Assembly: GCA_016840685.1 (NCBI GenBank)
Contig: JAEORX010000001.1
Coordinates: 80,945-144,944 of the forward strand
Source of the DNA: Candidatus Thorarchaeota archaeon
GTDB lineage: Archaea; Asgardarchaeota; Thorarchaeia; Thorarchaeales; Thorarchaeaceae
Direction of reading: 5' to 3'
Length of the DNA: 64,000 nt
Made by a program: the position numbers and the translations under genes. Of this stretch, positions 1-64,000 are shown one piece after another. The notes below the pieces were generated by a model, which was not told the DNA's origin, made no database searches, and saw only the letters and a program-made list of their open reading frames with translations. Position 1 is the stretch's first letter. Each line of letters begins with the position of its first letter.

Positions 1-1568
1 GTCTGTTTCTCGTCATCCTCTTTCTCAGCCTCTTTAAGAGCTGAAGGCATCTTCTTCAATTTACTAATCACACTCCAATGATAGAACTCATCGTGAGTCC
101 CTTTTGCAACAAAAATCACAACACGTCCCGGAGAATGACGCCCTGTTCTCCCTCTGCGTTGGATATATGGCACTACAGATGGGACGCAGTCATAGAACAC
201 CACCAGGTTGCATTCTGGAATGTCCAGACCCTCCTCTCCCACCTGTGTGGCAACTAATACATTGAACTCATTGTTTCGAAATCCATCGAGAATCTCTACC
301 TGTTTCTTCTGACTGAATCCTTTATCTGAACCGCGAGAACTCTGTCCCACAAAACGGCTTACCCGAGCATCATCAAGCTGCTCCAAGGTTTCACATACCT
401 CAACAGCAGTGTCTCGAAAACGAGTGAATATCAGAATACGTGAGTCCAGATCAATTGATAGCTGTTCGCTCACAATCTCTAAAACGGCATCTGCCTTGGG
501 ATGTCGATGGTCCTTTTCAATGAGCGCACTTAGTAGGCTCTCGAACTGCTTAAACTCTGATCTTGACACCAAATCCTTGATGCCCTTCGAGCTCTTCTTA
601 TTCCTAATTTCCTCATAAACTCCCTGAATGTATCGATGGGTTGGTGTCAGACCCTGAGTTCCAACAAACTCCAACAGATGGATGACTCGTAGTAGTGCTG
701 TGAGGTTTCGAATTACGACATAGAGTCCATGTGGTGGTTTTGTGTATGAACCGAGCTCCTTTCGGACATCTTTCTGAGCCTTCAATATCTCCTTTCGAGT
801 CATACGCCTTGCCTCAGGTAGACTGAATCCTTGGTTGATTACTGGGACTCTATACACATCGACTATCGAATAGAGAATATCTCTTAGGACCTCAATCTCC
901 GGAGGTAGTGTGATGAATCGCATCTCGGAGTCTATTGAAACAATATAGTCACGTACGTCTCTACTCTTCTCATCTCTAACTTCAACATGAGGAAGTCTGA
1001 GATTCTCGCATACCACTCTAATATGTTCTGCTTGATGACCCGGTGATGCAGTGAGACCAAGGCTTTTCCTATTGAAACCCTGTTTTTCGTAGAGCTCTGC
1101 AATGAACGTGTAGGCATAATTACCAACACCACGATGAGCCTCATCAAAGACAATCAATGACACATTTTCAAGAGTATAGCTTCTCTGGACAAGATCATTC
1201 TGAAGAGCTTGAGGGGTCATTACTACTACGCGAGCCTCTTCCCAAGTTTTCTTTCGTTGGTCCGGAGAATCATGTCCTGTCAGACATACAACCAAGTCCT
1301 CATCAAGCTCCAAAACTCTTCGTAGATATCGTGCTTGCTGGTCTACAAGGGGTCTTGATGGTGCCAGAAACAGGATTTTTGAATCCGGGTGTTGAACGAG
1401 GCGCCTTGCAGCCACAAGCGCCGCAATAATTGTCTTCCCCAATCCTGTACTCAGGACTATCATTGTACTCTCTTTAGCTGCGACTTCAGCGAGGTTGACC
1501 TGATACGCTCTATGTTCTATAGTTTTTTTGCGCACCATTGGTTCATCCACATAGATTGTATTATTCAC
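1..1568 (-). CDS. Hef/FANCM-like superfamily 2 helicase, 3' end truncated by window edge
   Basis: Open reverse frame running off the left edge; manual translation gives ...RAYQVNLAEVAAKESTMIVLSTGLGKTIIAALVAARRL..., DEAH motif (LIVFDEAHRGVGNYA) and QRRGRTGRHSPGRVVIFVAKGTHDEFYHWSVISKL. Exact start uncertain. Confidence 0.85.
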   Translation of the reverse strand, partial: MNNTIYVDEPMVRKKTIEHRAYQVNLAEVAAKESTMIVLSTGLGKTIIAALVAARRLVQHPDSKILFLAPSRPLVDQQARYLRRVLELDEDLVVCLTGHDSPDQRKKTWEEARVVVMTPQALQNDLVQRSYTLENVSLIVFDEAHRGVGNYAYTFIAELYEKQGFNRKSLGLTASPGHQAEHIRVVCENLRLPHVEVRDEKSRDVRDYIVSIDSEMRFITLPPEIEVLRDILYSIVDVYRVPVINQGFSLPEARRMTRKEILKAQKDVRKELGSYTKPPHGLYVVIRNLTALLRVIHLLEFVGTQGLTPTHRYIQGVYEEIRNKKSSKGIKDLVSRSEFKQFESLLSALIEKDHRHPKADAVLEIVSEQLSIDLDSRILIFTRFRDTAVEVCETLEQLDDARVSRFVGQSSRGSDKGFSQKKQVEILDGFRNNEFNVLVATQVGEEGLDIPECNLVVFYDCVPSVVPYIQRRGRTGRHSPGRVVIFVAKGTHDEFYHWSVISKLKKMPSALKEAEKEDDEKQ

Positions 1569-1674
1569 CAATACTAAAGCCTCGTGAAGTAATCCGTTTC
1601 TAGTATTCAGTGATAATACTCACTGTAAAAAGCCTCCTACAAACAGAAGTAATAGAGCAAGGAGCCAAGTTGAA

Positions 1675-2019
1675 ATGACTACTACTACTACTAAGGAAAG
1701 CATGCCCAGTGTCGAAGCAGAGCTGTACGAGCTAAGCATGCCAGGACGACTGCTGGGAAAGGAAGTCCTGGACAATAGAGCCAGAAGAATTGGCATTGTA
1801 CGAAGTATCAGAATCGCACTCAATCCGACACGCTCAGAGCTCATTGTGAAGGGTGCCGAAGTGGAATTCCCTGTTGATTTCTCAAAAGTGGACGCAGTTG
1901 GGACAGTAGTCCAGCTTAACTCAGTAGTGAAAGATGCAGAAGAGATTGAGGTTCATGATGTAATCAGACTCCAGAAAGAGGTCCTTGATGACATCAAATC
2001 ATACTTAGGCACAAGATAG
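1675..2019 (+). CDS. conserved archaeal small protein, PRC-barrel-like
   Basis: 114 aa ORF; LLGKEVLDNRARRIGIVRSIRI resembles PRC-barrel-type start. Confidence 0.5.
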   Translation: MTTTTTKESMPSVEAELYELSMPGRLLGKEVLDNRARRIGIVRSIRIALNPTRSELIVKGAEVEFPVDFSKVDAVGTVVQLNSVVKDAEEIEVHDVIRLQKEVLDDIKSYLGTR

Positions 2020-2088
2020 ACCCACAATTGAGGAATTCGAAGGGTTTATTGTTATAGAGATGCTTTTCCACATTCGGAGGCGCCCCAA

Positions 2089-2910
2089 TTGGACCTCACT
2101 GTGGAAAAACTTGCCAAGATGATTGATCACACGGTTCTCAAGCCAGAAACAACCACAGCAAAGATTAAGCAGCTGTGCGAGGAGGCAACAATTTACAATT
2201 TTGCAGCTGTCTGCATAAATCCTGTTCATGTCCCCTATGCTGTTGAACTTCTTCAGGACACCTCTGTGAAGGTATGTGCCGTCATAGGATTCCCCCTCGG
2301 AGCCACGACACCAGAGGTGAAATCTTGTGAGACAAAAGATGTGGTTCATGCAGGTGCTCACGAGGTTGACATGGTCATCAACATTGGAGCGCTTAGGGAT
2401 GAAAACTATGACCTTGTGAAGCGAGATATTGAGTCAGTCATTGACGCCTCAGGAGATGCGCATGTCAAGGTCATTCTTGAAACTGGGTTTCTCACTGACG
2501 ATCAGAAACGAAAGGCCTGTCTGATATGCAAAGAGGCTGGAGCTGATTTTGTCAAGACCTCCACTGGATTTGGCCCCATGGGTGCAACACCTCATGACGT
2601 CAGATTGATGCGAGAAACAGTTGGTCCTGATATGGGTGTCAAGGCTGCAGGCGGTATCAAAACCTTCAAGGATGCTGTACGTTTGATAGACGCTGGGGCT
2701 GATCGCCTCGGGACCAGTTCTGGTGTGGCAATAGTGGAGGACTTTCGATGGGCTCAGTATAGTGACTCATGGATGGTTCCTGACAAGCCGTGTTGGACTT
2801 GCCCCAGCAGAATGGCAAACATGGCCAAGCAACCCAAGGAGGTCTACAAGTGGTACAAAGAGCGATGTCTTACCTGTCCCGACAAGGAACACAATATCTT
2901 CAATGACTAG
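2089..2910 (+). CDS. deoC: deoxyribose-phosphate aldolase with C-terminal Cys-rich extension
   Basis: [67 protein letters not shown] start. Confidence 0.93.
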
Positions 2911-2921
2911 GAGGTAGAAAG

Positions 2922-4712
2922 TTGTCAAAATCTTCACTTTATGCCGATGCCCCGATTCTACATGTCTACCTACACGACAAAAGCATTCGTAGAGAATCCC
3001 TGCCTCCTGACTTATACGAGCATTATCTTGGAGGTCGGGGGCTGGGAGTAAAACTCCTGTTTGATAATCTTGCTCCGGGAACTGATGCCCTTTCACCGGA
3101 TAACCTGCTTGTATTTGCTGTAGGTCCCTCCACAGGGACAAGTGTCCCAACTGCAGGTAGGTTTGTTGTTATCACAAAGTCTCCAACTACAGGTACGATA
3201 TTTGATTCTCATGCAGGGGGCTACTTTGGTGCTCAGCTCAGACGTGCAGGATTTGCTGCAGTGGTCCTTCATGGCAAATCCGACAATCCTGTCTATCTGT
3301 GGATCAATGATGATGAAGTTGAGGTTAGAGATGCCTCGAAATTATGGGGCAGGGATGTTTTCACTACTTCTGATGAGTTATTGGAGGCGACCGATGCAAA
3401 GGCGCAAGTTGCCTGCATTGGCCCTGCGGGCGAGAACCTTGGTCTGATGGCGGCTATTATGACTGATAAGCATCGAGCCGCAGGTCGTGGAGGTGTTGGT
3501 GCAGTTATGGGCTCGAAGAACCTCAAGGCAATCGTTGCCAAGGGCTCTGGAGAGGTCGGTGTTCATGACCAAGAGCGACTCAAGGCCGCAGTAGAACGAG
3601 CCCGTAGACTCATCAAAAAGAATGCAGTGACTGACAAATCACTTCCAATGTATGGCACTCCAGTACTAGTGAGTGTAGCCAATGAGCTGGGGATGCTACC
3701 TACACATAACTTCCAAGAGGGTACCTTCAATGATGCTGAAGGGGTATCGGGTGAGAAGCTCCTTGAGAGGTTCTCGGCGGGAACATACCACTGCCATGGG
3801 TGTCCCATTGGATGTGGTCGTATCAGTTTGATTAAGGGAGAAAAGGTTGGGGGTCCTGAGTATGAGTCACTTTGGGCTCTTGGTCCCCAGTGCGGAATAA
3901 ACGACCTTGAATGGATAGCAATTGCTAACGACCGATGCAATCATCTCGGTTTGGATACAATTTCCACAGGTTCTACCATTGGAGCAGCAATGGAACTCGT
4001 TGAGAAGGGGAAGCTCGATGCTCCTCTAAAATTCGGTGACACAACAGGAGTACTTGACCTAATAGATGACATAGCATATTTGCGCGGACTCGGAGCCGAA
4101 ATGAGTGAAGGGTCTATGAGACTTGCTGAACGTTATGGAGCACCCGAGCTCGCTATGCAGGTAAAGGGACTGGAACTACCTGCCTATGACCCACGCGGCG
4201 CACAAGGCCATGCACTCGGGTATGCCACTTCAAACCGTGGGGGCTGTCATCTACGTTCATACCTGATTGGGCCTGAAGTGTTAGGTTCTCCAGTCCTTGT
4301 TGACCGTGACAGGCCAGAGGGAAAGGCGGACCTTGTGAAACTCTATCAGGACCTCTCAGCAGCCATGGACTGCATGGTTGTCTGTCGGTTCACGAATTTT
4401 GCATGGACAGTTGATGATTATGCCGAGATGGTCTCCGCGGGAACCGGTTTTGAACTCAGTGGTCATGATCTACTCAGACTAGGTGCTCGAATCTACAACC
4501 TAGAACGTCTCTTCAATCTACGTGAGGGATTCACTGCTGAGGATGACACACTTCCACAAAGGTTCTTCAAACCGCTTCCCGAGGGTGGGTCAAGAAACCG
4601 TGTTGTGCATCTTAATCAGATGTTGAAGGAGTACTACGAACTTAGAGGTTGGGACAAGAAAGGACGACCTACAGAGGACACGTTGAGTAAGTTGGACATT
4701 CCGGTCTCTTGA
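2922..4712 (+). CDS. aor: tungsten-containing aldehyde:ferredoxin oxidoreductase family
   Basis: 596 aa; YLGGRGLGVKLLFD, GGRFVVITKSP-like N-domain, HKAAGRGGVGAVMGSKNLKAI-type motif, CHGCPIGC Fe-S motif. Confidence 0.93.
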   Translation: MSKSSLYADAPILHVYLHDKSIRRESLPPDLYEHYLGGRGLGVKLLFDNLAPGTDALSPDNLLVFAVGPSTGTSVPTAGRFVVITKSPTTGTIFDSHAGGYFGAQLRRAGFAAVVLHGKSDNPVYLWINDDEVEVRDASKLWGRDVFTTSDELLEATDAKAQVACIGPAGENLGLMAAIMTDKHRAAGRGGVGAVMGSKNLKAIVAKGSGEVGVHDQERLKAAVERARRLIKKNAVTDKSLPMYGTPVLVSVANELGMLPTHNFQEGTFNDAEGVSGEKLLERFSAGTYHCHGCPIGCGRISLIKGEKVGGPEYESLWALGPQCGINDLEWIAIANDRCNHLGLDTISTGSTIGAAMELVEKGKLDAPLKFGDTTGVLDLIDDIAYLRGLGAEMSEGSMRLAERYGAPELAMQVKGLELPAYDPRGAQGHALGYATSNRGGCHLRSYLIGPEVLGSPVLVDRDRPEGKADLVKLYQDLSAAMDCMVVCRFTNFAWTVDDYAEMVSAGTGFELSGHDLLRLGARIYNLERLFNLREGFTAEDDTLPQRFFKPLPEGGSRNRVVHLNQMLKEYYELRGWDKKGRPTEDTLSKLDIPVS

Positions 4713-4896
4713 AATAGCTAATCTGAATGGTCCCCTTCAGAACGAACGGAGATGGACCCAGCTGGCCAGAGGAAACAGAAGAAACAGGAAATTCCGAAGA
4801 GGCCATGCTCCATATCTGACAAGGATTCGCTTCTTCTGGTGTGACACATGCAACGTTCCCAGAATTACATCAACCGAATGTAGTGTCTGTGGATCA

Positions 4897-6714
4897 ATGG
4901 CAAGGAAGATTGAGATCTCTCCTCCAGGAGATCCATTCCCTGCCATGGAGGGTCATCTTGAAAGGACGAAGAGCACCATTGATGCTCAGTTCGGTGAGGG
5001 AATTGGTCAAGAGCTTCTTCCATCAGACAGGACTATTGTGATGAACAAGGTTTCCTCACTGGATGCGATGTATGAGATAATTGTCGATGGTCACATTGTG
5101 GGTCGTTTACGGTTTGATATTCCAAAACGCAGCTATACCTTCCTCCTGTCCCTTGAGGGTGCCCGGAGAATCGGTTTAGTGAGTCGACAGAAATGGGTCA
5201 CAATACATGATGGAGTCCTACAATATCTGAAAGAAGGAGCAAATCTCATGGTCCCTGGAATTGCAGGATGCGACGCAGATGTTCAGGTTGATGATGAGGT
5301 TTGGATTGCTGATTCAAATGGAGCTGTTGTTGCTACAGGTATCTCTCGAATGACAGGTACAGATATGGCTAAGGTAAAGAAGGGCTTCGCAGTGAAAATC
5401 CGGGAGGTCCAGGATCCTCTTTCACCTTTAGTGAACCAGAAGACATCTTCCTGGGAGGATGCGGTAGCATCCAACTACAATGATTTACTTGATATTGAAA
5501 AGGAGGCAATGTCTTTCATAAAACGGATTGTAGTCAAACAGGGTCTTCCAGTAGTTGTTGGTTTTAGTGGAGGGAAAGACTCGCTTGTCACATATCTGGT
5601 TGTAGAAAAGGCAATCGAAGACAGGCCTCCGATTTTCTTCATGGACACTGGAATCGAACTTCCAGAAACTATCGAGTACATCAACAGATTTGCTCAATCT
5701 CGAGATGTCAAAATCATTGGACAAAAGGCAGGTGACCGGTTCTGGGAATCGGTTGATGTCTTTGGACCCCCAGCTCGTGACTTTCGATGGTGTTGCAAAG
5801 TCTTGAAGCTTGGACCTGCAGCCACATCGATTGCAGAAGATATGGGTGGTGAAACACTAAGTTTCATGGGGCAACGAAAACTGGAGTCATTCCAGAGGTC
5901 CATTGAGCCACGTGTTACAGAAAATCCCTGGGTCCCCGGACAGGTTTCTGCAAACCCCATCCAGAACTGGAATGCTCTAGAGGTCTGGTTGTATATCTTT
6001 AGAGAAAAAGCAGATTTCAATCCGCTCTACAACAGAGGTTATCAAAGGATGGGCTGCTATCTCTGTCCAGCTTCACCCCTAGCCGAGTTGGAGAGTCTGA
6101 GAGAAACTCATCCTGAGTACCATGAGAGATGGGAGTCCAAGATGAAAGAGTGGGCTGAAAAATACAGATTCCCAGATGAATGGATTGAGATGGGTTTTTG
6201 GAGATGGAAGAAACTCCCACAGGGACAGATGGAGCTGGTCAACAGGCTTGGTCTTGATATTGAACCTGACCGAACCAGTCCTGGAGAAAAACTGGAACTT
6301 CAGGTGACAAAGGGGATTGCTCCTTGTACAAAATCGGGTTTCAGCATCGAAGGCGCCTTCTCACAGGGAATTGATTTAAACAGAGTTTCTAAAGTCTTCC
6401 CGATATTTGGTAGAACGAAACTCTCAGAGGAAATGGGCGCTCTTAGGACAAGTGCTGGCGAAAACAGCATCGCACTCTTCAGTTCAGGTTCCATGGTTGC
6501 TCGAGGAACTGACGAAAAGAGCGTGGAGCAGCTTACCAAGCAGTTAGAACGTGCGGTCAGAAGAGCGGTCCTCTGCCAAGCATGTGGTTCATGTGTCCCA
6601 CAGTGCGAACATGATGCACTCTCAATTCACACAGGAAAAATAACAGTTGATGCTGAGAAGTGCACTCACTGCCTCAAATGTGACAGTTGGCCTTGTCCCA
6701 CTTACCTCTCATAG
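4897..6714 (+). CDS. archaeal PAPS-reductase/adenine nucleotide alpha hydrolase family protein with PUA-like domain and C-terminal ferredoxin motifs
   Basis: VVVGFSGGKDSLVTYLVV P-loop, DTGIELPETIEYI, CQACGSCVPQCEHDAL...CTHCLKCDSWPCP; the frame is open upstream to about 4687 and encodes a zinc ribbon. Confidence 0.88.
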   Translation: MARKIEISPPGDPFPAMEGHLERTKSTIDAQFGEGIGQELLPSDRTIVMNKVSSLDAMYEIIVDGHIVGRLRFDIPKRSYTFLLSLEGARRIGLVSRQKWVTIHDGVLQYLKEGANLMVPGIAGCDADVQVDDEVWIADSNGAVVATGISRMTGTDMAKVKKGFAVKIREVQDPLSPLVNQKTSSWEDAVASNYNDLLDIEKEAMSFIKRIVVKQGLPVVVGFSGGKDSLVTYLVVEKAIEDRPPIFFMDTGIELPETIEYINRFAQSRDVKIIGQKAGDRFWESVDVFGPPARDFRWCCKVLKLGPAATSIAEDMGGETLSFMGQRKLESFQRSIEPRVTENPWVPGQVSANPIQNWNALEVWLYIFREKADFNPLYNRGYQRMGCYLCPASPLAELESLRETHPEYHERWESKMKEWAEKYRFPDEWIEMGFWRWKKLPQGQMELVNRLGLDIEPDRTSPGEKLELQVTKGIAPCTKSGFSIEGAFSQGIDLNRVSKVFPIFGRTKLSEEMGALRTSAGENSIALFSSGSMVARGTDEKSVEQLTKQLERAVRRAVLCQACGSCVPQCEHDALSIHTGKITVDAEKCTHCLKCDSWPCPTYLS

Positions 6715-6817
6715 TCAAGGTCAAGAAATCATAGACCGAACTTCTGAAAGCACCGCCTCCCGTGTAACAACAAGGTTATTATCTCAGCTTTTGTCAGACT
6801 CCTCGGTCGAGCACAAA

Positions 6818-8170
6818 ATGTTGGCAGCGATTAGTTTGCATATCTATAGGTACCGCAAGTACCTAGTGCTCACACTTGTGATCTCACTAATCGCTATACC
6901 GATTGCTGATGTTCTTGTCATCCAGAGAGACCGAAATCGAAACGAGATGTATGGTGAAGCCTTCTGGATCTATGGATTCGGAGTCTATACGATGAATGAT
7001 ACATATCTTGCTGAATCTATGGAAGGTTTAGGTTTCCCATATAATGATGGAGAGCATGTACTACCAGAATATTTGGGTGGGGTAGAGTACGAATATCCGG
7101 TCTTTGGGTTGATATTTTTTGCAATAGCTACATGGCTATTCCCCGGTGCAGGGGAGTTACAACCGTTGTGGCTCAATTTCCTCCTTGTGCTTGTATTCAA
7201 TCTGAATCTTGTCTTACTTTCCATTCTACTCAAGGAGAAACTACAGAATAAACAATGGGCACGCATGTTCTTTGCCGGCTATTTTGTGTATGGACTCATC
7301 ATGTCGGCGGGTGGCGGCAAGCTCGAACCACTTGTAGACTGCTTACTGCTCATGTCACTGGTTCTATGGCAGGAAAAGCAGCATGGAAAAGCAATGTTCA
7401 CACTAGGACTGAGCGTGCAGACTAAGGTGTATTCCGTTGTAGTTTTCCCCATCTTCTTTCTCATAAATCCAGTATCATCAGTATATTTTATTGGCTCATT
7501 GTTCGTTTCCGTAATTCCGTCATTCTTTGGAGCCAGTTTTGAGTCTCTTATCTCACACTTTCTCAACACATCCACGTATAGTGTGTATATTGTAAACTCT
7601 ATGTTCCCGGGTCTGCTATGGGGCACACCCGATCTGTCTGTTGATCCAATTTCCTACTATTGGTGGCCACCAGCAGCGATTCCGATATTCATCTATGCCT
7701 TCTTTATGCTACTGACAATCAGACCATATTTGCCAACAAGGAAGGATCTTGAAGGGAAGTCTATTCGACAGAAATTCCTCGAGCTCAAGTATCTCTACCT
7801 CTATCTATTGCCTGGAATACTCTTTGTCTTTCGGTGGGTCATGCCGTGGTATCTATACTGGCTTGCACCAGTCGTGGTTCTCTTTGAAAAGGATGAACAC
7901 GCCAGTGGGTACATGAAAGAGATGGTAGTGGTTGGCTTTCTCTATACATTTGGACTAATTTGCAATTGGCCATACTTCAGTGGTGATCCTGGTCCTTTGC
8001 GTGATTTCGTAGCACACTTTCCCCTTGGTGAAGGCACAGTCCTTGGAGTGGTCCTTATCGTAATCCTTGCTGGATTGACATACGTTCTCTGGAAGTGGGA
8101 ATTCGATCGTCGAGATAGAAAGATGGAACTGATGCGTGAGGCTGAAGCGAGGGGAGAACTCATCATCTGA
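6818..8170 (+). CDS. polytopic membrane protein, likely glycosyltransferase (GT-C-like)
   Basis: Many hydrophobic segments; ATG at 6818 chosen over the upstream start at 6647 that overlaps the previous gene. Confidence 0.6.
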   Translation: MLAAISLHIYRYRKYLVLTLVISLIAIPIADVLVIQRDRNRNEMYGEAFWIYGFGVYTMNDTYLAESMEGLGFPYNDGEHVLPEYLGGVEYEYPVFGLIFFAIATWLFPGAGELQPLWLNFLLVLVFNLNLVLLSILLKEKLQNKQWARMFFAGYFVYGLIMSAGGGKLEPLVDCLLLMSLVLWQEKQHGKAMFTLGLSVQTKVYSVVVFPIFFLINPVSSVYFIGSLFVSVIPSFFGASFESLISHFLNTSTYSVYIVNSMFPGLLWGTPDLSVDPISYYWWPPAAIPIFIYAFFMLLTIRPYLPTRKDLEGKSIRQKFLELKYLYLYLLPGILFVFRWVMPWYLYWLAPVVVLFEKDEHASGYMKEMVVVGFLYTFGLICNWPYFSGDPGPLRDFVAHFPLGEGTVLGVVLIVILAGLTYVLWKWEFDRRDRKMELMREAEARGELII

Positions 8171-8173
8171 TTT

Positions 8174-8635
8174 CTATCGTGGTGTTCCATTTTCCCGATA
8201 ATAATCGATTATACGCCCTCTGATTAATGTAGAAGAACAGAGACCATCCGCCTCACGTTTTTCCAATCGCACGATTTTAGTGTTCAGACCAGCACTAGAG
8301 AAAAGGGCTTCTAAAGAGCTCATGTCTGTATTTTGATCATATCCCAAGGCAATGATGTCTGGTTCAATCTCAGTAACAATTTGTGTGTGGTCATCCGTGT
8401 CCAGACCAATCACAGCCTTGTCAACATACTTTAACGATTCTACGATTCTTCGTCTTTGCTCTTGTGGAAATACAGGTGGCGCTCCACGCTCTCTTAGAAT
8501 GGTTTTGTCAAGCGCTATGACAACGACTAACTCACCATCCTCACCTGCCAACTCTTTAGCCTGTTCGAGATAGGAGATATGTCCAAGATGTAAGATGTCG
8601 AATTTTCCCGCTGCAAGGACTCTCTTTCCTTTCAT
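8174..8635 (-). CDS. ribL: cytidylyltransferase family, archaeal FAD synthetase-like
   Basis: VLAAGKFDILHLGHISYLEQAKEL (HxGH), STLIRGRI motif. Confidence 0.85.
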   Translation of the reverse strand: MKGKRVLAAGKFDILHLGHISYLEQAKELAGEDGELVVVIALDKTILRERGAPPVFPQEQRRRIVESLKYVDKAVIGLDTDDHTQIVTEIEPDIIALGYDQNTDMSSLEALFSSAGLNTKIVRLEKREADGLCSSTLIRGRIIDYYRENGTPR

Positions 8636-8653
8636 TGGGATGACCCCTGATTT

Positions 8654-8938
8654 CTAATCCTCATCTACTGCGAGGAAGGATTCTGCTTCAGTGATGACCT
8701 CAATTCGACGTTTTGTCTTGGTTATTTGGCTTACATGTACAAGTCCGTTTATTTCGAGTTGCAACAAGGCTTCGTTGAGCTCAGATTCGCTAGGCTCTTT
8801 ACCAAGCTCTTTCTTCAATGCTCTTTCGAGCTCATCATCTAAGATGACCCCTCGTCGCTTTTTCACAATATCAACAATCAGGTTCGTCATAGGCATTGAG
8901 TTCCACGGTACCAAATTCAATTCACCCCAATAGATCAT
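8654..8938 (-). CDS. small winged-helix-like conserved archaeal protein
   Basis: 94 aa, helical, [27 protein letters not shown]; true start may be internal ATG (MTNLIVDIV). Confidence 0.5.
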
Positions 8939-11142
8939 CCGTACATAGCATGAGTCGCAGAGTCTGCTTCAGTGGTCCTGCGAAGAGTCTGGTCCATCTT
9001 TCTGTAGCGTTCTAACATCTCCTTAGTCACTGAGGAATGCACCGACTCGATTGCTTGTTCAAAGTGTTTCCAAGAAACAATCTCGGTTTCCATGTCCTCT
9101 CGTAGAGCTCTCATTCCCGCTTCTCTACAGATTGCTTCGATATCCCCGCCCACATAGTTTTCCGTCATTTCAACTAGTTTTCCAAGCTGTTTTTTGACAT
9201 CATTATCCAGTGGCATACCTTTGGTATAGATCTCAAAGATAGCCTTCCTGCTTTTTGCATCCGGAGCATCAACATAGACAAATCTGTCAAACCTGCCAGT
9301 TCGAAGTAGCGCTTTGTCTATCAATTCCGGACGGTTTGTTGCAGCGATAACAACAATGTCCTTCATTGACTCCAATCCATCCATCTCTGTCAGGAGCTGG
9401 CTAATCACTCTTTGGTTGTGAACTGCACCAGGATCGCCTCCTCCTGCTCCTCTTGTTGGTGCCAGAGCATCAATCTCATCAAAGAATATAATGGCTGGAG
9501 CCGCTGTCCTCGCTTTTCTAAAAATCTCCCGAATTGCTTTCTCACTCTCACCGACCCATTTTGATATAAGCTCAGGGCCCTTCACACTGATGAAATTTGC
9601 TTCGCTTTCAGTCGCAACAGCTCTTGCCAAGAGAGTCTTTCCACAACCTGGCGGTCCAAAAACGAGTACTCCTTTGGGTGGTGTGATGCCCAGTCGACGA
9701 AAGGACTCCGGTTTCTTTAGAGGCCATTCCACAACTTCTTTCAGCTCTTGTTTTGCTTGGTCTAATCCTCCAATATCATCCCATTTCACATCAGGGACTT
9801 CAATAAACACCTCTCTCACAGCAGATGGTTGTATTTCTTTCAGTGCCTCCAAGAAATCGCCATTATGCACTTCCAGTTTTTCTAATACATCCTGAGGAAT
9901 TTCATCCGCCTCTAGGTCAATCTGTGGAAGGTACCTCCTTAGTGCCTTCATCGCTGACTCTCTACAGAGTGCTTGGAGGTCTGCACCTACGAACCCATGT
10001 GTGATTTTTGCTAGGTTCTGCAGGTTTACTGTACCATCTCCCTCTGTGGTCAATGGCATTCCTCTCGAGTGAATGAGGAGTACTTCCAGTCTTCCCGTTT
10101 CATCAGGCACTCCAATCTCAATCTCCCTGTCAAACCTGCCTGGTCGTCGAAGAGCTGGGTCAAGTGCATTCACACGATTTGTTGCTCCTATGACAACGAC
10201 TTGGCCGCGTGCCTTCAGACCATCCATTGTCGCGAGCAGCTGAGCGACTACTCGTCTCTCAACTTCACCCTGTACATCTTCTCTCTTGGGTGCAATTGCG
10301 TCCAGCTCGTCAATGAATATGATACTCGGTGCATTCTCTTCGGCTTCTTCGAAGATCTTTCTCAGTTTCTGTTCTGATTCACCATAGAACTTGGACATAA
10401 TCTCTGGACCATTAATATGTACAAAATTGGCCTCAGACTCACCAGCAACCGCCTTTGCCAACAGTGTCTTTCCTGTACCTGGTGGACCGTGTAGGATGAG
10501 CCCTCGTGGTGGGTCAATACCCAGTCTTTTGAAGATTTCAGGATGTTTCATTGGGAGCTCCACCATCTCTCTAATTCTTTGGATGGCATCAGATAGCCCG
10601 CCAATCTCCTCATAGGTCACCTGTGCTGCACCAACAACATCCCCCGTTGGTTTCTCAGCAATGGCAAGGATAGTTGAATGCTGGACTACAACAGTTCCTG
10701 CTGGTTTTATGGATGTGACCTTGAATGGAATAGCCCTTCCAAGGATTGGAATGAAAACAGTGTCCTGTGTTGTCACAGGACAATTCAGGAGCTTTCTCTT
10801 TACAAACTCCTCGAATCGTGGTTCTGGTCTGATAGGGACCGACGTGGGAGCTAGTGTAACATTCTTAGCTGGTTCTTCATTAGCCCGAGTAACTGTCACT
10901 TTCTCACTCAGACTTACGCCTGCGTTTCTCCTGATTCGACCATCCATCCTGATAATCTCTCTGCCTTTATCCCCCTGATAAGCTGGCCATGCTATGGCAG
11001 CAGTCAATCTCTTGCCCTTAATCTGTATGATGTCTCCAGTTCTGACTCCCAGCTTCTCCATTGAAACGGCATCAATACGCACTATGAATCTACCAATATC
11101 TCTATGCTCAGCTTCTGCGACCTTAAGGGTAATCTCGACCAT
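8935..11142 (-). CDS. cdc48: CDC48/VCP-family AAA+ ATPase with two AAA domains
   Basis: [17 protein letters not shown] and [17 protein letters not shown] Walker A motifs, N-terminal double-psi barrel. Confidence 0.97.
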
Positions 11143-11352
11143 TTCTTTGAAGCATCCTCCTATATCATTATTATAGTATGAGAAACACGACGGAGTTTGT
11201 CAAATCAGTGAAATCCGTCTTGTTTCTGCTATTCAATGTTTCTTTATCTACCAATATAATCCGATACGGAACTGGTTCTTCTGGCTCTATAGATGCGTGA
11301 AACCTGATAAAGTGATTCTGTGAGTGTCAAACACATGTGGAATACGCGCCTA

Positions 11353-11619
11353 CTACATCCTAGAAACCCTTTCCACTTCGACCTGTGATACACCCTCAAG
11401 AGCGCTAATGGCAGATTCTATGTCATCAGTACCTCCCATAGACTCATCTCTTGCGAGATTCATTCTAAGCGCTTTAAGGCCAAATGCTACTGGTTGAGTT
11501 TCAGTTGCTCCCAGGTCTGTTCCCTCTGGAATCACAGCTTTTATCCTATCAAGCAAGTCGTCCAAGTCCACCTCAACATCCTCGGGCATAATTCGTAGGG
11601 TCATCACAACTCGTGCCAC
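11353..11619 (-). CDS. ef1b: translation elongation factor 1-beta
   Basis: 88 aa; VVMTLRIMPEDVEVDLDDL...PVAFGLKALRMNLARDE. Confidence 0.92.
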   Translation of the reverse strand: MARVVMTLRIMPEDVEVDLDDLLDRIKAVIPEGTDLGATETQPVAFGLKALRMNLARDESMGGTDDIESAISALEGVSQVEVERVSRM

Positions 11620-11642
11620 TTCATCTCATCTCCCAAATGCCA

Positions 11643-11810
11643 CTATGGCCCCTCGAACCCACAATTCGGACAAGTGTACCTGTTTGAAAAACGTCTGCAC
11701 GACTCACATCTCCAGATGGTAAATTCTCCACAAGATGGACATTGAAATTTCACAGATTCCTCCTGCGGAGAAACAGATGCGTGACATGAAGTACACCTGA
11801 TAGCTTTCAT
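11643..11810 (-). CDS. small zinc-ribbon protein (predicted RNA-binding) upstream of EF1-beta
   Basis: Manual translation: MKAIRCTSCHASVSPQEESVKFQCPSCGEFTIWRCESCRRFSNRYTCPNCGFEGP, four CxxC pairs; below the ORF-track size cutoff. Confidence 0.85.
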   Translation of the reverse strand: MKAIRCTSCHASVSPQEESVKFQCPSCGEFTIWRCESCRRFSNRYTCPNCGFEGP

Positions 11811-11966
11811 AGTCGCCAAGTTATCACCAGAAGGTTTTCTGATACCTAAGATACCAGTTTTGGGCCCGTGCTGATGAGTTTATTATAAATCTGCCGAAGT
11901 GTATCATCCGGAAGCATATATTCTTGAGATACCATTGATTCTTTCAATGACGAAGGAGATGATCAA

Positions 11967-13037
11967 ATGGGCACAAAACTGGGTGACATTGTTGATGCGA
12001 CCCCGATTTCTCTCACTGACATGTCAGGAAAGAAAATCGCTATTGATGCCTTCAACACGATTTATGCTTTCCTCTCGAGCATCAGGCAGCCCGATGGCAC
12101 GCCACTGACTGATAGACAGGGACGGGTCACCAGCCATTTGAGTGGATTGTTCTATAGGAACATAAACTTGTTAGAGAATGGTATCTACCCTGTCTATGTA
12201 TTTGATGGTGAGCCACCATCATTGAAGGCTAAGGAGGTTCAAAAGAGGAGAGAGATTCGTGAGGCTGCATATGTCGAATGGCAATCAGCCAAGGAAGAGG
12301 GGAGAATTGAAGATGCCCTGAAGGCCGCAAAGGGGAGTTCAAGACTAACAACTCCTATGATTGAAGAATCTAAGACTTTGCTAACTGCCCTAGGTATTCC
12401 AGTAATTCAGGCACCATCTGAAGGTGAGGCATTGGCCGCACAGATGGCTCGTGAAGATATGGTGTGGGCCAGTGCTAGTCAAGATAATGACTCTCTGCTA
12501 TACAACTGTCCTCTGATGATTCGAAACCTCTCTATCTCTGGAAGACGTCGCGGTGGTCGTTCTAGGACTGACATAATGATCTCTCCCGAGTTGATAGATC
12601 TTGATAAGAACCTCCGTCTGCTGGGGGTCAGTCGAGAACAACTTATTGATATTGCAATTCTTGTTGGTACAGATTACAATGATAGTGTAACTGGCATTGG
12701 GCAAAAAACAGCCTTGAAGCTGATAAAGAAACATGGCTCTCTAGAAGAGCTTGAAGCTCTGTTTAGGAGTTCAAAGAATGTCAAAGACAGAGGGAAGTAT
12801 GATGAGCTTCAGCAAATTCCATATCAAGAGATAAGAAACCTCTTCCTTCATCCACCACATATGAAGGTCAAAGGTCTAGAGTGGGCTAGTCCCAACTCAG
12901 ACGACCTTCATAGAATTCTATGCACAGAGCATGACTTCAGCGAAGCCCGGGTTGAAAAGTCACTAGAGCGACTTACAACTGCACTGAAGGAGATGCGTGG
13001 GTCTACCCACCAGAGCTCGTTGTCTGACTTCTTCTGA
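11967..13037 (+). CDS. fen: flap endonuclease 1 with C-terminal PIP box
   Basis: FNTIYAFLSSIRQPDGTPL, PVYVFDGEPPSLK, APSEGEALAAQMA; C-terminal QSSLSDFF matches QxxLxxFF. Confidence 0.96.
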   Translation: MGTKLGDIVDATPISLTDMSGKKIAIDAFNTIYAFLSSIRQPDGTPLTDRQGRVTSHLSGLFYRNINLLENGIYPVYVFDGEPPSLKAKEVQKRREIREAAYVEWQSAKEEGRIEDALKAAKGSSRLTTPMIEESKTLLTALGIPVIQAPSEGEALAAQMAREDMVWASASQDNDSLLYNCPLMIRNLSISGRRRGGRSRTDIMISPELIDLDKNLRLLGVSREQLIDIAILVGTDYNDSVTGIGQKTALKLIKKHGSLEELEALFRSSKNVKDRGKYDELQQIPYQEIRNLFLHPPHMKVKGLEWASPNSDDLHRILCTEHDFSEARVEKSLERLTTALKEMRGSTHQSSLSDFF

Positions 13038-13090
13038 CTTCCGTGACGGATATATAGTGACACGACAAAGGAGTAGTAGGACAAGGGTGA

Positions 13091-13783
13091 ATGGCTCAAA
13101 TGAGAGAGAGAATGACAGCGGTCAGAGCATCCATCTCTGATATCACTAGTGGTTCATTTTCAAATGACAATGGACCCCATGTAATTTCCCCCTTTGGTGT
13201 TGAACTGAGACGAGTTGTGCTTGTAGGTTTTGTTGTAAACAAGTTCTACAGGGAAGGCGATGACACTGGAAAGAAACGCTTCGAGAGCATCACCGTGGAT
13301 GATGGAACTGACACCATAGGAGTAAAGGTATGGGGCGAAGAGGATGCATCTCTGCTGGAAGGTGTAAAGGAGAACATACTGGCTCTTGTTGTTGGTAGGG
13401 TTCGAGAGTACAATGAAGAGGTCTATGTGATGCCTGAGATAGTTCGAGAATTGACTGATCCAAACTACATGAGTCTTCATCTCCTAGAGCGATATAAGGC
13501 GATTCTTAATCGTAGTGGCATTTCAACACCAGAAACCATAGAGCAACAGCAGGAGATCCTAACTACTCCCAGTGTTTCTGTTTCTGGTAAGCTTGCAAAT
13601 GATATTCTTGCCTATGTAAGATTGGAGGCACCACCGGAGGGAATTTCTCTGAGAGACATTGTGGCATACTTCGAGAAAAAGGGACAGGACTCTGAGAAAG
13701 TTCAGACAAAGGTGTTCAATCTTGTTGCGGAAGGTGCGCTCAACGAGGTCAGTATCGGGCAATTCCGTGTTTCTGACCTATAG
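13091..13783 (+). CDS. RPA-like OB-fold ssDNA-binding protein with C-terminal winged helix (RPA32-like)
   Basis: OB-fold region VVLVGFVVNKFYREGDDTGKKRFESITVDDGTDTIGVKVW plus C-terminal wHTH-like segment. Confidence 0.75.
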   Translation: MAQMRERMTAVRASISDITSGSFSNDNGPHVISPFGVELRRVVLVGFVVNKFYREGDDTGKKRFESITVDDGTDTIGVKVWGEEDASLLEGVKENILALVVGRVREYNEEVYVMPEIVRELTDPNYMSLHLLERYKAILNRSGISTPETIEQQQEILTTPSVSVSGKLANDILAYVRLEAPPEGISLRDIVAYFEKKGQDSEKVQTKVFNLVAEGALNEVSIGQFRVSDL

Positions 13784-13854
13784 ATAAATCTCATGACAAT
13801 CGACGTCTTCCGCCGAAACAATACCTTCAATAGCGTAAAAGAGAGAAACCAAGT

Positions 13855-14268
13855 ATGGACGAATATGACAAGCTGCTGGACAGGGCTCGTTCACAGGTCC
13901 CAGAAGATGCCTTCAAGAGGTCAGGAGAGAGATTTCAGGTTCCTGATGTTCAACTAATGGTCCAAGGTAATAGAAGCATCTGGCAGAATTTTCAAGAAAT
14001 CATCAATGTTCTGAATCGGCCCGGAAGAGAGGTCTTGAAATTTGTTTCAGGACAACTTGGAACTGCGGGTATCATGGAAGGTAGTCAAGCCCTCTTCAAT
14101 GGAAAATTTACTGCAGAACTCTTAGATGAACTTGTCAATCGTTACATCGATTCCTACGTTATCTGTCCGGTATGTACTCGTCCTGATACGGAGATCCATA
14201 AAGAGTCCGGAGTATATCTGCTTGTATGTAGCGCTTGTGGGGCTCGAACAGCAATTCGACCAGTCTAG
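13855..14268 (+). CDS. eif2b: translation initiation factor aIF2 subunit beta
   Basis: FVSGQLGTAGIM...RFNGKFT-type motif, CPVCTRPDTEI...CSACGARTAI zinc ribbon. Confidence 0.95.
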   Translation: MDEYDKLLDRARSQVPEDAFKRSGERFQVPDVQLMVQGNRSIWQNFQEIINVLNRPGREVLKFVSGQLGTAGIMEGSQALFNGKFTAELLDELVNRYIDSYVICPVCTRPDTEIHKESGVYLLVCSACGARTAIRPV

Positions 14269-14287
14269 CTATGGAGGGATTTCTGTT

Positions 14288-14587
14288 ATGGTGCAGGTCT
14301 ACTTGCGTGTCAGCGAAACTCACGAGCATTATGTTGTGGCAATGTGTGACAAGAGTCTCCTGGGAAAGACACTCAAACAAGGTGACATATTCTTCAAGGT
14401 CAGTGAGGAGTTCTACGGTGGAGACCTAGTCGATTTGAGTACCTGTATGCAGCATCTAGAAAAGGCTACAATTGCTAACATGGTTGGAAAGAGAACTGTC
14501 GAAGCTGCGATGAACGCGGGGCTTGTTCATGAGCAGGCCGTCCTATACATCGAAGGACATCCTCACGCACAGTGGGTCAAGCTCTAG
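14288..14587 (+). CDS. DUF424 family protein
   Basis: MVQVYLRVSETHEHYVVAMCDKSLLGKTLKQGD; follows aIF2beta. Confidence 0.75.
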   Translation: MVQVYLRVSETHEHYVVAMCDKSLLGKTLKQGDIFFKVSEEFYGGDLVDLSTCMQHLEKATIANMVGKRTVEAAMNAGLVHEQAVLYIEGHPHAQWVKL

Positions 14588-14976
14588 GGTTGACAACCTC
14601 CATCGTGACTACCGCCACCTCCACAGAGACCATCCCGATTCATTAACTCACCAACCCCTTGCAGGTATGTCTTTATCGCATCACCAACGGTTACATTGCT
14701 GCTCCTGATAATTGTCAGGCCTACTTGCTGAGCCGCCATGAAGGGTCGCATCCCCATCCCCTTAGTGATGAGAACATCTACTCCAAGGCTAGCAAGTTGA
14801 TTAACAGGCTCTGAACAGCTCGAATGTCCTGGATTTGGCACAGTTTCAACCTTAACAATCTCGCCATCTTCGACAGTTGAAACAATGAATGCACGACAAT
14901 GACCAAAATGATGACTCACGGGACTATCAAGCCCGTTATCAATATCTGCGGTTACAGCAATCTTTTGCATACTCAA
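14584..14976 (-). CDS. dinitrogenase iron-molybdenum cofactor biosynthesis (NifX/NifB-like) domain protein
   Basis: DNGLDSPVSHHFGHCRAFIV...GVDVLITKGMGMRPFMA; Gly/Cys/His tail. Confidence 0.85.
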   Translation of the reverse strand: MSMQKIAVTADIDNGLDSPVSHHFGHCRAFIVSTVEDGEIVKVETVPNPGHSSCSEPVNQLASLGVDVLITKGMGMRPFMAAQQVGLTIIRSSNVTVGDAIKTYLQGVGELMNRDGLCGGGGSHDGGCQP

Positions 14977-15411
14977 CTAGGTTTCACCATCTCTCTGTTT
15001 TTTGTCCCATCGTAACCAACGCAAACGAGTGGATCCACAATCCTTGCACTTGCTCTTGTCACTGGATGACATATCAACGGTTGATCCACAGTCAAGGCAC
15101 TCAAGAATCCCTGTTCCATCTGCGAGAACGTATCTCCCGCCCTCAATTCGAAGAACATAGCCTTGTACAAGACCCTTTGCTACCTTGTTCCGTGCTGACG
15201 CCAATATCCTGTTAAATGTGGGTTGGCTGATGCGCATAACTGAACTCGCATCCCTCTGGCTCAGCCCCTCAAAATCAGACAGCTTGATTGCCTCAAACTC
15301 ATCGATGGATATCAATATCTCCTCGAGGTCTTTTGCTGGAATCCCTGCTGGTTTGTATACCGAAACTGGGGGTTCGCGTGTGACCCTTCTATGGAGCTTC
15401 TTTCGAGGCAT
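14977..15411 (-). CDS. DUF134-family predicted DNA-binding protein with zinc ribbon
   Basis: EFEAIKLSDFEGLSQRDASSVMRISQPTFNRIL HTH; CLDCGS...CKDCGS. Confidence 0.85.
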   Translation of the reverse strand: MPRKKLHRRVTREPPVSVYKPAGIPAKDLEEILISIDEFEAIKLSDFEGLSQRDASSVMRISQPTFNRILASARNKVAKGLVQGYVLRIEGGRYVLADGTGILECLDCGSTVDMSSSDKSKCKDCGSTRLRWLRWDKKQRDGET

Positions 15412-15486
15412 GACTTATCACTCCAGCTTCTTGACAAAAGAATTGTGGTTGTTGATTGTACCTAACAGTCCACGTTTTAAGCGAAT

Positions 15487-16587
15487 TTGTATGACACACT
15501 CAGGTTGGTTGAAATGAAAGCCCCCTGTTATCTGTGTGGAGAACCCGCATCACTGGATGGTCTCTGTATCGACTGTTATAACAAAGAACATCCTTTGATT
15601 GAGGTTAGTACACCGCTGACATTGGTCGCTTGCAAAAGATGTGGTTCGGTGAAGATACCCGGTGGTTGGAAGAAACTGACACTCGAAGATGCCAATTCAG
15701 AAGATCTCTGGCCACACCAACTAGATATTCTCCTTGACAGTGAAGTCAAACCCCTTGGTCAAGAAATAGAGGTCATTATTGAGGAAGAGAAACGACTAGA
15801 CAAAGTCTTACATGTTGCTCTGAGAGCCATTGGGAAATCTCACCAAGACCTCCCCGCACACGAGGAAAAGTACAATGTAGAGGTCCGGTTTTCATATGGA
15901 ACCTGCGATACATGTGGCATGATGAGTGGGGGATACTATGAAGCGACACTCCAAGTACGTGCCGACGGAAGACAGTTATCAGAAGATGAGGAAGAAGACA
16001 TTGTTCGGACTGTGACAGAGATGACTGTTGCACAGTATGGCCATGATGACAAGGCTTTTGTCACGAAAATCAGCAGTGATAGATATGGTTTGGACTTCCA
16101 ACTGGGCTCTAATCATCTCTGCCAATCCATTGCTGATTTCCTTGAGTCACAATATCTCGCCGAGCGAAAGCAGAACTACAAACTAGTCGGTCAAGACAAA
16201 GTAGGAAAAGACAAGTTCCGTATAACCATCCTAATTCGATTGCCCAGGTTTGGTCTAGGTGACTTTGTCAAGGTTCTTGGTAGTCCTTGTCAGGTGATGG
16301 CAATGGGCAAGAGTGGATTGACCTGCTTCGATCTGGTCCAACGGCAACGATTCACAATGAACCCCAAAAGCTCCAAATGGCAGACTCTTGAATATCTCGC
16401 TTCAAAGGATGAAAAACGTGAGTTTATGGTTACGACTAAGGTCCATGGGCAACCTATCCAACTGATGGACTCAAAGACTTTTGAGATAAGAGATATAGAC
16501 GAAAATAACCTTGAAACAATTGATGTTGGAAACATCGTGTATGGGGTTTTTCTTGAGGATGAGTTCTATTTGCTTCCTACGGAATAG
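15487..16587 (+). CDS. NMD3-family ribosome export/60S biogenesis homologue
   Basis: CYLCGEPASLDGLCIDCY...CKRCGSVKIPGGW...CDTCGMMSGGYYEATLQVR; start may be ATG at 15514. Confidence 0.85.
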   Translation: MYDTLRLVEMKAPCYLCGEPASLDGLCIDCYNKEHPLIEVSTPLTLVACKRCGSVKIPGGWKKLTLEDANSEDLWPHQLDILLDSEVKPLGQEIEVIIEEEKRLDKVLHVALRAIGKSHQDLPAHEEKYNVEVRFSYGTCDTCGMMSGGYYEATLQVRADGRQLSEDEEEDIVRTVTEMTVAQYGHDDKAFVTKISSDRYGLDFQLGSNHLCQSIADFLESQYLAERKQNYKLVGQDKVGKDKFRITILIRLPRFGLGDFVKVLGSPCQVMAMGKSGLTCFDLVQRQRFTMNPKSSKWQTLEYLASKDEKREFMVTTKVHGQPIQLMDSKTFEIRDIDENNLETIDVGNIVYGVFLEDEFYLLPTE

Positions 16588-16680
16588 GTTGGGATTTCGG
16601 TACTCTTAAATGGCCTCTACCTGAATCCAGCAACAGTCGCTATAGGACGGTATAGTCCAGCGACAAGTCGGAGGATTATT

Positions 16681-17019
16681 TTGTCCCGAAAAAAGGCAGG
16701 CGGCAAAAAGTCGCAACAAGGTGTTAACCCAGACGAACCTCTTAGAGTGAGGACCCCAAGACGTGATGATGGAGAGATGTTTGGAATCATCATTCAGATG
16801 CTTGGATTTGATAGAGTTCGAGTCAGGTGTGAAGATCAGAATATCCGCATAGGTCGGATTCCTGGAAGGATGAAGAAGCGTGTCTGGATGCGAATCGGGG
16901 ACACCGTCCTTATCACCCCTTGGGATTTTCAGAGTGATGAGAAGTGTGATGTGATTTACCGATATAGGGGTAACGAGATAGACTGGTTACAGAAGAAAGG
17001 CATTCTGAAGATGTTCTGA
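16681..17019 (+). CDS. eif1a: translation initiation factor aIF1A
   Basis: IIIQMLGFDRVRVRCEDQNIRIGRIPGRMKKRVWMRIGDTVLI. Confidence 0.95.
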   Translation: MSRKKAGGKKSQQGVNPDEPLRVRTPRRDDGEMFGIIIQMLGFDRVRVRCEDQNIRIGRIPGRMKKRVWMRIGDTVLITPWDFQSDEKCDVIYRYRGNEIDWLQKKGILKMF

Positions 17020-17099
17020 GGAGAAGTCAAGGCTTTTTTGAGTAGAATTGCTAACTTCAAGGGGTTTCATATCAGTAGTATTTAGGAAGGCATTACCTG

Positions 17100-17888
17100 T
17101 TGACGCGAGCTGATGAGCAACACAAGAAAATAATCTCAGAACTCGACCGTCGGAAGCAAAAACGTCGGAAGGACGATGACGAGTTCAAAGTAGTTGAGGG
17201 TGTCATTGACCCCCCCACGCTCAAGACGCTCTACAAGCTCCTTAACCGGGGTACAATTCGTGCATTGCATGGTGTGATTAGTACTGGAAAGGAGGCAAAT
17301 GTATATCGTGGAGAGAATACTGATGGAAAACCTGTTGCTGTGAAGATTTACAGGGTTTCTACAGCTGAAACTGACTTCATGCTTGAATATATCATAGGAG
17401 ATCCTCGGTTCAAGCGAGTAAAGCGTCGCAGTCGGTCTTTGATTCCTCAATGGGCAACAAAAGAATACAAGAATCTCACAAGGTACTATGAAGCAGGAAT
17501 CCGAGTTCCAAAACCACTAGACCTCGAACGCAATGTTCTAGTTATGGAATTCATAGGAGACACGAAGAGGAATCTACCAGCGCCTCTACTCAAAAATGTA
17601 GAAATCCCTTCCCCAGTAAGGACATTCAATGAGATCACTCGTATGATAGAAAATGGTTACACAAAAGCAGGTCTTGTACATGCCGACCTCTCTGAATATA
17701 ACATCCTATGGCTCAGAAGACCTGTATTCATTGATGTGTCCCAATCTGTTCTGATTGGACATGACTATGCGGAAAAGTATCTATTCCGTGACATTCAAAA
17801 CATGACTACTTACTTCACAAAACTGGGCGTTGATACCGAAGACCCACAGGTCATCACAGAATATATAGTTGCAGTAGGTGAAAAGTGA
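17100..17888 (+). CDS. rio1: RIO1-family serine kinase
   Basis: GVISTGKEANVYRG, AVKIYRVSTAETD, LVHADLSEYNILW. Confidence 0.95.
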   Translation: MTRADEQHKKIISELDRRKQKRRKDDDEFKVVEGVIDPPTLKTLYKLLNRGTIRALHGVISTGKEANVYRGENTDGKPVAVKIYRVSTAETDFMLEYIIGDPRFKRVKRRSRSLIPQWATKEYKNLTRYYEAGIRVPKPLDLERNVLVMEFIGDTKRNLPAPLLKNVEIPSPVRTFNEITRMIENGYTKAGLVHADLSEYNILWLRRPVFIDVSQSVLIGHDYAEKYLFRDIQNMTTYFTKLGVDTEDPQVITEYIVAVGEK

Positions 17889-18455
17889 ATGCTTTATCAT
17901 GAAACAATCAAGGTGCCAGAAGACAGGGTTGGTGTGATTGTAGGACGGAATGGTAAAGTCAGGCGTCGTGTAGAACAACTTACAAACGTCAAGATAGATG
18001 TGAACTCTGAGGGAGTTGTAACCATTACTGCCCCCCAAAATACTGAGGACCCTGTTTTGGCTTGGAAGGCTCGTGACATAATTCGAGCTATGGCCCGTGG
18101 ATTCAGTCCTAAGAACGCGTTTTCGCTAATTGATGATGACATGCAACTATTGGTGATTTCTTTACGGGAGGTTGTTGGGTCTTCACAGAATCAGATGAAA
18201 AGAGTTGCTGGACGTATCATTGGAGAGAATGGTCGTACAAGAAGAGTCATTGAGCAGACCACAGAAACCAAGGTGTCTGTATATGGAAAGACCATTTCTA
18301 TAATTGGCATGAATCCTGGTCTGGACTATGCAAGAAGAGCCATTGATATGCTCATATCAGGAGCACCACATAGTGCTGTCTACTCCCGTTTGGAGCGAAT
18401 GCGTAGAGACATAAATCGTCAGAGGGCTGAGCTCTGGGAAGATACTGACCTATAA
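17889..18455 (+). CDS. KH-domain rRNA-processing protein (Dim2/Pno1-like)
   Basis: Two KH motifs VGVIVGRNGKVRRRVEQLT and GRIIGENGRTRRVIEQTT; directly downstream of RIO1. Confidence 0.9.
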   Translation: MLYHETIKVPEDRVGVIVGRNGKVRRRVEQLTNVKIDVNSEGVVTITAPQNTEDPVLAWKARDIIRAMARGFSPKNAFSLIDDDMQLLVISLREVVGSSQNQMKRVAGRIIGENGRTRRVIEQTTETKVSVYGKTISIIGMNPGLDYARRAIDMLISGAPHSAVYSRLERMRRDINRQRAELWEDTDL

Positions 18456-18509
18456 TGTCTGTAATACCTCGTCTAATATGACTAGCCCGTTTTTTGATAC
18501 AAGAGTAGA

Positions 18510-20027
18510 ATGAGTCATCCAAAGAGCCAAGATGCCAGTTTTGAAAGCATCTCTCCTGCAGAGTTTTTCTATAGGAACCAACAGATGGCTGGATTTGGCA
18601 ATCCTACGCAGGCAGCCTATTCAACTATTCGAGAATTGGTTGAGAATAGCCTTGACTCATGCGAAGATGCTCAGACACAACCAATGCTAGAGATAGACAT
18701 CCAAACCATAAATGCAGATACAATAATGATTACCGTGTCCGACAATGGTACAGGGGTTCCTCCAGAACAGGTTCCATCTGCTTTTGGTCGAGTACTTTAT
18801 GGGAGTAAATACTCGCAACAGCAGAAAAGAGGAACCTTCGGTTTGGGTGTCACAATGGCCATTCTATATGGTCAAATCACCACAGACTCGCCAGTAGTTA
18901 TTCACACACAAACTCACACTTCCAAGGGGGTTCTCTATAAACTACTAGTCGATGTTGAGAACAACCGTCCCCTGGTTGAGAGCAAAGAACAACTCTCTCG
19001 AAACGCCGTCGGTACCACAGTCACAGTCCAGTTGAGAGGTGATCTGAAACGGTCATTAGACCGAATTGTCGAGTACATACGCCTTTCTACTGTGTCAACG
19101 CCTCACGCTAAGTTCTCTCTGAAGATTGATAATGAGGTTGTTCTGGAGTTGGGTGGCTGGTCCAAAACTCTGCCTGCTCCAATAAGAGCAACAAAACCAC
19201 ATCCAAGGTCAGTCGATATGGAACTCCTTCGTAGACTCATCTCAAGACATAGCGAGAAGAGTCTTGACTCATTCCTCCAAAGCTGTTTCCAAAAGATTGG
19301 GTCAAGAACCTCAGCACGCTTTCTTAGGTTCATGAATTTGAATCCTAACCGCCTCATGTCTGAATTCACAAGAGATGAACTCTCTCAGCTTGCACAAGCT
19401 CTTAGAAAGTATGATGGCTTTGAACGACCAGATAGCAGATGTCTCAGTACCATCGGTAAAGACGAATTCTTGACTGGTGTGGTTTCTGTCTTCAATGCCA
19501 AGTTGGTTGAATATGCCAGTCGTGGTGTCACTGAATGGCAAGGCAATCCGTTGGCGCTTGAGGCTATTCTTGCTATTGGAGATGAATTTCCTCGTTCTGA
19601 TGTACCAACGCTCTATAGATTTGTGAATAGAGTGCCCCTACTCTATGACTCCAGTGAAGGTGTCATGACGCGTGTCCTAAAGAGAATTAATTGGACAAGG
19701 TACAATGCGAAGTCTTGCGAGCCAGTTGCATTATTTCTGCATCTATGTTCTACTAAGATTCCCTTCAGGGCCGCAGGAAAACAATCACTTGCATCTATTC
19801 CAGAGATTGAGCACGAAACATACCACCTCTTTAAGGAGCTTGGAAGAAAGCTTGGGAGGCTCAATGATAGGTCCAGACGAAGCGCTCGTCAAGTCAAGAA
19901 AATGAGGGAGTTCTCAAGATCATTTAGACAAATCGCTCGATTCAGTACAACTCTAGCTGGTCAAGATGAAGTACCATCCACCGATGAGTTGGTAAAACAG
20001 CTTTTTGAGGTGAGTCAAGATGAATGA
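18510..20027 (+). CDS. top6B: DNA topoisomerase VI subunit B
   Basis: GHKL motifs LVENSLDSCEDA, VSDNGTGVP, GTFGLGVTMAILY. Confidence 0.95.
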   Translation: MSHPKSQDASFESISPAEFFYRNQQMAGFGNPTQAAYSTIRELVENSLDSCEDAQTQPMLEIDIQTINADTIMITVSDNGTGVPPEQVPSAFGRVLYGSKYSQQQKRGTFGLGVTMAILYGQITTDSPVVIHTQTHTSKGVLYKLLVDVENNRPLVESKEQLSRNAVGTTVTVQLRGDLKRSLDRIVEYIRLSTVSTPHAKFSLKIDNEVVLELGGWSKTLPAPIRATKPHPRSVDMELLRRLISRHSEKSLDSFLQSCFQKIGSRTSARFLRFMNLNPNRLMSEFTRDELSQLAQALRKYDGFERPDSRCLSTIGKDEFLTGVVSVFNAKLVEYASRGVTEWQGNPLALEAILAIGDEFPRSDVPTLYRFVNRVPLLYDSSEGVMTRVLKRINWTRYNAKSCEPVALFLHLCSTKIPFRAAGKQSLASIPEIEHETYHLFKELGRKLGRLNDRSRRSARQVKKMREFSRSFRQIARFSTTLAGQDEVPSTDELVKQLFEVSQDE

Positions 20028-21072
20028 GTCAAAACCAGCGATTGAAACTCTTACATCACTGGGCGAGAAGATAGTCCAAGCATTGCACGAGAAACGGTAT
20101 CCAATACTTGAGATTCCTGATCGAACGACCAGTAATATTGTGTACAATGAAGACACCAATCACTATGTCCTTGGCCCATCACGCAGCATTCGCGATTCCA
20201 GCAATGTGAAACATGTGAAGCGTTTTGCGCAACTGACCTGGGTGGCATCCTTTGCCAAGGAACTCCTGAAAACATCCAGGACCAGTTCACTGAGGGACCT
20301 CTACTACTCATCGGAAGCTTTTGGTGTAGGCTTTTCAGAGCAGTCTGAGTCAGACCGGATTGTGACTGACCTCGAATGCATCACAGGTCTTCCGCGCGAA
20401 AGTTTCGGCATCTATCCTGAAGAACACTCCTCAATCTATGGTGAGGTCGTGATGTGTTACACTGTTCCGGGGTATGAAGGGCGGGAGATTGACCTAACTG
20501 TGAGCCCAGACGGCTTGCCAGTGGGTCCCGCTCTTATGACTGCTGATCCTATCGAGTCAAAGGCTGAAATTGTCTTAGCTGTGGAGTCAGGAGGAATGTT
20601 CTCTCGATTAATCGAAACCAAAGCATGGAAACGGTTCAAAGCGGTACTGATACAACTTGGTGGACAACCCCCTAGGTCTACGAGACGCCTGATGAGAAAT
20701 CTAAACGCAATCCTTGGACTACCAGTATATCTCTTTACAGATGGTGATCCTTGGGGTATGCACATCGCGAAAGTTGTTATCAGTGGTAGCGCGAACTCAG
20801 CCCACATTAAGGACCTCACGATTCCTGATGCGAAATGGATAGGCGTCACTCCTGAAGATATAGTTCAATACTCATTACCATCAGAACCGATGATCGATGC
20901 TGACCTCAAAAGGTTAGATGAGCTTGCACATGATGTTCGGTATAGTTCCTCAGAATGGCAAGACCACATCCAACAGTTCAAGAAGTTAAGGGTCAAGGCC
21001 GAACAGCAAGCCTTCAGTAGGTTTGGTATGGACTATGTTGTTGACACATATCTCTCCAAGAAGATAAGCTAA
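20020..21072 (+). CDS. top6A: DNA topoisomerase VI subunit A (Spo11-like)
   Basis: TSLRDLYYSSEAF catalytic Tyr region, PVYLFTDGDPWGMHIAKV Toprim motif; 8-bp overlap with top6B. Confidence 0.95.
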   Translation: MNESKPAIETLTSLGEKIVQALHEKRYPILEIPDRTTSNIVYNEDTNHYVLGPSRSIRDSSNVKHVKRFAQLTWVASFAKELLKTSRTSSLRDLYYSSEAFGVGFSEQSESDRIVTDLECITGLPRESFGIYPEEHSSIYGEVVMCYTVPGYEGREIDLTVSPDGLPVGPALMTADPIESKAEIVLAVESGGMFSRLIETKAWKRFKAVLIQLGGQPPRSTRRLMRNLNAILGLPVYLFTDGDPWGMHIAKVVISGSANSAHIKDLTIPDAKWIGVTPEDIVQYSLPSEPMIDADLKRLDELAHDVRYSSSEWQDHIQQFKKLRVKAEQQAFSRFGMDYVVDTYLSKKIS

Positions 21073-22145
21073 ATTATACCTACTCCAAACGGATATCCAA
21101 CGAGGAGCACCACCACAGCTCCGAACGCAATGATTGCTTGTAGAACCAAAAGGAAAAGCACATTTCGCCTCTCCGTCATAGTCTTGAAGAAATGTGGTAG
21201 TATCCAATATATTGTGAATGGACCAATCACCTTCAAAGTTCCATCTTCTCTTGGAGATGCGAACTTCGCATACTCGATTCCTTTTCGCTTGATATACAAA
21301 CGATATATGATGTACAGTAGAAAGTTGAGCATAAATGGTACATACATTATGATGGCCAATCTATCCATGTTGCCCAGAATCAATGCTGATGCCATCGCAG
21401 CCCCAATCGGAAGTCTTCCAACATCTCCTGGCAATATCTTAGCAGGAAATCTATTGAAAATAAGAAATGCGATAGATGCTCCTAACAGTGCTCCAGCGAC
21501 CACCCCAGCATCTGTTTGCGCAGTTGTCATCATGTGTCCATCAACGAAGGGGGCCAAAATAAGATAGAGGAGAATCGCAGCAGAGTTGATACTGCTGAGA
21601 CCCGCCTCGAGCCCGTTCATGCCACCATACATGTTAGTAGAATCCACAATGAAGGTCATCATCAAGGGGACTATGATGAGAGCGTAATATGGGCCAAAAT
21701 TGATGGTACCAATGAATGGAATACTCATTGTTGGATTTCCCACACTGACAGCAACCATTGGAATGGAGGCTACTAGTGGAAGAGCAATCTTCGTCCTAGT
21801 CTTGAAGTTAAACGTGTCGTCAAGAAGTCCAATGATTCCTGCCATTAGGATTGAAACCAAGGCTGCTAACAGCCCCTCACGAACTTCCGCATGGTCTTGA
21901 AATGTTGTGATACCTATGACCAGAAGAATTCCGAACACTATTGCGAAGAGGACTATGAACCCTCCCCCCTTTGGAATCTCAGGTTTCTCTGGTTTATGAA
22001 CATCGATTCCAAACTTTCCTGCGTCACGAAGCATTCTGATAGCTCCGGGCATGAACAGGATGACAACAGCAAATGCTGCAACCAATGCCATGAGTACCGG
22101 GATCACATAGACCACTTCCGATGCATGAACGCACTTCATACCCAT
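21069..22145 (-). CDS. MraY/WecA/Alg7-like GlcNAc-1-phosphate transferase
   Basis: Polytopic; KPEIPKGGGFIVLF, LLDDTFNFKTR, STNMYGGMNGLEAGLS, GDVGRLPIGA. Confidence 0.9.
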   Translation of the reverse strand: MGMKCVHASEVVYVIPVLMALVAAFAVVILFMPGAIRMLRDAGKFGIDVHKPEKPEIPKGGGFIVLFAIVFGILLVIGITTFQDHAEVREGLLAALVSILMAGIIGLLDDTFNFKTRTKIALPLVASIPMVAVSVGNPTMSIPFIGTINFGPYYALIIVPLMMTFIVDSTNMYGGMNGLEAGLSSINSAAILLYLILAPFVDGHMMTTAQTDAGVVAGALLGASIAFLIFNRFPAKILPGDVGRLPIGAAMASALILGNMDRLAIIMYVPFMLNFLLYIIYRLYIKRKGIEYAKFASPREDGTLKVIGPFTIYWILPHFFKTMTERRNVLFLLVLQAIIAFGAVVVLLVGYPFGVGII

Positions 22146-22287
22146 TTTGACCTTTTCGGAGTGTTTGTGCAGGCTTTCAACATCCGAAATCTATAATAAC
22201 AAACCAGAAGCTCGAGCGACCCACTCCCCGTCTACTGGAATCCTAAACAGCTAGACAGAAACCCCAATGAAATCATGGTGATTTGTA

Positions 22288-25263
22288 TTGAGCCTGTTGA
22301 ATAGAAGGATAGGAACCCTGCTACTACTCACACTATTAGTGATGAGTAGCATCATGGCAATCACTCCCATCTCAGAAACTCTGGAATCAAATTACTTGGC
22401 TCAAAATAAGGACCTAGGGTCAACCTTAGCCGAGTCCGCAGTGAATCTCTCCATTCCCTATGTTGATGATTACTATGGGATCACTGATGGAATAATCGAC
22501 CCAACTGAATACACAAGAACCTACATCGATCCAGTGACTGGGGTCAAAGTCTATGCTGAACATAATGGCACCGTTTTGTACATTGGTCTAGAAGCAAGAA
22601 CATCTGGCTGGATTGGTTTCGCATGGCAGAACTACACCGATGGCTTCACTGTTGCTGGCTTGAACAACAGTGACATCATTGTAGGATATTCACCAGGTTC
22701 ATCACTTGAGGCATATTGGCGAGTTGTACCTACAGATGCAGTCACAGTGCATTACATACTTAGCTTGAGAAACAGTACAGTAATCCAAGAGTCCGATTAT
22801 CCTGACATCGAATCTACTCAACCTCTTCAAGATGTACCTGCGCTCCAGATGTACAAGGACGCTATTATTGGAATGAGGGTTGGTGAGAAGCGTCACTTCA
22901 TAATCCCTGCAGACCAAGCATATACCGATAAAAACCACGAACTCTATGGGCAGGACCTGATTTATGATATTGAACTGCGAAGAATCTACAGAAATACTAT
23001 TGACGAGCTGGACAACCCGGCTGACCAGGGTCAAGTTACATACAGTGACGATTATGGGACGAGTACGTTCCAACACCTCCCTGACACAGACCAGTCAAGA
23101 ATTCTGCAAGCTGGTGGCTCTGACAATGGCACTTATACACAACTCGAATATGCGATACTACTCAATAGTACAGACATTCATGATATCCCATTACTCAGTA
23201 ACATAGACATCCAATTTCCATTTGTGTTCATGTTTGGAAATAGCGAAACGTTGAACGGGTTACCAGTACAACATACATACTGGGCGGAACCAGCCATGTT
23301 TACCTTCTCGCCCAATACTCCACCAGTCCTAATCATCGAGAATCCAGATGATGATGCTGTTCTTGAGTGGATTGTGAACATCCAACTCAATGCTACAGAT
23401 GACTTGGTGATATCCTCGTCCTACCGTATTGATCAGAATGAATGGAATCCCCTGAGCTACAACTTTCTCTCTAGATTCTGGGAATCTAATGTTGATTTAT
23501 CAGAGTTTGCTGAGGGTGCCCACATATTAACATTCAATGCGACAGATCTATCAAATGCCACTGCCACAAGCAGCATAAACGTAACTATTGATAGACCCTA
23601 TTCTCCTCTATTGGGAATGAAGATGGACGTTGAGCGTAAGGTTGGTCCTACTATCCATTATGGATCTGTAGTGGATGATACCTTTACGATAATCAACAAT
23701 GGTTCAATTCCAATCAACTTCATTGACTTGTATTTGCCAACAAAATACGCCTCATATTTCCTGTCAATCACTGGGATTGATGAAGATGGAAATGAGATTG
23801 TTATTACCCGTCTTCACGACTCAAGTGGTATGCTGCATTGGAGATTGCAATTCAACGATCCCATTGGATTTGAAGAGCAATATACATTCTCGACAGAGAT
23901 GTACATGACATCACTATTCAGGCTTACAAACCCTGGAACATGGGAGTTCCAACTGACCTTCCTGAAATATCCATATCTCCCATATGTTATTCGTCATGCA
24001 GAGTTTGGCCTAGTCTTTGAACAAGGTGGCTCCTTGGTCACGGGCGAAGAGATACCCGACTCCATCGACACCAACTTAGCACCATTCGCATCCAATAACT
24101 TTACTTCACGTATTCGTCTCACCAACACACAGGTTGTCGCTAATCGCATTACTCGAGTAACGGTGGATGCATGGGGATGGTTGACCTATAGGGAAACAAT
24201 CTCTCTTGATAATACTGGCTCAGCAATCCTTCACAGTATTCAGTTCATAGTACCTGCCTACTCCAAATCAATCAAAGTATATGATCAGGTTGGCATTCTG
24301 GCGCGGACTCAGAATCTCATTAGTTATGGTGAGTTTAATGAAACGAGCACCGTGAATGTAAATCTTGATGCAGACAGATTTGGTGATGGCTTGAAATCAG
24401 GATTTCGATACACCTTCACAGTCGACTATATTATTCAGACTAGTAGTTATCAGCATGCCACAGAACTTGGGAGCAAGCTCGCTGTACCAATGGCTGTCTT
24501 GTCCGATGTTCTGATAAAAGAGCATATTGTTGATGTTGTGTTGTCTTCATCCGTTGCACTCAGTCAGGCAACAGAAGGTTATCGCATGCTCTATGGAGTC
24601 TTCGACGCGACTCTGAGATATACCTCTTACAACACCACCAGACAAAATCCACCGTCACTAGAAATAGTCTATAGAACCACTCTTGGCGCAGCAGCAAGAC
24701 CTGCTATCTTCTCGCTAATTATTGGATTCATTGGGCTCATCTATGTAGCTATGAGGAAGGTGGAGTTACCTGAAGAAGTGACCGGACCAAGAGATGAGGA
24801 GGGTGTCATTGACTCTCAGCCAAAACAAGTCGGTGCCCCACCAGAACTACTCCGAGAGTTTGCGAACCTCTACTCAAGGAAGACTGCGCTTAACATGGAC
24901 TTGGAGAAGCTCGACGCGGCTCGGAGAAGAGGGAAGGTGAAAAAGCGGGAGTATATGATTCGTGAGCGAGACCTGAAGCAGCAGATTGATGAGATTGATA
25001 TTCAGCTTCCTAGCCTAAGAGATGACCTGATCAGCTATGGGGCTAGGTACCGCGATCTTGTTGGACAGCTCGAGCTCCAAGACGAAAGAATAGAGGGTGC
25101 GAAAGCTGGTCTACGTCAACTCCTGTTGCGCAAGAAGAAACAACGAATCAGTAGAGTGGCTTTTGAGAAGTCTCGCCAAGACTATCTAAAGACCATCCAG
25201 AAAGCCACTAGTGCTAGTGACCGTATCCTGTTGTCGCTTCAAGAGGAAGCGGGAGATATCTAA
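22288..25263 (+). CDS. large secreted, membrane-anchored protein: DOMON-like, FKBP-like and Ig-like segments, one C-terminal TM, cytoplasmic coiled coil
   Basis: Signal peptide-like start; NGTVLYIGLEARTSGWIGFAW; DAIIGMRVGEKRHFIIPADQAYTDKNHELYGQDLIYDIELRRI; AIFSLIIGFIGLIYVAMRKVEL; helical charged tail. Confidence 0.7.
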   Translation: MSLLNRRIGTLLLLTLLVMSSIMAITPISETLESNYLAQNKDLGSTLAESAVNLSIPYVDDYYGITDGIIDPTEYTRTYIDPVTGVKVYAEHNGTVLYIGLEARTSGWIGFAWQNYTDGFTVAGLNNSDIIVGYSPGSSLEAYWRVVPTDAVTVHYILSLRNSTVIQESDYPDIESTQPLQDVPALQMYKDAIIGMRVGEKRHFIIPADQAYTDKNHELYGQDLIYDIELRRIYRNTIDELDNPADQGQVTYSDDYGTSTFQHLPDTDQSRILQAGGSDNGTYTQLEYAILLNSTDIHDIPLLSNIDIQFPFVFMFGNSETLNGLPVQHTYWAEPAMFTFSPNTPPVLIIENPDDDAVLEWIVNIQLNATDDLVISSSYRIDQNEWNPLSYNFLSRFWESNVDLSEFAEGAHILTFNATDLSNATATSSINVTIDRPYSPLLGMKMDVERKVGPTIHYGSVVDDTFTIINNGSIPINFIDLYLPTKYASYFLSITGIDEDGNEIVITRLHDSSGMLHWRLQFNDPIGFEEQYTFSTEMYMTSLFRLTNPGTWEFQLTFLKYPYLPYVIRHAEFGLVFEQGGSLVTGEEIPDSIDTNLAPFASNNFTSRIRLTNTQVVANRITRVTVDAWGWLTYRETISLDNTGSAILHSIQFIVPAYSKSIKVYDQVGILARTQNLISYGEFNETSTVNVNLDADRFGDGLKSGFRYTFTVDYIIQTSSYQHATELGSKLAVPMAVLSDVLIKEHIVDVVLSSSVALSQATEGYRMLYGVFDATLRYTSYNTTRQNPPSLEIVYRTTLGAAARPAIFSLIIGFIGLIYVAMRKVELPEEVTGPRDEEGVIDSQPKQVGAPPELLREFANLYSRKTALNMDLEKLDAARRRGKVKKREYMIRERDLKQQIDEIDIQLPSLRDDLISYGARYRDLVGQLELQDERIEGAKAGLRQLLLRKKKQRISRVAFEKSRQDYLKTIQKATSASDRILLSLQEEAGDI

Positions 25264-25365
25264 GCATACACTATCTACCTAGACCATATCTCCCGCTCTC
25301 CAGAGTCACAAAGTAACTCTTATCAAACAAAGAGTGATGAGAATCTATCCCTGAGTAGGTAGTTT

Positions 25366-26223
25366 ATGATGAATACGAATGAATTCATTCAACGGGAGAA
25401 TGTCCGCGCACGAGAATTGCTGAATGGTGAGTCACGCGCTCTGGAGATGTATCAGTACCTGAGTGGATCTCCTAAAGTCCAGTCCTATCTTCGTACTGCA
25501 AATCGAATGGCTGTTTCCAGATTAGGCTACACAGATCATGGTCCAGTGCATGCTGAAGTCGCAACCTGGAACGCATTGAAGGTTTTTAATATTCTAGAAG
25601 AAACATTTCAACCAAACGTGGTAGCAGAAGGAATCGGTGACATAGATGATGCTCGGCTAATCGTGCTTGCATCAACTTACCTTCATGATATTGGGATGGT
25701 TGTACACAGAAGTGAACACCCACAAGCATCAATCAACTTAGCTAGTCCTATCCTTGACTCAAAGCTCCTAGACATTTATGATGACCCTGCGAAAGCCACT
25801 GACATTCTCTCCTTCATTCTTCACGGTATCTACGCTCATGATGATGACACACAATGCCTTACCCTTGAAGCTGGAATCACTAAGCTTGGTGATGGATGTG
25901 ACATGACCAAGGGTCGGACAAAGGTACCATTCCAGAAGGGCAAGGTCGATATACACTCAGTCAGTGCATTAGCTATCAATAATGTCATTCTTGAGCGTGG
26001 TCCGACAAAACCACTTCGAATCACTGTGGCAATGGACAATCCGGCGGGTGTTTTCCAAGTAGAAGCTGTCTTGGAGAAGAAGATCTCGACATCAGGTCTT
26101 CAAGACTATATTGATATCGATGTTCTTGTGAATGGAAACCGTCTTGTTCTCTCCCACGTAAAGAGACTATTTCGTGTCCAGATGGCTGAACCTAGTGACG
26201 GTCTAAGTCCCACCGAGAAATAG
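25366..26223 (+). CDS. HD-domain phosphohydrolase
   Basis: YTDHGPVHAEVATWN, YLHDIGMVVHRSEH, HDDDTQCL. Confidence 0.85.
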   Translation: MMNTNEFIQRENVRARELLNGESRALEMYQYLSGSPKVQSYLRTANRMAVSRLGYTDHGPVHAEVATWNALKVFNILEETFQPNVVAEGIGDIDDARLIVLASTYLHDIGMVVHRSEHPQASINLASPILDSKLLDIYDDPAKATDILSFILHGIYAHDDDTQCLTLEAGITKLGDGCDMTKGRTKVPFQKGKVDIHSVSALAINNVILERGPTKPLRITVAMDNPAGVFQVEAVLEKKISTSGLQDYIDIDVLVNGNRLVLSHVKRLFRVQMAEPSDGLSPTEK

Positions 26224-26226
26224 TGG

Positions 26227-26299
26227 TAGCCCCGCCAGGATTTGAACCTAGGTCTGAGAGGCCAAAACCCTCAATGCTGGACCACTACACCACGGGGCT
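26227..26299 (-). tRNA. tRNA-Gln (anticodon UUG)
   Basis: Acceptor AGCCCCG/CGGGGCT, loop UUUUGGC, T loop UUCAAAU. Confidence 0.93.
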
Positions 26300-26322
26300 A
26301 TACTACTGCGCTTTGATTGAAC

Positions 26323-26652
26323 TCAGTCTTTGGAAGTCAGGCTGAAAGGAATTCCCCTCTCAATGATGTTAGAGGATATTCGCTCTTTCCATCTCTCAAG
26401 GAATTTAGTTTCCTCAATCCGCTGCTTCCCATCCAATCTAAGATTATCAGGGAGCATACATGCTATCCCATCGATGACAGGATACCATCTACCACATTTT
26501 GGACATGTTATTAACGCTTCGTCAATCTCTTCGATATCCTCACTGTCGGATTCTAAGTTGTGTGAAGCAAAGACCTCCAACCTGAGTTGACTTCTGCAGT
26601 CACTCACAGGACAGGCTAGGATATCCATCAACCAGCGTTTCATATCAATCAC
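26323..26652 (-). CDS. Trm112-family methyltransferase activator
   Basis: MDILACPVSDCRSQLRLE...LITCPKCGRWYPVIDGIACMLPD. Confidence 0.9.
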   Translation of the reverse strand: MIDMKRWLMDILACPVSDCRSQLRLEVFASHNLESDSEDIEEIDEALITCPKCGRWYPVIDGIACMLPDNLRLDGKQRIEETKFLERWKERISSNIIERGIPFSLTSKD

Positions 26653-26709
26653 AACTGTGGCTAGCGTCGAATATTCCCTTGTCGTTAAAAATCATTCTCA
26701 ATTACACCA

Positions 26710-28185
26710 ATGAGTGTTCGACCCGAAAGGCTATTTGGGGCTCCAGCTGCGCCCAATCAAACCCGATATTCGGTGGAGTCATTGATGGAATACAAGCATC
26801 CCTGGATACCAATGACAAAGGCAACAGAGAAAGACATGCTCAAGTCGATTGGTAGGAAGAGTCTTGATGAGTTGTTTTCGAACATTCCTGAGAAATTCCT
26901 ACTGACGCAAGATCTAAATCTTCCTCATTCTCATAGTGAGATTGAGGTGACTAGAAGGATACAGGAACTCGCAAATAAGAACACACCAGCCAACACAGGA
27001 AAGGTCTTTCTCGGCGCCGGAACAGGGATGCATTATATTCCTGCAGTGGTTCCTGCACTGGCTGGTAGATCAGAGTTTCTGACGTCGTATACAAGTTATC
27101 AGGCTGAAGTAAGTCAAGGGATGCTACAGACCCTCTTTGAGTATCAGAGTCTTCTCGCTGAGATTCTCGATATCGATGTTGTGAACTCATCAATGTATGA
27201 CATGGCTACTGCTGTTGCTGAGGCTGCAAGGATGGCAGTCCGGGTCAAAAAGCAACGCTCACGATTTCTTGTACCCGGGACAATAAACCCAGAACACTAC
27301 AAAGTCCTGTACACCTACACCGAACCTGCAGACATCGAGCTAGAGAAGATTGACTATGACAAACAGACTGGACTAATGTCCCTTGCTGACCTCAGGTCCA
27401 AGATTGATGAACGAGTTGCAGGAGTATATATTGAAAACCCAAGCTATCTAGGGTTTATTGAACCCCAAGTGGATGAGATAGGCAAAATAGTCCACGATAA
27501 TGACGCTCTACTGGTAGCGGGAGTTGATGTTCTATCCCTCGGACTCATTCGACCACCTGGTGATTACAGTGCAGATATTGTGGTGGCTGAGGGCCAGCAT
27601 CTCGGTGTACCTATGACCTTTGGCGGACCACTGCTTGGGATTTTTGGTTGTACAAATGATCGTAGGCTCATCTATCAAATGCCTGGCAGACTGGTCGGAA
27701 TGACAAGAACAGAAGAGGAACCTTACGAAGATGGATATATTTTGACTCTCAGCCCTCGAGAACAACATATCCGACGAGAGAAAGCCACAAGTAACATCTG
27801 TTCAAACCAGGCGCTTGCTGCAGTGACAGCCACAATCTATATGGCACTTCTTGGTCCGACTGGACTGAAGCAGGTCGGCGAAACCATCGCCTATAATGCC
27901 AATTATACCTCCAAGATGCTCAATAAAATTCCGGGAGTTCACGCACCTGCTGTCGGGGAGTCTATCTGGAAGGAGTTTGTTGTTCGATTCGAGAACGGGA
28001 TCAAGGCTAGAGATGTGCACGAGGGTCTTCTCAAGCGAGGTCTGCATGGTGGCAAAATCCTCACAGAGGAGTTTCCCGCCCTAGGCGAATCAATGCTCAT
28101 CTGCGTCACTGAGGTGCATAATAAAGAGGCTATGGATGAGCTGGTTCGAGCTGTGGAAGACATTGTTTCAAAGGAGGTGCCATAG
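26710..28185 (+). CDS. gcvPA: glycine dehydrogenase (decarboxylating) subunit 1
   Basis: FLGAGTGMHYIPAVVP, QAEVSQGMLQTLFEYQ, TSNICSNQAL. Confidence 0.96.
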   Translation: MSVRPERLFGAPAAPNQTRYSVESLMEYKHPWIPMTKATEKDMLKSIGRKSLDELFSNIPEKFLLTQDLNLPHSHSEIEVTRRIQELANKNTPANTGKVFLGAGTGMHYIPAVVPALAGRSEFLTSYTSYQAEVSQGMLQTLFEYQSLLAEILDIDVVNSSMYDMATAVAEAARMAVRVKKQRSRFLVPGTINPEHYKVLYTYTEPADIELEKIDYDKQTGLMSLADLRSKIDERVAGVYIENPSYLGFIEPQVDEIGKIVHDNDALLVAGVDVLSLGLIRPPGDYSADIVVAEGQHLGVPMTFGGPLLGIFGCTNDRRLIYQMPGRLVGMTRTEEEPYEDGYILTLSPREQHIRREKATSNICSNQALAAVTATIYMALLGPTGLKQVGETIAYNANYTSKMLNKIPGVHAPAVGESIWKEFVVRFENGIKARDVHEGLLKRGLHGGKILTEEFPALGESMLICVTEVHNKEAMDELVRAVEDIVSKEVP

Positions 28186-28186
28186 A

Positions 28187-29752
28187 ATGAGGTCTTATGT
28201 CCCCGATGACACAAGAGGTCGCCAGGCAAAGTGGGTAGAACCACTGATCTTTGAGAGGTCTGTCCCAGGAGTTGTAGGACACTCGTTCCCCTCAACTGAA
28301 CCTGATGTGAAGAAAATAGCTGGAGACCTTAGTACTATCATCCCTCAAAAAATGGTCCGAAGGAACCCTCCAAACATACCCGAGGTTTCAGAGCCAGGAG
28401 TAACCCGTCATTTTACTAGACTCTCGCAGATGAATTTTGCTGTAAACCTGGGTACTTACCCGCTTGGGAGTTGCACAATGAAGTATAACCCCGCTGAGAA
28501 CAACTGGGCTGCAACTATACCCGGTTTTTCTTGGTTACACCCACTTCAAGACACAGCAATGACTCAAGGAGCCCTTGAGTTGATGTGGGAGCTAGAGAGG
28601 TGGCTCGGTGAGATAACTGGGATGGATGCAGTGACACTCCAACCGGCTGCTGGTGCTCAGGGCGAGTGGACTGGAGTCATGATGATGCGAGAGTATCACC
28701 GGTGTGTCACAGGAGAGTGTGAGCAGAGGACAGAGATGTTGATTCCAGATGCAGCACATGGCACTAACCCTGCATCAGCAGCTATGGCTGGATACAAGAT
28801 TGTTGTTCTTCCCTCCAGTAAGGATGGTTTAGTGGACCTCGACGCACTCAAAGAGGCTGCTGGTCCTAAGACTGCCGGTCTGATGCTCACCAACCCTAAT
28901 ACGATTGGTGTATTTGAGAGAGACATTGGAGAAATCACTGATATTATACATGATGCTGGAGGACTGGTCTATTATGATGGTGCAAACTTCAATGCAATCA
29001 TGGGAAAGGTCAGACCAGGAGACATGGGATTTGATGTGGTCCATTTGAACCTCCACAAATCGTTCTCCACTCCTCATGGTGGAGGTGGCCCTGGAGCGGG
29101 ACCGGTTGGTGTCACCGAGAAACTGAAAGCGTTTCTCCCTGTCCCACGAGTTGTGAAGAAGGATGATGGCAGTTTTGAACTAGACTATGACTACCCCCAG
29201 TCCATTGGAAAGGTCAAAAGTTTCTATGGCAACTTCGGTGTATTGATTCGGGCTTACGCCTATATTTATGCACTGGGTGCTGAGGGTCTCGAACGTGCTT
29301 CTGAAGTGGCAGTTCTAAACGCAAACTATGTTGCCCATCATGTACGAAAGATACCTGGCTTCACCTTGCCGTATTCACAGGATGCACCCAGGATGCACGA
29401 ATGCGTCATCTCTGCAGAAAAGTTGAAGGAAGAAACGGGAGTCACAGCGATGAATGTGGCTAAGCGTCTACTTGATTTTGGTGTACACGCTCCCACTGTC
29501 TATTTTCCTCTCATAGTCTCTGAGGCGCTGATGATTGAGCCAACAGAAACCGAGTCTCGTCAAGAGCTTGATTATTTCATCTCAGTACTTGAGAAAATCT
29601 CGAGAGAGGCTCATGAGGATCCTGAAAAGGTGAAGAATGCTCCCTATTCTACTGCGATTGGTCTTTTGGACGAGTACCGTTCTGCTCATCCAAAAACCCT
29701 CACCCTGTCATATAGGATGTACCAAAGTCGTCTGAGAGAGGAGAATGAATAG
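28187..29752 (+). CDS. gcvPB: glycine dehydrogenase (decarboxylating) subunit 2
   Basis: YPLGSCTMKYNP, DAAHGTNPASAAMAGY, NLHKSFSTPHGGGGPGAGPVGV. Confidence 0.96.
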   Translation: MRSYVPDDTRGRQAKWVEPLIFERSVPGVVGHSFPSTEPDVKKIAGDLSTIIPQKMVRRNPPNIPEVSEPGVTRHFTRLSQMNFAVNLGTYPLGSCTMKYNPAENNWAATIPGFSWLHPLQDTAMTQGALELMWELERWLGEITGMDAVTLQPAAGAQGEWTGVMMMREYHRCVTGECEQRTEMLIPDAAHGTNPASAAMAGYKIVVLPSSKDGLVDLDALKEAAGPKTAGLMLTNPNTIGVFERDIGEITDIIHDAGGLVYYDGANFNAIMGKVRPGDMGFDVVHLNLHKSFSTPHGGGGPGAGPVGVTEKLKAFLPVPRVVKKDDGSFELDYDYPQSIGKVKSFYGNFGVLIRAYAYIYALGAEGLERASEVAVLNANYVAHHVRKIPGFTLPYSQDAPRMHECVISAEKLKEETGVTAMNVAKRLLDFGVHAPTVYFPLIVSEALMIEPTETESRQELDYFISVLEKISREAHEDPEKVKNAPYSTAIGLLDEYRSAHPKTLTLSYRMYQSRLREENE

Positions 29753-29798
29753 AAACGTACCGAAAATGTTAGAGGTAAGTTGAGCTCTCTGAGAGCTG

Positions 29799-30170
29799 AT
29801 GATAGTCAAGAAGAAAGCTGGCCAGCACACAATCTATTTGGAATCAAAGGAGATTGGGAATGATCTTCTAATTGCCATATATGGTGGTGATGAACACCAT
29901 ATTGGGAGTGTAGCTGCTGCTTTTCCCACCCAGAGTCACTACAGAGATGCGATGACTGTAAGCGTCAGCACACTCACATACCCTGGACATAAGGACTATG
30001 TAGTGGCAAACTCAGCCGCCGAGAAAATCTGCAAGGCTCTTGATGTTCCAACTGTGGTCACCGTAGGCATTCATTATGACAATGCTAGCACTGGAGAGAT
30101 TCAAGAAATAATTTCAGTGGTGAATGACCTTGTGGAAGAGATAGTAACTCACTATCAAAAGGCTGAATAA
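29799..30170 (+). CDS. LpdD/prenylated-flavin-chaperone-like small protein
   Basis: DLLIAIYGGDEHHIGSVAAAFP...ALDVPTVVTVGIHYDNAS. Confidence 0.65.
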   Translation: MIVKKKAGQHTIYLESKEIGNDLLIAIYGGDEHHIGSVAAAFPTQSHYRDAMTVSVSTLTYPGHKDYVVANSAAEKICKALDVPTVVTVGIHYDNASTGEIQEIISVVNDLVEEIVTHYQKAE

Positions 30171-30202
30171 TACCTCTACTTTCAGCTATACTGGTTGGAT
30201 AT

Positions 30203-30484
30203 TTGAAGGTCAAGTTCAAGTCCTTCGGACCCATCCGAAGGCTCCTGAAAGAGAAAGTCATTGATATTGAGGTTCCGAATGACTCAACAGTCCGACAGGT
30301 TGTGCAGAGAGTGATTGAGTTGGGCGGGAAGGAACTAAGAAAGCTGATAATGCATGGGGATGACATCAGCGGGAATCTTATAGTTATGCTGAATAAGAAG
30401 GATGTTGATACTCTAGGTGGTATTGATATAGTCGTTCATCATGGTGATGAGGTTGCTATTCTCCCTCATGTCCAAGGCGGTTAG
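30203..30484 (+). CDS. MoaD/ThiS-family ubiquitin-like protein
   Basis: 93 aa beta-grasp pattern; C-terminus HVQGG. Confidence 0.85.
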   Translation: MKVKFKSFGPIRRLLKEKVIDIEVPNDSTVRQVVQRVIELGGKELRKLIMHGDDISGNLIVMLNKKDVDTLGGIDIVVHHGDEVAILPHVQGG

Positions 30485-30495
30485 GCGTGGTTTGT

Positions 30496-31785
30496 ATGGG
30501 TCTGAAATACTACCTTGAAACGTATGGCTGTTCACTGAACACGGCAGACTCTGATATCATAGTGGCACGTCTTAAAGCCATTAAAGGACAACGCGTCGAA
30601 GACATCAACGAGGCAGAACTAATTCTACTGAACACATGTGGTGTGAAGGAACCAACTGAGGACAAGATTATCCATAGACTAGAAGAACTCTCCCGGGAAA
30701 AGACCCCTGTCATCGTCACTGGGTGTCTTCCAAAGATCTCCCTCGAACGAGTAGAGGACGCCATGCCGGATTTTGCTGCGTTACTTGGTCCCCAATCCAT
30801 AGAAACACTTGCACTTATCATCCCACGGATACTTGAAGGCGAAAGAGGCATTCGGCACGTCGAATCCGATAATGCCTACAAACTGAAGTGGTTTGCAGGT
30901 CCACCTGATAGTGTAATCTGTACAGTTCCCATCTGTGAGGGTTGTCTTGGTAGTTGCGCTTATTGCGCAGTGAAGTTTGCTCGTGGTAAGGTAAGAAGCT
31001 ATTCAATAAAGGACCTCCATCAGAAGATAGAGCGATGCGTTTCTCTCGGATATCGCGAAATTCGACTGACTTCTCAAGATGCAGCTGTCTATGGGAGCGA
31101 CACTGGCGAAACGCTTCCTGATCTATTGCAGTCAATTGGAGGAATTGAGGGCCCTCATAAATTCCGATTGGGAATGTTCAATCCAAACATAGTGATGAGT
31201 TCAATCAGTGGCTTGATTGATGTAATGGATAATGAACACTTCTTCAAGTTCTTTCATGTCCCTCTTCAATCAGGAAGTGACAGACTCCTTGGGACAATGA
31301 AACGACGCTATATTGTGAGTGAATGGGAAAGCGTTGTCGAGAGAGTCAGACATCGTTTTAAGAATGCGACCATTGCCACCGACATCATTGTTGGATTTCC
31401 TGGTGAAACTGAGTCCGACTTCGAGGAAACTCTAGAGGTGATTAGGAGAATAAAACCCTCTGTCACCAACATCTCCAAGTATGGTGACCGACCGAACACT
31501 CTAGCATCAAAATCAAAGGAAAAGGTAGAAACTTCAGTCAAGAAGGAACGAAGTCGAGTCCTGACTAAACTTGTTGATGATATTCTTCTTGAGTCGAATG
31601 AAGCATGGATTGGGTGGTCTGGTCCTGTCATAATCACTGAAAGAGGTGTCAAAGGCGGGATGCTTGGACGCAACGAGTCATACAAGGTCGTGATAGTTCA
31701 AAAAGACCTGAGTCTTGGAACCATCGTGGATGTTGAGATTGTATCATCTGATCGAACACATCTAAACGGTCAAGTCATTTCTTAG
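30496..31785 (+). CDS. MiaB/CDKAL1-type tRNA methylthiotransferase
   Basis: YLETYGCSLNTADSDI, EGCLGSCAYCAVKFARG radical SAM CxxxCxxC, TDIIVGFPGETESDFEET. Confidence 0.92.
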   Translation: MGLKYYLETYGCSLNTADSDIIVARLKAIKGQRVEDINEAELILLNTCGVKEPTEDKIIHRLEELSREKTPVIVTGCLPKISLERVEDAMPDFAALLGPQSIETLALIIPRILEGERGIRHVESDNAYKLKWFAGPPDSVICTVPICEGCLGSCAYCAVKFARGKVRSYSIKDLHQKIERCVSLGYREIRLTSQDAAVYGSDTGETLPDLLQSIGGIEGPHKFRLGMFNPNIVMSSISGLIDVMDNEHFFKFFHVPLQSGSDRLLGTMKRRYIVSEWESVVERVRHRFKNATIATDIIVGFPGETESDFEETLEVIRRIKPSVTNISKYGDRPNTLASKSKEKVETSVKKERSRVLTKLVDDILLESNEAWIGWSGPVIITERGVKGGMLGRNESYKVVIVQKDLSLGTIVDVEIVSSDRTHLNGQVIS

Positions 31786-32779
31786 ACTTGATTTCGATAT
31801 CAAGTACTTGACCTGATTCTGCACTCTGTCTTGAGGTTTCAACTATCTCCATGACACAAAGCGCATCATCAATGCTCACTCTTGGAGTACTACCTGTCTT
31901 GATGCACCGCAAGAAGTCGTTAAGCACCTCTCGAGCTGGTTCGCCATAGACCTTTATTGTAGCACCTCTTTCTGGGAGTTGGATTGTGTCGCCCTTTGCC
32001 ACTGGAGCCTGATCCAGGTGCTGCACCTTGATTATCTGACCAAACAGGTCCAGCACCAAGGACCCTTTAGTCCCTGACACGTCCATGTATCTACGGCGAC
32101 CTGCATACTGCCTGGAGAGATGAAAGAGGTGTTCTGTTCCAGATTCAAACTTCACCATCACAGTTGCGCTATTGTGGATTCCACTAGCGGTGTTACTCTG
32201 GGCATAGAGCTTTGCAGGACCACTACTTATTCTTGCCATGATGTCAAAGTCATGGACCCCTATGTCCTCAAAGACATCTCCCAATGAAGGAATCCTCTCA
32301 GGCGCCACAAACCCCCTCCGGTCATGTATAACAGTTTGAGGGATCCCAATGGCATCAGTTTCAATGAGGGAAAGAGCTCTAGTCACAATAGGATTGTAAA
32401 TCTCTGAGTGTGAAACTAGGGTGACAATCCCTCTTTCCTCCAATATTTTCGAAACCTCTCTGGCATCTTTTAGGGTACTTGACAAAGGCTTTTCGATGAG
32501 AATCCCTCTGATCTCATCATAATTGGTGGCAATGGTTTTAGCAATAGTTGCATGTGTTGATGTGGGTGTTGCAATGACAACACCTTCGGGTTTTGTTTCA
32601 TCAAGCATGCTCGCGAAGTCTGTAAATGCAAGAGTGTCATAGTCCTTAGCAGTTTGTTCGGCGGCAGCTTTGTTAGTGTCAGCCACACCTACAAGAACTC
32701 CCATGTCACTAAGAATACGTGCATGAATACGACCCATGACTCCTGTTCCAATGATGACTATCCTTCGAGATGACGTCAT
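31775..32779 (-). CDS. Gfo/Idh/MocA-family oxidoreductase
   Basis: VIIGTGVMGRIHARIL, GILIEKPLSSTLKDA. Confidence 0.92.
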   Translation of the reverse strand: MTSSRRIVIIGTGVMGRIHARILSDMGVLVGVADTNKAAAEQTAKDYDTLAFTDFASMLDETKPEGVVIATPTSTHATIAKTIATNYDEIRGILIEKPLSSTLKDAREVSKILEERGIVTLVSHSEIYNPIVTRALSLIETDAIGIPQTVIHDRRGFVAPERIPSLGDVFEDIGVHDFDIMARISSGPAKLYAQSNTASGIHNSATVMVKFESGTEHLFHLSRQYAGRRRYMDVSGTKGSLVLDLFGQIIKVQHLDQAPVAKGDTIQLPERGATIKVYGEPAREVLNDFLRCIKTGSTPRVSIDDALCVMEIVETSRQSAESGQVLDIEIKSKK

Positions 32780-32941
32780 AAACCACTCCTATCGGACTCA
32801 GAATGCCCGCATTCATCTTGACCTTTATACATTGCCATAGTTTTCAGCCTGTATCAAGAGTGCATGAATTTTGCACCTTCGGGTTGGAAAAGCGGCGATT
32901 CTTGTCATGACAGTCTTATATTGGCTCGGGCAAATTGATGT

Positions 32942-33115
32942 ATGAATCCAAGACTCACACACTCCTTCAGGGACTCGCTATAAAGACAATGCACGTCTTG
33001 GATCACTATGCCGCCCCGAGTCCCATTATGCTTCAGAAGACAACTCCCTCCCTCGGACCCACCCGTTCAAGGACTGCGATACGCCTCGTCGCACTCTGGG
33101 TGGGTCCTTTTACAA
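32942..33115 (+). ncRNA. candidate structured non-coding RNA of unknown class
   Basis: ATCCAAGAC (32946-32954) / GTCTTGGAT (32995-33003), GGGACTCG (32970-32977) / CGAGTCCC (33017-33024), GGACCCACCC (33055-33064) / GGGTGGGTCC (33098-33107) enclosing TGCGA/TCGCA; TATA-like TTATAT at 32916; no convincing CDS. Confidence 0.5.
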
Positions 33116-33239
33116 GCCCTCTTTTAGATTTCTAATGACGGAACTCAGAGAGTTAGATTGGACATAACGAGACGAAGTTAATTGGCGTATTGCAATATTA
33201 AAATGGGACATTATGTATCCTGTTCCAAGTGTGAGCAGA

Positions 33240-33881
33240 ATGAATAAGAACCGAAAAACCATGGTCGTATTTGATACCTATGGCCCATACCTTGTAGTTG
33301 GAATGCCAAAATGCACCAATTCCAAGGGAATGAAAATTGAACTGGGACCTGTTTCAGCCCTTTGTCGTTGTGGTGGGTCTGGAGACAAACCCTTTTGCGA
33401 TGGAACACACTCAAAGATAGGATTTGCGGGAACAAAGGATCCAGACCGCCGTGAGGACAAAGTCATTGAGTTCAAGGGCAAAGAGATTACGATTTTTGAC
33501 AATCGAGGGGTGTGCTCAGCGGATGGAGCCTGCATCAGGGAGAGTCCAGAGGTCTTTCAGAAGGACAAGAAGCCTATGTGGATATTCCCCGATGAGGGAG
33601 AAGTGAGGATGACAGTCGAAACAATCGAGAAGTGTCCATCTGGCGCACTCAGCTACGCAATTGGCACCCAACGAATCCAAGACCTTGACCGTGAACCCTC
33701 TATCAAAGTTGCAAAGAATGGTCCACTGGAGTTTGTTGGATGGATAGAACTCGTTGATGACCAAGAAAACAAACCCGAGTCCAAGGAACACTATACACTC
33801 TGTCGCTGTGGAGCATCTAAAAACAAGCCATTCTGCGACAACAGCCATAAGAAGATCGACTTTAATGATGACAAGAATTAA
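33240..33881 (+). CDS. CDGSH iron-sulfur protein with two CDGSH-type motifs and a Fer4_19-like middle segment
   Basis: CRCGGSGDKPFCDGTH and CRCGASKNKPFCDNSH; CSADGACIRESPEVF. Confidence 0.92.
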   Translation: MNKNRKTMVVFDTYGPYLVVGMPKCTNSKGMKIELGPVSALCRCGGSGDKPFCDGTHSKIGFAGTKDPDRREDKVIEFKGKEITIFDNRGVCSADGACIRESPEVFQKDKKPMWIFPDEGEVRMTVETIEKCPSGALSYAIGTQRIQDLDREPSIKVAKNGPLEFVGWIELVDDQENKPESKEHYTLCRCGASKNKPFCDNSHKKIDFNDDKN

Positions 33882-33932
33882 CCAAGCAGTATCAGGTCTT
33901 GTACAAAATCACTCTGACAGATATGAAGTGCC

Positions 33933-34463
33933 CTACGCGTGTAGATAAGAGGAGGAAGCTGGCGTAGTGGGCGACATCTGAAACACTCGATTTCCATATA
34001 CGACCAATAGAAGAGCCATTCCTACTATTGGTATTATGGGAACTTGGATTAGTGACCACGTTTGCAAAGTGCCATAAATTGAATGACAGACAACTATCCA
34101 AATCAGAAAGAGGATAAAATCAATAATTGCTCCATATCTGGCTGGCATTCTTCTCATACCCACTGCAACATGGATTACAAAATACAGGACGGTCATTATC
34201 ACAAATGGAGTTGTATGTAGGTTGGTGATTCCTCCCTCAAGACCATAAATTTCCTGAATCTGTGCAATACTGAATCGTGCCGCCCAAAGGTAAATCGTGA
34301 CACTTGATTCCCATCCTGGTGGCGGAAAGGAGGGTGGTTCTTCGGTGGTTACGAGGACAGCAATTGGTGTGTTAATAATAACTAAAACAAAGAAAACGAC
34401 TGGAATGATTATTCCAATGAGTTTCTGTATATCATAGGAATTGGATAATGAATCTCCTTGCAT
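33933..34463 (-). CDS. integral membrane protein of unknown function
   Basis: 176 aa with several hydrophobic segments. Confidence 0.5.
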   Translation of the reverse strand: MQGDSLSNSYDIQKLIGIIIPVVFFVLVIINTPIAVLVTTEEPPSFPPPGWESSVTIYLWAARFSIAQIQEIYGLEGGITNLHTTPFVIMTVLYFVIHVAVGMRRMPARYGAIIDFILFLIWIVVCHSIYGTLQTWSLIQVPIIPIVGMALLLVVYGNRVFQMSPTTPASSSYLHA

Positions 34464-34614
34464 GAATTCATCCCCCGGGGTGAACTATTCATCAAATGGA
34501 TTTGAAGATTATCTTGCAAGTATTAGATGGTACGGATGACAAAATATGTTGTGGGATGAGATGAAATTAAAAGCATTCTTATCGTAGTCGATTTGTGAAT
34601 AGGACTGATAGTCC

Positions 34615-35085
34615 TTGCCAATCAATTTCGATACTGCAACAGACTCTGATTTGAATGAAATCCTATCCCTCATCAACACAGTTGGTCGTGAGTGGTTCAG
34701 CACAATCCTCCCTAAAGAACACTACTGAGATTCGTTTTTGACAGAGAATCAACTAGACGAGATGGCAACAATCATGGAATTCTTTGCCCTCAGGAAGGAT
34801 GATCAAATCATTGCTGTTGGGTCATTTGGTTCCAGAGATGAGGAAACAGCTTGGATTTCGTTGATGTATGTTAATTCAAAGAATCAAAGAATGGGAATTG
34901 GCTCTTCACTGATGAGGTTTCTTGAGAAGAGGGCAGAACCCCTCGGTTTCTCGAAGATTAACTTGGAAACTGACAGCAAGGCAACGTGGGCGATTAACTT
35001 CTATAGGAAATTCGGTCTCTTTATTTTTAAGAAAGAAAAGAGCCCATGGGGCTACCATGTCTGGTTTGAGAAGAACCTAAATTAA
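34615..35085 (+). pseudogene. GNAT acetyltransferase interrupted by an in-frame TGA (34726-34728)
   Basis: One frame reads (TTG start) MPINFDTATDSDLNEILSLINTVGREWFSTILPKEHY*DSFLTENQLDEMATIMEFFALRKDDQIIAVGSF...QRMGIGSSLMRFLEKRAEPLGFSKINLETDSKA. Confidence 0.75.
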
Positions 35086-35162
35086 AGGGAATTGTACTTT
35101 GTTTGGAGAATTTTAATGTGGAGGGCGAGATTTGATTAAGCTCAAGAGTCTATAATGTATGC

Positions 35163-35855
35163 GTGGTGTTTGAATTGAGAAGAACTCCGATGGGGCCAGC
35201 ATTGGTTTCCCTCGGTATATTTGGTGGGGGTCTTCTTTGGATGGTCCTAACTGGACTTAGGTTTGAATATCTCATCACTAATGTCTATCACGGCGATCCT
35301 GGAGAAGCAATCTGGTCTCTAGACCCTCTTTTCACAGTAATTGCTGCAGTTCCAGGACTGATTTTAGTTTTCGTTGGAATCGCGCTCTCATTTCAGACTG
35401 CACCTGAACAGCCTAAAGACATCAAATCTGAGGTGGGCTATCATCAGATAAATTTGTACTACATAGGAGAAATCAGTCTACTTGTTACATCCATTGTGAG
35501 CTTCGTTGGTTTTCTTGGAGTATCACAAAGTACCATTGAAATGAATCACGTTTCTGCGACAATAATGGGGACAATTCTCATCACGTGCATAGCTCAGCTG
35601 CTATCTTCTGTTCTTGGAGAATCAATTCCTAGGCTAGATTCATTAAAACTCTCAAGGGATGTCGCAATAGTATTAGCTATGGAACTTTTCGTACTCCCCT
35701 TGTTTGTCATTGCTCTTCGATTATACACTTGGAGCTTCATCCGATGGACCACCTTGGCAATCACATCATCTGGCTTCCTTGGACTACTTCTTCTCGCTCC
35801 AAGGTTTTTGAATCCAAAGAGTAAAAGTGGTACAGAAGGAGAAGACAATGCCTGA
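35163..35855 (+). CDS. integral membrane protein of unknown function
   Basis: 230 aa, multiple hydrophobic segments; C-terminus overlaps start of next gene. Confidence 0.5.
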   Translation: MVFELRRTPMGPALVSLGIFGGGLLWMVLTGLRFEYLITNVYHGDPGEAIWSLDPLFTVIAAVPGLILVFVGIALSFQTAPEQPKDIKSEVGYHQINLYYIGEISLLVTSIVSFVGFLGVSQSTIEMNHVSATIMGTILITCIAQLLSSVLGESIPRLDSLKLSRDVAIVLAMELFVLPLFVIALRLYTWSFIRWTTLAITSSGFLGLLLLAPRFLNPKSKSGTEGEDNA

Positions 35856-36663
35856 CAATAATCAAACACACCCTTTCGATCAGGCAGTTGAACTCACCGC
35901 AACATCACCTTACGCATACCAAGGGCATATTCCTCAGACCTATGACAACATGGTAGGTCCATTCGGTGGTATAATTATTGCAGTCATTCTGAACGGCATT
36001 CTGAGTCATAAAGAACATCAGGGGAATCCCATTTCAATAACCGTGAACTTTGCTGGTCCTATCGAGGATGCTCCATTTGAGCTTAAAGTTCGCCCGATAC
36101 GTACAAACCGATCGAATCAACACTGGATTGCTGAGATCACTCAAGGTTCACAGGTGGCTGCAACAGCCACGGCGGTTCTAGCAATCCGGCAAGAAACATG
36201 GATGGCGCGCGAGACACACGCTCCTGCTGCACCGAATCCTGAAGATGTTGAGTCGTGGTCAGCTCCGCCCGAACCTAAATGGATTCAACGCTATAACTTT
36301 AGATTCATACGTGGTGAATTGACATTGTCGGGGCAACCAGCAAAAGACTCCGAGAGTTTGCTCTGGGTGCGTGACGAACCTGCGCGGCCACTTGATTTTC
36401 TCTCTCTGGCAGCGATTAGCGATGTTTTTTTCCCTCGAGTCTTTATTCAACGCCAACAGCTAGGGGTGGCAAGCACGGTGTCAATTACGACTTATTTTCA
36501 TGCTGATGTTTCTAGTTTCGCACGTCAAGCAAGCCGTCCTATTTTAGCTGCGGCGCGGGGCCAACGCTTCTATCGTGGATATTTCAATCAGGTCGCTGAG
36601 CTATGGAGCGATGAAGGAGATTTACTCGCGTCTAGTAATCAGATGGTTTATTTCAAAGATTAG
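35848..36663 (+). CDS. acyl-CoA thioesterase-like (double hotdog) protein
   Basis: FGGIIIAVILNGILSHKEHQGNPISITVNFAGPI; DEPARPLDFLSLAAISDVFFPRVF; STVSITTYFHAD. Confidence 0.75.
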   Translation: MPDNNQTHPFDQAVELTATSPYAYQGHIPQTYDNMVGPFGGIIIAVILNGILSHKEHQGNPISITVNFAGPIEDAPFELKVRPIRTNRSNQHWIAEITQGSQVAATATAVLAIRQETWMARETHAPAAPNPEDVESWSAPPEPKWIQRYNFRFIRGELTLSGQPAKDSESLLWVRDEPARPLDFLSLAAISDVFFPRVFIQRQQLGVASTVSITTYFHADVSSFARQASRPILAAARGQRFYRGYFNQVAELWSDEGDLLASSNQMVYFKD

Positions 36664-36742
36664 TGTTTAGCACCCAATCTGTTCGGGTTCTGCCCTCTAG
36701 GAAGATGGTGCGGAGGACGAAATACCCTTTGTAAAATATCTG

Positions 36743-37705
36743 TTAGTCCCTCTTGGAATAATGAACAAGAACAGCTACAAAAGCAATGATAGTTACAGAA
36801 ATTAGGGTTGCAAATATCATTTGAATTGCGTCTGAAGGTACTGTATGAGAGGCTTCTGATGTAGTAGGTATTGTATAATCTATAGTTGGTGGATAATTCA
36901 CTTGGTGAATCAGAATATATCCTTCACAGCCTCCCCTGATTGGCTCGGGAACAACTCCATAGAGCATTTCTACGGGGTATGGATACTCTAGGAACCATTC
37001 GCCAACATAGTTCTCTCCATCATGAGTGACTGAAACAGTATCATCTGGAATGAATGAAACACGATAGTACTGTGCTGATTGCAGCATCTCTATTCTCATA
37101 GTGATAATGGTTCTATCATATTGTATCTGTCCAGCTGAAAATCCGAACCCAGCTTCGAAGTAATCTATATCATATGTATCAACTCTGAATGAGTCCCTAA
37201 AGAGGAAGAGTCGATTCTCTCTTGATTCAAGCGTTAGGTTGACTAATGTGAAATTGCATGTATCATACCAAATCACATCGTGAACCCAGACCCAAGACGG
37301 AAACCTATCATGAAATTCTTCTGGCAGCTGTCTTGGGTGAGTTAGATTATGGAATATTGAATCTCTCAAAGCCACATAATCTCCATCCAGACTCCATTCA
37401 GGAAATGAACCAGTTACAGTTTTACTTTTACTCCCCCACGCGGGATTGTAGAGCAAATAAAGATCAGTTTCAAAATTATAGGGATTGGTCAGGTTGAGAG
37501 TTACCTCTAGAGAGATATCGCATCGATACCCCGGAGGCTTTGGTTGAAGTAGGGTAGTCATGTTAACTTCTGCATCTGATATGACCAAGTCTTGATTTGT
37601 CCCAGTAATCAATCCTGGAAAACATGCTGCTCCAATTGGAGGTGCAACGACTTTTACAATGAACCGTGGATGTGATAAGAATATCAACTGAAATAGAAGA
37701 AACAA
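36743..37705 (-). CDS. secreted/membrane-anchored protein of unknown function
   Basis: N-terminal hydrophobic segment, long extracellular region, C-terminal TM MIFATLISVTIIAFVAVLVHYSKRD. Confidence 0.5.
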   Translation of the reverse strand: MFLLFQLIFLSHPRFIVKVVAPPIGAACFPGLITGTNQDLVISDAEVNMTTLLQPKPPGYRCDISLEVTLNLTNPYNFETDLYLLYNPAWGSKSKTVTGSFPEWSLDGDYVALRDSIFHNLTHPRQLPEEFHDRFPSWVWVHDVIWYDTCNFTLVNLTLESRENRLFLFRDSFRVDTYDIDYFEAGFGFSAGQIQYDRTIITMRIEMLQSAQYYRVSFIPDDTVSVTHDGENYVGEWFLEYPYPVEMLYGVVPEPIRGGCEGYILIHQVNYPPTIDYTIPTTSEASHTVPSDAIQMIFATLISVTIIAFVAVLVHYSKRD

Positions 37706-37809
37706 TATCAGTAGCCTTCGAAAGCGTATATTTCTTCACCCGCAGAATATAATCCGAATTTGGATATTATTCTAGTGTTAGATGGAGATTGTAGTGGAAG
37801 TAAGCATGG

Positions 37810-37924
37810 TGCGGAGGGCGAGATTTGAACTCGCGAATCGTGTTTGGGTTGGCAAGCAACCCATAAATCACTACTGAACCAGGCCCTCAACCTGGCGCCT
37901 TTGACCTGGCTTGGCAACCTCCGC
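37810..37924 (-). tRNA. tRNA-Leu (anticodon GAG) with about 44-nt variable region
   Basis: Acceptor GCGGAGG/CCTCCGC, anticodon stem CCAGG-UUGAGGG-CCUGG, T arm GCGAG-UUCAAAU-CUCGC; variable region contains GGGUUG-cuugc-CAACCC. Confidence 0.88.
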
Positions 37925-38261
37925 AAGTCTGAGCCCTATCCATGAGGACCACCTCAATCGGTTCCCAAACCTGTGATAAGGATTTCTGTATTGGGAGAAG
38001 GCCTTGCCAAAAGGAAGTGTCTATTGGAATAGAAAGAGTCACAACATTGCAACAATCTAGTCTATTCTCAATTTATTGAGCTAAAATTATCTGGTAGTTC
38101 CAGCTAACCATTCAAAAAAGCCTGGTCTTGTCGTCCTAGAAGTGGACTTCTTTTCTTTCTTTTCTTTCATTTTTATCACCTAGTCCATAGAACTCCATTA
38201 CAATGCGTATAAAGTAATGGAAACCTGCACAGGAAAAAAACGCATTTTTAGGGAAAGTTGG

Positions 38262-38366
38262 AGCCCCGGGCGGGATTCGAATTCGCGCCTCATGGCGCTG
38301 ATGACCATGAAGTCCCGCGATCAACTGCTTACGAAGCAGTCGCTATAACCCCTAAGCCACCGAGGC
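38262..38366 (-). tRNA. tRNA-Thr (anticodon CGU) with 32-nt intron in the T arm
   Basis: Acceptor GCCUCGG/CCGGGGC, discriminator U, anticodon stem ACUGC-UUCGUAA-GCAGU, T stem GCGGG/CCCGC; exact intron at 38282-38313 leaves a 73-nt tRNA. Confidence 0.92.
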
Positions 38367-38410
38367 TCGACTCAGCGCTCACTTCTAGAATTCTCTAATA
38401 AAACTTTATC

Positions 38411-39439
38411 ATGGAACCCACATCCCTGATTAGTGGAGGTCTTATGTTGAAGACCGGCGAGATGGGTGAACGTAATTTTCTGGCCAGAATCCGTGGTCTG
38501 GTCAATATACCAAGAGGAGCAGTTCTGGGGTTCGATGATGATGCATCAGATATCCCAATCTCAGACAGAAGTCATCTTGTCATCAATGTTGATACATTTG
38601 TGAGAAAGACTGACTGGCTTCCAGGAATGACTCCAGCTCAGGCAGGACGCAAGACTGCAGTGATGGCTCTGAGTGACTTGGCTGCTAAGGGTGCTAGACC
38701 TCTGGCTACAATGCTCTCCTTGTGTGTTCCTGAAGACTACGAAGTTGATGATGCACAAGAAATCATTCGTGGTTTCTCTCAATATGGTCTAAAGGCTAGC
38801 ATTCCGTATCTTGGAGGAGATGTTGGCATGTGTGATGATGTTGTACTGACAGGCGTTGCCCTTGGTGTAGCGTCACCGGAGGAAATTGTACCACGAAGTG
38901 GTGCGAGAGTGGGTGATATAGTCGCAGTCACAGGACTCTTCGGACTCACATCTATTGCATTTGAGGTTTTAATTAAGGGACGGGAGGTAGAGTCAGAGCT
39001 ACATAAGGCCGCCCTTGAAACAGCATATAGACCTGAGATCGAGATTGATTTCATTGCGTCTCTCAAAGAAATTGGGGCCGTAACAGCTGCTATGGACAGT
39101 AGTGATGGTTTGGGAATAACATTACATACAATTGCAAAGCAGAGTGGGTGTGGAATTATTGTTGACAAATTACCACTCCCGCCCGCTATTGATATATTCT
39201 GCCGCGATGAGAAACTGGACACAATGAAGATGGTGATGCAGGGGGGTGAGGAGTTTCTTCTGGTTCTCACAATACCACCCGAGAAGTATGATTCTGCCCT
39301 TGATATTGCAAAGAAGATGAAGGTCAATTTGCACAAAATTGGTTCTATTACTCGAGATGACAGAGTTGTCTGGGCGAATGAGGAGGGGTCCAAGCCCATC
39401 CCTTTTGCAGGATATGACAACTTCAGAGAATGGGACTGA
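38411..39439 (+). CDS. thiL: thiamine-monophosphate kinase
   Basis: GFDDDASDI, VINVDTFVRKTDWLPGMTPAQAGRKTAVMALSDLAAKGARP, MDSSDGL. Confidence 0.93.
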   Translation: MEPTSLISGGLMLKTGEMGERNFLARIRGLVNIPRGAVLGFDDDASDIPISDRSHLVINVDTFVRKTDWLPGMTPAQAGRKTAVMALSDLAAKGARPLATMLSLCVPEDYEVDDAQEIIRGFSQYGLKASIPYLGGDVGMCDDVVLTGVALGVASPEEIVPRSGARVGDIVAVTGLFGLTSIAFEVLIKGREVESELHKAALETAYRPEIEIDFIASLKEIGAVTAAMDSSDGLGITLHTIAKQSGCGIIVDKLPLPPAIDIFCRDEKLDTMKMVMQGGEEFLLVLTIPPEKYDSALDIAKKMKVNLHKIGSITRDDRVVWANEEGSKPIPFAGYDNFREWD

Positions 39440-39458
39440 GCAAGACTGGGTGAACTAG

Positions 39459-41186
39459 GTGCTTATCGAACGAGTTGCTCTGGTCGATGGATATGTCGAT
39501 GAACCGACATGTCTTGGTGTTCCTCCCTATGTGAGCATCTATCCTCGGTATATTGCAGGAGCAATATGGACAAAGGCTCCCCAGTGTGAAATCTTCTATC
39601 ACACGATTGATCAAGTTCGAGAGAGCTTTCAGAAAGCACAATTAGTCTGGTCGAAGACGGACCTCATAATTCTCATAGCTGGAATGATTGTCCCGGGAAA
39701 ATACATCGGTGGAACCCCCATCTCGGTCCGAGAGGCTAGAGAGCTGTTTTCAGCACCTGAGCTAGAAGACATTCCCAAGCTTATCGTGGGTCCATGGGCC
39801 AGGTTTGGGTGTGGCCTTGAGGGAGGAAGGCTGGCTCTGAGCTCAGATGTACTCAGTCCCCCCTTCGACCATATAGTCACGGGTGACTCAGAACTAGTCG
39901 TTGCGGAAGCCCTAGAATCAGCAAATGGGTTTGAATCCGTCAACCTTGGTCTAGTACGTGAGAGTGCTGATGAAATTGAGGATTATATCAAGAGAGGAAC
40001 TTCAATTGTAGAAACGCATCCCGGTTTCTCTGATGGTCACATCATCTGCGAGATTGAGTCCTACCGTGGATGTCCTCGTTTTTTGACAGGGGGTTGTTCG
40101 TTCTGTGTAGAGCCATCCTATGGACCCCCACAGCAACGAACACCAAGTGCAATTGCAGGAGAGATCCAAGCTCTGAACGAATTAGGAATCAGGGCTTTTC
40201 GTATTGGACATCAGGCTGATATCTTCACGTACGGTTCTAACGAGATGGGTGAAACTGAGTTTCCTGTCCCAAACCCCGGCGCACTCGAAGATCTCTTCTC
40301 GAAAATCAGAGCTGGTGCGCCAGACCTTGATGTCCTGCATATAGACAATGTCAATCCTGGCACAATCGCTCACCATCCTCAGGAGTCTAAGAAAGTGGCG
40401 AAGACCATTATGAAATACCACACTTCTGGTGATGTTGCCGCATTTGGAGTCGAGTCCACGGACCCAGTGGTGATTCGTCAGAATAACCTGAAGGCTGATG
40501 CGGAGGAGGTGCTGGAGGCTGTGCGTTTGATAAACGAGGTTGGCAGACTCCGAGAACCTTGGGGTCTCCCGCATCTCCTTCCAGGAATCAATCTACTCTA
40601 TGGACTGCCTGGAGAGTCAGAGAAGACACTGGACCACAACATGGACTTTCTGAAACAGATACTTGCTGAAGGTCTGATGCTCCGTCGTATCAATGTACGT
40701 CAAGTGATAGGACTCCCTGGCACCCGCTTATTACAGGAAACTGGTACGAGGGTCAAAAGAAACCAGTTCTTCAAACATCGAGAGGAAATACGCAACACGA
40801 TAGACATAGAGATGATAAAACGAGTGGCGCCTCATGGCACATTGATTAGCTCAGTCTTTGTTGACGGTATGGATGGAAACCACTACCTTCTTCGTCCACT
40901 AGGGACCTATCCTCTATTATGTCACATGCCCAAGGGGATTGGTGAAACAGTCCCTCGAGATGTATTTGTCGTGGGGCATGGTCCAAGATCTCTCACCGTC
41001 CTCCCATATCCTCTCCCGCTCTCGCAGACAACATTATCCCAGTGGCGAGTCATTCCTGGAGTGGGAAGTAGACGTGCTACAAAAATCAAAGCAACTGAAC
41101 ATCTCAGATCATTAGAAGATGTTACAGAAGCACTTGAAATGGAGCTCCCTGAGTGGCTTGCACGAGCCATGGATTTTGAATCCTGA
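39459..41186 (+). CDS. radical SAM protein with C-terminal helix-hairpin-helix
   Basis: IESYRGCPRFLTGGCSFCVEPSYG; GINLLYGLPGESEKTL; WRVIPGVGSRRATKI. Confidence 0.88.
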   Translation: MLIERVALVDGYVDEPTCLGVPPYVSIYPRYIAGAIWTKAPQCEIFYHTIDQVRESFQKAQLVWSKTDLIILIAGMIVPGKYIGGTPISVREARELFSAPELEDIPKLIVGPWARFGCGLEGGRLALSSDVLSPPFDHIVTGDSELVVAEALESANGFESVNLGLVRESADEIEDYIKRGTSIVETHPGFSDGHIICEIESYRGCPRFLTGGCSFCVEPSYGPPQQRTPSAIAGEIQALNELGIRAFRIGHQADIFTYGSNEMGETEFPVPNPGALEDLFSKIRAGAPDLDVLHIDNVNPGTIAHHPQESKKVAKTIMKYHTSGDVAAFGVESTDPVVIRQNNLKADAEEVLEAVRLINEVGRLREPWGLPHLLPGINLLYGLPGESEKTLDHNMDFLKQILAEGLMLRRINVRQVIGLPGTRLLQETGTRVKRNQFFKHREEIRNTIDIEMIKRVAPHGTLISSVFVDGMDGNHYLLRPLGTYPLLCHMPKGIGETVPRDVFVVGHGPRSLTVLPYPLPLSQTTLSQWRVIPGVGSRRATKIKATEHLRSLEDVTEALEMELPEWLARAMDFES

Positions 41187-41200
41187 AAGGAAAGAAGTGG

Positions 41201-41306
41201 CGGGCCCGGTGCGATTTGAACGCACGATTTCCAACTTAGAAGGCTGGCGCCCTATGAACCTCACAGCACACGGATTGTGTACAGCACCGGGCTAGGCAAC
41301 GGGCCC
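41201..41306 (-). tRNA. tRNA-Arg (anticodon UCU) with about 30-nt D-loop insertion
   Basis: Acceptor GGGCCCG/CGGGCCC, anticodon stem CCAGC-CUUCUAA-GUUGG, T arm GUGCG-UUCAAAU-CGCAC; D loop AGCCCGG-[insert]-AUAGGGC. Confidence 0.88.
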
Positions 41307-41500
41307 TTCACCCAGCGTCGATTCTCTGAGGTCATAAAGCTTTCCGCTTGGTCTTGCAAACAACAGAAAGGTGGTTGCCCAGGGCTCAGAAGAGAACCCT
41401 GGGCGTTTTGGGTGTGTGTTAAACCAGTCCAGAGTAGGTAACTGGGTGTGGATTATCATAAAGGAGTCAAATCTTGCATTCCCCTAGTCATATCATATAC

Positions 41501-41752
41501 CTAGCTCATTACAAAGGCTGGTGGGTAGATTACGAAGTACTGTACTACCACAGCAAGGAGTATTCCACTCAGGACCAACCCCTTTCCTCTCTTAGTGTTC
41601 ACATCTGTGAACCAGAGAATAGCACCCCCTAGAACGACTACGACTGCTGAGATATTCCCAATGAAGATTAGGAACTCCCAAATCTCAGCAAAGTATGCAG
41701 CAATCATGGCTGCAAAGTCAGACAGCGGGCTAAGTATGTTATACAGAAGCAT
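41501..41752 (-). CDS. small integral membrane protein
   Basis: Internal ATG start (MLLYNILSPL); three hydrophobic segments. Confidence 0.45.
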   Translation of the reverse strand: MLLYNILSPLSDFAAMIAAYFAEIWEFLIFIGNISAVVVVLGGAILWFTDVNTKRGKGLVLSGILLAVVVQYFVIYPPAFVMS

Positions 41753-41844
41753 CGCTCTACCTATACTTCCATTCTTACTGAGGCATATAAACTCCTGAAA
41801 ACAGTTGGCCCGTTCATTGCTGTGTAACGAAGCTTTATATCCAT

Positions 41845-41875
41845 ACAAAGTACTTTGTTATACAAAGAACTTTGT
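41845..41875. promoter_or_regulatory. tandem palindromic operator-like sites
   Basis: ACAAAGTACTTTGT (41845-41858) and ACAAAGAACTTTGT (41862-41875), 17 bp centre to centre, just after TATA-like CTTTATAT and before ATG 41887. Confidence 0.8.
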
Positions 41876-41886
41876 AGGTTTCAACA

Positions 41887-42516
41887 ATGAACGAAAATAA
41901 TCTACTAGCAATCGAACAGGGGACCTATCGTGAATCAATGAAAGATGGTCTTACTGAGTTTCTCCTGGGACTAGTGTTGTGTTTGATACCTGGGATAATG
42001 GCGGAATCGTACCTTGTGCCTATATTCGTGGTCTTCTATATTATCTTCCTCCCTCAGGGTATTGAAGCATTTAGAAGGAAATACACCTACCCTCGGACTG
42101 GATATGTGAAGCTTCGCGAAGAACAGCCTCCAAAACTCACACTGGGAGTAGCTGCAGCAATTCTTTTGACTTTCATTACCATAGTTGCAATACTCTACTC
42201 ACTATCAATTGGAGTGATTGATCGCTACTTCATTTGGAAATGGCTACCAACTGTCTTTGGAGTTATTATGGTGGGTCCTTCTCTATATCTGAGGGATAAA
42301 ACAGGTCAGAATCGGTATTATCTGTGGGGCGCCTTGACGACAATCTCTGGTCTTGCAGTATCACTGACACCCCTCCTCTCTGCTGAGGTTAGCTTGGCGG
42401 TCTATATGCTTGCTTGGGGTGGCGCTTTCATGATACTAGGCATCATCCGGTTCGTCTTATTCACTCGGAATAATCCCGTGATGGATACACCGGAGGATGA
42501 GAATGGTGAGCGATGA
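41887..42516 (+). CDS. polytopic membrane protein of unknown function, paired with wHTH regulator
   Basis: 209 aa, several TM segments. Confidence 0.6.
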   Translation: MNENNLLAIEQGTYRESMKDGLTEFLLGLVLCLIPGIMAESYLVPIFVVFYIIFLPQGIEAFRRKYTYPRTGYVKLREEQPPKLTLGVAAAILLTFITIVAILYSLSIGVIDRYFIWKWLPTVFGVIMVGPSLYLRDKTGQNRYYLWGALTTISGLAVSLTPLLSAEVSLAVYMLAWGGAFMILGIIRFVLFTRNNPVMDTPEDENGER

Positions 42517-42820
42517 GGAACGTGAGTCAGTAATTGATATTGACAAGCTCATCCATGAGCCAGCCAGACTGATGATTATGGCACAGCTCTATGTTGTTGA
42601 TGAGGCTGATTTCATCTTCCTGATGCGACAAACGGGTCTCACTTGGGGAAATCTTTCCTCACATTTGAGCAAACTCGAGGAAGCAGAATATATTGAAGTC
42701 CAAAAGGAGTTCCTAGACAAGAAGCCCCGTACTATCTTGAAATTAACGAAGAAAGGTCGAGAATCTTTCAGGGAATATCGTAGAGCGATGGACCATGTCC
42801 TCAGTGACCTGCCCGACTGA
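42503..42820 (+). CDS. winged-helix transcriptional regulator (MarR/ArsR-like)
   Basis: PARLMIMAQLYVVDEADFIFLMRQTGLTWGNLSSHLSKLEEAEYIEVQKEFLDKKPRTILKLTKKG; overlaps upstream gene. Confidence 0.85.
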   Translation: MVSDEERESVIDIDKLIHEPARLMIMAQLYVVDEADFIFLMRQTGLTWGNLSSHLSKLEEAEYIEVQKEFLDKKPRTILKLTKKGRESFREYRRAMDHVLSDLPD

Positions 42821-42851
42821 CTGTGGGAGCTCGACTCCCACTTCTTTTTTC

Positions 42852-43307
42852 TTAGACTATGTAGGGTATAGTCTGGGGAGCGACTCCCATGAGTCTATAG
42901 TATACGGTAATCTGACCGCGATGGTGGATACTATGTTCAATCATCTCCAAGAGTAGATCTGCAACTGTTGCAGGAGAGTCGAAAAGGTCTATCTCCCTTT
43001 CTAAATCGCTGGATGAAATCATGTCTGCATAGACCTCAACGCGCTTGAATACATCAGTAGTCAGACCAATAATGGCCTCAGCCGAGTCATTCTGTTCGAG
43101 TGAATAGCGGAGAGGTTCCCATTGATTGGTAGTAACCCCTCGCATGTAAAACTCTACTGACCTCACCATGTGAAGTACTATTTCTCCAATCTCTTTGCAC
43201 TCTGGGCAGGGTTTGCTCATGATATTCACCTCTGTGAGCTGTTCTATCAATGGCAAGGTCTCTCGGAGATGTCGCTTTAGCGCATGAATCAATATCTGGT
43301 GAGTCAA
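42852..43307 (-). CDS. DinB-family protein
   Basis: Four-helix pattern with metal-ligand-like His; MIEHSIHHRGQITVYYRLMG. Confidence 0.85.
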   Translation of the reverse strand: MTHQILIHALKRHLRETLPLIEQLTEVNIMSKPCPECKEIGEIVLHMVRSVEFYMRGVTTNQWEPLRYSLEQNDSAEAIIGLTTDVFKRVEVYADMISSSDLEREIDLFDSPATVADLLLEMIEHSIHHRGQITVYYRLMGVAPQTIPYIV

Positions 43308-43313
43308 TTCGTA

Positions 43314-44114
43314 TCACTTTCCTCTCAGACCCTCACAGAAGGAAAGCACATTCTTTCCTAGGTCCTCATAGTTATAGCCTCCTTCCAGAAGCCCATATCG
43401 ACGACCAGCACATCGCTCCTCCGCAAAGTCGTGTATCATTCTACCAATCCTCCGAAATGCCTCCGTTGAGAGGTTTCCTCCCCAGTCGTCCTCATACTGA
43501 TCAAACCCAGCAGAGGCTACTATGATGTCGACTTCTGGTGCAGAGTCAAGGGACATTTTCACATCCCTCAAGTATTGTTCATCCCCATTTCCACTAGGGT
43601 TGTGAATGGTGAACTTCGGGTCATCCCCTAGAATGTTGATGTTCCCATCACCCGTGTGTAGGTCAAAATCAAGGATGTAGGCTGATTGAATGAGTCCTTT
43701 GGCTCTCAGATGTAGCAATGACACTGCGATATTGTTGAAATAGCAGAATCCCCAATACGAATCACGAGACGCATGATGTCCAGGAGGTCTGATCAACCCA
43801 AATGCTGGTCCTCCTGCCGCTGCGATTTCTCCAGCCATGATTGCGCCTCCTGCTGCAAGTGTTGCCATCTTATAGAGAAGTCCTGGTTTCGTAGAGTCGT
43901 AATCATGCTTCACAGAATCAAGAGTGCGAGTTCCATGAGCACGAAGAATCTCCTCCTCAGTAGCTGGTCTTGCCTCCACAAACTCGTAGTCTGGGTGACT
44001 CCCTAAAATCTCGACAGCTGTATCAAGCCTTCCAGATGCCCCTGCAGGAGTCCTGTCATAATGCTCCTGCATTAAAGGGTGATATACGATTTTCACAATC
44101 ACCTCAATGAACAC
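43314..44114 (-). CDS. histone deacetylase-superfamily protein
   Basis: RPPGHHASRDSYWGFCYFNNIAV; ILDFDLHTGDGNI; SAGFDQYEDDWGG. Confidence 0.95.
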   Translation of the reverse strand: MFIEVIVKIVYHPLMQEHYDRTPAGASGRLDTAVEILGSHPDYEFVEARPATEEEILRAHGTRTLDSVKHDYDSTKPGLLYKMATLAAGGAIMAGEIAAAGGPAFGLIRPPGHHASRDSYWGFCYFNNIAVSLLHLRAKGLIQSAYILDFDLHTGDGNINILGDDPKFTIHNPSGNGDEQYLRDVKMSLDSAPEVDIIVASAGFDQYEDDWGGNLSTEAFRRIGRMIHDFAEERCAGRRYGLLEGGYNYEDLGKNVLSFCEGLRGK

Positions 44115-44249
44115 GGTAGGATTTGTGTCCTTAGGTTGAGTGGCTTATCAGAGAAGTTGGTGAGAAAAAGGATTTAGCGGACAGACAGGCTCGCGACCTA
44201 TCTGCCCTCTGATGTTAGAGAAAAAGAGGGAAAGGACCTATTGTCCTCT

Positions 44250-44558
44250 CTAACCAAAGAGACTGCCAAGTCCAGCAGTGAACTCTTCTTCTTTCTCTTC
44301 TTTCTCTTCCTTTTTCTCTTCCTTCTTTTCCTCTGCGGGAGCTCCACCACCAGCTGATACTGGGGCTGCTGCTACTGGCATAGCTGCGGCGCTCTTTAGG
44401 GCTTCATCAATGTTAACATCCTTCAGGGCTGCTAACAATGCCTTGATCATACCTTTATCGGGAGTCACGCCTGCTGCTGTTAGAGTGTCCTCCATTGCCT
44501 TGGCAGTGAGTTTCTGACCCGCCTTGTGGAGCAGAAGTGCTGCGTATATGTACTCCAT
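44250..44558 (-). CDS. rpl12: ribosomal protein P1 (L12e)
   Basis: [31 protein letters not shown]...AGLGSLFG. Confidence 0.96.
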
Positions 44559-44579
44559 TTTTGTTACCTCTTGTATTAC

Positions 44580-45614
44580 TTATCCAAACAGGCTTCCCAT
44601 GCCTGCTACCGATTCTTCTTCCTCCTCTTCTTCCTCAGATCCTTTCGGTTCTTGCTGCTCAGCCGCGTCTGAGGCGGGTGCAGCCGCTGTTTGTGCTGCC
44701 GCAGCAGCTGACTGAACCTGACCAAGGACATCGGGAGGTATTGCTTCAGGGTCTTTCTCAGCAACAACCGCTACTAGTGCGAATGCCTCTGAGTTAGCCT
44801 TTGACAAGAACTCATTGACCATGTCCGGCACGAAGAATCCTATATGTAATGCCAGACTTTTTGCCTCCATGTTGGCTTTTGCGATAATGAGTGGTGCTGT
44901 ATCTTCCGTCACAAAACCTGTGTTCACAGAGAGATTAACCGCATACTGGTGACCTGTAATGAATTGGCTGAAGAGCTCTTCAAGGTCAACTTCGAAGCTA
45001 TCTGATGTCATTACTGCTCCATCACTATAGACAGCAATCAACTTGAGTTGTAATTCCATTGGTTCAATTCCCAAACGAGAGAGCATTAGTGCCATCGCAT
45101 TTGAAATGACACTTCCAGCTTTGACAGCAACAGTGTCATCAGTTATGTGGATTACACCACCCTTAACTCGCGATGGAATCTTCAGACCTGCTAATTCACT
45201 AATGAAGGGTCCAGGCGCTACACCAGTGTTCATCGCGGGGATGATGATATCATTTGGTGCAATCTGTCCGCCTTTTGCTGGAGCTGCTGTTTTATTCTCA
45301 CTTAGAAATTTACTCAGTACAAATGGATCTTGATTACTAAACACGAAGGCAACTGGTCCCTTGACATGCTCGATAAGGTCTTTAATTCCCTTCTTTTTTG
45401 ACCCTTCGATTGCCCTGATCATGAGGGTGTTACGTGCCATCTTGATGACCGCAGATTCTCTCAGACTATTTCGAATCCCCTCAAGCTGCTTTGCTCCAAC
45501 CCCCTCAACATTCACAAGACCAATCATCTCGCTATCATTGATAATTGTAGTTAGCTTTTCGACAGCATCCTGTTTCCATTGAGGGATAGTCTTTTCATAT
45601 ACACTCATCTTCAT
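44580..45614 (-). CDS. rplP0: ribosomal protein P0 (L10)
   Basis: GVGAKQLEGIRNSLRESAVIKMARNTLM; C-terminal acidic AGMGSLFG. Confidence 0.96.
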   Translation of the reverse strand: MKMSVYEKTIPQWKQDAVEKLTTIINDSEMIGLVNVEGVGAKQLEGIRNSLRESAVIKMARNTLMIRAIEGSKKKGIKDLIEHVKGPVAFVFSNQDPFVLSKFLSENKTAAPAKGGQIAPNDIIIPAMNTGVAPGPFISELAGLKIPSRVKGGVIHITDDTVAVKAGSVISNAMALMLSRLGIEPMELQLKLIAVYSDGAVMTSDSFEVDLEELFSQFITGHQYAVNLSVNTGFVTEDTAPLIIAKANMEAKSLALHIGFFVPDMVNEFLSKANSEAFALVAVVAEKDPEAIPPDVLGQVQSAAAAAQTAAAPASDAAEQQEPKGSEEEEEEEESVAGMGSLFG

Positions 45615-45623
45615 TCACCATTC

Positions 45624-46280
45624 CTATGTAGATACTTGGACAGCTGGTCCCATGGTTGTCTTGACCATGACGTTACTGACTCTCTCGGAGAAACCCTTGC
45701 TCTGCACAAAGTTGAGAACAGCAACGATGTTGTCTGCTATCTCTCTATCACTCATCGTGATGTGTCCCACCTTGACATGGAATGTGGGTGTGTTCCTCAT
45801 TCTGATACGAACAGTCCGGTGATACTGGTTTACTATGGCACTGAGGTCTGCTTGGGGTGGAAATGGTCGGGGCATCTTACCCCTTGAACCCAGAGCCTGA
45901 CCCAAATAACGTCCTATTAGGGGCATCGCATCAACAGCCGCGATGAAGAAATCATAGCTCTTTGCTAGTGACTTTCTCTCCCTCTTTTCCTCACCAATCC
46001 TTGGTATGTCGTCCTTTGAGATGATACGTTCAGCACCAGCATCGGTTGCCTTCTCTGCAAACTCACCATCTCCAAAAGCACAGACTTTCGGAGGTGGTAT
46101 CAATGGATTGGGCAGGACTAGTTCTTGGTTTAGTCTGTTTTCTGGTTTTGATATATCAAGCTCCTTCTTCCTGAAGTTGACAGCCACATCAAAGCTCTGT
46201 TCGAACTTGACTCCTCTCTCAGTCCCCTTGGCACGAGCCTCAGCAACTGCTGACTCTATTCGATCAATCGCGTAAGACAT
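45624..46280 (-). CDS. rpl1: ribosomal protein L1
   Basis: FDVAVNFRKKELDISKPENRLNQELVLPNP; ALGSRGKMPRPFPP. Confidence 0.96.
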   Translation of the reverse strand: MSYAIDRIESAVAEARAKGTERGVKFEQSFDVAVNFRKKELDISKPENRLNQELVLPNPLIPPPKVCAFGDGEFAEKATDAGAERIISKDDIPRIGEEKRERKSLAKSYDFFIAAVDAMPLIGRYLGQALGSRGKMPRPFPPQADLSAIVNQYHRTVRIRMRNTPTFHVKVGHITMSDREIADNIVAVLNFVQSKGFSERVSNVMVKTTMGPAVQVST

Positions 46281-46286
46281 GTACTA

Positions 46287-46874
46287 TCACTCCCTCAGTG
46301 GCTCCTCCAGTTGGGCATCCCATGTGCCAGATCGGACCTCTGCTTGGAATTCCTTTGCGGTCTTGCCCTCAATGTTCACACCCATCTGACTACAGCTGCC
46401 TGATATTATCATGACTGCCGCCTTCATTGTCTGGGCAGAGAGATCTTCCGCCTTTCCTTTTGCGATATTCTTCAATTGGTCAATCGTGATGTTACCAATT
46501 ATGTTCGTGTTGGGTGTTCCAGAACCTTTGGATGCGCCAACCTCTTTCAGTATCAGTGCACTAGTTGGTGGTGTACCAACCTCTATCTCAAAGCTCTTGT
46601 CGTTGGGATTGACAATGATTTTCACAGGTACTTTCAATCCTGCGAAGGGCTGTGTGACCTCATTGATTTTCGTCACAACCTGAAAGATGTTTACTCCTGT
46701 GGGTCCCAGAGCAGGACCAATGGGTGGCCCGCCACTGGCTTTTCCTCCTTCGACAAGTGCTTCTACAATAACGTCTTTTTCGCTCAATTCTAGCACGACT
46801 CCTGATGCAGTACACTCGGTGCGTACGCAACACATCCGATAGGGTCGACCCAAAGGACAGAACTCATTGTACAT
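46287..46874 (-). CDS. rpl11: ribosomal protein L11 (start probably internal)
   Basis: VEALVEGGKASGGPPIGPALGPTGVNIFQVV. Confidence 0.95.
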   Translation of the reverse strand: MYNEFCPLGRPYRMCCVRTECTASGVVLELSEKDVIVEALVEGGKASGGPPIGPALGPTGVNIFQVVTKINEVTQPFAGLKVPVKIIVNPNDKSFEIEVGTPPTSALILKEVGASKGSGTPNTNIIGNITIDQLKNIAKGKAEDLSAQTMKAAVMIISGSCSQMGVNIEGKTAKEFQAEVRSGTWDAQLEEPLRE

Positions 46875-47013
46875 CCTATGAGGTCTACTGCATTCTTTGT
46901 CACTTCTTTCACCCCGGACATGGCGTCTATGCGCCTATGTCAGATTAAGAGGATAAGCTCGCTCGTGTGATATTCTGTTTTAAAGATTACGACAGCGCCA
47001 ATAGTTTCGAGGG

Positions 47014-47721
47014 TCACTCATCATCAGATTCGTGAGCCCAGAAGGAGTCTTCATCATCAAATTCGTCTCGATCAACGAAAACCTCTTCCTCCTTCTCCTC
47101 CTCCACCACTGGCTCTTCTTTTCTCTCTGCACGCTCGACAATCTTTGCAAAATCTGCATGGACTCTAACAGGAATGGTATATGGGCTGTCCAACAACTCC
47201 AAGATTAGTTCCTCTTTGCCTGCATCTACACGTGCCACTTTTGCGCGTTCGCCTTTGAACGGACCAGAAATGATTTCCACAACATCATCTACTGAGATCC
47301 CCTCCGCAGCGGGTGGTGGTGCTAGAAACTTGTCAATCTCATCCAGACTCACTTTTCCGCCTACTCGTCCTCTAACATGAGGAACACCAGAGATCGCAAT
47401 TTCCACGTCTCTGAACTCGGTCGTTTCAATGAACACATAACCCCTGAGTGTTTCTGGAACAAGAATCGCCTTTACTCGCCCAAGCAACTGATTTGTTGAC
47501 ACTAGTTCAGGTTCTCCTGTCTTCTTCTTTTTCTTGCAGCCTTTCATGTGATCCTTCGTAGCCTTCTCGGATGAGAACTCTTCCAGACAGAAAGGACATC
47601 GCCATACATCAGTCTCACCAATCACTGCTGTGGTGATCAGGTCTGTCACACTACGTTCCTGTCCAATAGTTGTACGCACTGCATAGATACTTGTGCCAGT
47701 TTCCAAAGGAGGACCCTCCAA
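47014..47721 (-). CDS. spt5: transcription elongation factor Spt5/NusG with zinc-finger insertion
   Basis: IYAVRTTIGQERSVTDLI / ILVPETLRGYVFIET / VPHVRGRVGG / DDVVEIISGPFKGERAKVARVD (KOW); insert WRCPFCLEEFSSEKATKDHMKGCKKKKK. Confidence 0.95.
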   Translation of the reverse strand: MEGPPLETGTSIYAVRTTIGQERSVTDLITTAVIGETDVWRCPFCLEEFSSEKATKDHMKGCKKKKKTGEPELVSTNQLLGRVKAILVPETLRGYVFIETTEFRDVEIAISGVPHVRGRVGGKVSLDEIDKFLAPPPAAEGISVDDVVEIISGPFKGERAKVARVDAGKEELILELLDSPYTIPVRVHADFAKIVERAERKEEPVVEEEKEEEVFVDRDEFDDEDSFWAHESDDE

Positions 47722-47752
47722 ATGTTAGAAGCTTCATTCTTCCACAGACAGA

Positions 47753-47947
47753 CTAGGCTTCGACGCCCCAGTTCCCTGTGATCAGAGTCATTATAATCTG
47801 AATTATGAAGCTGACCATCCCTACAAGGACCATAGCAAGTAGACTGACTCTGGTACTCATCCAGAGCTCTTTTCTGGAAGGCTTTGTCGCCAGTTTCAGA
47901 ATACGTCTGCTTTCGTTGATGAACTCACCAACACCCATAATCTTCAC
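47753..47947 (-). CDS. secE: SecE/Sec61-gamma
   Basis: 64 aa; FINESRRILKLATKPSRKELW + TM; between spt5 and ftsZ. Confidence 0.9.
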   Translation of the reverse strand: MKIMGVGEFINESRRILKLATKPSRKELWMSTRVSLLAMVLVGMVSFIIQIIMTLITGNWGVEA

Positions 47948-48039
47948 GTCCTTGAATCATACTGCCTCAGCAGTGGTAGGGGTCGGTTGCAGTCAACCTT
48001 GGTTCTCTTTTAACATTTGCTGAGTGTCACTGATTTTGA

Positions 48040-49182
48040 TTATGTGAGCTTTGGTATGCCAAGATCACTCCGCAAGTCATCCACAAGGGGTGTGAATGGT
48101 TCAGTCTTGTCAAAGACATATGGAGAGGTGACTCCTGAAGCAATAATTGTCACACGAAGTCTGTCATCCAGTTCTGGTATTATCAGTGCACCATAGATGA
48201 TTTCAGCTCCTGGATTGACCTGTTCAGTGACGATCTCGATTACACGTTTTGCTTCTGACAGTTGTAGTTCTGCATTACCACTCACATTCACTAGAATATT
48301 CCGAGCATTCTCGATTGACACATCTATCAGTGGGTTGCGAAGAGCATTGATAACTGCATCCTCTGCCCTATTCTCACCGTCTGCCTCACCAAGGGCAATG
48401 ATTGACACTCCACCATTCTTCATTGTAGTACGTACATCAGCAAAGTCCAGATTGACAAGCCCGGGTTTGGAGATCAACTCAGCAATCCCCTTCACAGCTC
48501 GGACAAGCACCTCGTCTGCAACCATAAACGCCTCAGGTAATGAGAGATCTGGTGCAATCTCCAGTAGCTTCTCATTTGGGATTGCGATGAGAGTGTCGAC
48601 GTGCTCCATAAGTGCATTCAATCCACGGGTGGCATTCTTCTTCCGTGTCGCCCCTTCGACATCAAAAGGAAGACAAACAATGGCAACAGTCAGAGCACCA
48701 TTTTCTTTTGCAGCCTTTGCAATATGAGCTGCAGCTCCTGTGCCGGTACCCCCACCCATTCCTGCTGTGATGAAGACGAGGTCTCCAGCTACCACGTCCT
48801 TGATTACATCATAGGTTTCAATCGCTGCCGCTTCTCCAATATCTGGATCATTTCCTGCCCCCAATCCCCCACATGTTTCCTTACCAAGGAGCAACTTGTG
48901 ATGCGAGTTGCAGAAGTAGAGATCCTGTGCATCTGTATTTGCAGCGAGGGTTTCTGCTCCTTCTACACCCACTTCCATAAGGCGGGTTATTGCATTATTT
49001 CCAGCCCCACCAACACCAACCACAAGTATTCTTGCGTTCACTGACTCTAGGAGGTCAGCTAGCTCCTCATCGGTTGTGGCTGATTTTGGTGTCTTCTTCG
49101 TCTTCTTTGCAGGTGTTTCTCGTTTTCCACCTGACGATTTGAGGACCTCTTCTAGTAACGGGTGCATGATATTACCACTCAC
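48040..49182 (-). CDS. ftsZ: cell division GTPase FtsZ
   Basis: VVGVGGAGNNAITRL; GMGGGTGTGAA. Confidence 0.97.
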   Translation of the reverse strand: MSGNIMHPLLEEVLKSSGGKRETPAKKTKKTPKSATTDEELADLLESVNARILVVGVGGAGNNAITRLMEVGVEGAETLAANTDAQDLYFCNSHHKLLLGKETCGGLGAGNDPDIGEAAAIETYDVIKDVVAGDLVFITAGMGGGTGTGAAAHIAKAAKENGALTVAIVCLPFDVEGATRKKNATRGLNALMEHVDTLIAIPNEKLLEIAPDLSLPEAFMVADEVLVRAVKGIAELISKPGLVNLDFADVRTTMKNGGVSIIALGEADGENRAEDAVINALRNPLIDVSIENARNILVNVSGNAELQLSEAKRVIEIVTEQVNPGAEIIYGALIIPELDDRLRVTIIASGVTSPYVFDKTEPFTPLVDDLRSDLGIPKLT

Positions 49183-49246
49183 ATCTAGATGATGTTATTA
49201 CCCAGGTAACAGGTGGCTAAGAAGTGGAATACTATCCACGTAATAC

Positions 49247-50245
49247 TCAATTACTACGGCGTCCCCTCTTAGACTTGGGACCCTTTTTAACTCGAGATTT
49301 TCTCCTTGTCTTGAAGGTCTTCAAGACAGAATCGATTGGTATCCGATGTTGTCGAAGGAGTTTGTCTGTTTCATCTAGTGTTGGTTGCCCATTCTGGGCT
49401 CCAGGCTTGGTAATCGTCAAAGCTGCTACGGCATTAGCGACATTGAGCGCCTGTTCTATCCTCTCAGATCTCATCCAAGCGGTGATGAATCCAGCGGCAA
49501 AGGAGTCGCCCGCACCCAAGGTATCAACAACAGGCAGCTCAAAAACATCAGAGGTGCAGTACTCAAAACCATCAGTGGCTATTGCTCCCTTCTCTCCCAT
49601 CTTGACCACTACTATCCCTGGGAATGTCTTAGCAAACGAACGAAGTGAACTCTCGTTAGGGCTGATGTTAAAGTAGTCCTTGAGCTCTCTCTGATTCACG
49701 AATAAAAGGTCTGTCTTTCTCAACACAGTGGCATAATCCAGGGTTCCTCCTGCGCGACCGGGATCCAATGAGAGAATCATTCCGTGGGTAGTTGTCAAGT
49801 CTGCCACACGGTTCGTCAACATGGGGAATGATCCTGCAATATGGACCAGTTGAGCATCCAACAATTTCTCCTCTTCAAAAACGCGTTTCTCTAAGAACCG
49901 ATTTGCTCCAGGTTCAGCAACTACGATTCGTTCGCCTCTCTGGTCATGAGTATAAACGAAAATCCCCGTATGCTGATTCTCCAGAACCTGCACACAACTA
50001 GTATCCACACCAGCTTTTGCAATGCTCTTAACAGCTAACTGTCCATAGTCATCATCGCCAACACAACTTACAAGCAATGCTTTGACTCCCAGTTTTACAC
50101 ATTGGGTGGCGAAGTTTGCGGCTGATCCCCCATAGACCAGCCGACCAACCTCACAGATGACATGTTCGTTTGCCTTGGGCAGTGTATCAACTCTCATGTC
50201 AACATCAATGTTGATTCTACCAATTGATACTACTTCGCCAGGCAA
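49247..50245 (-). CDS. PfkB-family carbohydrate kinase with basic C-terminal tail
   Basis: GGSAANFATQCVKLG; DTLGAGDSFAAGFITAW; tail KTRRKSRVKKGPKSKRGRRSN. Confidence 0.92.
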   Translation of the reverse strand: MPGEVVSIGRINIDVDMRVDTLPKANEHVICEVGRLVYGGSAANFATQCVKLGVKALLVSCVGDDDYGQLAVKSIAKAGVDTSCVQVLENQHTGIFVYTHDQRGERIVVAEPGANRFLEKRVFEEEKLLDAQLVHIAGSFPMLTNRVADLTTTHGMILSLDPGRAGGTLDYATVLRKTDLLFVNQRELKDYFNISPNESSLRSFAKTFPGIVVVKMGEKGAIATDGFEYCTSDVFELPVVDTLGAGDSFAAGFITAWMRSERIEQALNVANAVAALTITKPGAQNGQPTLDETDKLLRQHRIPIDSVLKTFKTRRKSRVKKGPKSKRGRRSN

Positions 50246-50256
50246 GATTACCGCCT

Positions 50257-51180
50257 CTAGACCACAAGTGTTAGAATTGCTTTCTGTGCATGTAAACGGT
50301 TTTCTGCTTGGTCAAAAACAACTGAGTGTGGACCATCCATCACTTCAGAGGTGAGTTCTTCATCTCGGTGAGCAGGTAGACAGTGCATGACAATAACATC
50401 ACTTTGTGCCTTACCGAGTATAGCTTTGTTCACTTGGAATGGCATGAGTGCATCTTCCTTCTCCCTTGTTCGTTCTTGACCCATACTGAAGAAGGTGTCG
50501 GTATAAATGACATCTGCCTCTTTCACTGCATCGCTAGGATCATGTACGACCTCCAGAGTTGTTCCATACCTCTTGCCAAGTGCATTTGCCTTTTTCATCA
50601 TCTCATCTGAGGGGGTGTATCCCTTCGGAGAGCCTATTGTGACGTCCATCCCCATGATTGTACAACCCTGCATTATCGAATTGCTGACATTGTTAGAATC
50701 TCCAACATATGTAATCTTAAGCCCCTCTAAGTCGCCCTTATGCTCCTCTATCGTCTGCAAGTCTGCCATTATCTGACAGGGATGCAACAGGTCTGAGAGA
50801 CCGTTTATCACTGGCACTGTGGCATGTCTGGCTAGCTCAGTGATATCTTCGTGTGCAAACACCCGTGCCATTATCGCATCACAATATCTGCTCAGGACTT
50901 GGGCTGTATCTCCAATTGTTTCACCTCTTCCAAGCTGAGTCCCACTTGTTTCAAGGTAGAGCGCATGGCCACCCAGTTGCGTCATTCCTACTTCAAAGGA
51001 CACCCGCGTCCTGGTGGATGATTTCATGAAGATCATAGCTAAGGACTTGCCTTTGAGGAACTCATGCGGCTCACCTCTTTTCTGTTTCCGTTTCAGATCA
51101 TGCGCTGTGTCTAAGACCTGTCTTAGCTCGACTCTCTCGAAATCTGCAAGATCAACAAAGTTTCTTCCTTTCAAGCTCAA
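50257..51180 (-). CDS. argF: ornithine carbamoyltransferase
   Basis: FMKSSTRTRVSFEVGM; HPCQIMADL; HCLPAHR. Confidence 0.96.
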   Translation of the reverse strand: MSLKGRNFVDLADFERVELRQVLDTAHDLKRKQKRGEPHEFLKGKSLAMIFMKSSTRTRVSFEVGMTQLGGHALYLETSGTQLGRGETIGDTAQVLSRYCDAIMARVFAHEDITELARHATVPVINGLSDLLHPCQIMADLQTIEEHKGDLEGLKITYVGDSNNVSNSIMQGCTIMGMDVTIGSPKGYTPSDEMMKKANALGKRYGTTLEVVHDPSDAVKEADVIYTDTFFSMGQERTREKEDALMPFQVNKAILGKAQSDVIVMHCLPAHRDEELTSEVMDGPHSVVFDQAENRLHAQKAILTLVV

Positions 51181-51246
51181 TTGTTACACCTCAGGGCTTT
51201 CTAACGCGCCATCATAGGTGAGCTATATAAAAAACTGCCCACTTGC

Positions 51247-52158
51247 TTAATTCTCAGTAATAATCCTTTCAGCAAACCAGTCTGGGTCAAATTGCTTGAG
51301 GTCCTCGTACTTCTGACCAATTCCGACATAGACCACCGGTCTCCCAGTAACAAAGGCAATGGAGAGTGCTGCTCCCCCAGACGGATCTGCGTCAACTTTT
51401 GTCAGAATGGCACCATCAATTCCAATGGCATTATGAAACTCCTTTGCCTGAGAGAGGGCATCATTCCCCGCCAAGGCATCTCCAACAAAGATCTTCAGGT
51501 CCGGCTCCGCTACACGAACTATCTTCTTCATCTCCTCTAGAAGATTCTTGTTGCTCTGCATCCTCCCTGCTGTATCAATGAGTACAACGTCAATATGTCT
51601 TGCCCTTGCATGAGCGACTGCATCATACGCAATTGCTGCTGCATCGGAGCCATAATCCTGTTTGATTACGCGTATTCCCAGTCTCTCAGCATGCTTCTCT
51701 AGCTGCTCAATACTTCCAGCCCGGTATGTGTCACCTGCTGCTATTACAACTGAAAATCCACTTTTCTTGAAGATACTACCAAGTTTTGCCAAAGTGGTAG
51801 TCTTTCCTGTACCATTGACTCCCACAAAGAGGATTATTGTTGGATCTCCCCTCTCCTTCTTTTGTCGCACGAATTCTAGAGGATCAAGGGGGTGCTCAGG
51901 TGTAAGAACTTCAAGGATTGACTCGTGGATGGCAGATTTGAAGAGTTTGCTTATGTTTTCGAGTCTCCCTGCCCTAGTTCCTAGGATTTTTTTCTTTGTC
52001 AGGTCACAGATATGCTCAGCAACTTCCACAGCAACATCGTTCTGTATAAGGACCATCTGTATTTCCCAGACAGCATCAGCAAGGTTCTTCTCATTTAATT
52101 CCCTAGTTGTTGTCTTCGTGATGGCAGTGTCAAGTGCTCCTCTGAGCTTCTCAAACAC
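51247..52158 (-). CDS. ftsY: signal recognition particle receptor FtsY
   Basis: VGVNGTGKTTTLAKLG; AGDTYRAGSIEQL; LIDTAGRMQSNKNL. Confidence 0.96.
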   Translation of the reverse strand: MFEKLRGALDTAITKTTTRELNEKNLADAVWEIQMVLIQNDVAVEVAEHICDLTKKKILGTRAGRLENISKLFKSAIHESILEVLTPEHPLDPLEFVRQKKERGDPTIILFVGVNGTGKTTTLAKLGSIFKKSGFSVVIAAGDTYRAGSIEQLEKHAERLGIRVIKQDYGSDAAAIAYDAVAHARARHIDVVLIDTAGRMQSNKNLLEEMKKIVRVAEPDLKIFVGDALAGNDALSQAKEFHNAIGIDGAILTKVDADPSGGAALSIAFVTGRPVVYVGIGQKYEDLKQFDPDWFAERIITEN

Positions 52159-52162
52159 TCAG

Positions 52163-52612
52163 CTAGTCCTCCTCAACAGGGGATTTAGTCCCCTGAATCT
52201 TGGCTGCAAGTTGCTGGAATTGTGAGTTGAGGACTGATGCACGTGCAATCAGTTTTTGATACTCTTGAGTGAGAGTATCATATTGCTGTTCCAGGCTGGA
52301 TACAGCATCTTTCACAGCAGCCTTGGCATCTACAAGACTCTGTTCTATACGAACTCCACTGCCAAGACCACGAGTCACTTTTTCTGGGTTTACAAGCTTT
52401 GCTTGGACGTAGATATTCCCACCTACATTCATCAGCATCTCTTCACCATCTTTCTTGCTCTCTATCTCTTCTAAGACTGAGAGTCCCGCGCGATAGTTTG
52501 TGATGTAAACCTGAATGATCTCTATTCGTTGCTGCAAAAGATTGAGATTTGACTCAGTCATCTGCTGTTCAATATAGATCTTCTGAAGCAGCTTCTGTTG
52601 TTCTTCTGTCAT
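52163..52612 (-). CDS. pfdA: prefoldin alpha subunit
   Basis: Coiled-coil termini around LVNPEKVTRGLGSGVRIEQSLVDA; between ftsY and LX. Confidence 0.88.
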   Translation of the reverse strand: MTEEQQKLLQKIYIEQQMTESNLNLLQQRIEIIQVYITNYRAGLSVLEEIESKKDGEEMLMNVGGNIYVQAKLVNPEKVTRGLGSGVRIEQSLVDAKAAVKDAVSSLEQQYDTLTQEYQKLIARASVLNSQFQQLAAKIQGTKSPVEED

Positions 52613-52854
52613 CAGAATTCAGTCTCCACTCCTAGGAGTTTTCGAAGCTCCAAGTTTGTGACTTCCTCAGGTTTTATCTCCTTGATTTCAGTGATCTCGA
52701 TATCCTTACGCCTCACTCTGTGTCGGCTACCCATCTCCGAGAAAATTCTCTCCTCGACGTGTGATTCCTTATCAGCTAGGAGCTCCCTAGTAAAACCGTA
52801 ACTCTTCTTGTTCTTTCTATAGTTGCCCGATGCACGCCATATCTTTGAACTCAT
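52612..52854 (-). CDS. rplX: ribosomal protein L18a/LX
   Basis: KSYGFTRELLADKESHVEERIFSEMGSRHRVRRKDIEI. Confidence 0.9.
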   Translation of the reverse strand: MSSKIWRASGNYRKNKKSYGFTRELLADKESHVEERIFSEMGSRHRVRRKDIEITEIKEIKPEEVTNLELRKLLGVETEF

Positions 52855-52870
52855 CTGATAAACACCTCAT

Positions 52871-53536
52871 TTACACGAATCCTAGGACCTGACTTATGTG
52901 TGCCAATTCAACACCAGTCGTATCAGTTCCTGCAATCATCCCATCTGTGTTTGCCAACACACCTAGGCTAGTGTATGGGCTTCCTCTGTTCACCGTTCCG
53001 ACCTCTACGTTTACTTTTAACAGCTGTGCTAAGAGTTCAATCTCACTACCTATTGCCATTGGATGCACTATTGCACCTTGATTAGTGGCAATTGCATTGG
53101 CTCCTACAATTGGCAATCTCGCCAAGCTCCCTTTTACAACCTCCACCCCTAGCGTGTCCGATATTTTCTTCCTGGCTTTGAAATCAAAATCCGGGTGGCA
53201 CATAGCACCATTGTCGTTCGCAATGATGATGTTTCCCAATGCTGTCATCTTGTCATCTAACCAGTCGACTGGCACCTCTGATGCGCTCTTTAATTGTGCA
53301 AGCTCATCATCTGTTGTTGTATAAGGCACTAGGATTCCATTAGAAGTAGCAACAGAAACAAGTCCAACTGCATCTAGAGTTGCCACTGTGCTCTGAACCA
53401 GAGGAAGATTGAACGTCTTCTCAATGGTATCTAAGACCTTCTCAGACATGTTAGAGCTGATAAACACAAACCGGTCTGTAGCGATCCCATAGGCTCCAAC
53501 ATTCGAATCGCCCTCGAAGTCTGTCCGGGCGATCAA
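52871..53536 (-). CDS. eif6: translation initiation factor aIF6
   Basis: NVGAYGIATDRF; NIIIANDNGAMCHPD; GANAIATNQGAIVHP. Confidence 0.96.
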   Translation of the reverse strand: MIARTDFEGDSNVGAYGIATDRFVFISSNMSEKVLDTIEKTFNLPLVQSTVATLDAVGLVSVATSNGILVPYTTTDDELAQLKSASEVPVDWLDDKMTALGNIIIANDNGAMCHPDFDFKARKKISDTLGVEVVKGSLARLPIVGANAIATNQGAIVHPMAIGSEIELLAQLLKVNVEVGTVNRGSPYTSLGVLANTDGMIAGTDTTGVELAHISQVLGFV

Positions 53537-53542
53537 TCCGGG

Positions 53543-53962
53543 CTATCCCTCCGCAAGATACACCCGCACGAGGTTGTCCGAGTTCTTGGTTGCTCGGATT
53601 CTAACTCTTCTAGGGGGTTTCTGAATACCTCTAGCCCAGATTCGTTCATTGACCTCGGGCTGGATAAGGAGCTCTTCAGGTTTCATATGTCTCTCAATAA
53701 ACTCACGCAGAATCCTTACTGCTCTGTTGGACCTTCGGAGCCTTGTTCCGGTCCAGTAGGCTTTCCTGAGTGGTACTGTGTAAATTCTCTCATCAATAAT
53801 CTCCTCCTCCTCTTCTGGCTTCTCTTCAGGAGCCGCCTTGACCTCCTCAGCGTCAGAAGGTATCTCCACAGGTTCCTTAATATCCTCTAGTTCTTCTATC
53901 TCCTCGATTTCAGGCTCTTCCTCAGATACCTTATCCTTTGCCTGTTTCTTCTTCTTTGACAT
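53543..53962 (-). CDS. rpl31e: ribosomal protein L31e with long acidic N-terminal extension
   Basis: IYTVPLRKAYWTGTRLRRSNRAVRILREFIERHMK. Confidence 0.93.
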   Translation of the reverse strand: MSKKKKQAKDKVSEEEPEIEEIEELEDIKEPVEIPSDAEEVKAAPEEKPEEEEEIIDERIYTVPLRKAYWTGTRLRRSNRAVRILREFIERHMKPEELLIQPEVNERIWARGIQKPPRRVRIRATKNSDNLVRVYLAEG

Positions 53963-53976
53963 TAGTACCCACCTTA

Positions 53977-54132
53977 CTATGGCTTTAGTTTCGTCTGACG
54001 CCAGTTCCGCTGCGAAGGTGTTCTTCTCAATTTGCCACCGGTCTTCATAACAACCCAAGTAGGCACTGAGGAGTTGCCTCTCATTGCTTTTGCCATCCTT
54101 AGTTTCTTAGCTAGTGGTTTGTTTCGTGCCAT
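53977..54132 (-). CDS. rpl39e: ribosomal protein L39e
   Basis: [51 protein letters not shown] (internal start of a longer ORF). Confidence 0.95.
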
Positions 54133-54154
54133 CTTGATCACCTTTAGCAGCTTT

Positions 54155-54484
54155 TCATCTGAATGATATTTTCCTCTCGCGCTCCTTTCCTTGGAGTTGT
54201 TGCAAGAGTCCTTTGAGTTGCTCATCGGTCACTCGTGCTCTGAGCCTTCCGGCGCTGGCTAGCTGAATGAGCTGTAACTCAATCTGCTCAGCGAACTGAG
54301 GTTTGACCATTCTTATGTTCATCAGTCGTGAACGAGCCTCAGGAGTGAGGATTTGCCTCAACAGGGCTTCCTTTTGTGCTTGAGCCTCAGCAGCCTGTTG
54401 CTCAGTAGCTTGTTCCCTGAGTGCCTGCTCTCGAAGTTGCGCCTCCTTTCTCTGGCGTATTGCTTCGAGTTCATCGTCACTCAT
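54155..54484 (-). CDS. PDCD5-like DNA-binding protein
   Basis: [37 protein letters not shown]. Confidence 0.93.
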
Positions 54485-54502
54485 TCTGCCTCGTCACCCG
54501 GT

Positions 54503-54955
54503 TCAGTATTTCTCCAGTTCTGGGATTGCTTGTGAGAGTTCCTTCTTTAGAGCTGATGACAGCTTATCCATGTATGACCTACCAATATCAGTCATCTCAC
54601 GACCTTTGGTTCCCTGTTTCTTTACAAAACCAGCTCGTTCAAGCTGCTGAAGAGCGGTCCTGACAATGGCTCCACCGCCCTTCTGGAACCTGTTTGGTTT
54701 TACACCCCGTCTTTTCCTTCCACCATATGCAATTCGCAACTTCTCAGTACCTATTGGTCCATTCAGGTATATCTTTCGGAGTATGCTTGCACATCTGACA
54801 TACCAGAAATCTGCGTCTTCAGGTGCGCGCTCCTTATGGGCGCCAGTCTTCACAAATGGCATCCAGTCTGGAACTTTGATCTCCTCTCTAGACTTCAGGT
54901 CTTGAGCAAGTCGTCGTATGAGGACATTTGCTGGAATATCATAGACTGTGGGCAT
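54503..54955 (-). CDS. rps19e: ribosomal protein S19e
   Basis: VYDIPANVLIRRLAQDLK; DADFWYVRCASILRKIYLNGPIGTEKLR. Confidence 0.95.
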   Translation of the reverse strand: MPTVYDIPANVLIRRLAQDLKSREEIKVPDWMPFVKTGAHKERAPEDADFWYVRCASILRKIYLNGPIGTEKLRIAYGGRKRRGVKPNRFQKGGGAIVRTALQQLERAGFVKKQGTKGREMTDIGRSYMDKLSSALKKELSQAIPELEKY

Positions 54956-55091
54956 ATGTCTGTCACCAATCTCATTGAGAGCAGGTCACCTCTTCCACGT
55001 TAGGCAGATGACCCACCTCAAAAGGCTGGAACCACCGTCTAGAGTCCGCATAAAAGGTTGTCGTTGTGTTTCAGCAAATCTCTGTGTAACC

Positions 55092-55370
55092 CTAGTTTTG
55101 AGAAGCTCTAGTCTTGTGAATGACAGCAGTGTTCCCGCGCACACCGGCAAATATGGCACCAGACCGCTCGCATAGCAGTTTCATAAGTTCAAGTTTGTTT
55201 AGTTCTCCAATCGCACTGCGTAAAATCCGGACCTTTATGTATTGATGTCTTTTCAGAAGCCTCTTAGCCTCCTCAACAACGCTATCCGTTACACCTGCCT
55301 TACCAACTTGCATCATTGCTGGTTCTTGCCAAGTAATCTTAATTCTAATAGGGTCAGGTCCTGCGGTCAT
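55092..55370 (-). CDS. YhbY/CRM-domain RNA-binding protein
   Basis: VGKAGVTDSVVEEAKRLLKRHQYIKVRIL. Confidence 0.85.
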   Translation of the reverse strand: MTAGPDPIRIKITWQEPAMMQVGKAGVTDSVVEEAKRLLKRHQYIKVRILRSAIGELNKLELMKLLCERSGAIFAGVRGNTAVIHKTRASQN

Positions 55371-55427
55371 ACAAATCGATTTAGTTGCTTCTGAATTGTT
55401 GATTAATCTATGCTTGTGTCGTTAATC

Positions 55428-55736
55428 CTAGAAATAATACCTCTTTGTTGCCCCACAATTTTGACAGGTCACAACAATGTGCCTTGATCTGTTATTGCGT
55501 ACTCTCACTCTAGATGCAAACAGAACACTACCGCAAGTCCTACAGATTCTTCGGTTGATATAACCTGGTAGCTTCGTCCTTGTCTTCTGTGCTATCTTTC
55601 GAGCACTGAGGACTCTCTCTCTGGCTAGGTCCGGTCTTCCTTGCGTAGCGTCTTTCTTGGCCTGCTCCCAGAGAATGTCCACCCTTGCCTTTGCCAATCG
55701 TCTTGCCTTTGATTTGGGATGACTTCTTCTGGACAT
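55428..55736 (-). CDS. rnp4: RNase P protein component Rpp21/Rpr2
   Basis: RRICRTCGSVL...RHIVVTCQNCGATKRYYF. Confidence 0.88.
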   Translation of the reverse strand: MSRRSHPKSKARRLAKARVDILWEQAKKDATQGRPDLARERVLSARKIAQKTRTKLPGYINRRICRTCGSVLFASRVRVRNNRSRHIVVTCQNCGATKRYYF

Positions 55737-55814
55737 TAATACGCCTCTGTATGATTAAACCATGGTCAAACTGCTTAAATTGTTCGTGATGCACAATCAG
55801 TCTGGAGACCTTCA

Positions 55815-56534
55815 ATGTTACACATTATACTCCTCGACTGTGCTCTCGAGTTAGTGCCCAGGGAGATATCGAGTCTTAAACAGATTCAGAAGCATGCAAC
55901 ACGCCGTGGGAAGAAGCCCTTTGAGTTACTCCTTGACCAGACGCATCACGGTCAATCAATGACTAAGCTCCCTGATAGTGAACGTAGAGGTCGTCCTGAC
56001 ATCACATTTCTCAGCCTGATGTCAATCCTAGAAACACCCCTCTGTAAGGAGGGTCTTCTTGTGGTACATCTACATCTACAAGATGGAAGAATAGTAGAGG
56101 TCCAACCCGATGTTAGACTGCCGCGGAACTATGACCGTTTTGTGGGGTTGGTCGAGCAACTTCTTCTCGAGGGTCGTGTTCCACCTCAGGGTGATGCCCT
56201 TCTCCATGTCACTGGGGATTCTCTTGAGGACCTGATGTCGAAAATCAAACAAGGCTCTAATGCTTCTACAATCATCCTAGCTATCGAGGGTGGGCAAAAA
56301 ACATCAATCGAAATACTCCAAGGTCTTTTTCCTCAAGACCCATCGATACCTGTGATTGTGGGTGTCGGAGCATTTCCACATGGGAACTTGGCAGAAGAAA
56401 CTGCTTCTATGTTTGAAGATCATCTGGAACTGGATAGAGAGGTCATGATGGCTTGGCATGTGTGTTCAGAAGTGCTATGGACATATTCACAGAGAGTAGG
56501 TGTTATCAACTCAAGATATGGTGCAACTGGGTGA
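55815..56534 (+). CDS. nep1: Nep1/Emg1 rRNA pseudouridine N1-methyltransferase
   Basis: IILLDCALELVPRE; GRPDITFLSLMSILETPL; HVQDGRIVEVQPDVRLPRNYDRFVGL-like. Confidence 0.92.
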   Translation: MLHIILLDCALELVPREISSLKQIQKHATRRGKKPFELLLDQTHHGQSMTKLPDSERRGRPDITFLSLMSILETPLCKEGLLVVHLHLQDGRIVEVQPDVRLPRNYDRFVGLVEQLLLEGRVPPQGDALLHVTGDSLEDLMSKIKQGSNASTIILAIEGGQKTSIEILQGLFPQDPSIPVIVGVGAFPHGNLAEETASMFEDHLELDREVMMAWHVCSEVLWTYSQRVGVINSRYGATG

Positions 56535-56603
56535 TAGAACTGGAATAATTCTACATCTCGAACAATACTCTTAAATCGCTACCTAACGTGATGTGCCTTC
56601 GAA

Positions 56604-56680
56604 GCGGCCATAGTCTAGCCTGGTTAGGATAGAAGCCTTCCAAGCTTCCGAGGCGGGTTCAAATCCCGCTGGCCGCACCA
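56604..56680 (+). tRNA. tRNA-Gly (anticodon UCC), 3' CCA encoded
   Basis: Acceptor GCGGCCA/TGGCCGC, anticodon stem GAAGC-CUUCCAA-GCUUC, T loop UUCAAAU, followed by ACCA. Confidence 0.94.
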
Positions 56681-56757
56681 ACTCCTTCTTAAAGCCGCAA
56701 CGAGTCACTATCATCATCAGAGTTTCCCCTGCTGTTCTGTAGGGTAGCGCAACCCTT

Positions 56758-58815
56758 TTGTTATCACTGGTTGCAGACGACAGAAGACGAGGACTTCACA
56801 TGGAATCACTGATACACAATGGCATTCTTGTTATTGAATCGCCTTCATCACGGGGACTCCATATTACAGCGAGGGGCAAAGAGATCACACTCTCGCAGCT
56901 TCAGGAAGAGATGGCTGTAGCATGGGTCAAAAAACTTGGTACTCCATACGTTGAAGACCCTGTCTTTGCAGAGAACTTCATGACTGATTTCAGTCGAGCA
57001 CTAGGAATAGATCCAGTTCTCAAGGTGGATGAGGTTGACTTCGGTGAAGTCATCAATGTGGTAGAGGAAGAGCGTGCAACTAAAGAAAATATGACCTCTG
57101 AGGAAAAGAAGGCTGCACGTGAAGAACGAAAGATGATCAGAGAGCAACTCAAGGAACAGTACGGACACGCCCTCGTCGATGGCGTGAGGATGGAGCTTGG
57201 CAACTATCAGACTGAACCATCAGGCATTTTCATGGGGCGAGGTGACCATCCAATGAGGGGTCGCTGGAAACAAGGTGCTACCAAGCAGGACATCACCCTC
57301 AACATAAGCCCTGAGGGTGCGACTCAGCTTAATGGTGAATGGGGTGAAATTGTATGGGCTCCTGACACAATGTGGATTGCCAAGTGGACTGATGAACTGA
57401 CAGGTAAGGTGAAGTACATCTGGCTACATGACAGCACTCCTATCAAACAAGAGAGAGAGGCTGCTAAGTTCGACAAAGCCCTAAGGGTGGAGCGGAGGAT
57501 TGATGAAATCCGTGCTCATATCATGACGGGTCTGCATTCAGACGACTCAAAGAGAAGAATGGTGGCGGCTGCCTGTTATTTAATAGATAATCTAAGTCTG
57601 AGAGTTGGAGACGAGAAGGACCCTGAGGAAGCTGATACTGTTGGAGCTACGACCCTCAGAGCTGAGCATTTGACATTCAGGGAGTCTTCTGTCGTCTTTG
57701 ATTTTCTAGGAAAAGACAGCGTTCGGTGGCATAAGGAGCTGGAGTTGCCTCCAGATGTTTATACTGAATTAAAGGAACTCCATGACATAGCACTTGAACG
57801 AGTTGAATCTTTCAATAGTAGAGCGAGAAAAAAGACACGTGGAGACCCCAAGAAGATTGCCCAGATATTTCCATCCATCAATAGCACACATGTGAACAGA
57901 TACCTAAGTGAGGTATATCCGGAACTGACAGCAAAGGTGTTCCGAACCTATCACGCCTCAGTGACAATGCGTGAAGAACTCAAGACCAGCAAGGTAAGGA
58001 GTATAGACCAAGAGTTCATCAAAAAGGAGGCCTTCAAGCGAGCCAATCTTGAGGTAGCTCGTGTGATGAACCATACAAAACAAGCTCCAGCGGGATGGAA
58101 CCGTACTGCTGGTAGATACAGGGAGCGCATCAAGAAGGCAGAAACAAGAGTTGTAAAAGCTAAATCACAACTTTTAGAGAAACAGAAACGTCTACGAAAG
58201 ATCAAGAAGAAGGAAGATGAAGCTAGAAAGACCAAACAAGTGCGAGTTTCAAAGCAGAAGGAGTTAACCGAGAGATACATGGCCTCAGTTCGGTTATGGC
58301 GAGAGAAGCGGGACAAAGCCAAGGCAACTTGGGATAATGCCCGAGCTCAGAAGAGTCGTACCAGGACAAGCAAACGAAAAGGGAAGACCACCAAAAAGCA
58401 CAGACTAGAGGAGGCTCAAGAACGTATTGACCGTTCACAGGAACGTCTAGAGAAGGCAGAGGCTGGTCTCACAGGTGCTCGAGAGCGATACCAGAAGAGC
58501 AAGGCATCTCTAGAAAAACAACAGCAGTCACTTTCAGATTGGAAGAGCAAGTCTGCAAAACGGTTGGCTACTGCGGAGAGAGCTGTTGAAACTGCAAAGG
58601 AAAAGGTGAGAAGAGCGGAGCTTGCCAAGAGGAAGATTGAGATCGACTTCGCTCTTGCAGAGGACACTCGAACTTGGAATCTAGGCACCTCACTCAAATC
58701 GTATGTTCACCCAAGAATTGTCTACAAGTGGTGCGAAAAGGTGGATTATGACTGGAGAAAGGTCTACACTAAGACACTTCAGAGAAAATTTGAGGGTTGG
58801 ATTGACAAGAAATGA
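56758..58815 (+). CDS. top1: eukaryotic-type DNA topoisomerase IB with long coiled-coil linker
   Basis: N-core GEWGEIVWAPDTMWIAKWTDELTGKVKYIWLHD; catalytic YLIDNLSLRVGDEK; C-terminal NLGTSLKSYVHPRIVYKWCEKVDYDWRKVYTKTLQRKFEGWID. Confidence 0.94.
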   Translation: MLSLVADDRRRGLHMESLIHNGILVIESPSSRGLHITARGKEITLSQLQEEMAVAWVKKLGTPYVEDPVFAENFMTDFSRALGIDPVLKVDEVDFGEVINVVEEERATKENMTSEEKKAAREERKMIREQLKEQYGHALVDGVRMELGNYQTEPSGIFMGRGDHPMRGRWKQGATKQDITLNISPEGATQLNGEWGEIVWAPDTMWIAKWTDELTGKVKYIWLHDSTPIKQEREAAKFDKALRVERRIDEIRAHIMTGLHSDDSKRRMVAAACYLIDNLSLRVGDEKDPEEADTVGATTLRAEHLTFRESSVVFDFLGKDSVRWHKELELPPDVYTELKELHDIALERVESFNSRARKKTRGDPKKIAQIFPSINSTHVNRYLSEVYPELTAKVFRTYHASVTMREELKTSKVRSIDQEFIKKEAFKRANLEVARVMNHTKQAPAGWNRTAGRYRERIKKAETRVVKAKSQLLEKQKRLRKIKKKEDEARKTKQVRVSKQKELTERYMASVRLWREKRDKAKATWDNARAQKSRTRTSKRKGKTTKKHRLEEAQERIDRSQERLEKAEAGLTGARERYQKSKASLEKQQQSLSDWKSKSAKRLATAERAVETAKEKVRRAELAKRKIEIDFALAEDTRTWNLGTSLKSYVHPRIVYKWCEKVDYDWRKVYTKTLQRKFEGWIDKK

Positions 58816-58820
58816 CGGGT

Positions 58821-59234
58821 CTATGATGAGAGAAATCGTTCTCTAATTCTTCTCTCAATCTCATCACGAGTCTCTCTGAAGGTGAAAAGAATCTCATCAT
58901 GGGTGCCCTGAAAGGCTGCTGGGTCTTCAAGAGACCAGTGTTCCATCTGCTTCGCACCTGGAAAGAAGGGGCATGTCTGTCTTGCGCCATCACAGACAGT
59001 AACAACAAGGTCGAACTCATCCTTCACGAATTGACCGACTAGCTTTGGATAGAGTCCATCTGTTGGAACGCCCCGCTCTTTCAGGACCTCCAAGGCAAAT
59101 GGATTGACCTCCGACTGTGGTTTCGTACCCGCACTATATACAATAAACTCTTCTCCACCAAGGTGTCTAAGGAGAGCTTCGCCCATCTGACTCCTGGCAG
59201 AGTTGCCTGTGCAGAGAAAGAGAACTCTTTGCAT
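58821..59234 (-). CDS. arsC: ArsC-type arsenate reductase / low-MW phosphotyrosine phosphatase family
   Basis: VLFLCTGNSARSQMGEALLRHL; VVTVCDGARQTCPFFPG; start placed at MQRVLFLC. Confidence 0.93.
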   Translation of the reverse strand: MQRVLFLCTGNSARSQMGEALLRHLGGEEFIVYSAGTKPQSEVNPFALEVLKERGVPTDGLYPKLVGQFVKDEFDLVVTVCDGARQTCPFFPGAKQMEHWSLEDPAAFQGTHDEILFTFRETRDEIERRIRERFLSS

Positions 59235-59332
59235 ATCTAGCCTCACTAGATGTGGCTTTTCAAGGGTATGCATATGATAGCTACACAGTAGATAGGCTTT
59301 CCCCAGAATCCAATCAACGATGCATAATCACT

Positions 59333-60163
59333 CTACTTTGGAGGTTTGAACTTCGCTGCCATTGACTCGATTGACTCACCAATAACATTGGGATGAATTG
59401 TACCTAGGTCATAATCATAGGCATTCATGATGTGATGAATCTGTTGAGGCTCAAAGCTCATTATCCGTGCCATGGTTGAGTCCACAGACACAGCTCCATG
59501 ACCTAGGATGAAGGCATCCAGTCTTCTTGTCTTCGGGCCGTTCCATCCTTCAACACCCACCCTTGCATCAATTATGCTAAGGTTCGGTCTGATGATTCTA
59601 GCCAGATCTACTATTACATCATCGATCTTTGAGTGATAGAAGGCTTGATCTTTTCTTGGGAGGATGCCGAAGAGATTCTTCAACGCTCCAGTGATAAATG
59701 AGAGATAGTGTGTCTTGGGGATGGCTACAGAGATGAAGTAGCCAGCTTTGAGTACTATCTCTGGCAGCTTTGGACACTCGAAATAGTCACCGATGAATTG
59801 CAGCTCCATCAGTGGTGCCCTACTCAAGTCCACTGTGTTGACATCGAACCCCGCCCGCCGCTCTTCCTCACACAGCTCTGTGTACCCAAACTTCTTGAAT
59901 GCCTCTTCTGCATCTTTACTCTGACTATCAGATTCGATGATTCTGATAGAGAGTTTCTCATCTGTCTTTAACAGCAGTTCAATCAGAGCCCTTACTGTTT
60001 CGACGCGAGTAACTGAGTATCCTGTACCATCTGATATTGTACAGATATTGGGCTTGACCACAACAGGTGACTCTAGAGCACCAAAACCTCCAATATGTGC
60101 TAGTCCTTCCTCAAGGGCTTTATTGATGCTGTCCTTGTATTTGATAAGAGCAACTGAGCTCAC
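59333..60163 (-). CDS. DUF362-domain protein
   Basis: PVVVKPNICTI; VAIPKTHYLSFITGALKNLFGILPRKDQAFYH. Confidence 0.85.
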   Translation of the reverse strand: MSSVALIKYKDSINKALEEGLAHIGGFGALESPVVVKPNICTISDGTGYSVTRVETVRALIELLLKTDEKLSIRIIESDSQSKDAEEAFKKFGYTELCEEERRAGFDVNTVDLSRAPLMELQFIGDYFECPKLPEIVLKAGYFISVAIPKTHYLSFITGALKNLFGILPRKDQAFYHSKIDDVIVDLARIIRPNLSIIDARVGVEGWNGPKTRRLDAFILGHGAVSVDSTMARIMSFEPQQIHHIMNAYDYDLGTIHPNVIGESIESMAAKFKPPK

Positions 60164-60210
60164 ATCTGATGACCTCTCTGCTCGGACTTGTTAATCAATC
60201 TAAAAACTGT

Positions 60211-60777
60211 TCATGAAATGACCTTGATACCTAACCGTTCACCTAGGATGAATGCTTCCTCCAGCTTCTCCTTGTTTGAAGATACATGGAAGTCCTCTGG
60301 CCCCTCCTCGTTCTTTGAGCAGTATAGCAGTGAGCTGAACTTGAATTTGAAATAGTCCTGTACTCGTTCGAAGAAGCCGATAGTTGATTGGTAGTGATGG
60401 CGATATGTTAGGATAGCGACAAACTCCTTGTTGACCCAATATTTCTCAGGATCCATGGCAAGAGCCTCCATCCTGTCCAGTGTCGTCTTCATCTGGGCTG
60501 TCATGTAGCCCCAGTACATGGGGGTCGCCCAGACCACTATGTCCGCATCAGCAAAGACCGAATAGATCTGCTGCATGTCATCATCAATTGCACATTTGTG
60601 ATTCTCTGATGTTGCACAAGACTCACAGCCTTGGCAGGGGCGAATATTCATGTCATTCAGGATGAAATCGAATAGCTCAATGTCATCCGCAGTCTTCAAT
60701 CCTTGAATAAAGTGGTCTGCTAGTGTGTCAGAGTTGCCACCTCTTCTTGGACTTCCACGGAGTACAATAGCTCTCAT
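60211..60777 (-). CDS. NAD(P)H-dependent FMN reductase / flavodoxin-like iron-sulfur flavoprotein family
   Basis: MRAIVLRGSPRRGGNSDTLADHFIQGL; CQGCESCATSENHKCAIDDDM; ATPMYWGYMTAQMKTTLDRM. Confidence 0.92.
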   Translation of the reverse strand: MRAIVLRGSPRRGGNSDTLADHFIQGLKTADDIELFDFILNDMNIRPCQGCESCATSENHKCAIDDDMQQIYSVFADADIVVWATPMYWGYMTAQMKTTLDRMEALAMDPEKYWVNKEFVAILTYRHHYQSTIGFFERVQDYFKFKFSSLLYCSKNEEGPEDFHVSSNKEKLEEAFILGERLGIKVIS

Positions 60778-60845
60778 TGCATAGCACACTCTAGAGAGAT
60801 TGTGCTGGCAAATCATTGTAAATAAACTACTCATCATAGCAGGAG

Positions 60846-61691
60846 TTAGACTTTCATCCCACGTCTTAAGGTCTGAATCTCCCCCGCTTTGTATTGCATA
60901 ATGAATCTGATACTAATCGCTAGTGCTAAGACAATCGCACCCATTGCACTCACTAATGCAATCTCAGGCTGAGGCGCATTAATTGGATCAATTCTCTCAA
61001 TGAACACTCCAATAACCGCCCACAGCCCGACTCCTGTAAAGACATAATCATTTCTTGTGACAAGTACGGAGAGGTAAATAACAAGAACCACCGCCAGTAT
61101 CAATATACTCCATCCTGTTTCTCCAATTGGTGATGGATTAAAGCCTATGGCGACAAATCCGGTCGTCGTATTTACAACTGTTGCCACAGTGACCCAGCCT
61201 GCAAGCATACTCCATGCCACTGTCAGAAAAAGATGTTCTCTCAGACTTCTCTCCCGTTTATTTATTCCAAGTCTAAAATAGGCAGCGAGTGAGGTCAGCA
61301 GATATGCATACATGGCAGCAATTGCAGGCCATACATATCCAGAAGCCCAAAGTATGTACCAGATGGTTGTCGATATCCATGATAACATGAAAAAGACACT
61401 GACTTCATGAACATAGGGCATGTCAATCTTGGTTTCTGGTGACTTGAAGAGGTCTCGTGCTTGGTAGAAATAAAAGAGCCCCTGGAAGATGAAGATCGGA
61501 CCCCATATTGCGAATGTGATTGGTGCAGGATTGATTAGGTTGGGGTATGAGCTGCTGCTAAATACTGTGCTAAAGTCCAGGTTTGAGAGTCCGATGACTA
61601 CGAAACATACTATTGGAACAATCACATTTCCAAGCTGTAGTAATAATTTTCTTCTAGACAGGTCCATCTTCAAATCATCTCGAAGAAACAA
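60846..61691 (-). CDS. TspO/MBR-related (tryptophan-rich sensory protein-like) membrane protein
   Basis: PNLINPAPITFAIWGPIFIFQGLFYFYQA; polytopic. Confidence 0.65.
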   Translation of the reverse strand: MFLRDDLKMDLSRRKLLLQLGNVIVPIVCFVVIGLSNLDFSTVFSSSSYPNLINPAPITFAIWGPIFIFQGLFYFYQARDLFKSPETKIDMPYVHEVSVFFMLSWISTTIWYILWASGYVWPAIAAMYAYLLTSLAAYFRLGINKRERSLREHLFLTVAWSMLAGWVTVATVVNTTTGFVAIGFNPSPIGETGWSILILAVVLVIYLSVLVTRNDYVFTGVGLWAVIGVFIERIDPINAPQPEIALVSAMGAIVLALAISIRFIMQYKAGEIQTLRRGMKV

Positions 61692-61719
61692 TATTCTATT
61701 TTCCTAATATAGGATTACA

Positions 61720-62745
61720 TTGAAATCAATCAAGTACACAAATCGAGTTGGCTTGTACAGAACGCCTTTTCAATGCTACTGGAAAAAGAAAAGTTGGCTG
61801 AATTTGACAGATAGTTGGAAGTACCAGGGTCCCATCTTTGATGCACACACGCATATTGGAGAACCTGAAACCATTGATATGATGCTCAAAATCGAGGATG
61901 AGTCTGGAGTAACAGCACAGATTGGAATAGTGCACTCACGGGAAGGGTTCGAATATGCCAAGGATAAGTACCCAGAGCGTTTTGTATTTGCCAAGTATCT
62001 GTCACTGAGAGATATTGCGCATTACAATGTTGATCCAGTCATAGAGGATATCTCGAAGACAAAAGATGAGGGATATTCGCTGACAAAGACGTGGTTTGGT
62101 CCCCGCTGGCGCGACTACATCGAAGATGTACCAAGCGATTTTAGAATCGACAGTCCCAAACTCAATCCAGTCTTTCAGGCTCTGGAAGACAATGACCTTC
62201 CATTGATAATCCATGTCGCAGACCCAGACACATATTTCCAGCTCCATTATCAGGATGTGTCAAAGTATGGAACGAAGGATGAAAACCTGAACCAACTCGA
62301 ACCTGTGCTCGAAAGACATCCTAAGGTGCTCTTTCAAATTCCTCACTTTGGAGGTCAACCTGAGATATATCGACTCCCAAATCTTTCTCGCTGGTTAGAT
62401 CGATTTCCAAATGTCATTCTTGACACTGCATCCTCGCGATGGATGGCTAGGGAACTAAGCAAGGATGTACGGAAAGCAAGTTCGTTCATGAAGAAGTATT
62501 CTGATAGGATTCTCTTCGGAACAGACCTTTCGGCACATCGCGGTAATTCTGAGTACTTCGGTGCAAGATACCTCGCACAGAGATTATTATGGGAAACAAC
62601 TGTCCAAAACGACCCTCTTCCATTTGAAGATGTTGACACAAAGGACTTAGGTGGGACCTTCATCAATGGGCTTGATTTGCCTCTCTCGGTCCTTCGAAAA
62701 CTTTACTGGAAGAATGCCATCAGAGTCTACAAAAAGCCTAGATAG
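61720..62745 (+). CDS. amidohydrolase-superfamily protein
   Basis: PIFDAHTHIGEPE; LPLIIHVADP; ILFGTDLSAHRG. Confidence 0.88.
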   Translation: MKSIKYTNRVGLYRTPFQCYWKKKSWLNLTDSWKYQGPIFDAHTHIGEPETIDMMLKIEDESGVTAQIGIVHSREGFEYAKDKYPERFVFAKYLSLRDIAHYNVDPVIEDISKTKDEGYSLTKTWFGPRWRDYIEDVPSDFRIDSPKLNPVFQALEDNDLPLIIHVADPDTYFQLHYQDVSKYGTKDENLNQLEPVLERHPKVLFQIPHFGGQPEIYRLPNLSRWLDRFPNVILDTASSRWMARELSKDVRKASSFMKKYSDRILFGTDLSAHRGNSEYFGARYLAQRLLWETTVQNDPLPFEDVDTKDLGGTFINGLDLPLSVLRKLYWKNAIRVYKKPR

Positions 62746-62819
62746 AGAAATCTGATGTTAAGTTGCCTACGTCTAGGATTATTTATTTTCTCTATAATGG
62801 TTGACACTAGTGGTCAGAT

Positions 62820-63758
62820 ATGAAGATAGTCAGAACATCATTCCGATTTGATAGAGATCTTGATGATGTACGTATGTTTCTTCTAGACATCTTCAATCGT
62901 ACAGGTATGCTCCATTACCTTATTCCAATCAAAGTTGAAAACCAGAAATTTGGTCCATGTGGTCCGGACTATTCTCTCGAGGATGATGAAACAATCAAAA
63001 TCTGGAGAGATTCGAACAAGAACAATGATGAGATTATAGCTGTTTCTCATCGCGGTTCGGCGGGGAACTACCATATTGAGATACATCCCGACTTCAAACA
63101 GTATGAAAAGGAACTCTTCCAAGAGATAGAGAAGCTAGAGAAAGAAATCGAGGGCAAAGGGAAGTCTCGAATGTACACCTACACAGTTGGACCTGATTCC
63201 ATGAGACCTGTGGTTCTGGCTGAATTGGGCTATGAAAATTATGGTCTTCACGAATACAACTATGAGTTCCCTCCGGATAGTGCAATCACTGACAATCCAA
63301 TACCCGAGGGATACAGGATTCGGAGTCTAAGGGGAGAAGAGGACTATGCCTCGATTATCGAGGTAATCGGAACCGTCTATGACCACTGTCGTGAGAATAT
63401 GACTATCGAGAAGATGAGATTTATGGCAAAAGCAGACTTCTATCACCACGACCTGACTCTTGTCGTTACTGATGATGCAGACAAATTTGTCGGATTTTGT
63501 ATGTATCGATTTGATCCATCGACAAGTATAGCTGAAATGGAGATACTTGGGGTCCGTCCTGATTTTGAAAACCTTGGACTAGAAGAAGCTTTACTCTCAG
63601 AGGGCTTGAAACGTGTTATGAAACATAGTCCCAATCTGGTCTGTGCTGTCGAGATTGATGTATCAGACCAACTGAATAAGATGCTTGAATCTGCAGGATT
63701 TGCTCGACGCATTACGGTGAACCAGTGGGGGAAAATAATTGAGGGTAAGGATATTTAA
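62820..63758 (+). CDS. GNAT-family acetyltransferase
   Basis: C-terminal GNAT-like region FVGFCMYRFDPSTSIAEMEILGVRPDFENLGLEEALLSEGL. Confidence 0.78.
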   Translation: MKIVRTSFRFDRDLDDVRMFLLDIFNRTGMLHYLIPIKVENQKFGPCGPDYSLEDDETIKIWRDSNKNNDEIIAVSHRGSAGNYHIEIHPDFKQYEKELFQEIEKLEKEIEGKGKSRMYTYTVGPDSMRPVVLAELGYENYGLHEYNYEFPPDSAITDNPIPEGYRIRSLRGEEDYASIIEVIGTVYDHCRENMTIEKMRFMAKADFYHHDLTLVVTDDADKFVGFCMYRFDPSTSIAEMEILGVRPDFENLGLEEALLSEGLKRVMKHSPNLVCAVEIDVSDQLNKMLESAGFARRITVNQWGKIIEGKDI

Positions 63759-63772
63759 TTGATAAATGAGAG

Positions 63773-63851
63773 TGGTGCGCTCGCCGGGATTCGAGTCCAG
63801 AATTAAGACATAGAACTTACCTTGATATATCCGCTGTAACTCATAATGCGC
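63773..63851 (-). other. degenerate tRNA-like sequence (intact 3' T-loop/acceptor half plus CCA, poor 5' half)
   Basis: Reverse strand ...GGACUCGAAUCCCGGCGAGCGCACCA; only four acceptor pairs with GCGCAUU 76 nt upstream; no convincing D or anticodon arm. Confidence 0.45.
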
Positions 63852-64000
63852 CTTGAAAATCTCGTCATTACTTGGGGATCAGAGTCCTTGAAGTCCTTTA
63901 AGCATCGACCCACTTTGTCATTCCTTGAGGTTTGTTTTGGATTCCATTTCAGTTTCAGAAGAAAGGTCACCCTGTCACCTACATTAAGACGCCATCTGAG

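Follow-up and report, generated by a model that had tools for sequence, protein, structure and literature searches.

A predicted C2HC zinc finger inserted into the NGN domain of Spt5 across Thorarchaeota

The gene studied here lies in the window, that is, the whole 64,000-nt stretch of a Candidatus Thorarchaeota contig that was analysed, within an operon of the order ftsZ-secE-spt5-L11-L1-P0 (Table 1). Of 29 Thorarchaeota loci, 27 kept this order; the remaining two had it as well but lacked some of the downstream genes. The reverse-strand frame at 47014-47721 had been read as Spt5 from the letters alone, and its translation matched that description, with scores of 139.4 bits for the archaeal Spt5 model TIGR00405 (cut-off, 69.95), 61.9 bits for the Pfam NGN family (PF03439) and 30.3 bits for KOW (PF00467). 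Residues are numbered throughout from the start of this program-made frame, a TTG at 47721 that overlaps the ribosome-binding site GGAGGG; a similar purine-rich motif was also found upstream of many Thorarchaeota homologues. The conserved start was TTG 47704-47706, which shares its alignment column with the ATG, GTG or TTG starts of nearly all other Thorarchaeota, so that the protein comprises 230 residues and the N-terminus of the frame is shortened by five. Moreover, the gene was the single Spt5-NGN match in the source genome, and a specialised paralogue was rejected, as there was one Spt5 match per Thorarchaeota genome. The window gene encodes the only Spt5 of its thorarchaeote, a general one.

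Table 1. Coordinates of the spt5 gene, its parts and its neighbours in the window
Feature	Position	Strand	Basis or remark
ftsZ	48040..49182	(-)	Pfam Tubulin and FtsZ_C
secE	47753..47947	(-)	Pfam SecE, 36.2 bits
Ribosome-binding site GGAGGG	47714..47719	(-)	Sequence; GGAGG ends 8 nt upstream of TTG 47706
spt5 coding sequence, 230 aa	47014..47706	(-)	Start TTG 47706, program-made frame reaching 47721; TIGR00405; start-codon column conserved in Thorarchaeota
NGN part 1, strand β1 and helix α1, residues 11-37	47611..47691	(-)	AlphaFold model, block means 88-97
Insert, residues 38-82 (about 45 residues)	47476..47610	(-)	Missing in TIGR00405, Pfam NGN, PDB archaeal Spt5 and other Asgards
Predicted zinc finger, residues 40-62	47536..47604	(-)	Predicted ligands C42, C45, H58, C62; profile matches C2H2 fingers in PDB
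Lysine run (KKKKK), residues 63-67	47521..47535	(-)	Segment 63-70 with net charge from -3 to +8 across Thorarchaeota
Post-finger segment PxL[VI]SxNxLxGR, residues 71-82, with extra strand 72-75	47476..47511	(-)	Conservation in 45 sequences; strand in model
NGN part 2, residues 83-134	47320..47475	(-)	Pfam NGN and model
Linker and KOW domain, residues 135-200	47122..47319	(-)	Pfam KOW at residues 144-170, and model
Acidic C-terminal tail with DSFWAH motif, residues 201-235	47017..47121	(-)	[SG]FW in 45/45 Thorarchaeota sequences; low model confidence
rpl11	46287..46874	(-)	Pfam Ribosomal_L11

The sequence-only reading had noticed some 45-50 extra residues after the first helix of the NGN domain, and the exact extent of this segment, residues 38-82, was established from profile matches with and without it. 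The best stretch of the native protein did not begin to match until position 27 in TIGR00405 (145 positions) and position 28 in Pfam NGN (84 positions), while after deletion of residues 38-82 the matches covered positions 1-143 and 1-84, respectively. Furthermore, the PDB Spt5 structures of M. jannaschii, P. furiosus and T. kodakarensis aligned to the window protein as two pieces flanking the insert. The matches restored on deletion and these two-piece alignments place the insert between NGN helix α1 and strand β2. No extra segment appeared in this connector in the other archaeal Spt5 examined (alignments, profiles and PDB entries), as had been supposed for archaeal Spt5 in general. The βαββαβ NGN domain, uninterrupted in archaeal Spt5, is thus broken here by the insert; the window protein is still counted as a member, in the form of a variant, since it exceeds the curated equivalog cut-off and its fold is otherwise complete. 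An assembly artefact, which had been raised as a possible source of the segment, was rejected, since 45 Thorarchaeota genomes, including many named and independent MAG records, yielded this very insert.

The C-x2-C-x(n)-H-x3-C unit pointed out within the extra residues took the form C42-x2-C45-x12-H58-x3-C62, which corresponds to the classical type of finger (C-x2-4-C-x12-H-x3-5-[HC] with a conserved Phe), and the ββα fold of that type was found in the predicted structure. In particular, AlphaFold modelled strands 39-41 and 48-49, helix 52-61 and an extra strand 72-75, with a pLDDT of about 90-95 for the insert that may partly stem from the familiarity of the program with finger sequences; the insert folded alone gave the same finger and strand (85.5). 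Across 22 residues, the insert model superimposed on a Tramtrack finger to within 0.4 Å, the Foldseek E-values being non-significant for such a short query. When the insert profile was compared with the PDB, C2H2 fingers were matched with a best E-value of 1.8e-9, obtained with a poly-finger protein whose score adds up several fingers. The Pfam matches were likewise of C2H2 types: zf-C2H2_4 gave 19.5 bits on the window protein, below the curated cut-off of 27, which is a detection threshold and no definition of the fold, and was matched by 11 of 12 members at E <= 0.01. As modelled, the insert is a single ββα finger of the C2HC type, of the classical kind, followed by a short downstream strand, and the finger presumably binds a structural zinc. 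Its duplication from another protein of the source genome was rejected, as the search for a second copy in that genome yielded no convincing match (next best E, 0.11).

Among 45 distinct sequences, C42, C45 and H58 were invariant, together with D38, P43, P71, N77, L79, G81 and R82, while W40, E47, F49, T55, M59 and C62 were nearly so; the conserved Phe of the finger, F49, was kept in 44 of them. By comparison with the ligands and core, which were fixed or nearly so, the base-reading positions of the helix (-1, 2, 3 and 6) were variable, with entropies of 1.0-2.4 bits. The ratio pN/pS was 0.27 in the insert, 0.11-0.13 in the rest of the NGN domain, 0.16 in KOW and 0.49 in the tail, values that are rough, since synonymous sites were saturated, and of which only the order has meaning. 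The finger is under purifying selection, with a constraint below that of the NGN core and above that of the tail. The fourth ligand, C62, was present in 42 of the 45 sequences and replaced by Glu in the same column in the remaining three, corresponding to all three genomes of genus g10 (L027, L093 and L162), whose Spt5 sequences formed one nested clade in a tree built with the insert removed (support 100/92). Since Glu is the fourth zinc ligand of AFV1p06, an archaeal viral finger (PMC3541406), the swap may, by analogy, preserve the predicted zinc site. Regarding charge, the finger was net acidic and a lysine run was found in most species, and the segment after the finger fell to -3 in genus g11 (L095 and L096), in which the finger was strongly acidic and the lysine run was missing.

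A survey of Asgard genomes, which had been proposed as a check, separated the window's family from its relatives. A total of 45 out of 47 Thorarchaeota genomes had an Spt5 match, and all 45 presented the finger; there was no Spt5 match in G006 (92% complete, same genus), probably due to an assembly gap, nor in G225 (52% complete). In 26 other families of the same phylum, NGN was matched in 162 genomes, and the insert appeared neither among the matches listed, which cross the connector uninterrupted, nor in any representative read. For archaea outside the Asgards, the comparison covered structures in the PDB, curated profiles and a single scan of genome contigs by pattern, in which the named matches were Candidatus Thorarchaeota, plus one record titled simply 'archaeon'. 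Within the data searchable, the insert is confined to the Thorarchaeota family, so that it is not the common archaeal segment that the sequence-only reading had to reckon with. In the tree, which was built on NGN and KOW, the Thorarchaeota Spt5 formed one clade (100/100), for which a single gain of the finger on the Thorarchaeota stem is the simplest reading. Some isolated cases were also observed: the Spt5 of L063 (G206) and L080 (G211) grouped with other families (f11 and f5, respectively), and their contigs may be misbinned; one Asgard genome of family f25 had a second Spt5-like protein of about 93 residues with NGN only (L139, G131:C5:41395-41625); and in L135 (G043:C78, family f8) a SecE-like part and Spt5 shared one 242-residue frame with a longer β2-β3 hairpin, a possible gene fusion.

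To place the finger on the elongation complex, published contacts were transferred to the window protein. Residues 12, 13 and 68 of T. kodakarensis Spt5 contact non-template DNA (PMC11616081) and align with residues 18, 19 and 117 of the window protein. In the βαββαβ fold, these DNA-contact loops and the α1-β2 connector occupy opposite ends, so that the finger is probably situated at the DNA-distal end of the NGN domain, judging from the topology and those contacts. In the mechanism proposed, one ββα C2HC finger with its downstream strand would have been inserted into the α1-β2 connector on the Thorarchaeota stem and retained since; it would be held at the NGN end facing away from upstream and non-template DNA; and, less certainly, it might provide a docking surface through which Spt4/5 on elongating RNAP recruits or holds a partner. 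RNAP, Spt4, the ribosome or some other factor might be what the finger contacts. The finger being acidic in most species, the variable base-reading positions, the changing charge of the segment behind the finger and the DNA-distal site together favour protein docking or a brace over nucleic acid, and docking is ranked first, by a narrow margin, mainly because the NGN domain of all relatives lacks the finger, so that a brace would be unnecessary. Overall, we regard it as reasonably probable that the finger was gained on the Thorarchaeota stem by an otherwise normal Spt5 and serves as a protein-docking surface rather than as a DNA reader. A narrower version, in which the finger would be a dedicated Spt5 receptor for a Thorarchaeota-specific partner linking transcription to another process, possibly captured from an archaeal viral finger of the AFV1p06 type, is doubtful; if true, the one universal elongation factor would have acquired, in a lineage of Asgards, a finger for protein docking of eukaryotic style.

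The finger might instead be purely structural, bracing the α1-β2 corner of the NGN domain and the NGN-Spt4 unit with no partner of its own, a possibility to which we give less credence than to docking. A comparable arrangement is that of MYST acetyltransferases, whose C2HC finger is embedded and packed within a larger domain, and MYST fingers were among the fold and family matches of the insert, which was itself predicted to be well ordered. Furthermore, conservation sits in the ligands, the core and residues P71, N77, L79, G81 and R82, while exposed helix positions vary, and a conserved core among mostly variable exposed positions would be explained by a structural role no less well than by docking. 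However, the NGN domains of the other Asgards and archaea examined manage without a finger, and the NGN profile is complete once the insert is removed.

That the finger and lysine run bind nucleic acid (upstream DNA, the non-template strand or nascent RNA), thereby tuning pausing, is unlikely. The predicted fold is the classical ββα one, the KKKKK that follows the finger in the window, like the lysine run of most species, could bind RNA or DNA, the NGN domain of other species contacts DNA (PMC10482750, PMC11616081), and AFV1p06 binds DNA (PMC3541406). Nevertheless, an acidic finger in most species, a lysine segment whose charge drops below zero in genus g11, base-reading positions that are unconserved and known DNA-contact loops at the opposite NGN end all speak against such a role.

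The rest of the elongation complex was conventional. Residue A14 of the window Spt5 aligned with the RNAP-binding A4 of M. jannaschii Spt5, whose A4R mutant has its RNAP binding abolished (PMC3223566). Spt4 was matched in 43 of the 47 family genomes, including the source genome, with all four cysteines present in the 13 sequences read, Elf1 was matched in 45 of 47, and the coiled coil at the clamp tip of Rpo1 was unchanged in Thorarchaeota. A matching Thorarchaeota-only insert in RNAP was rejected as well, since none of sizeable length was found in Rpo1 or Rpo2. With the RNAP-pocket residue, Spt4, Elf1 and the Rpo1 clamp being standard, the finger appears as an add-on to a normal Spt4/5 complex. 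It is therefore extremely improbable that the finger makes up for the loss of Elf1, a zinc-bearing elongation factor, or for degeneration of Spt4, despite Elf1 being a zinc-ribbon factor that acts near the NGN domain in eukaryotes, according to a 2026 survey (PMC13289920), and despite the mini-domain that occupies the place of Spt4 on the NGN domain of Aquifex aeolicus NusG (PMC3382729): Elf1 is present and Spt4 is intact.

Compared with known archaeal Spt5 (TIGR00405; P. furiosus 3P8B, M. jannaschii 4ZN1 and T. kodakarensis 9BCT), the Thorarchaeota protein shares the NGN domain with one KOW, the Spt4 partner, the RNAP pocket residue and the operon secE-spt5-L11, and adds the 45-residue α1-β2 zinc-finger insert and a longer acidic tail ending in SFW. 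Lineage-specific extra domains within NGN are likewise found in the bacterial NusG proteins with domain II (T. maritima 2XHC and A. aeolicus 1M1G). However, the insert of T. maritima greatly exceeds the Thorarchaeota one in size and lies in the β2-β3 hairpin, after residue 41 (IP) and before KLFPGY, whereas the Thorarchaeota insert precedes β2, so that an identity of the two was rejected; moreover, bacteria have no Spt4, while Thorarchaeota retain it. AFV1p06 (2LVH) likewise combines a classical finger with an extension that follows it (TM 0.62/0.66 over 45 columns, a non-significant similarity with E 2.6) and presents the Glu ligand proposed for genus g10, but it is a free-standing viral DNA-binding protein, unlike the finger embedded in Spt5. 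The MYST C2HC finger (PF17772) shares the embedding in a larger domain and was superimposed by Foldseek with an rmsd of 0.8 Å over 25 residues, although MYST is an unrelated enzyme and the Pfam score of the insert was 18.7 against a cut-off of 28.8. Another lineage-specific NGN change with a lineage-specific function is the metazoan Spt5 NGN helix tied to NELF-dependent pausing (PMC10482750), which is short, near the non-template strand and at a different site.

Spt5/NusG is the only transcription factor common to all cells, and its NGN topology has been described as very similar across life (PMC7819879). No published description of the Thorarchaeota finger was found in the open-access literature searched, and the available portions of the 2026 elongation-factor survey, which covered 218 Asgard proteomes, do not mention an Spt5 finger, Spt4 and Elf1 being the only archaeal zinc domains mentioned there (PMC13289920). 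NGN inserts are known from bacterial NusG; the present case differs in the site, the classical finger, the presence of Spt4 and the lineage-wide fixation. A classical finger, predicted to fold and fixed in the NGN domain across a whole Asgard lineage, offers a clean, testable case of an elongation complex gaining contacts, for which the Cys to Glu ligand swap and the finger-free related lineages are natural controls.

Finally, the strongly acidic C-terminal tail noticed in the sequence-only reading exists, but its likeness to the acidic region of eukaryotic Spt5 did not hold, as the eukaryotic region is N-terminal (PMC7819879) and acidic C-termini, often with a terminal aromatic motif, recur in many other Asgard families. 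The tail is no evidence of eukaryotic kinship. Three DNA-pattern matches of the SFW motif were found elsewhere in the source genome vs. two in the control, a difference that is uninformative. The tails had [SG]FW in all 45 Thorarchaeota sequences and ended in EWxKF in family f2, WxKF in f27 and DIFSEFF or DVFSEFF in f22, and these aromatic ends suggest a short peptide motif for some partner.
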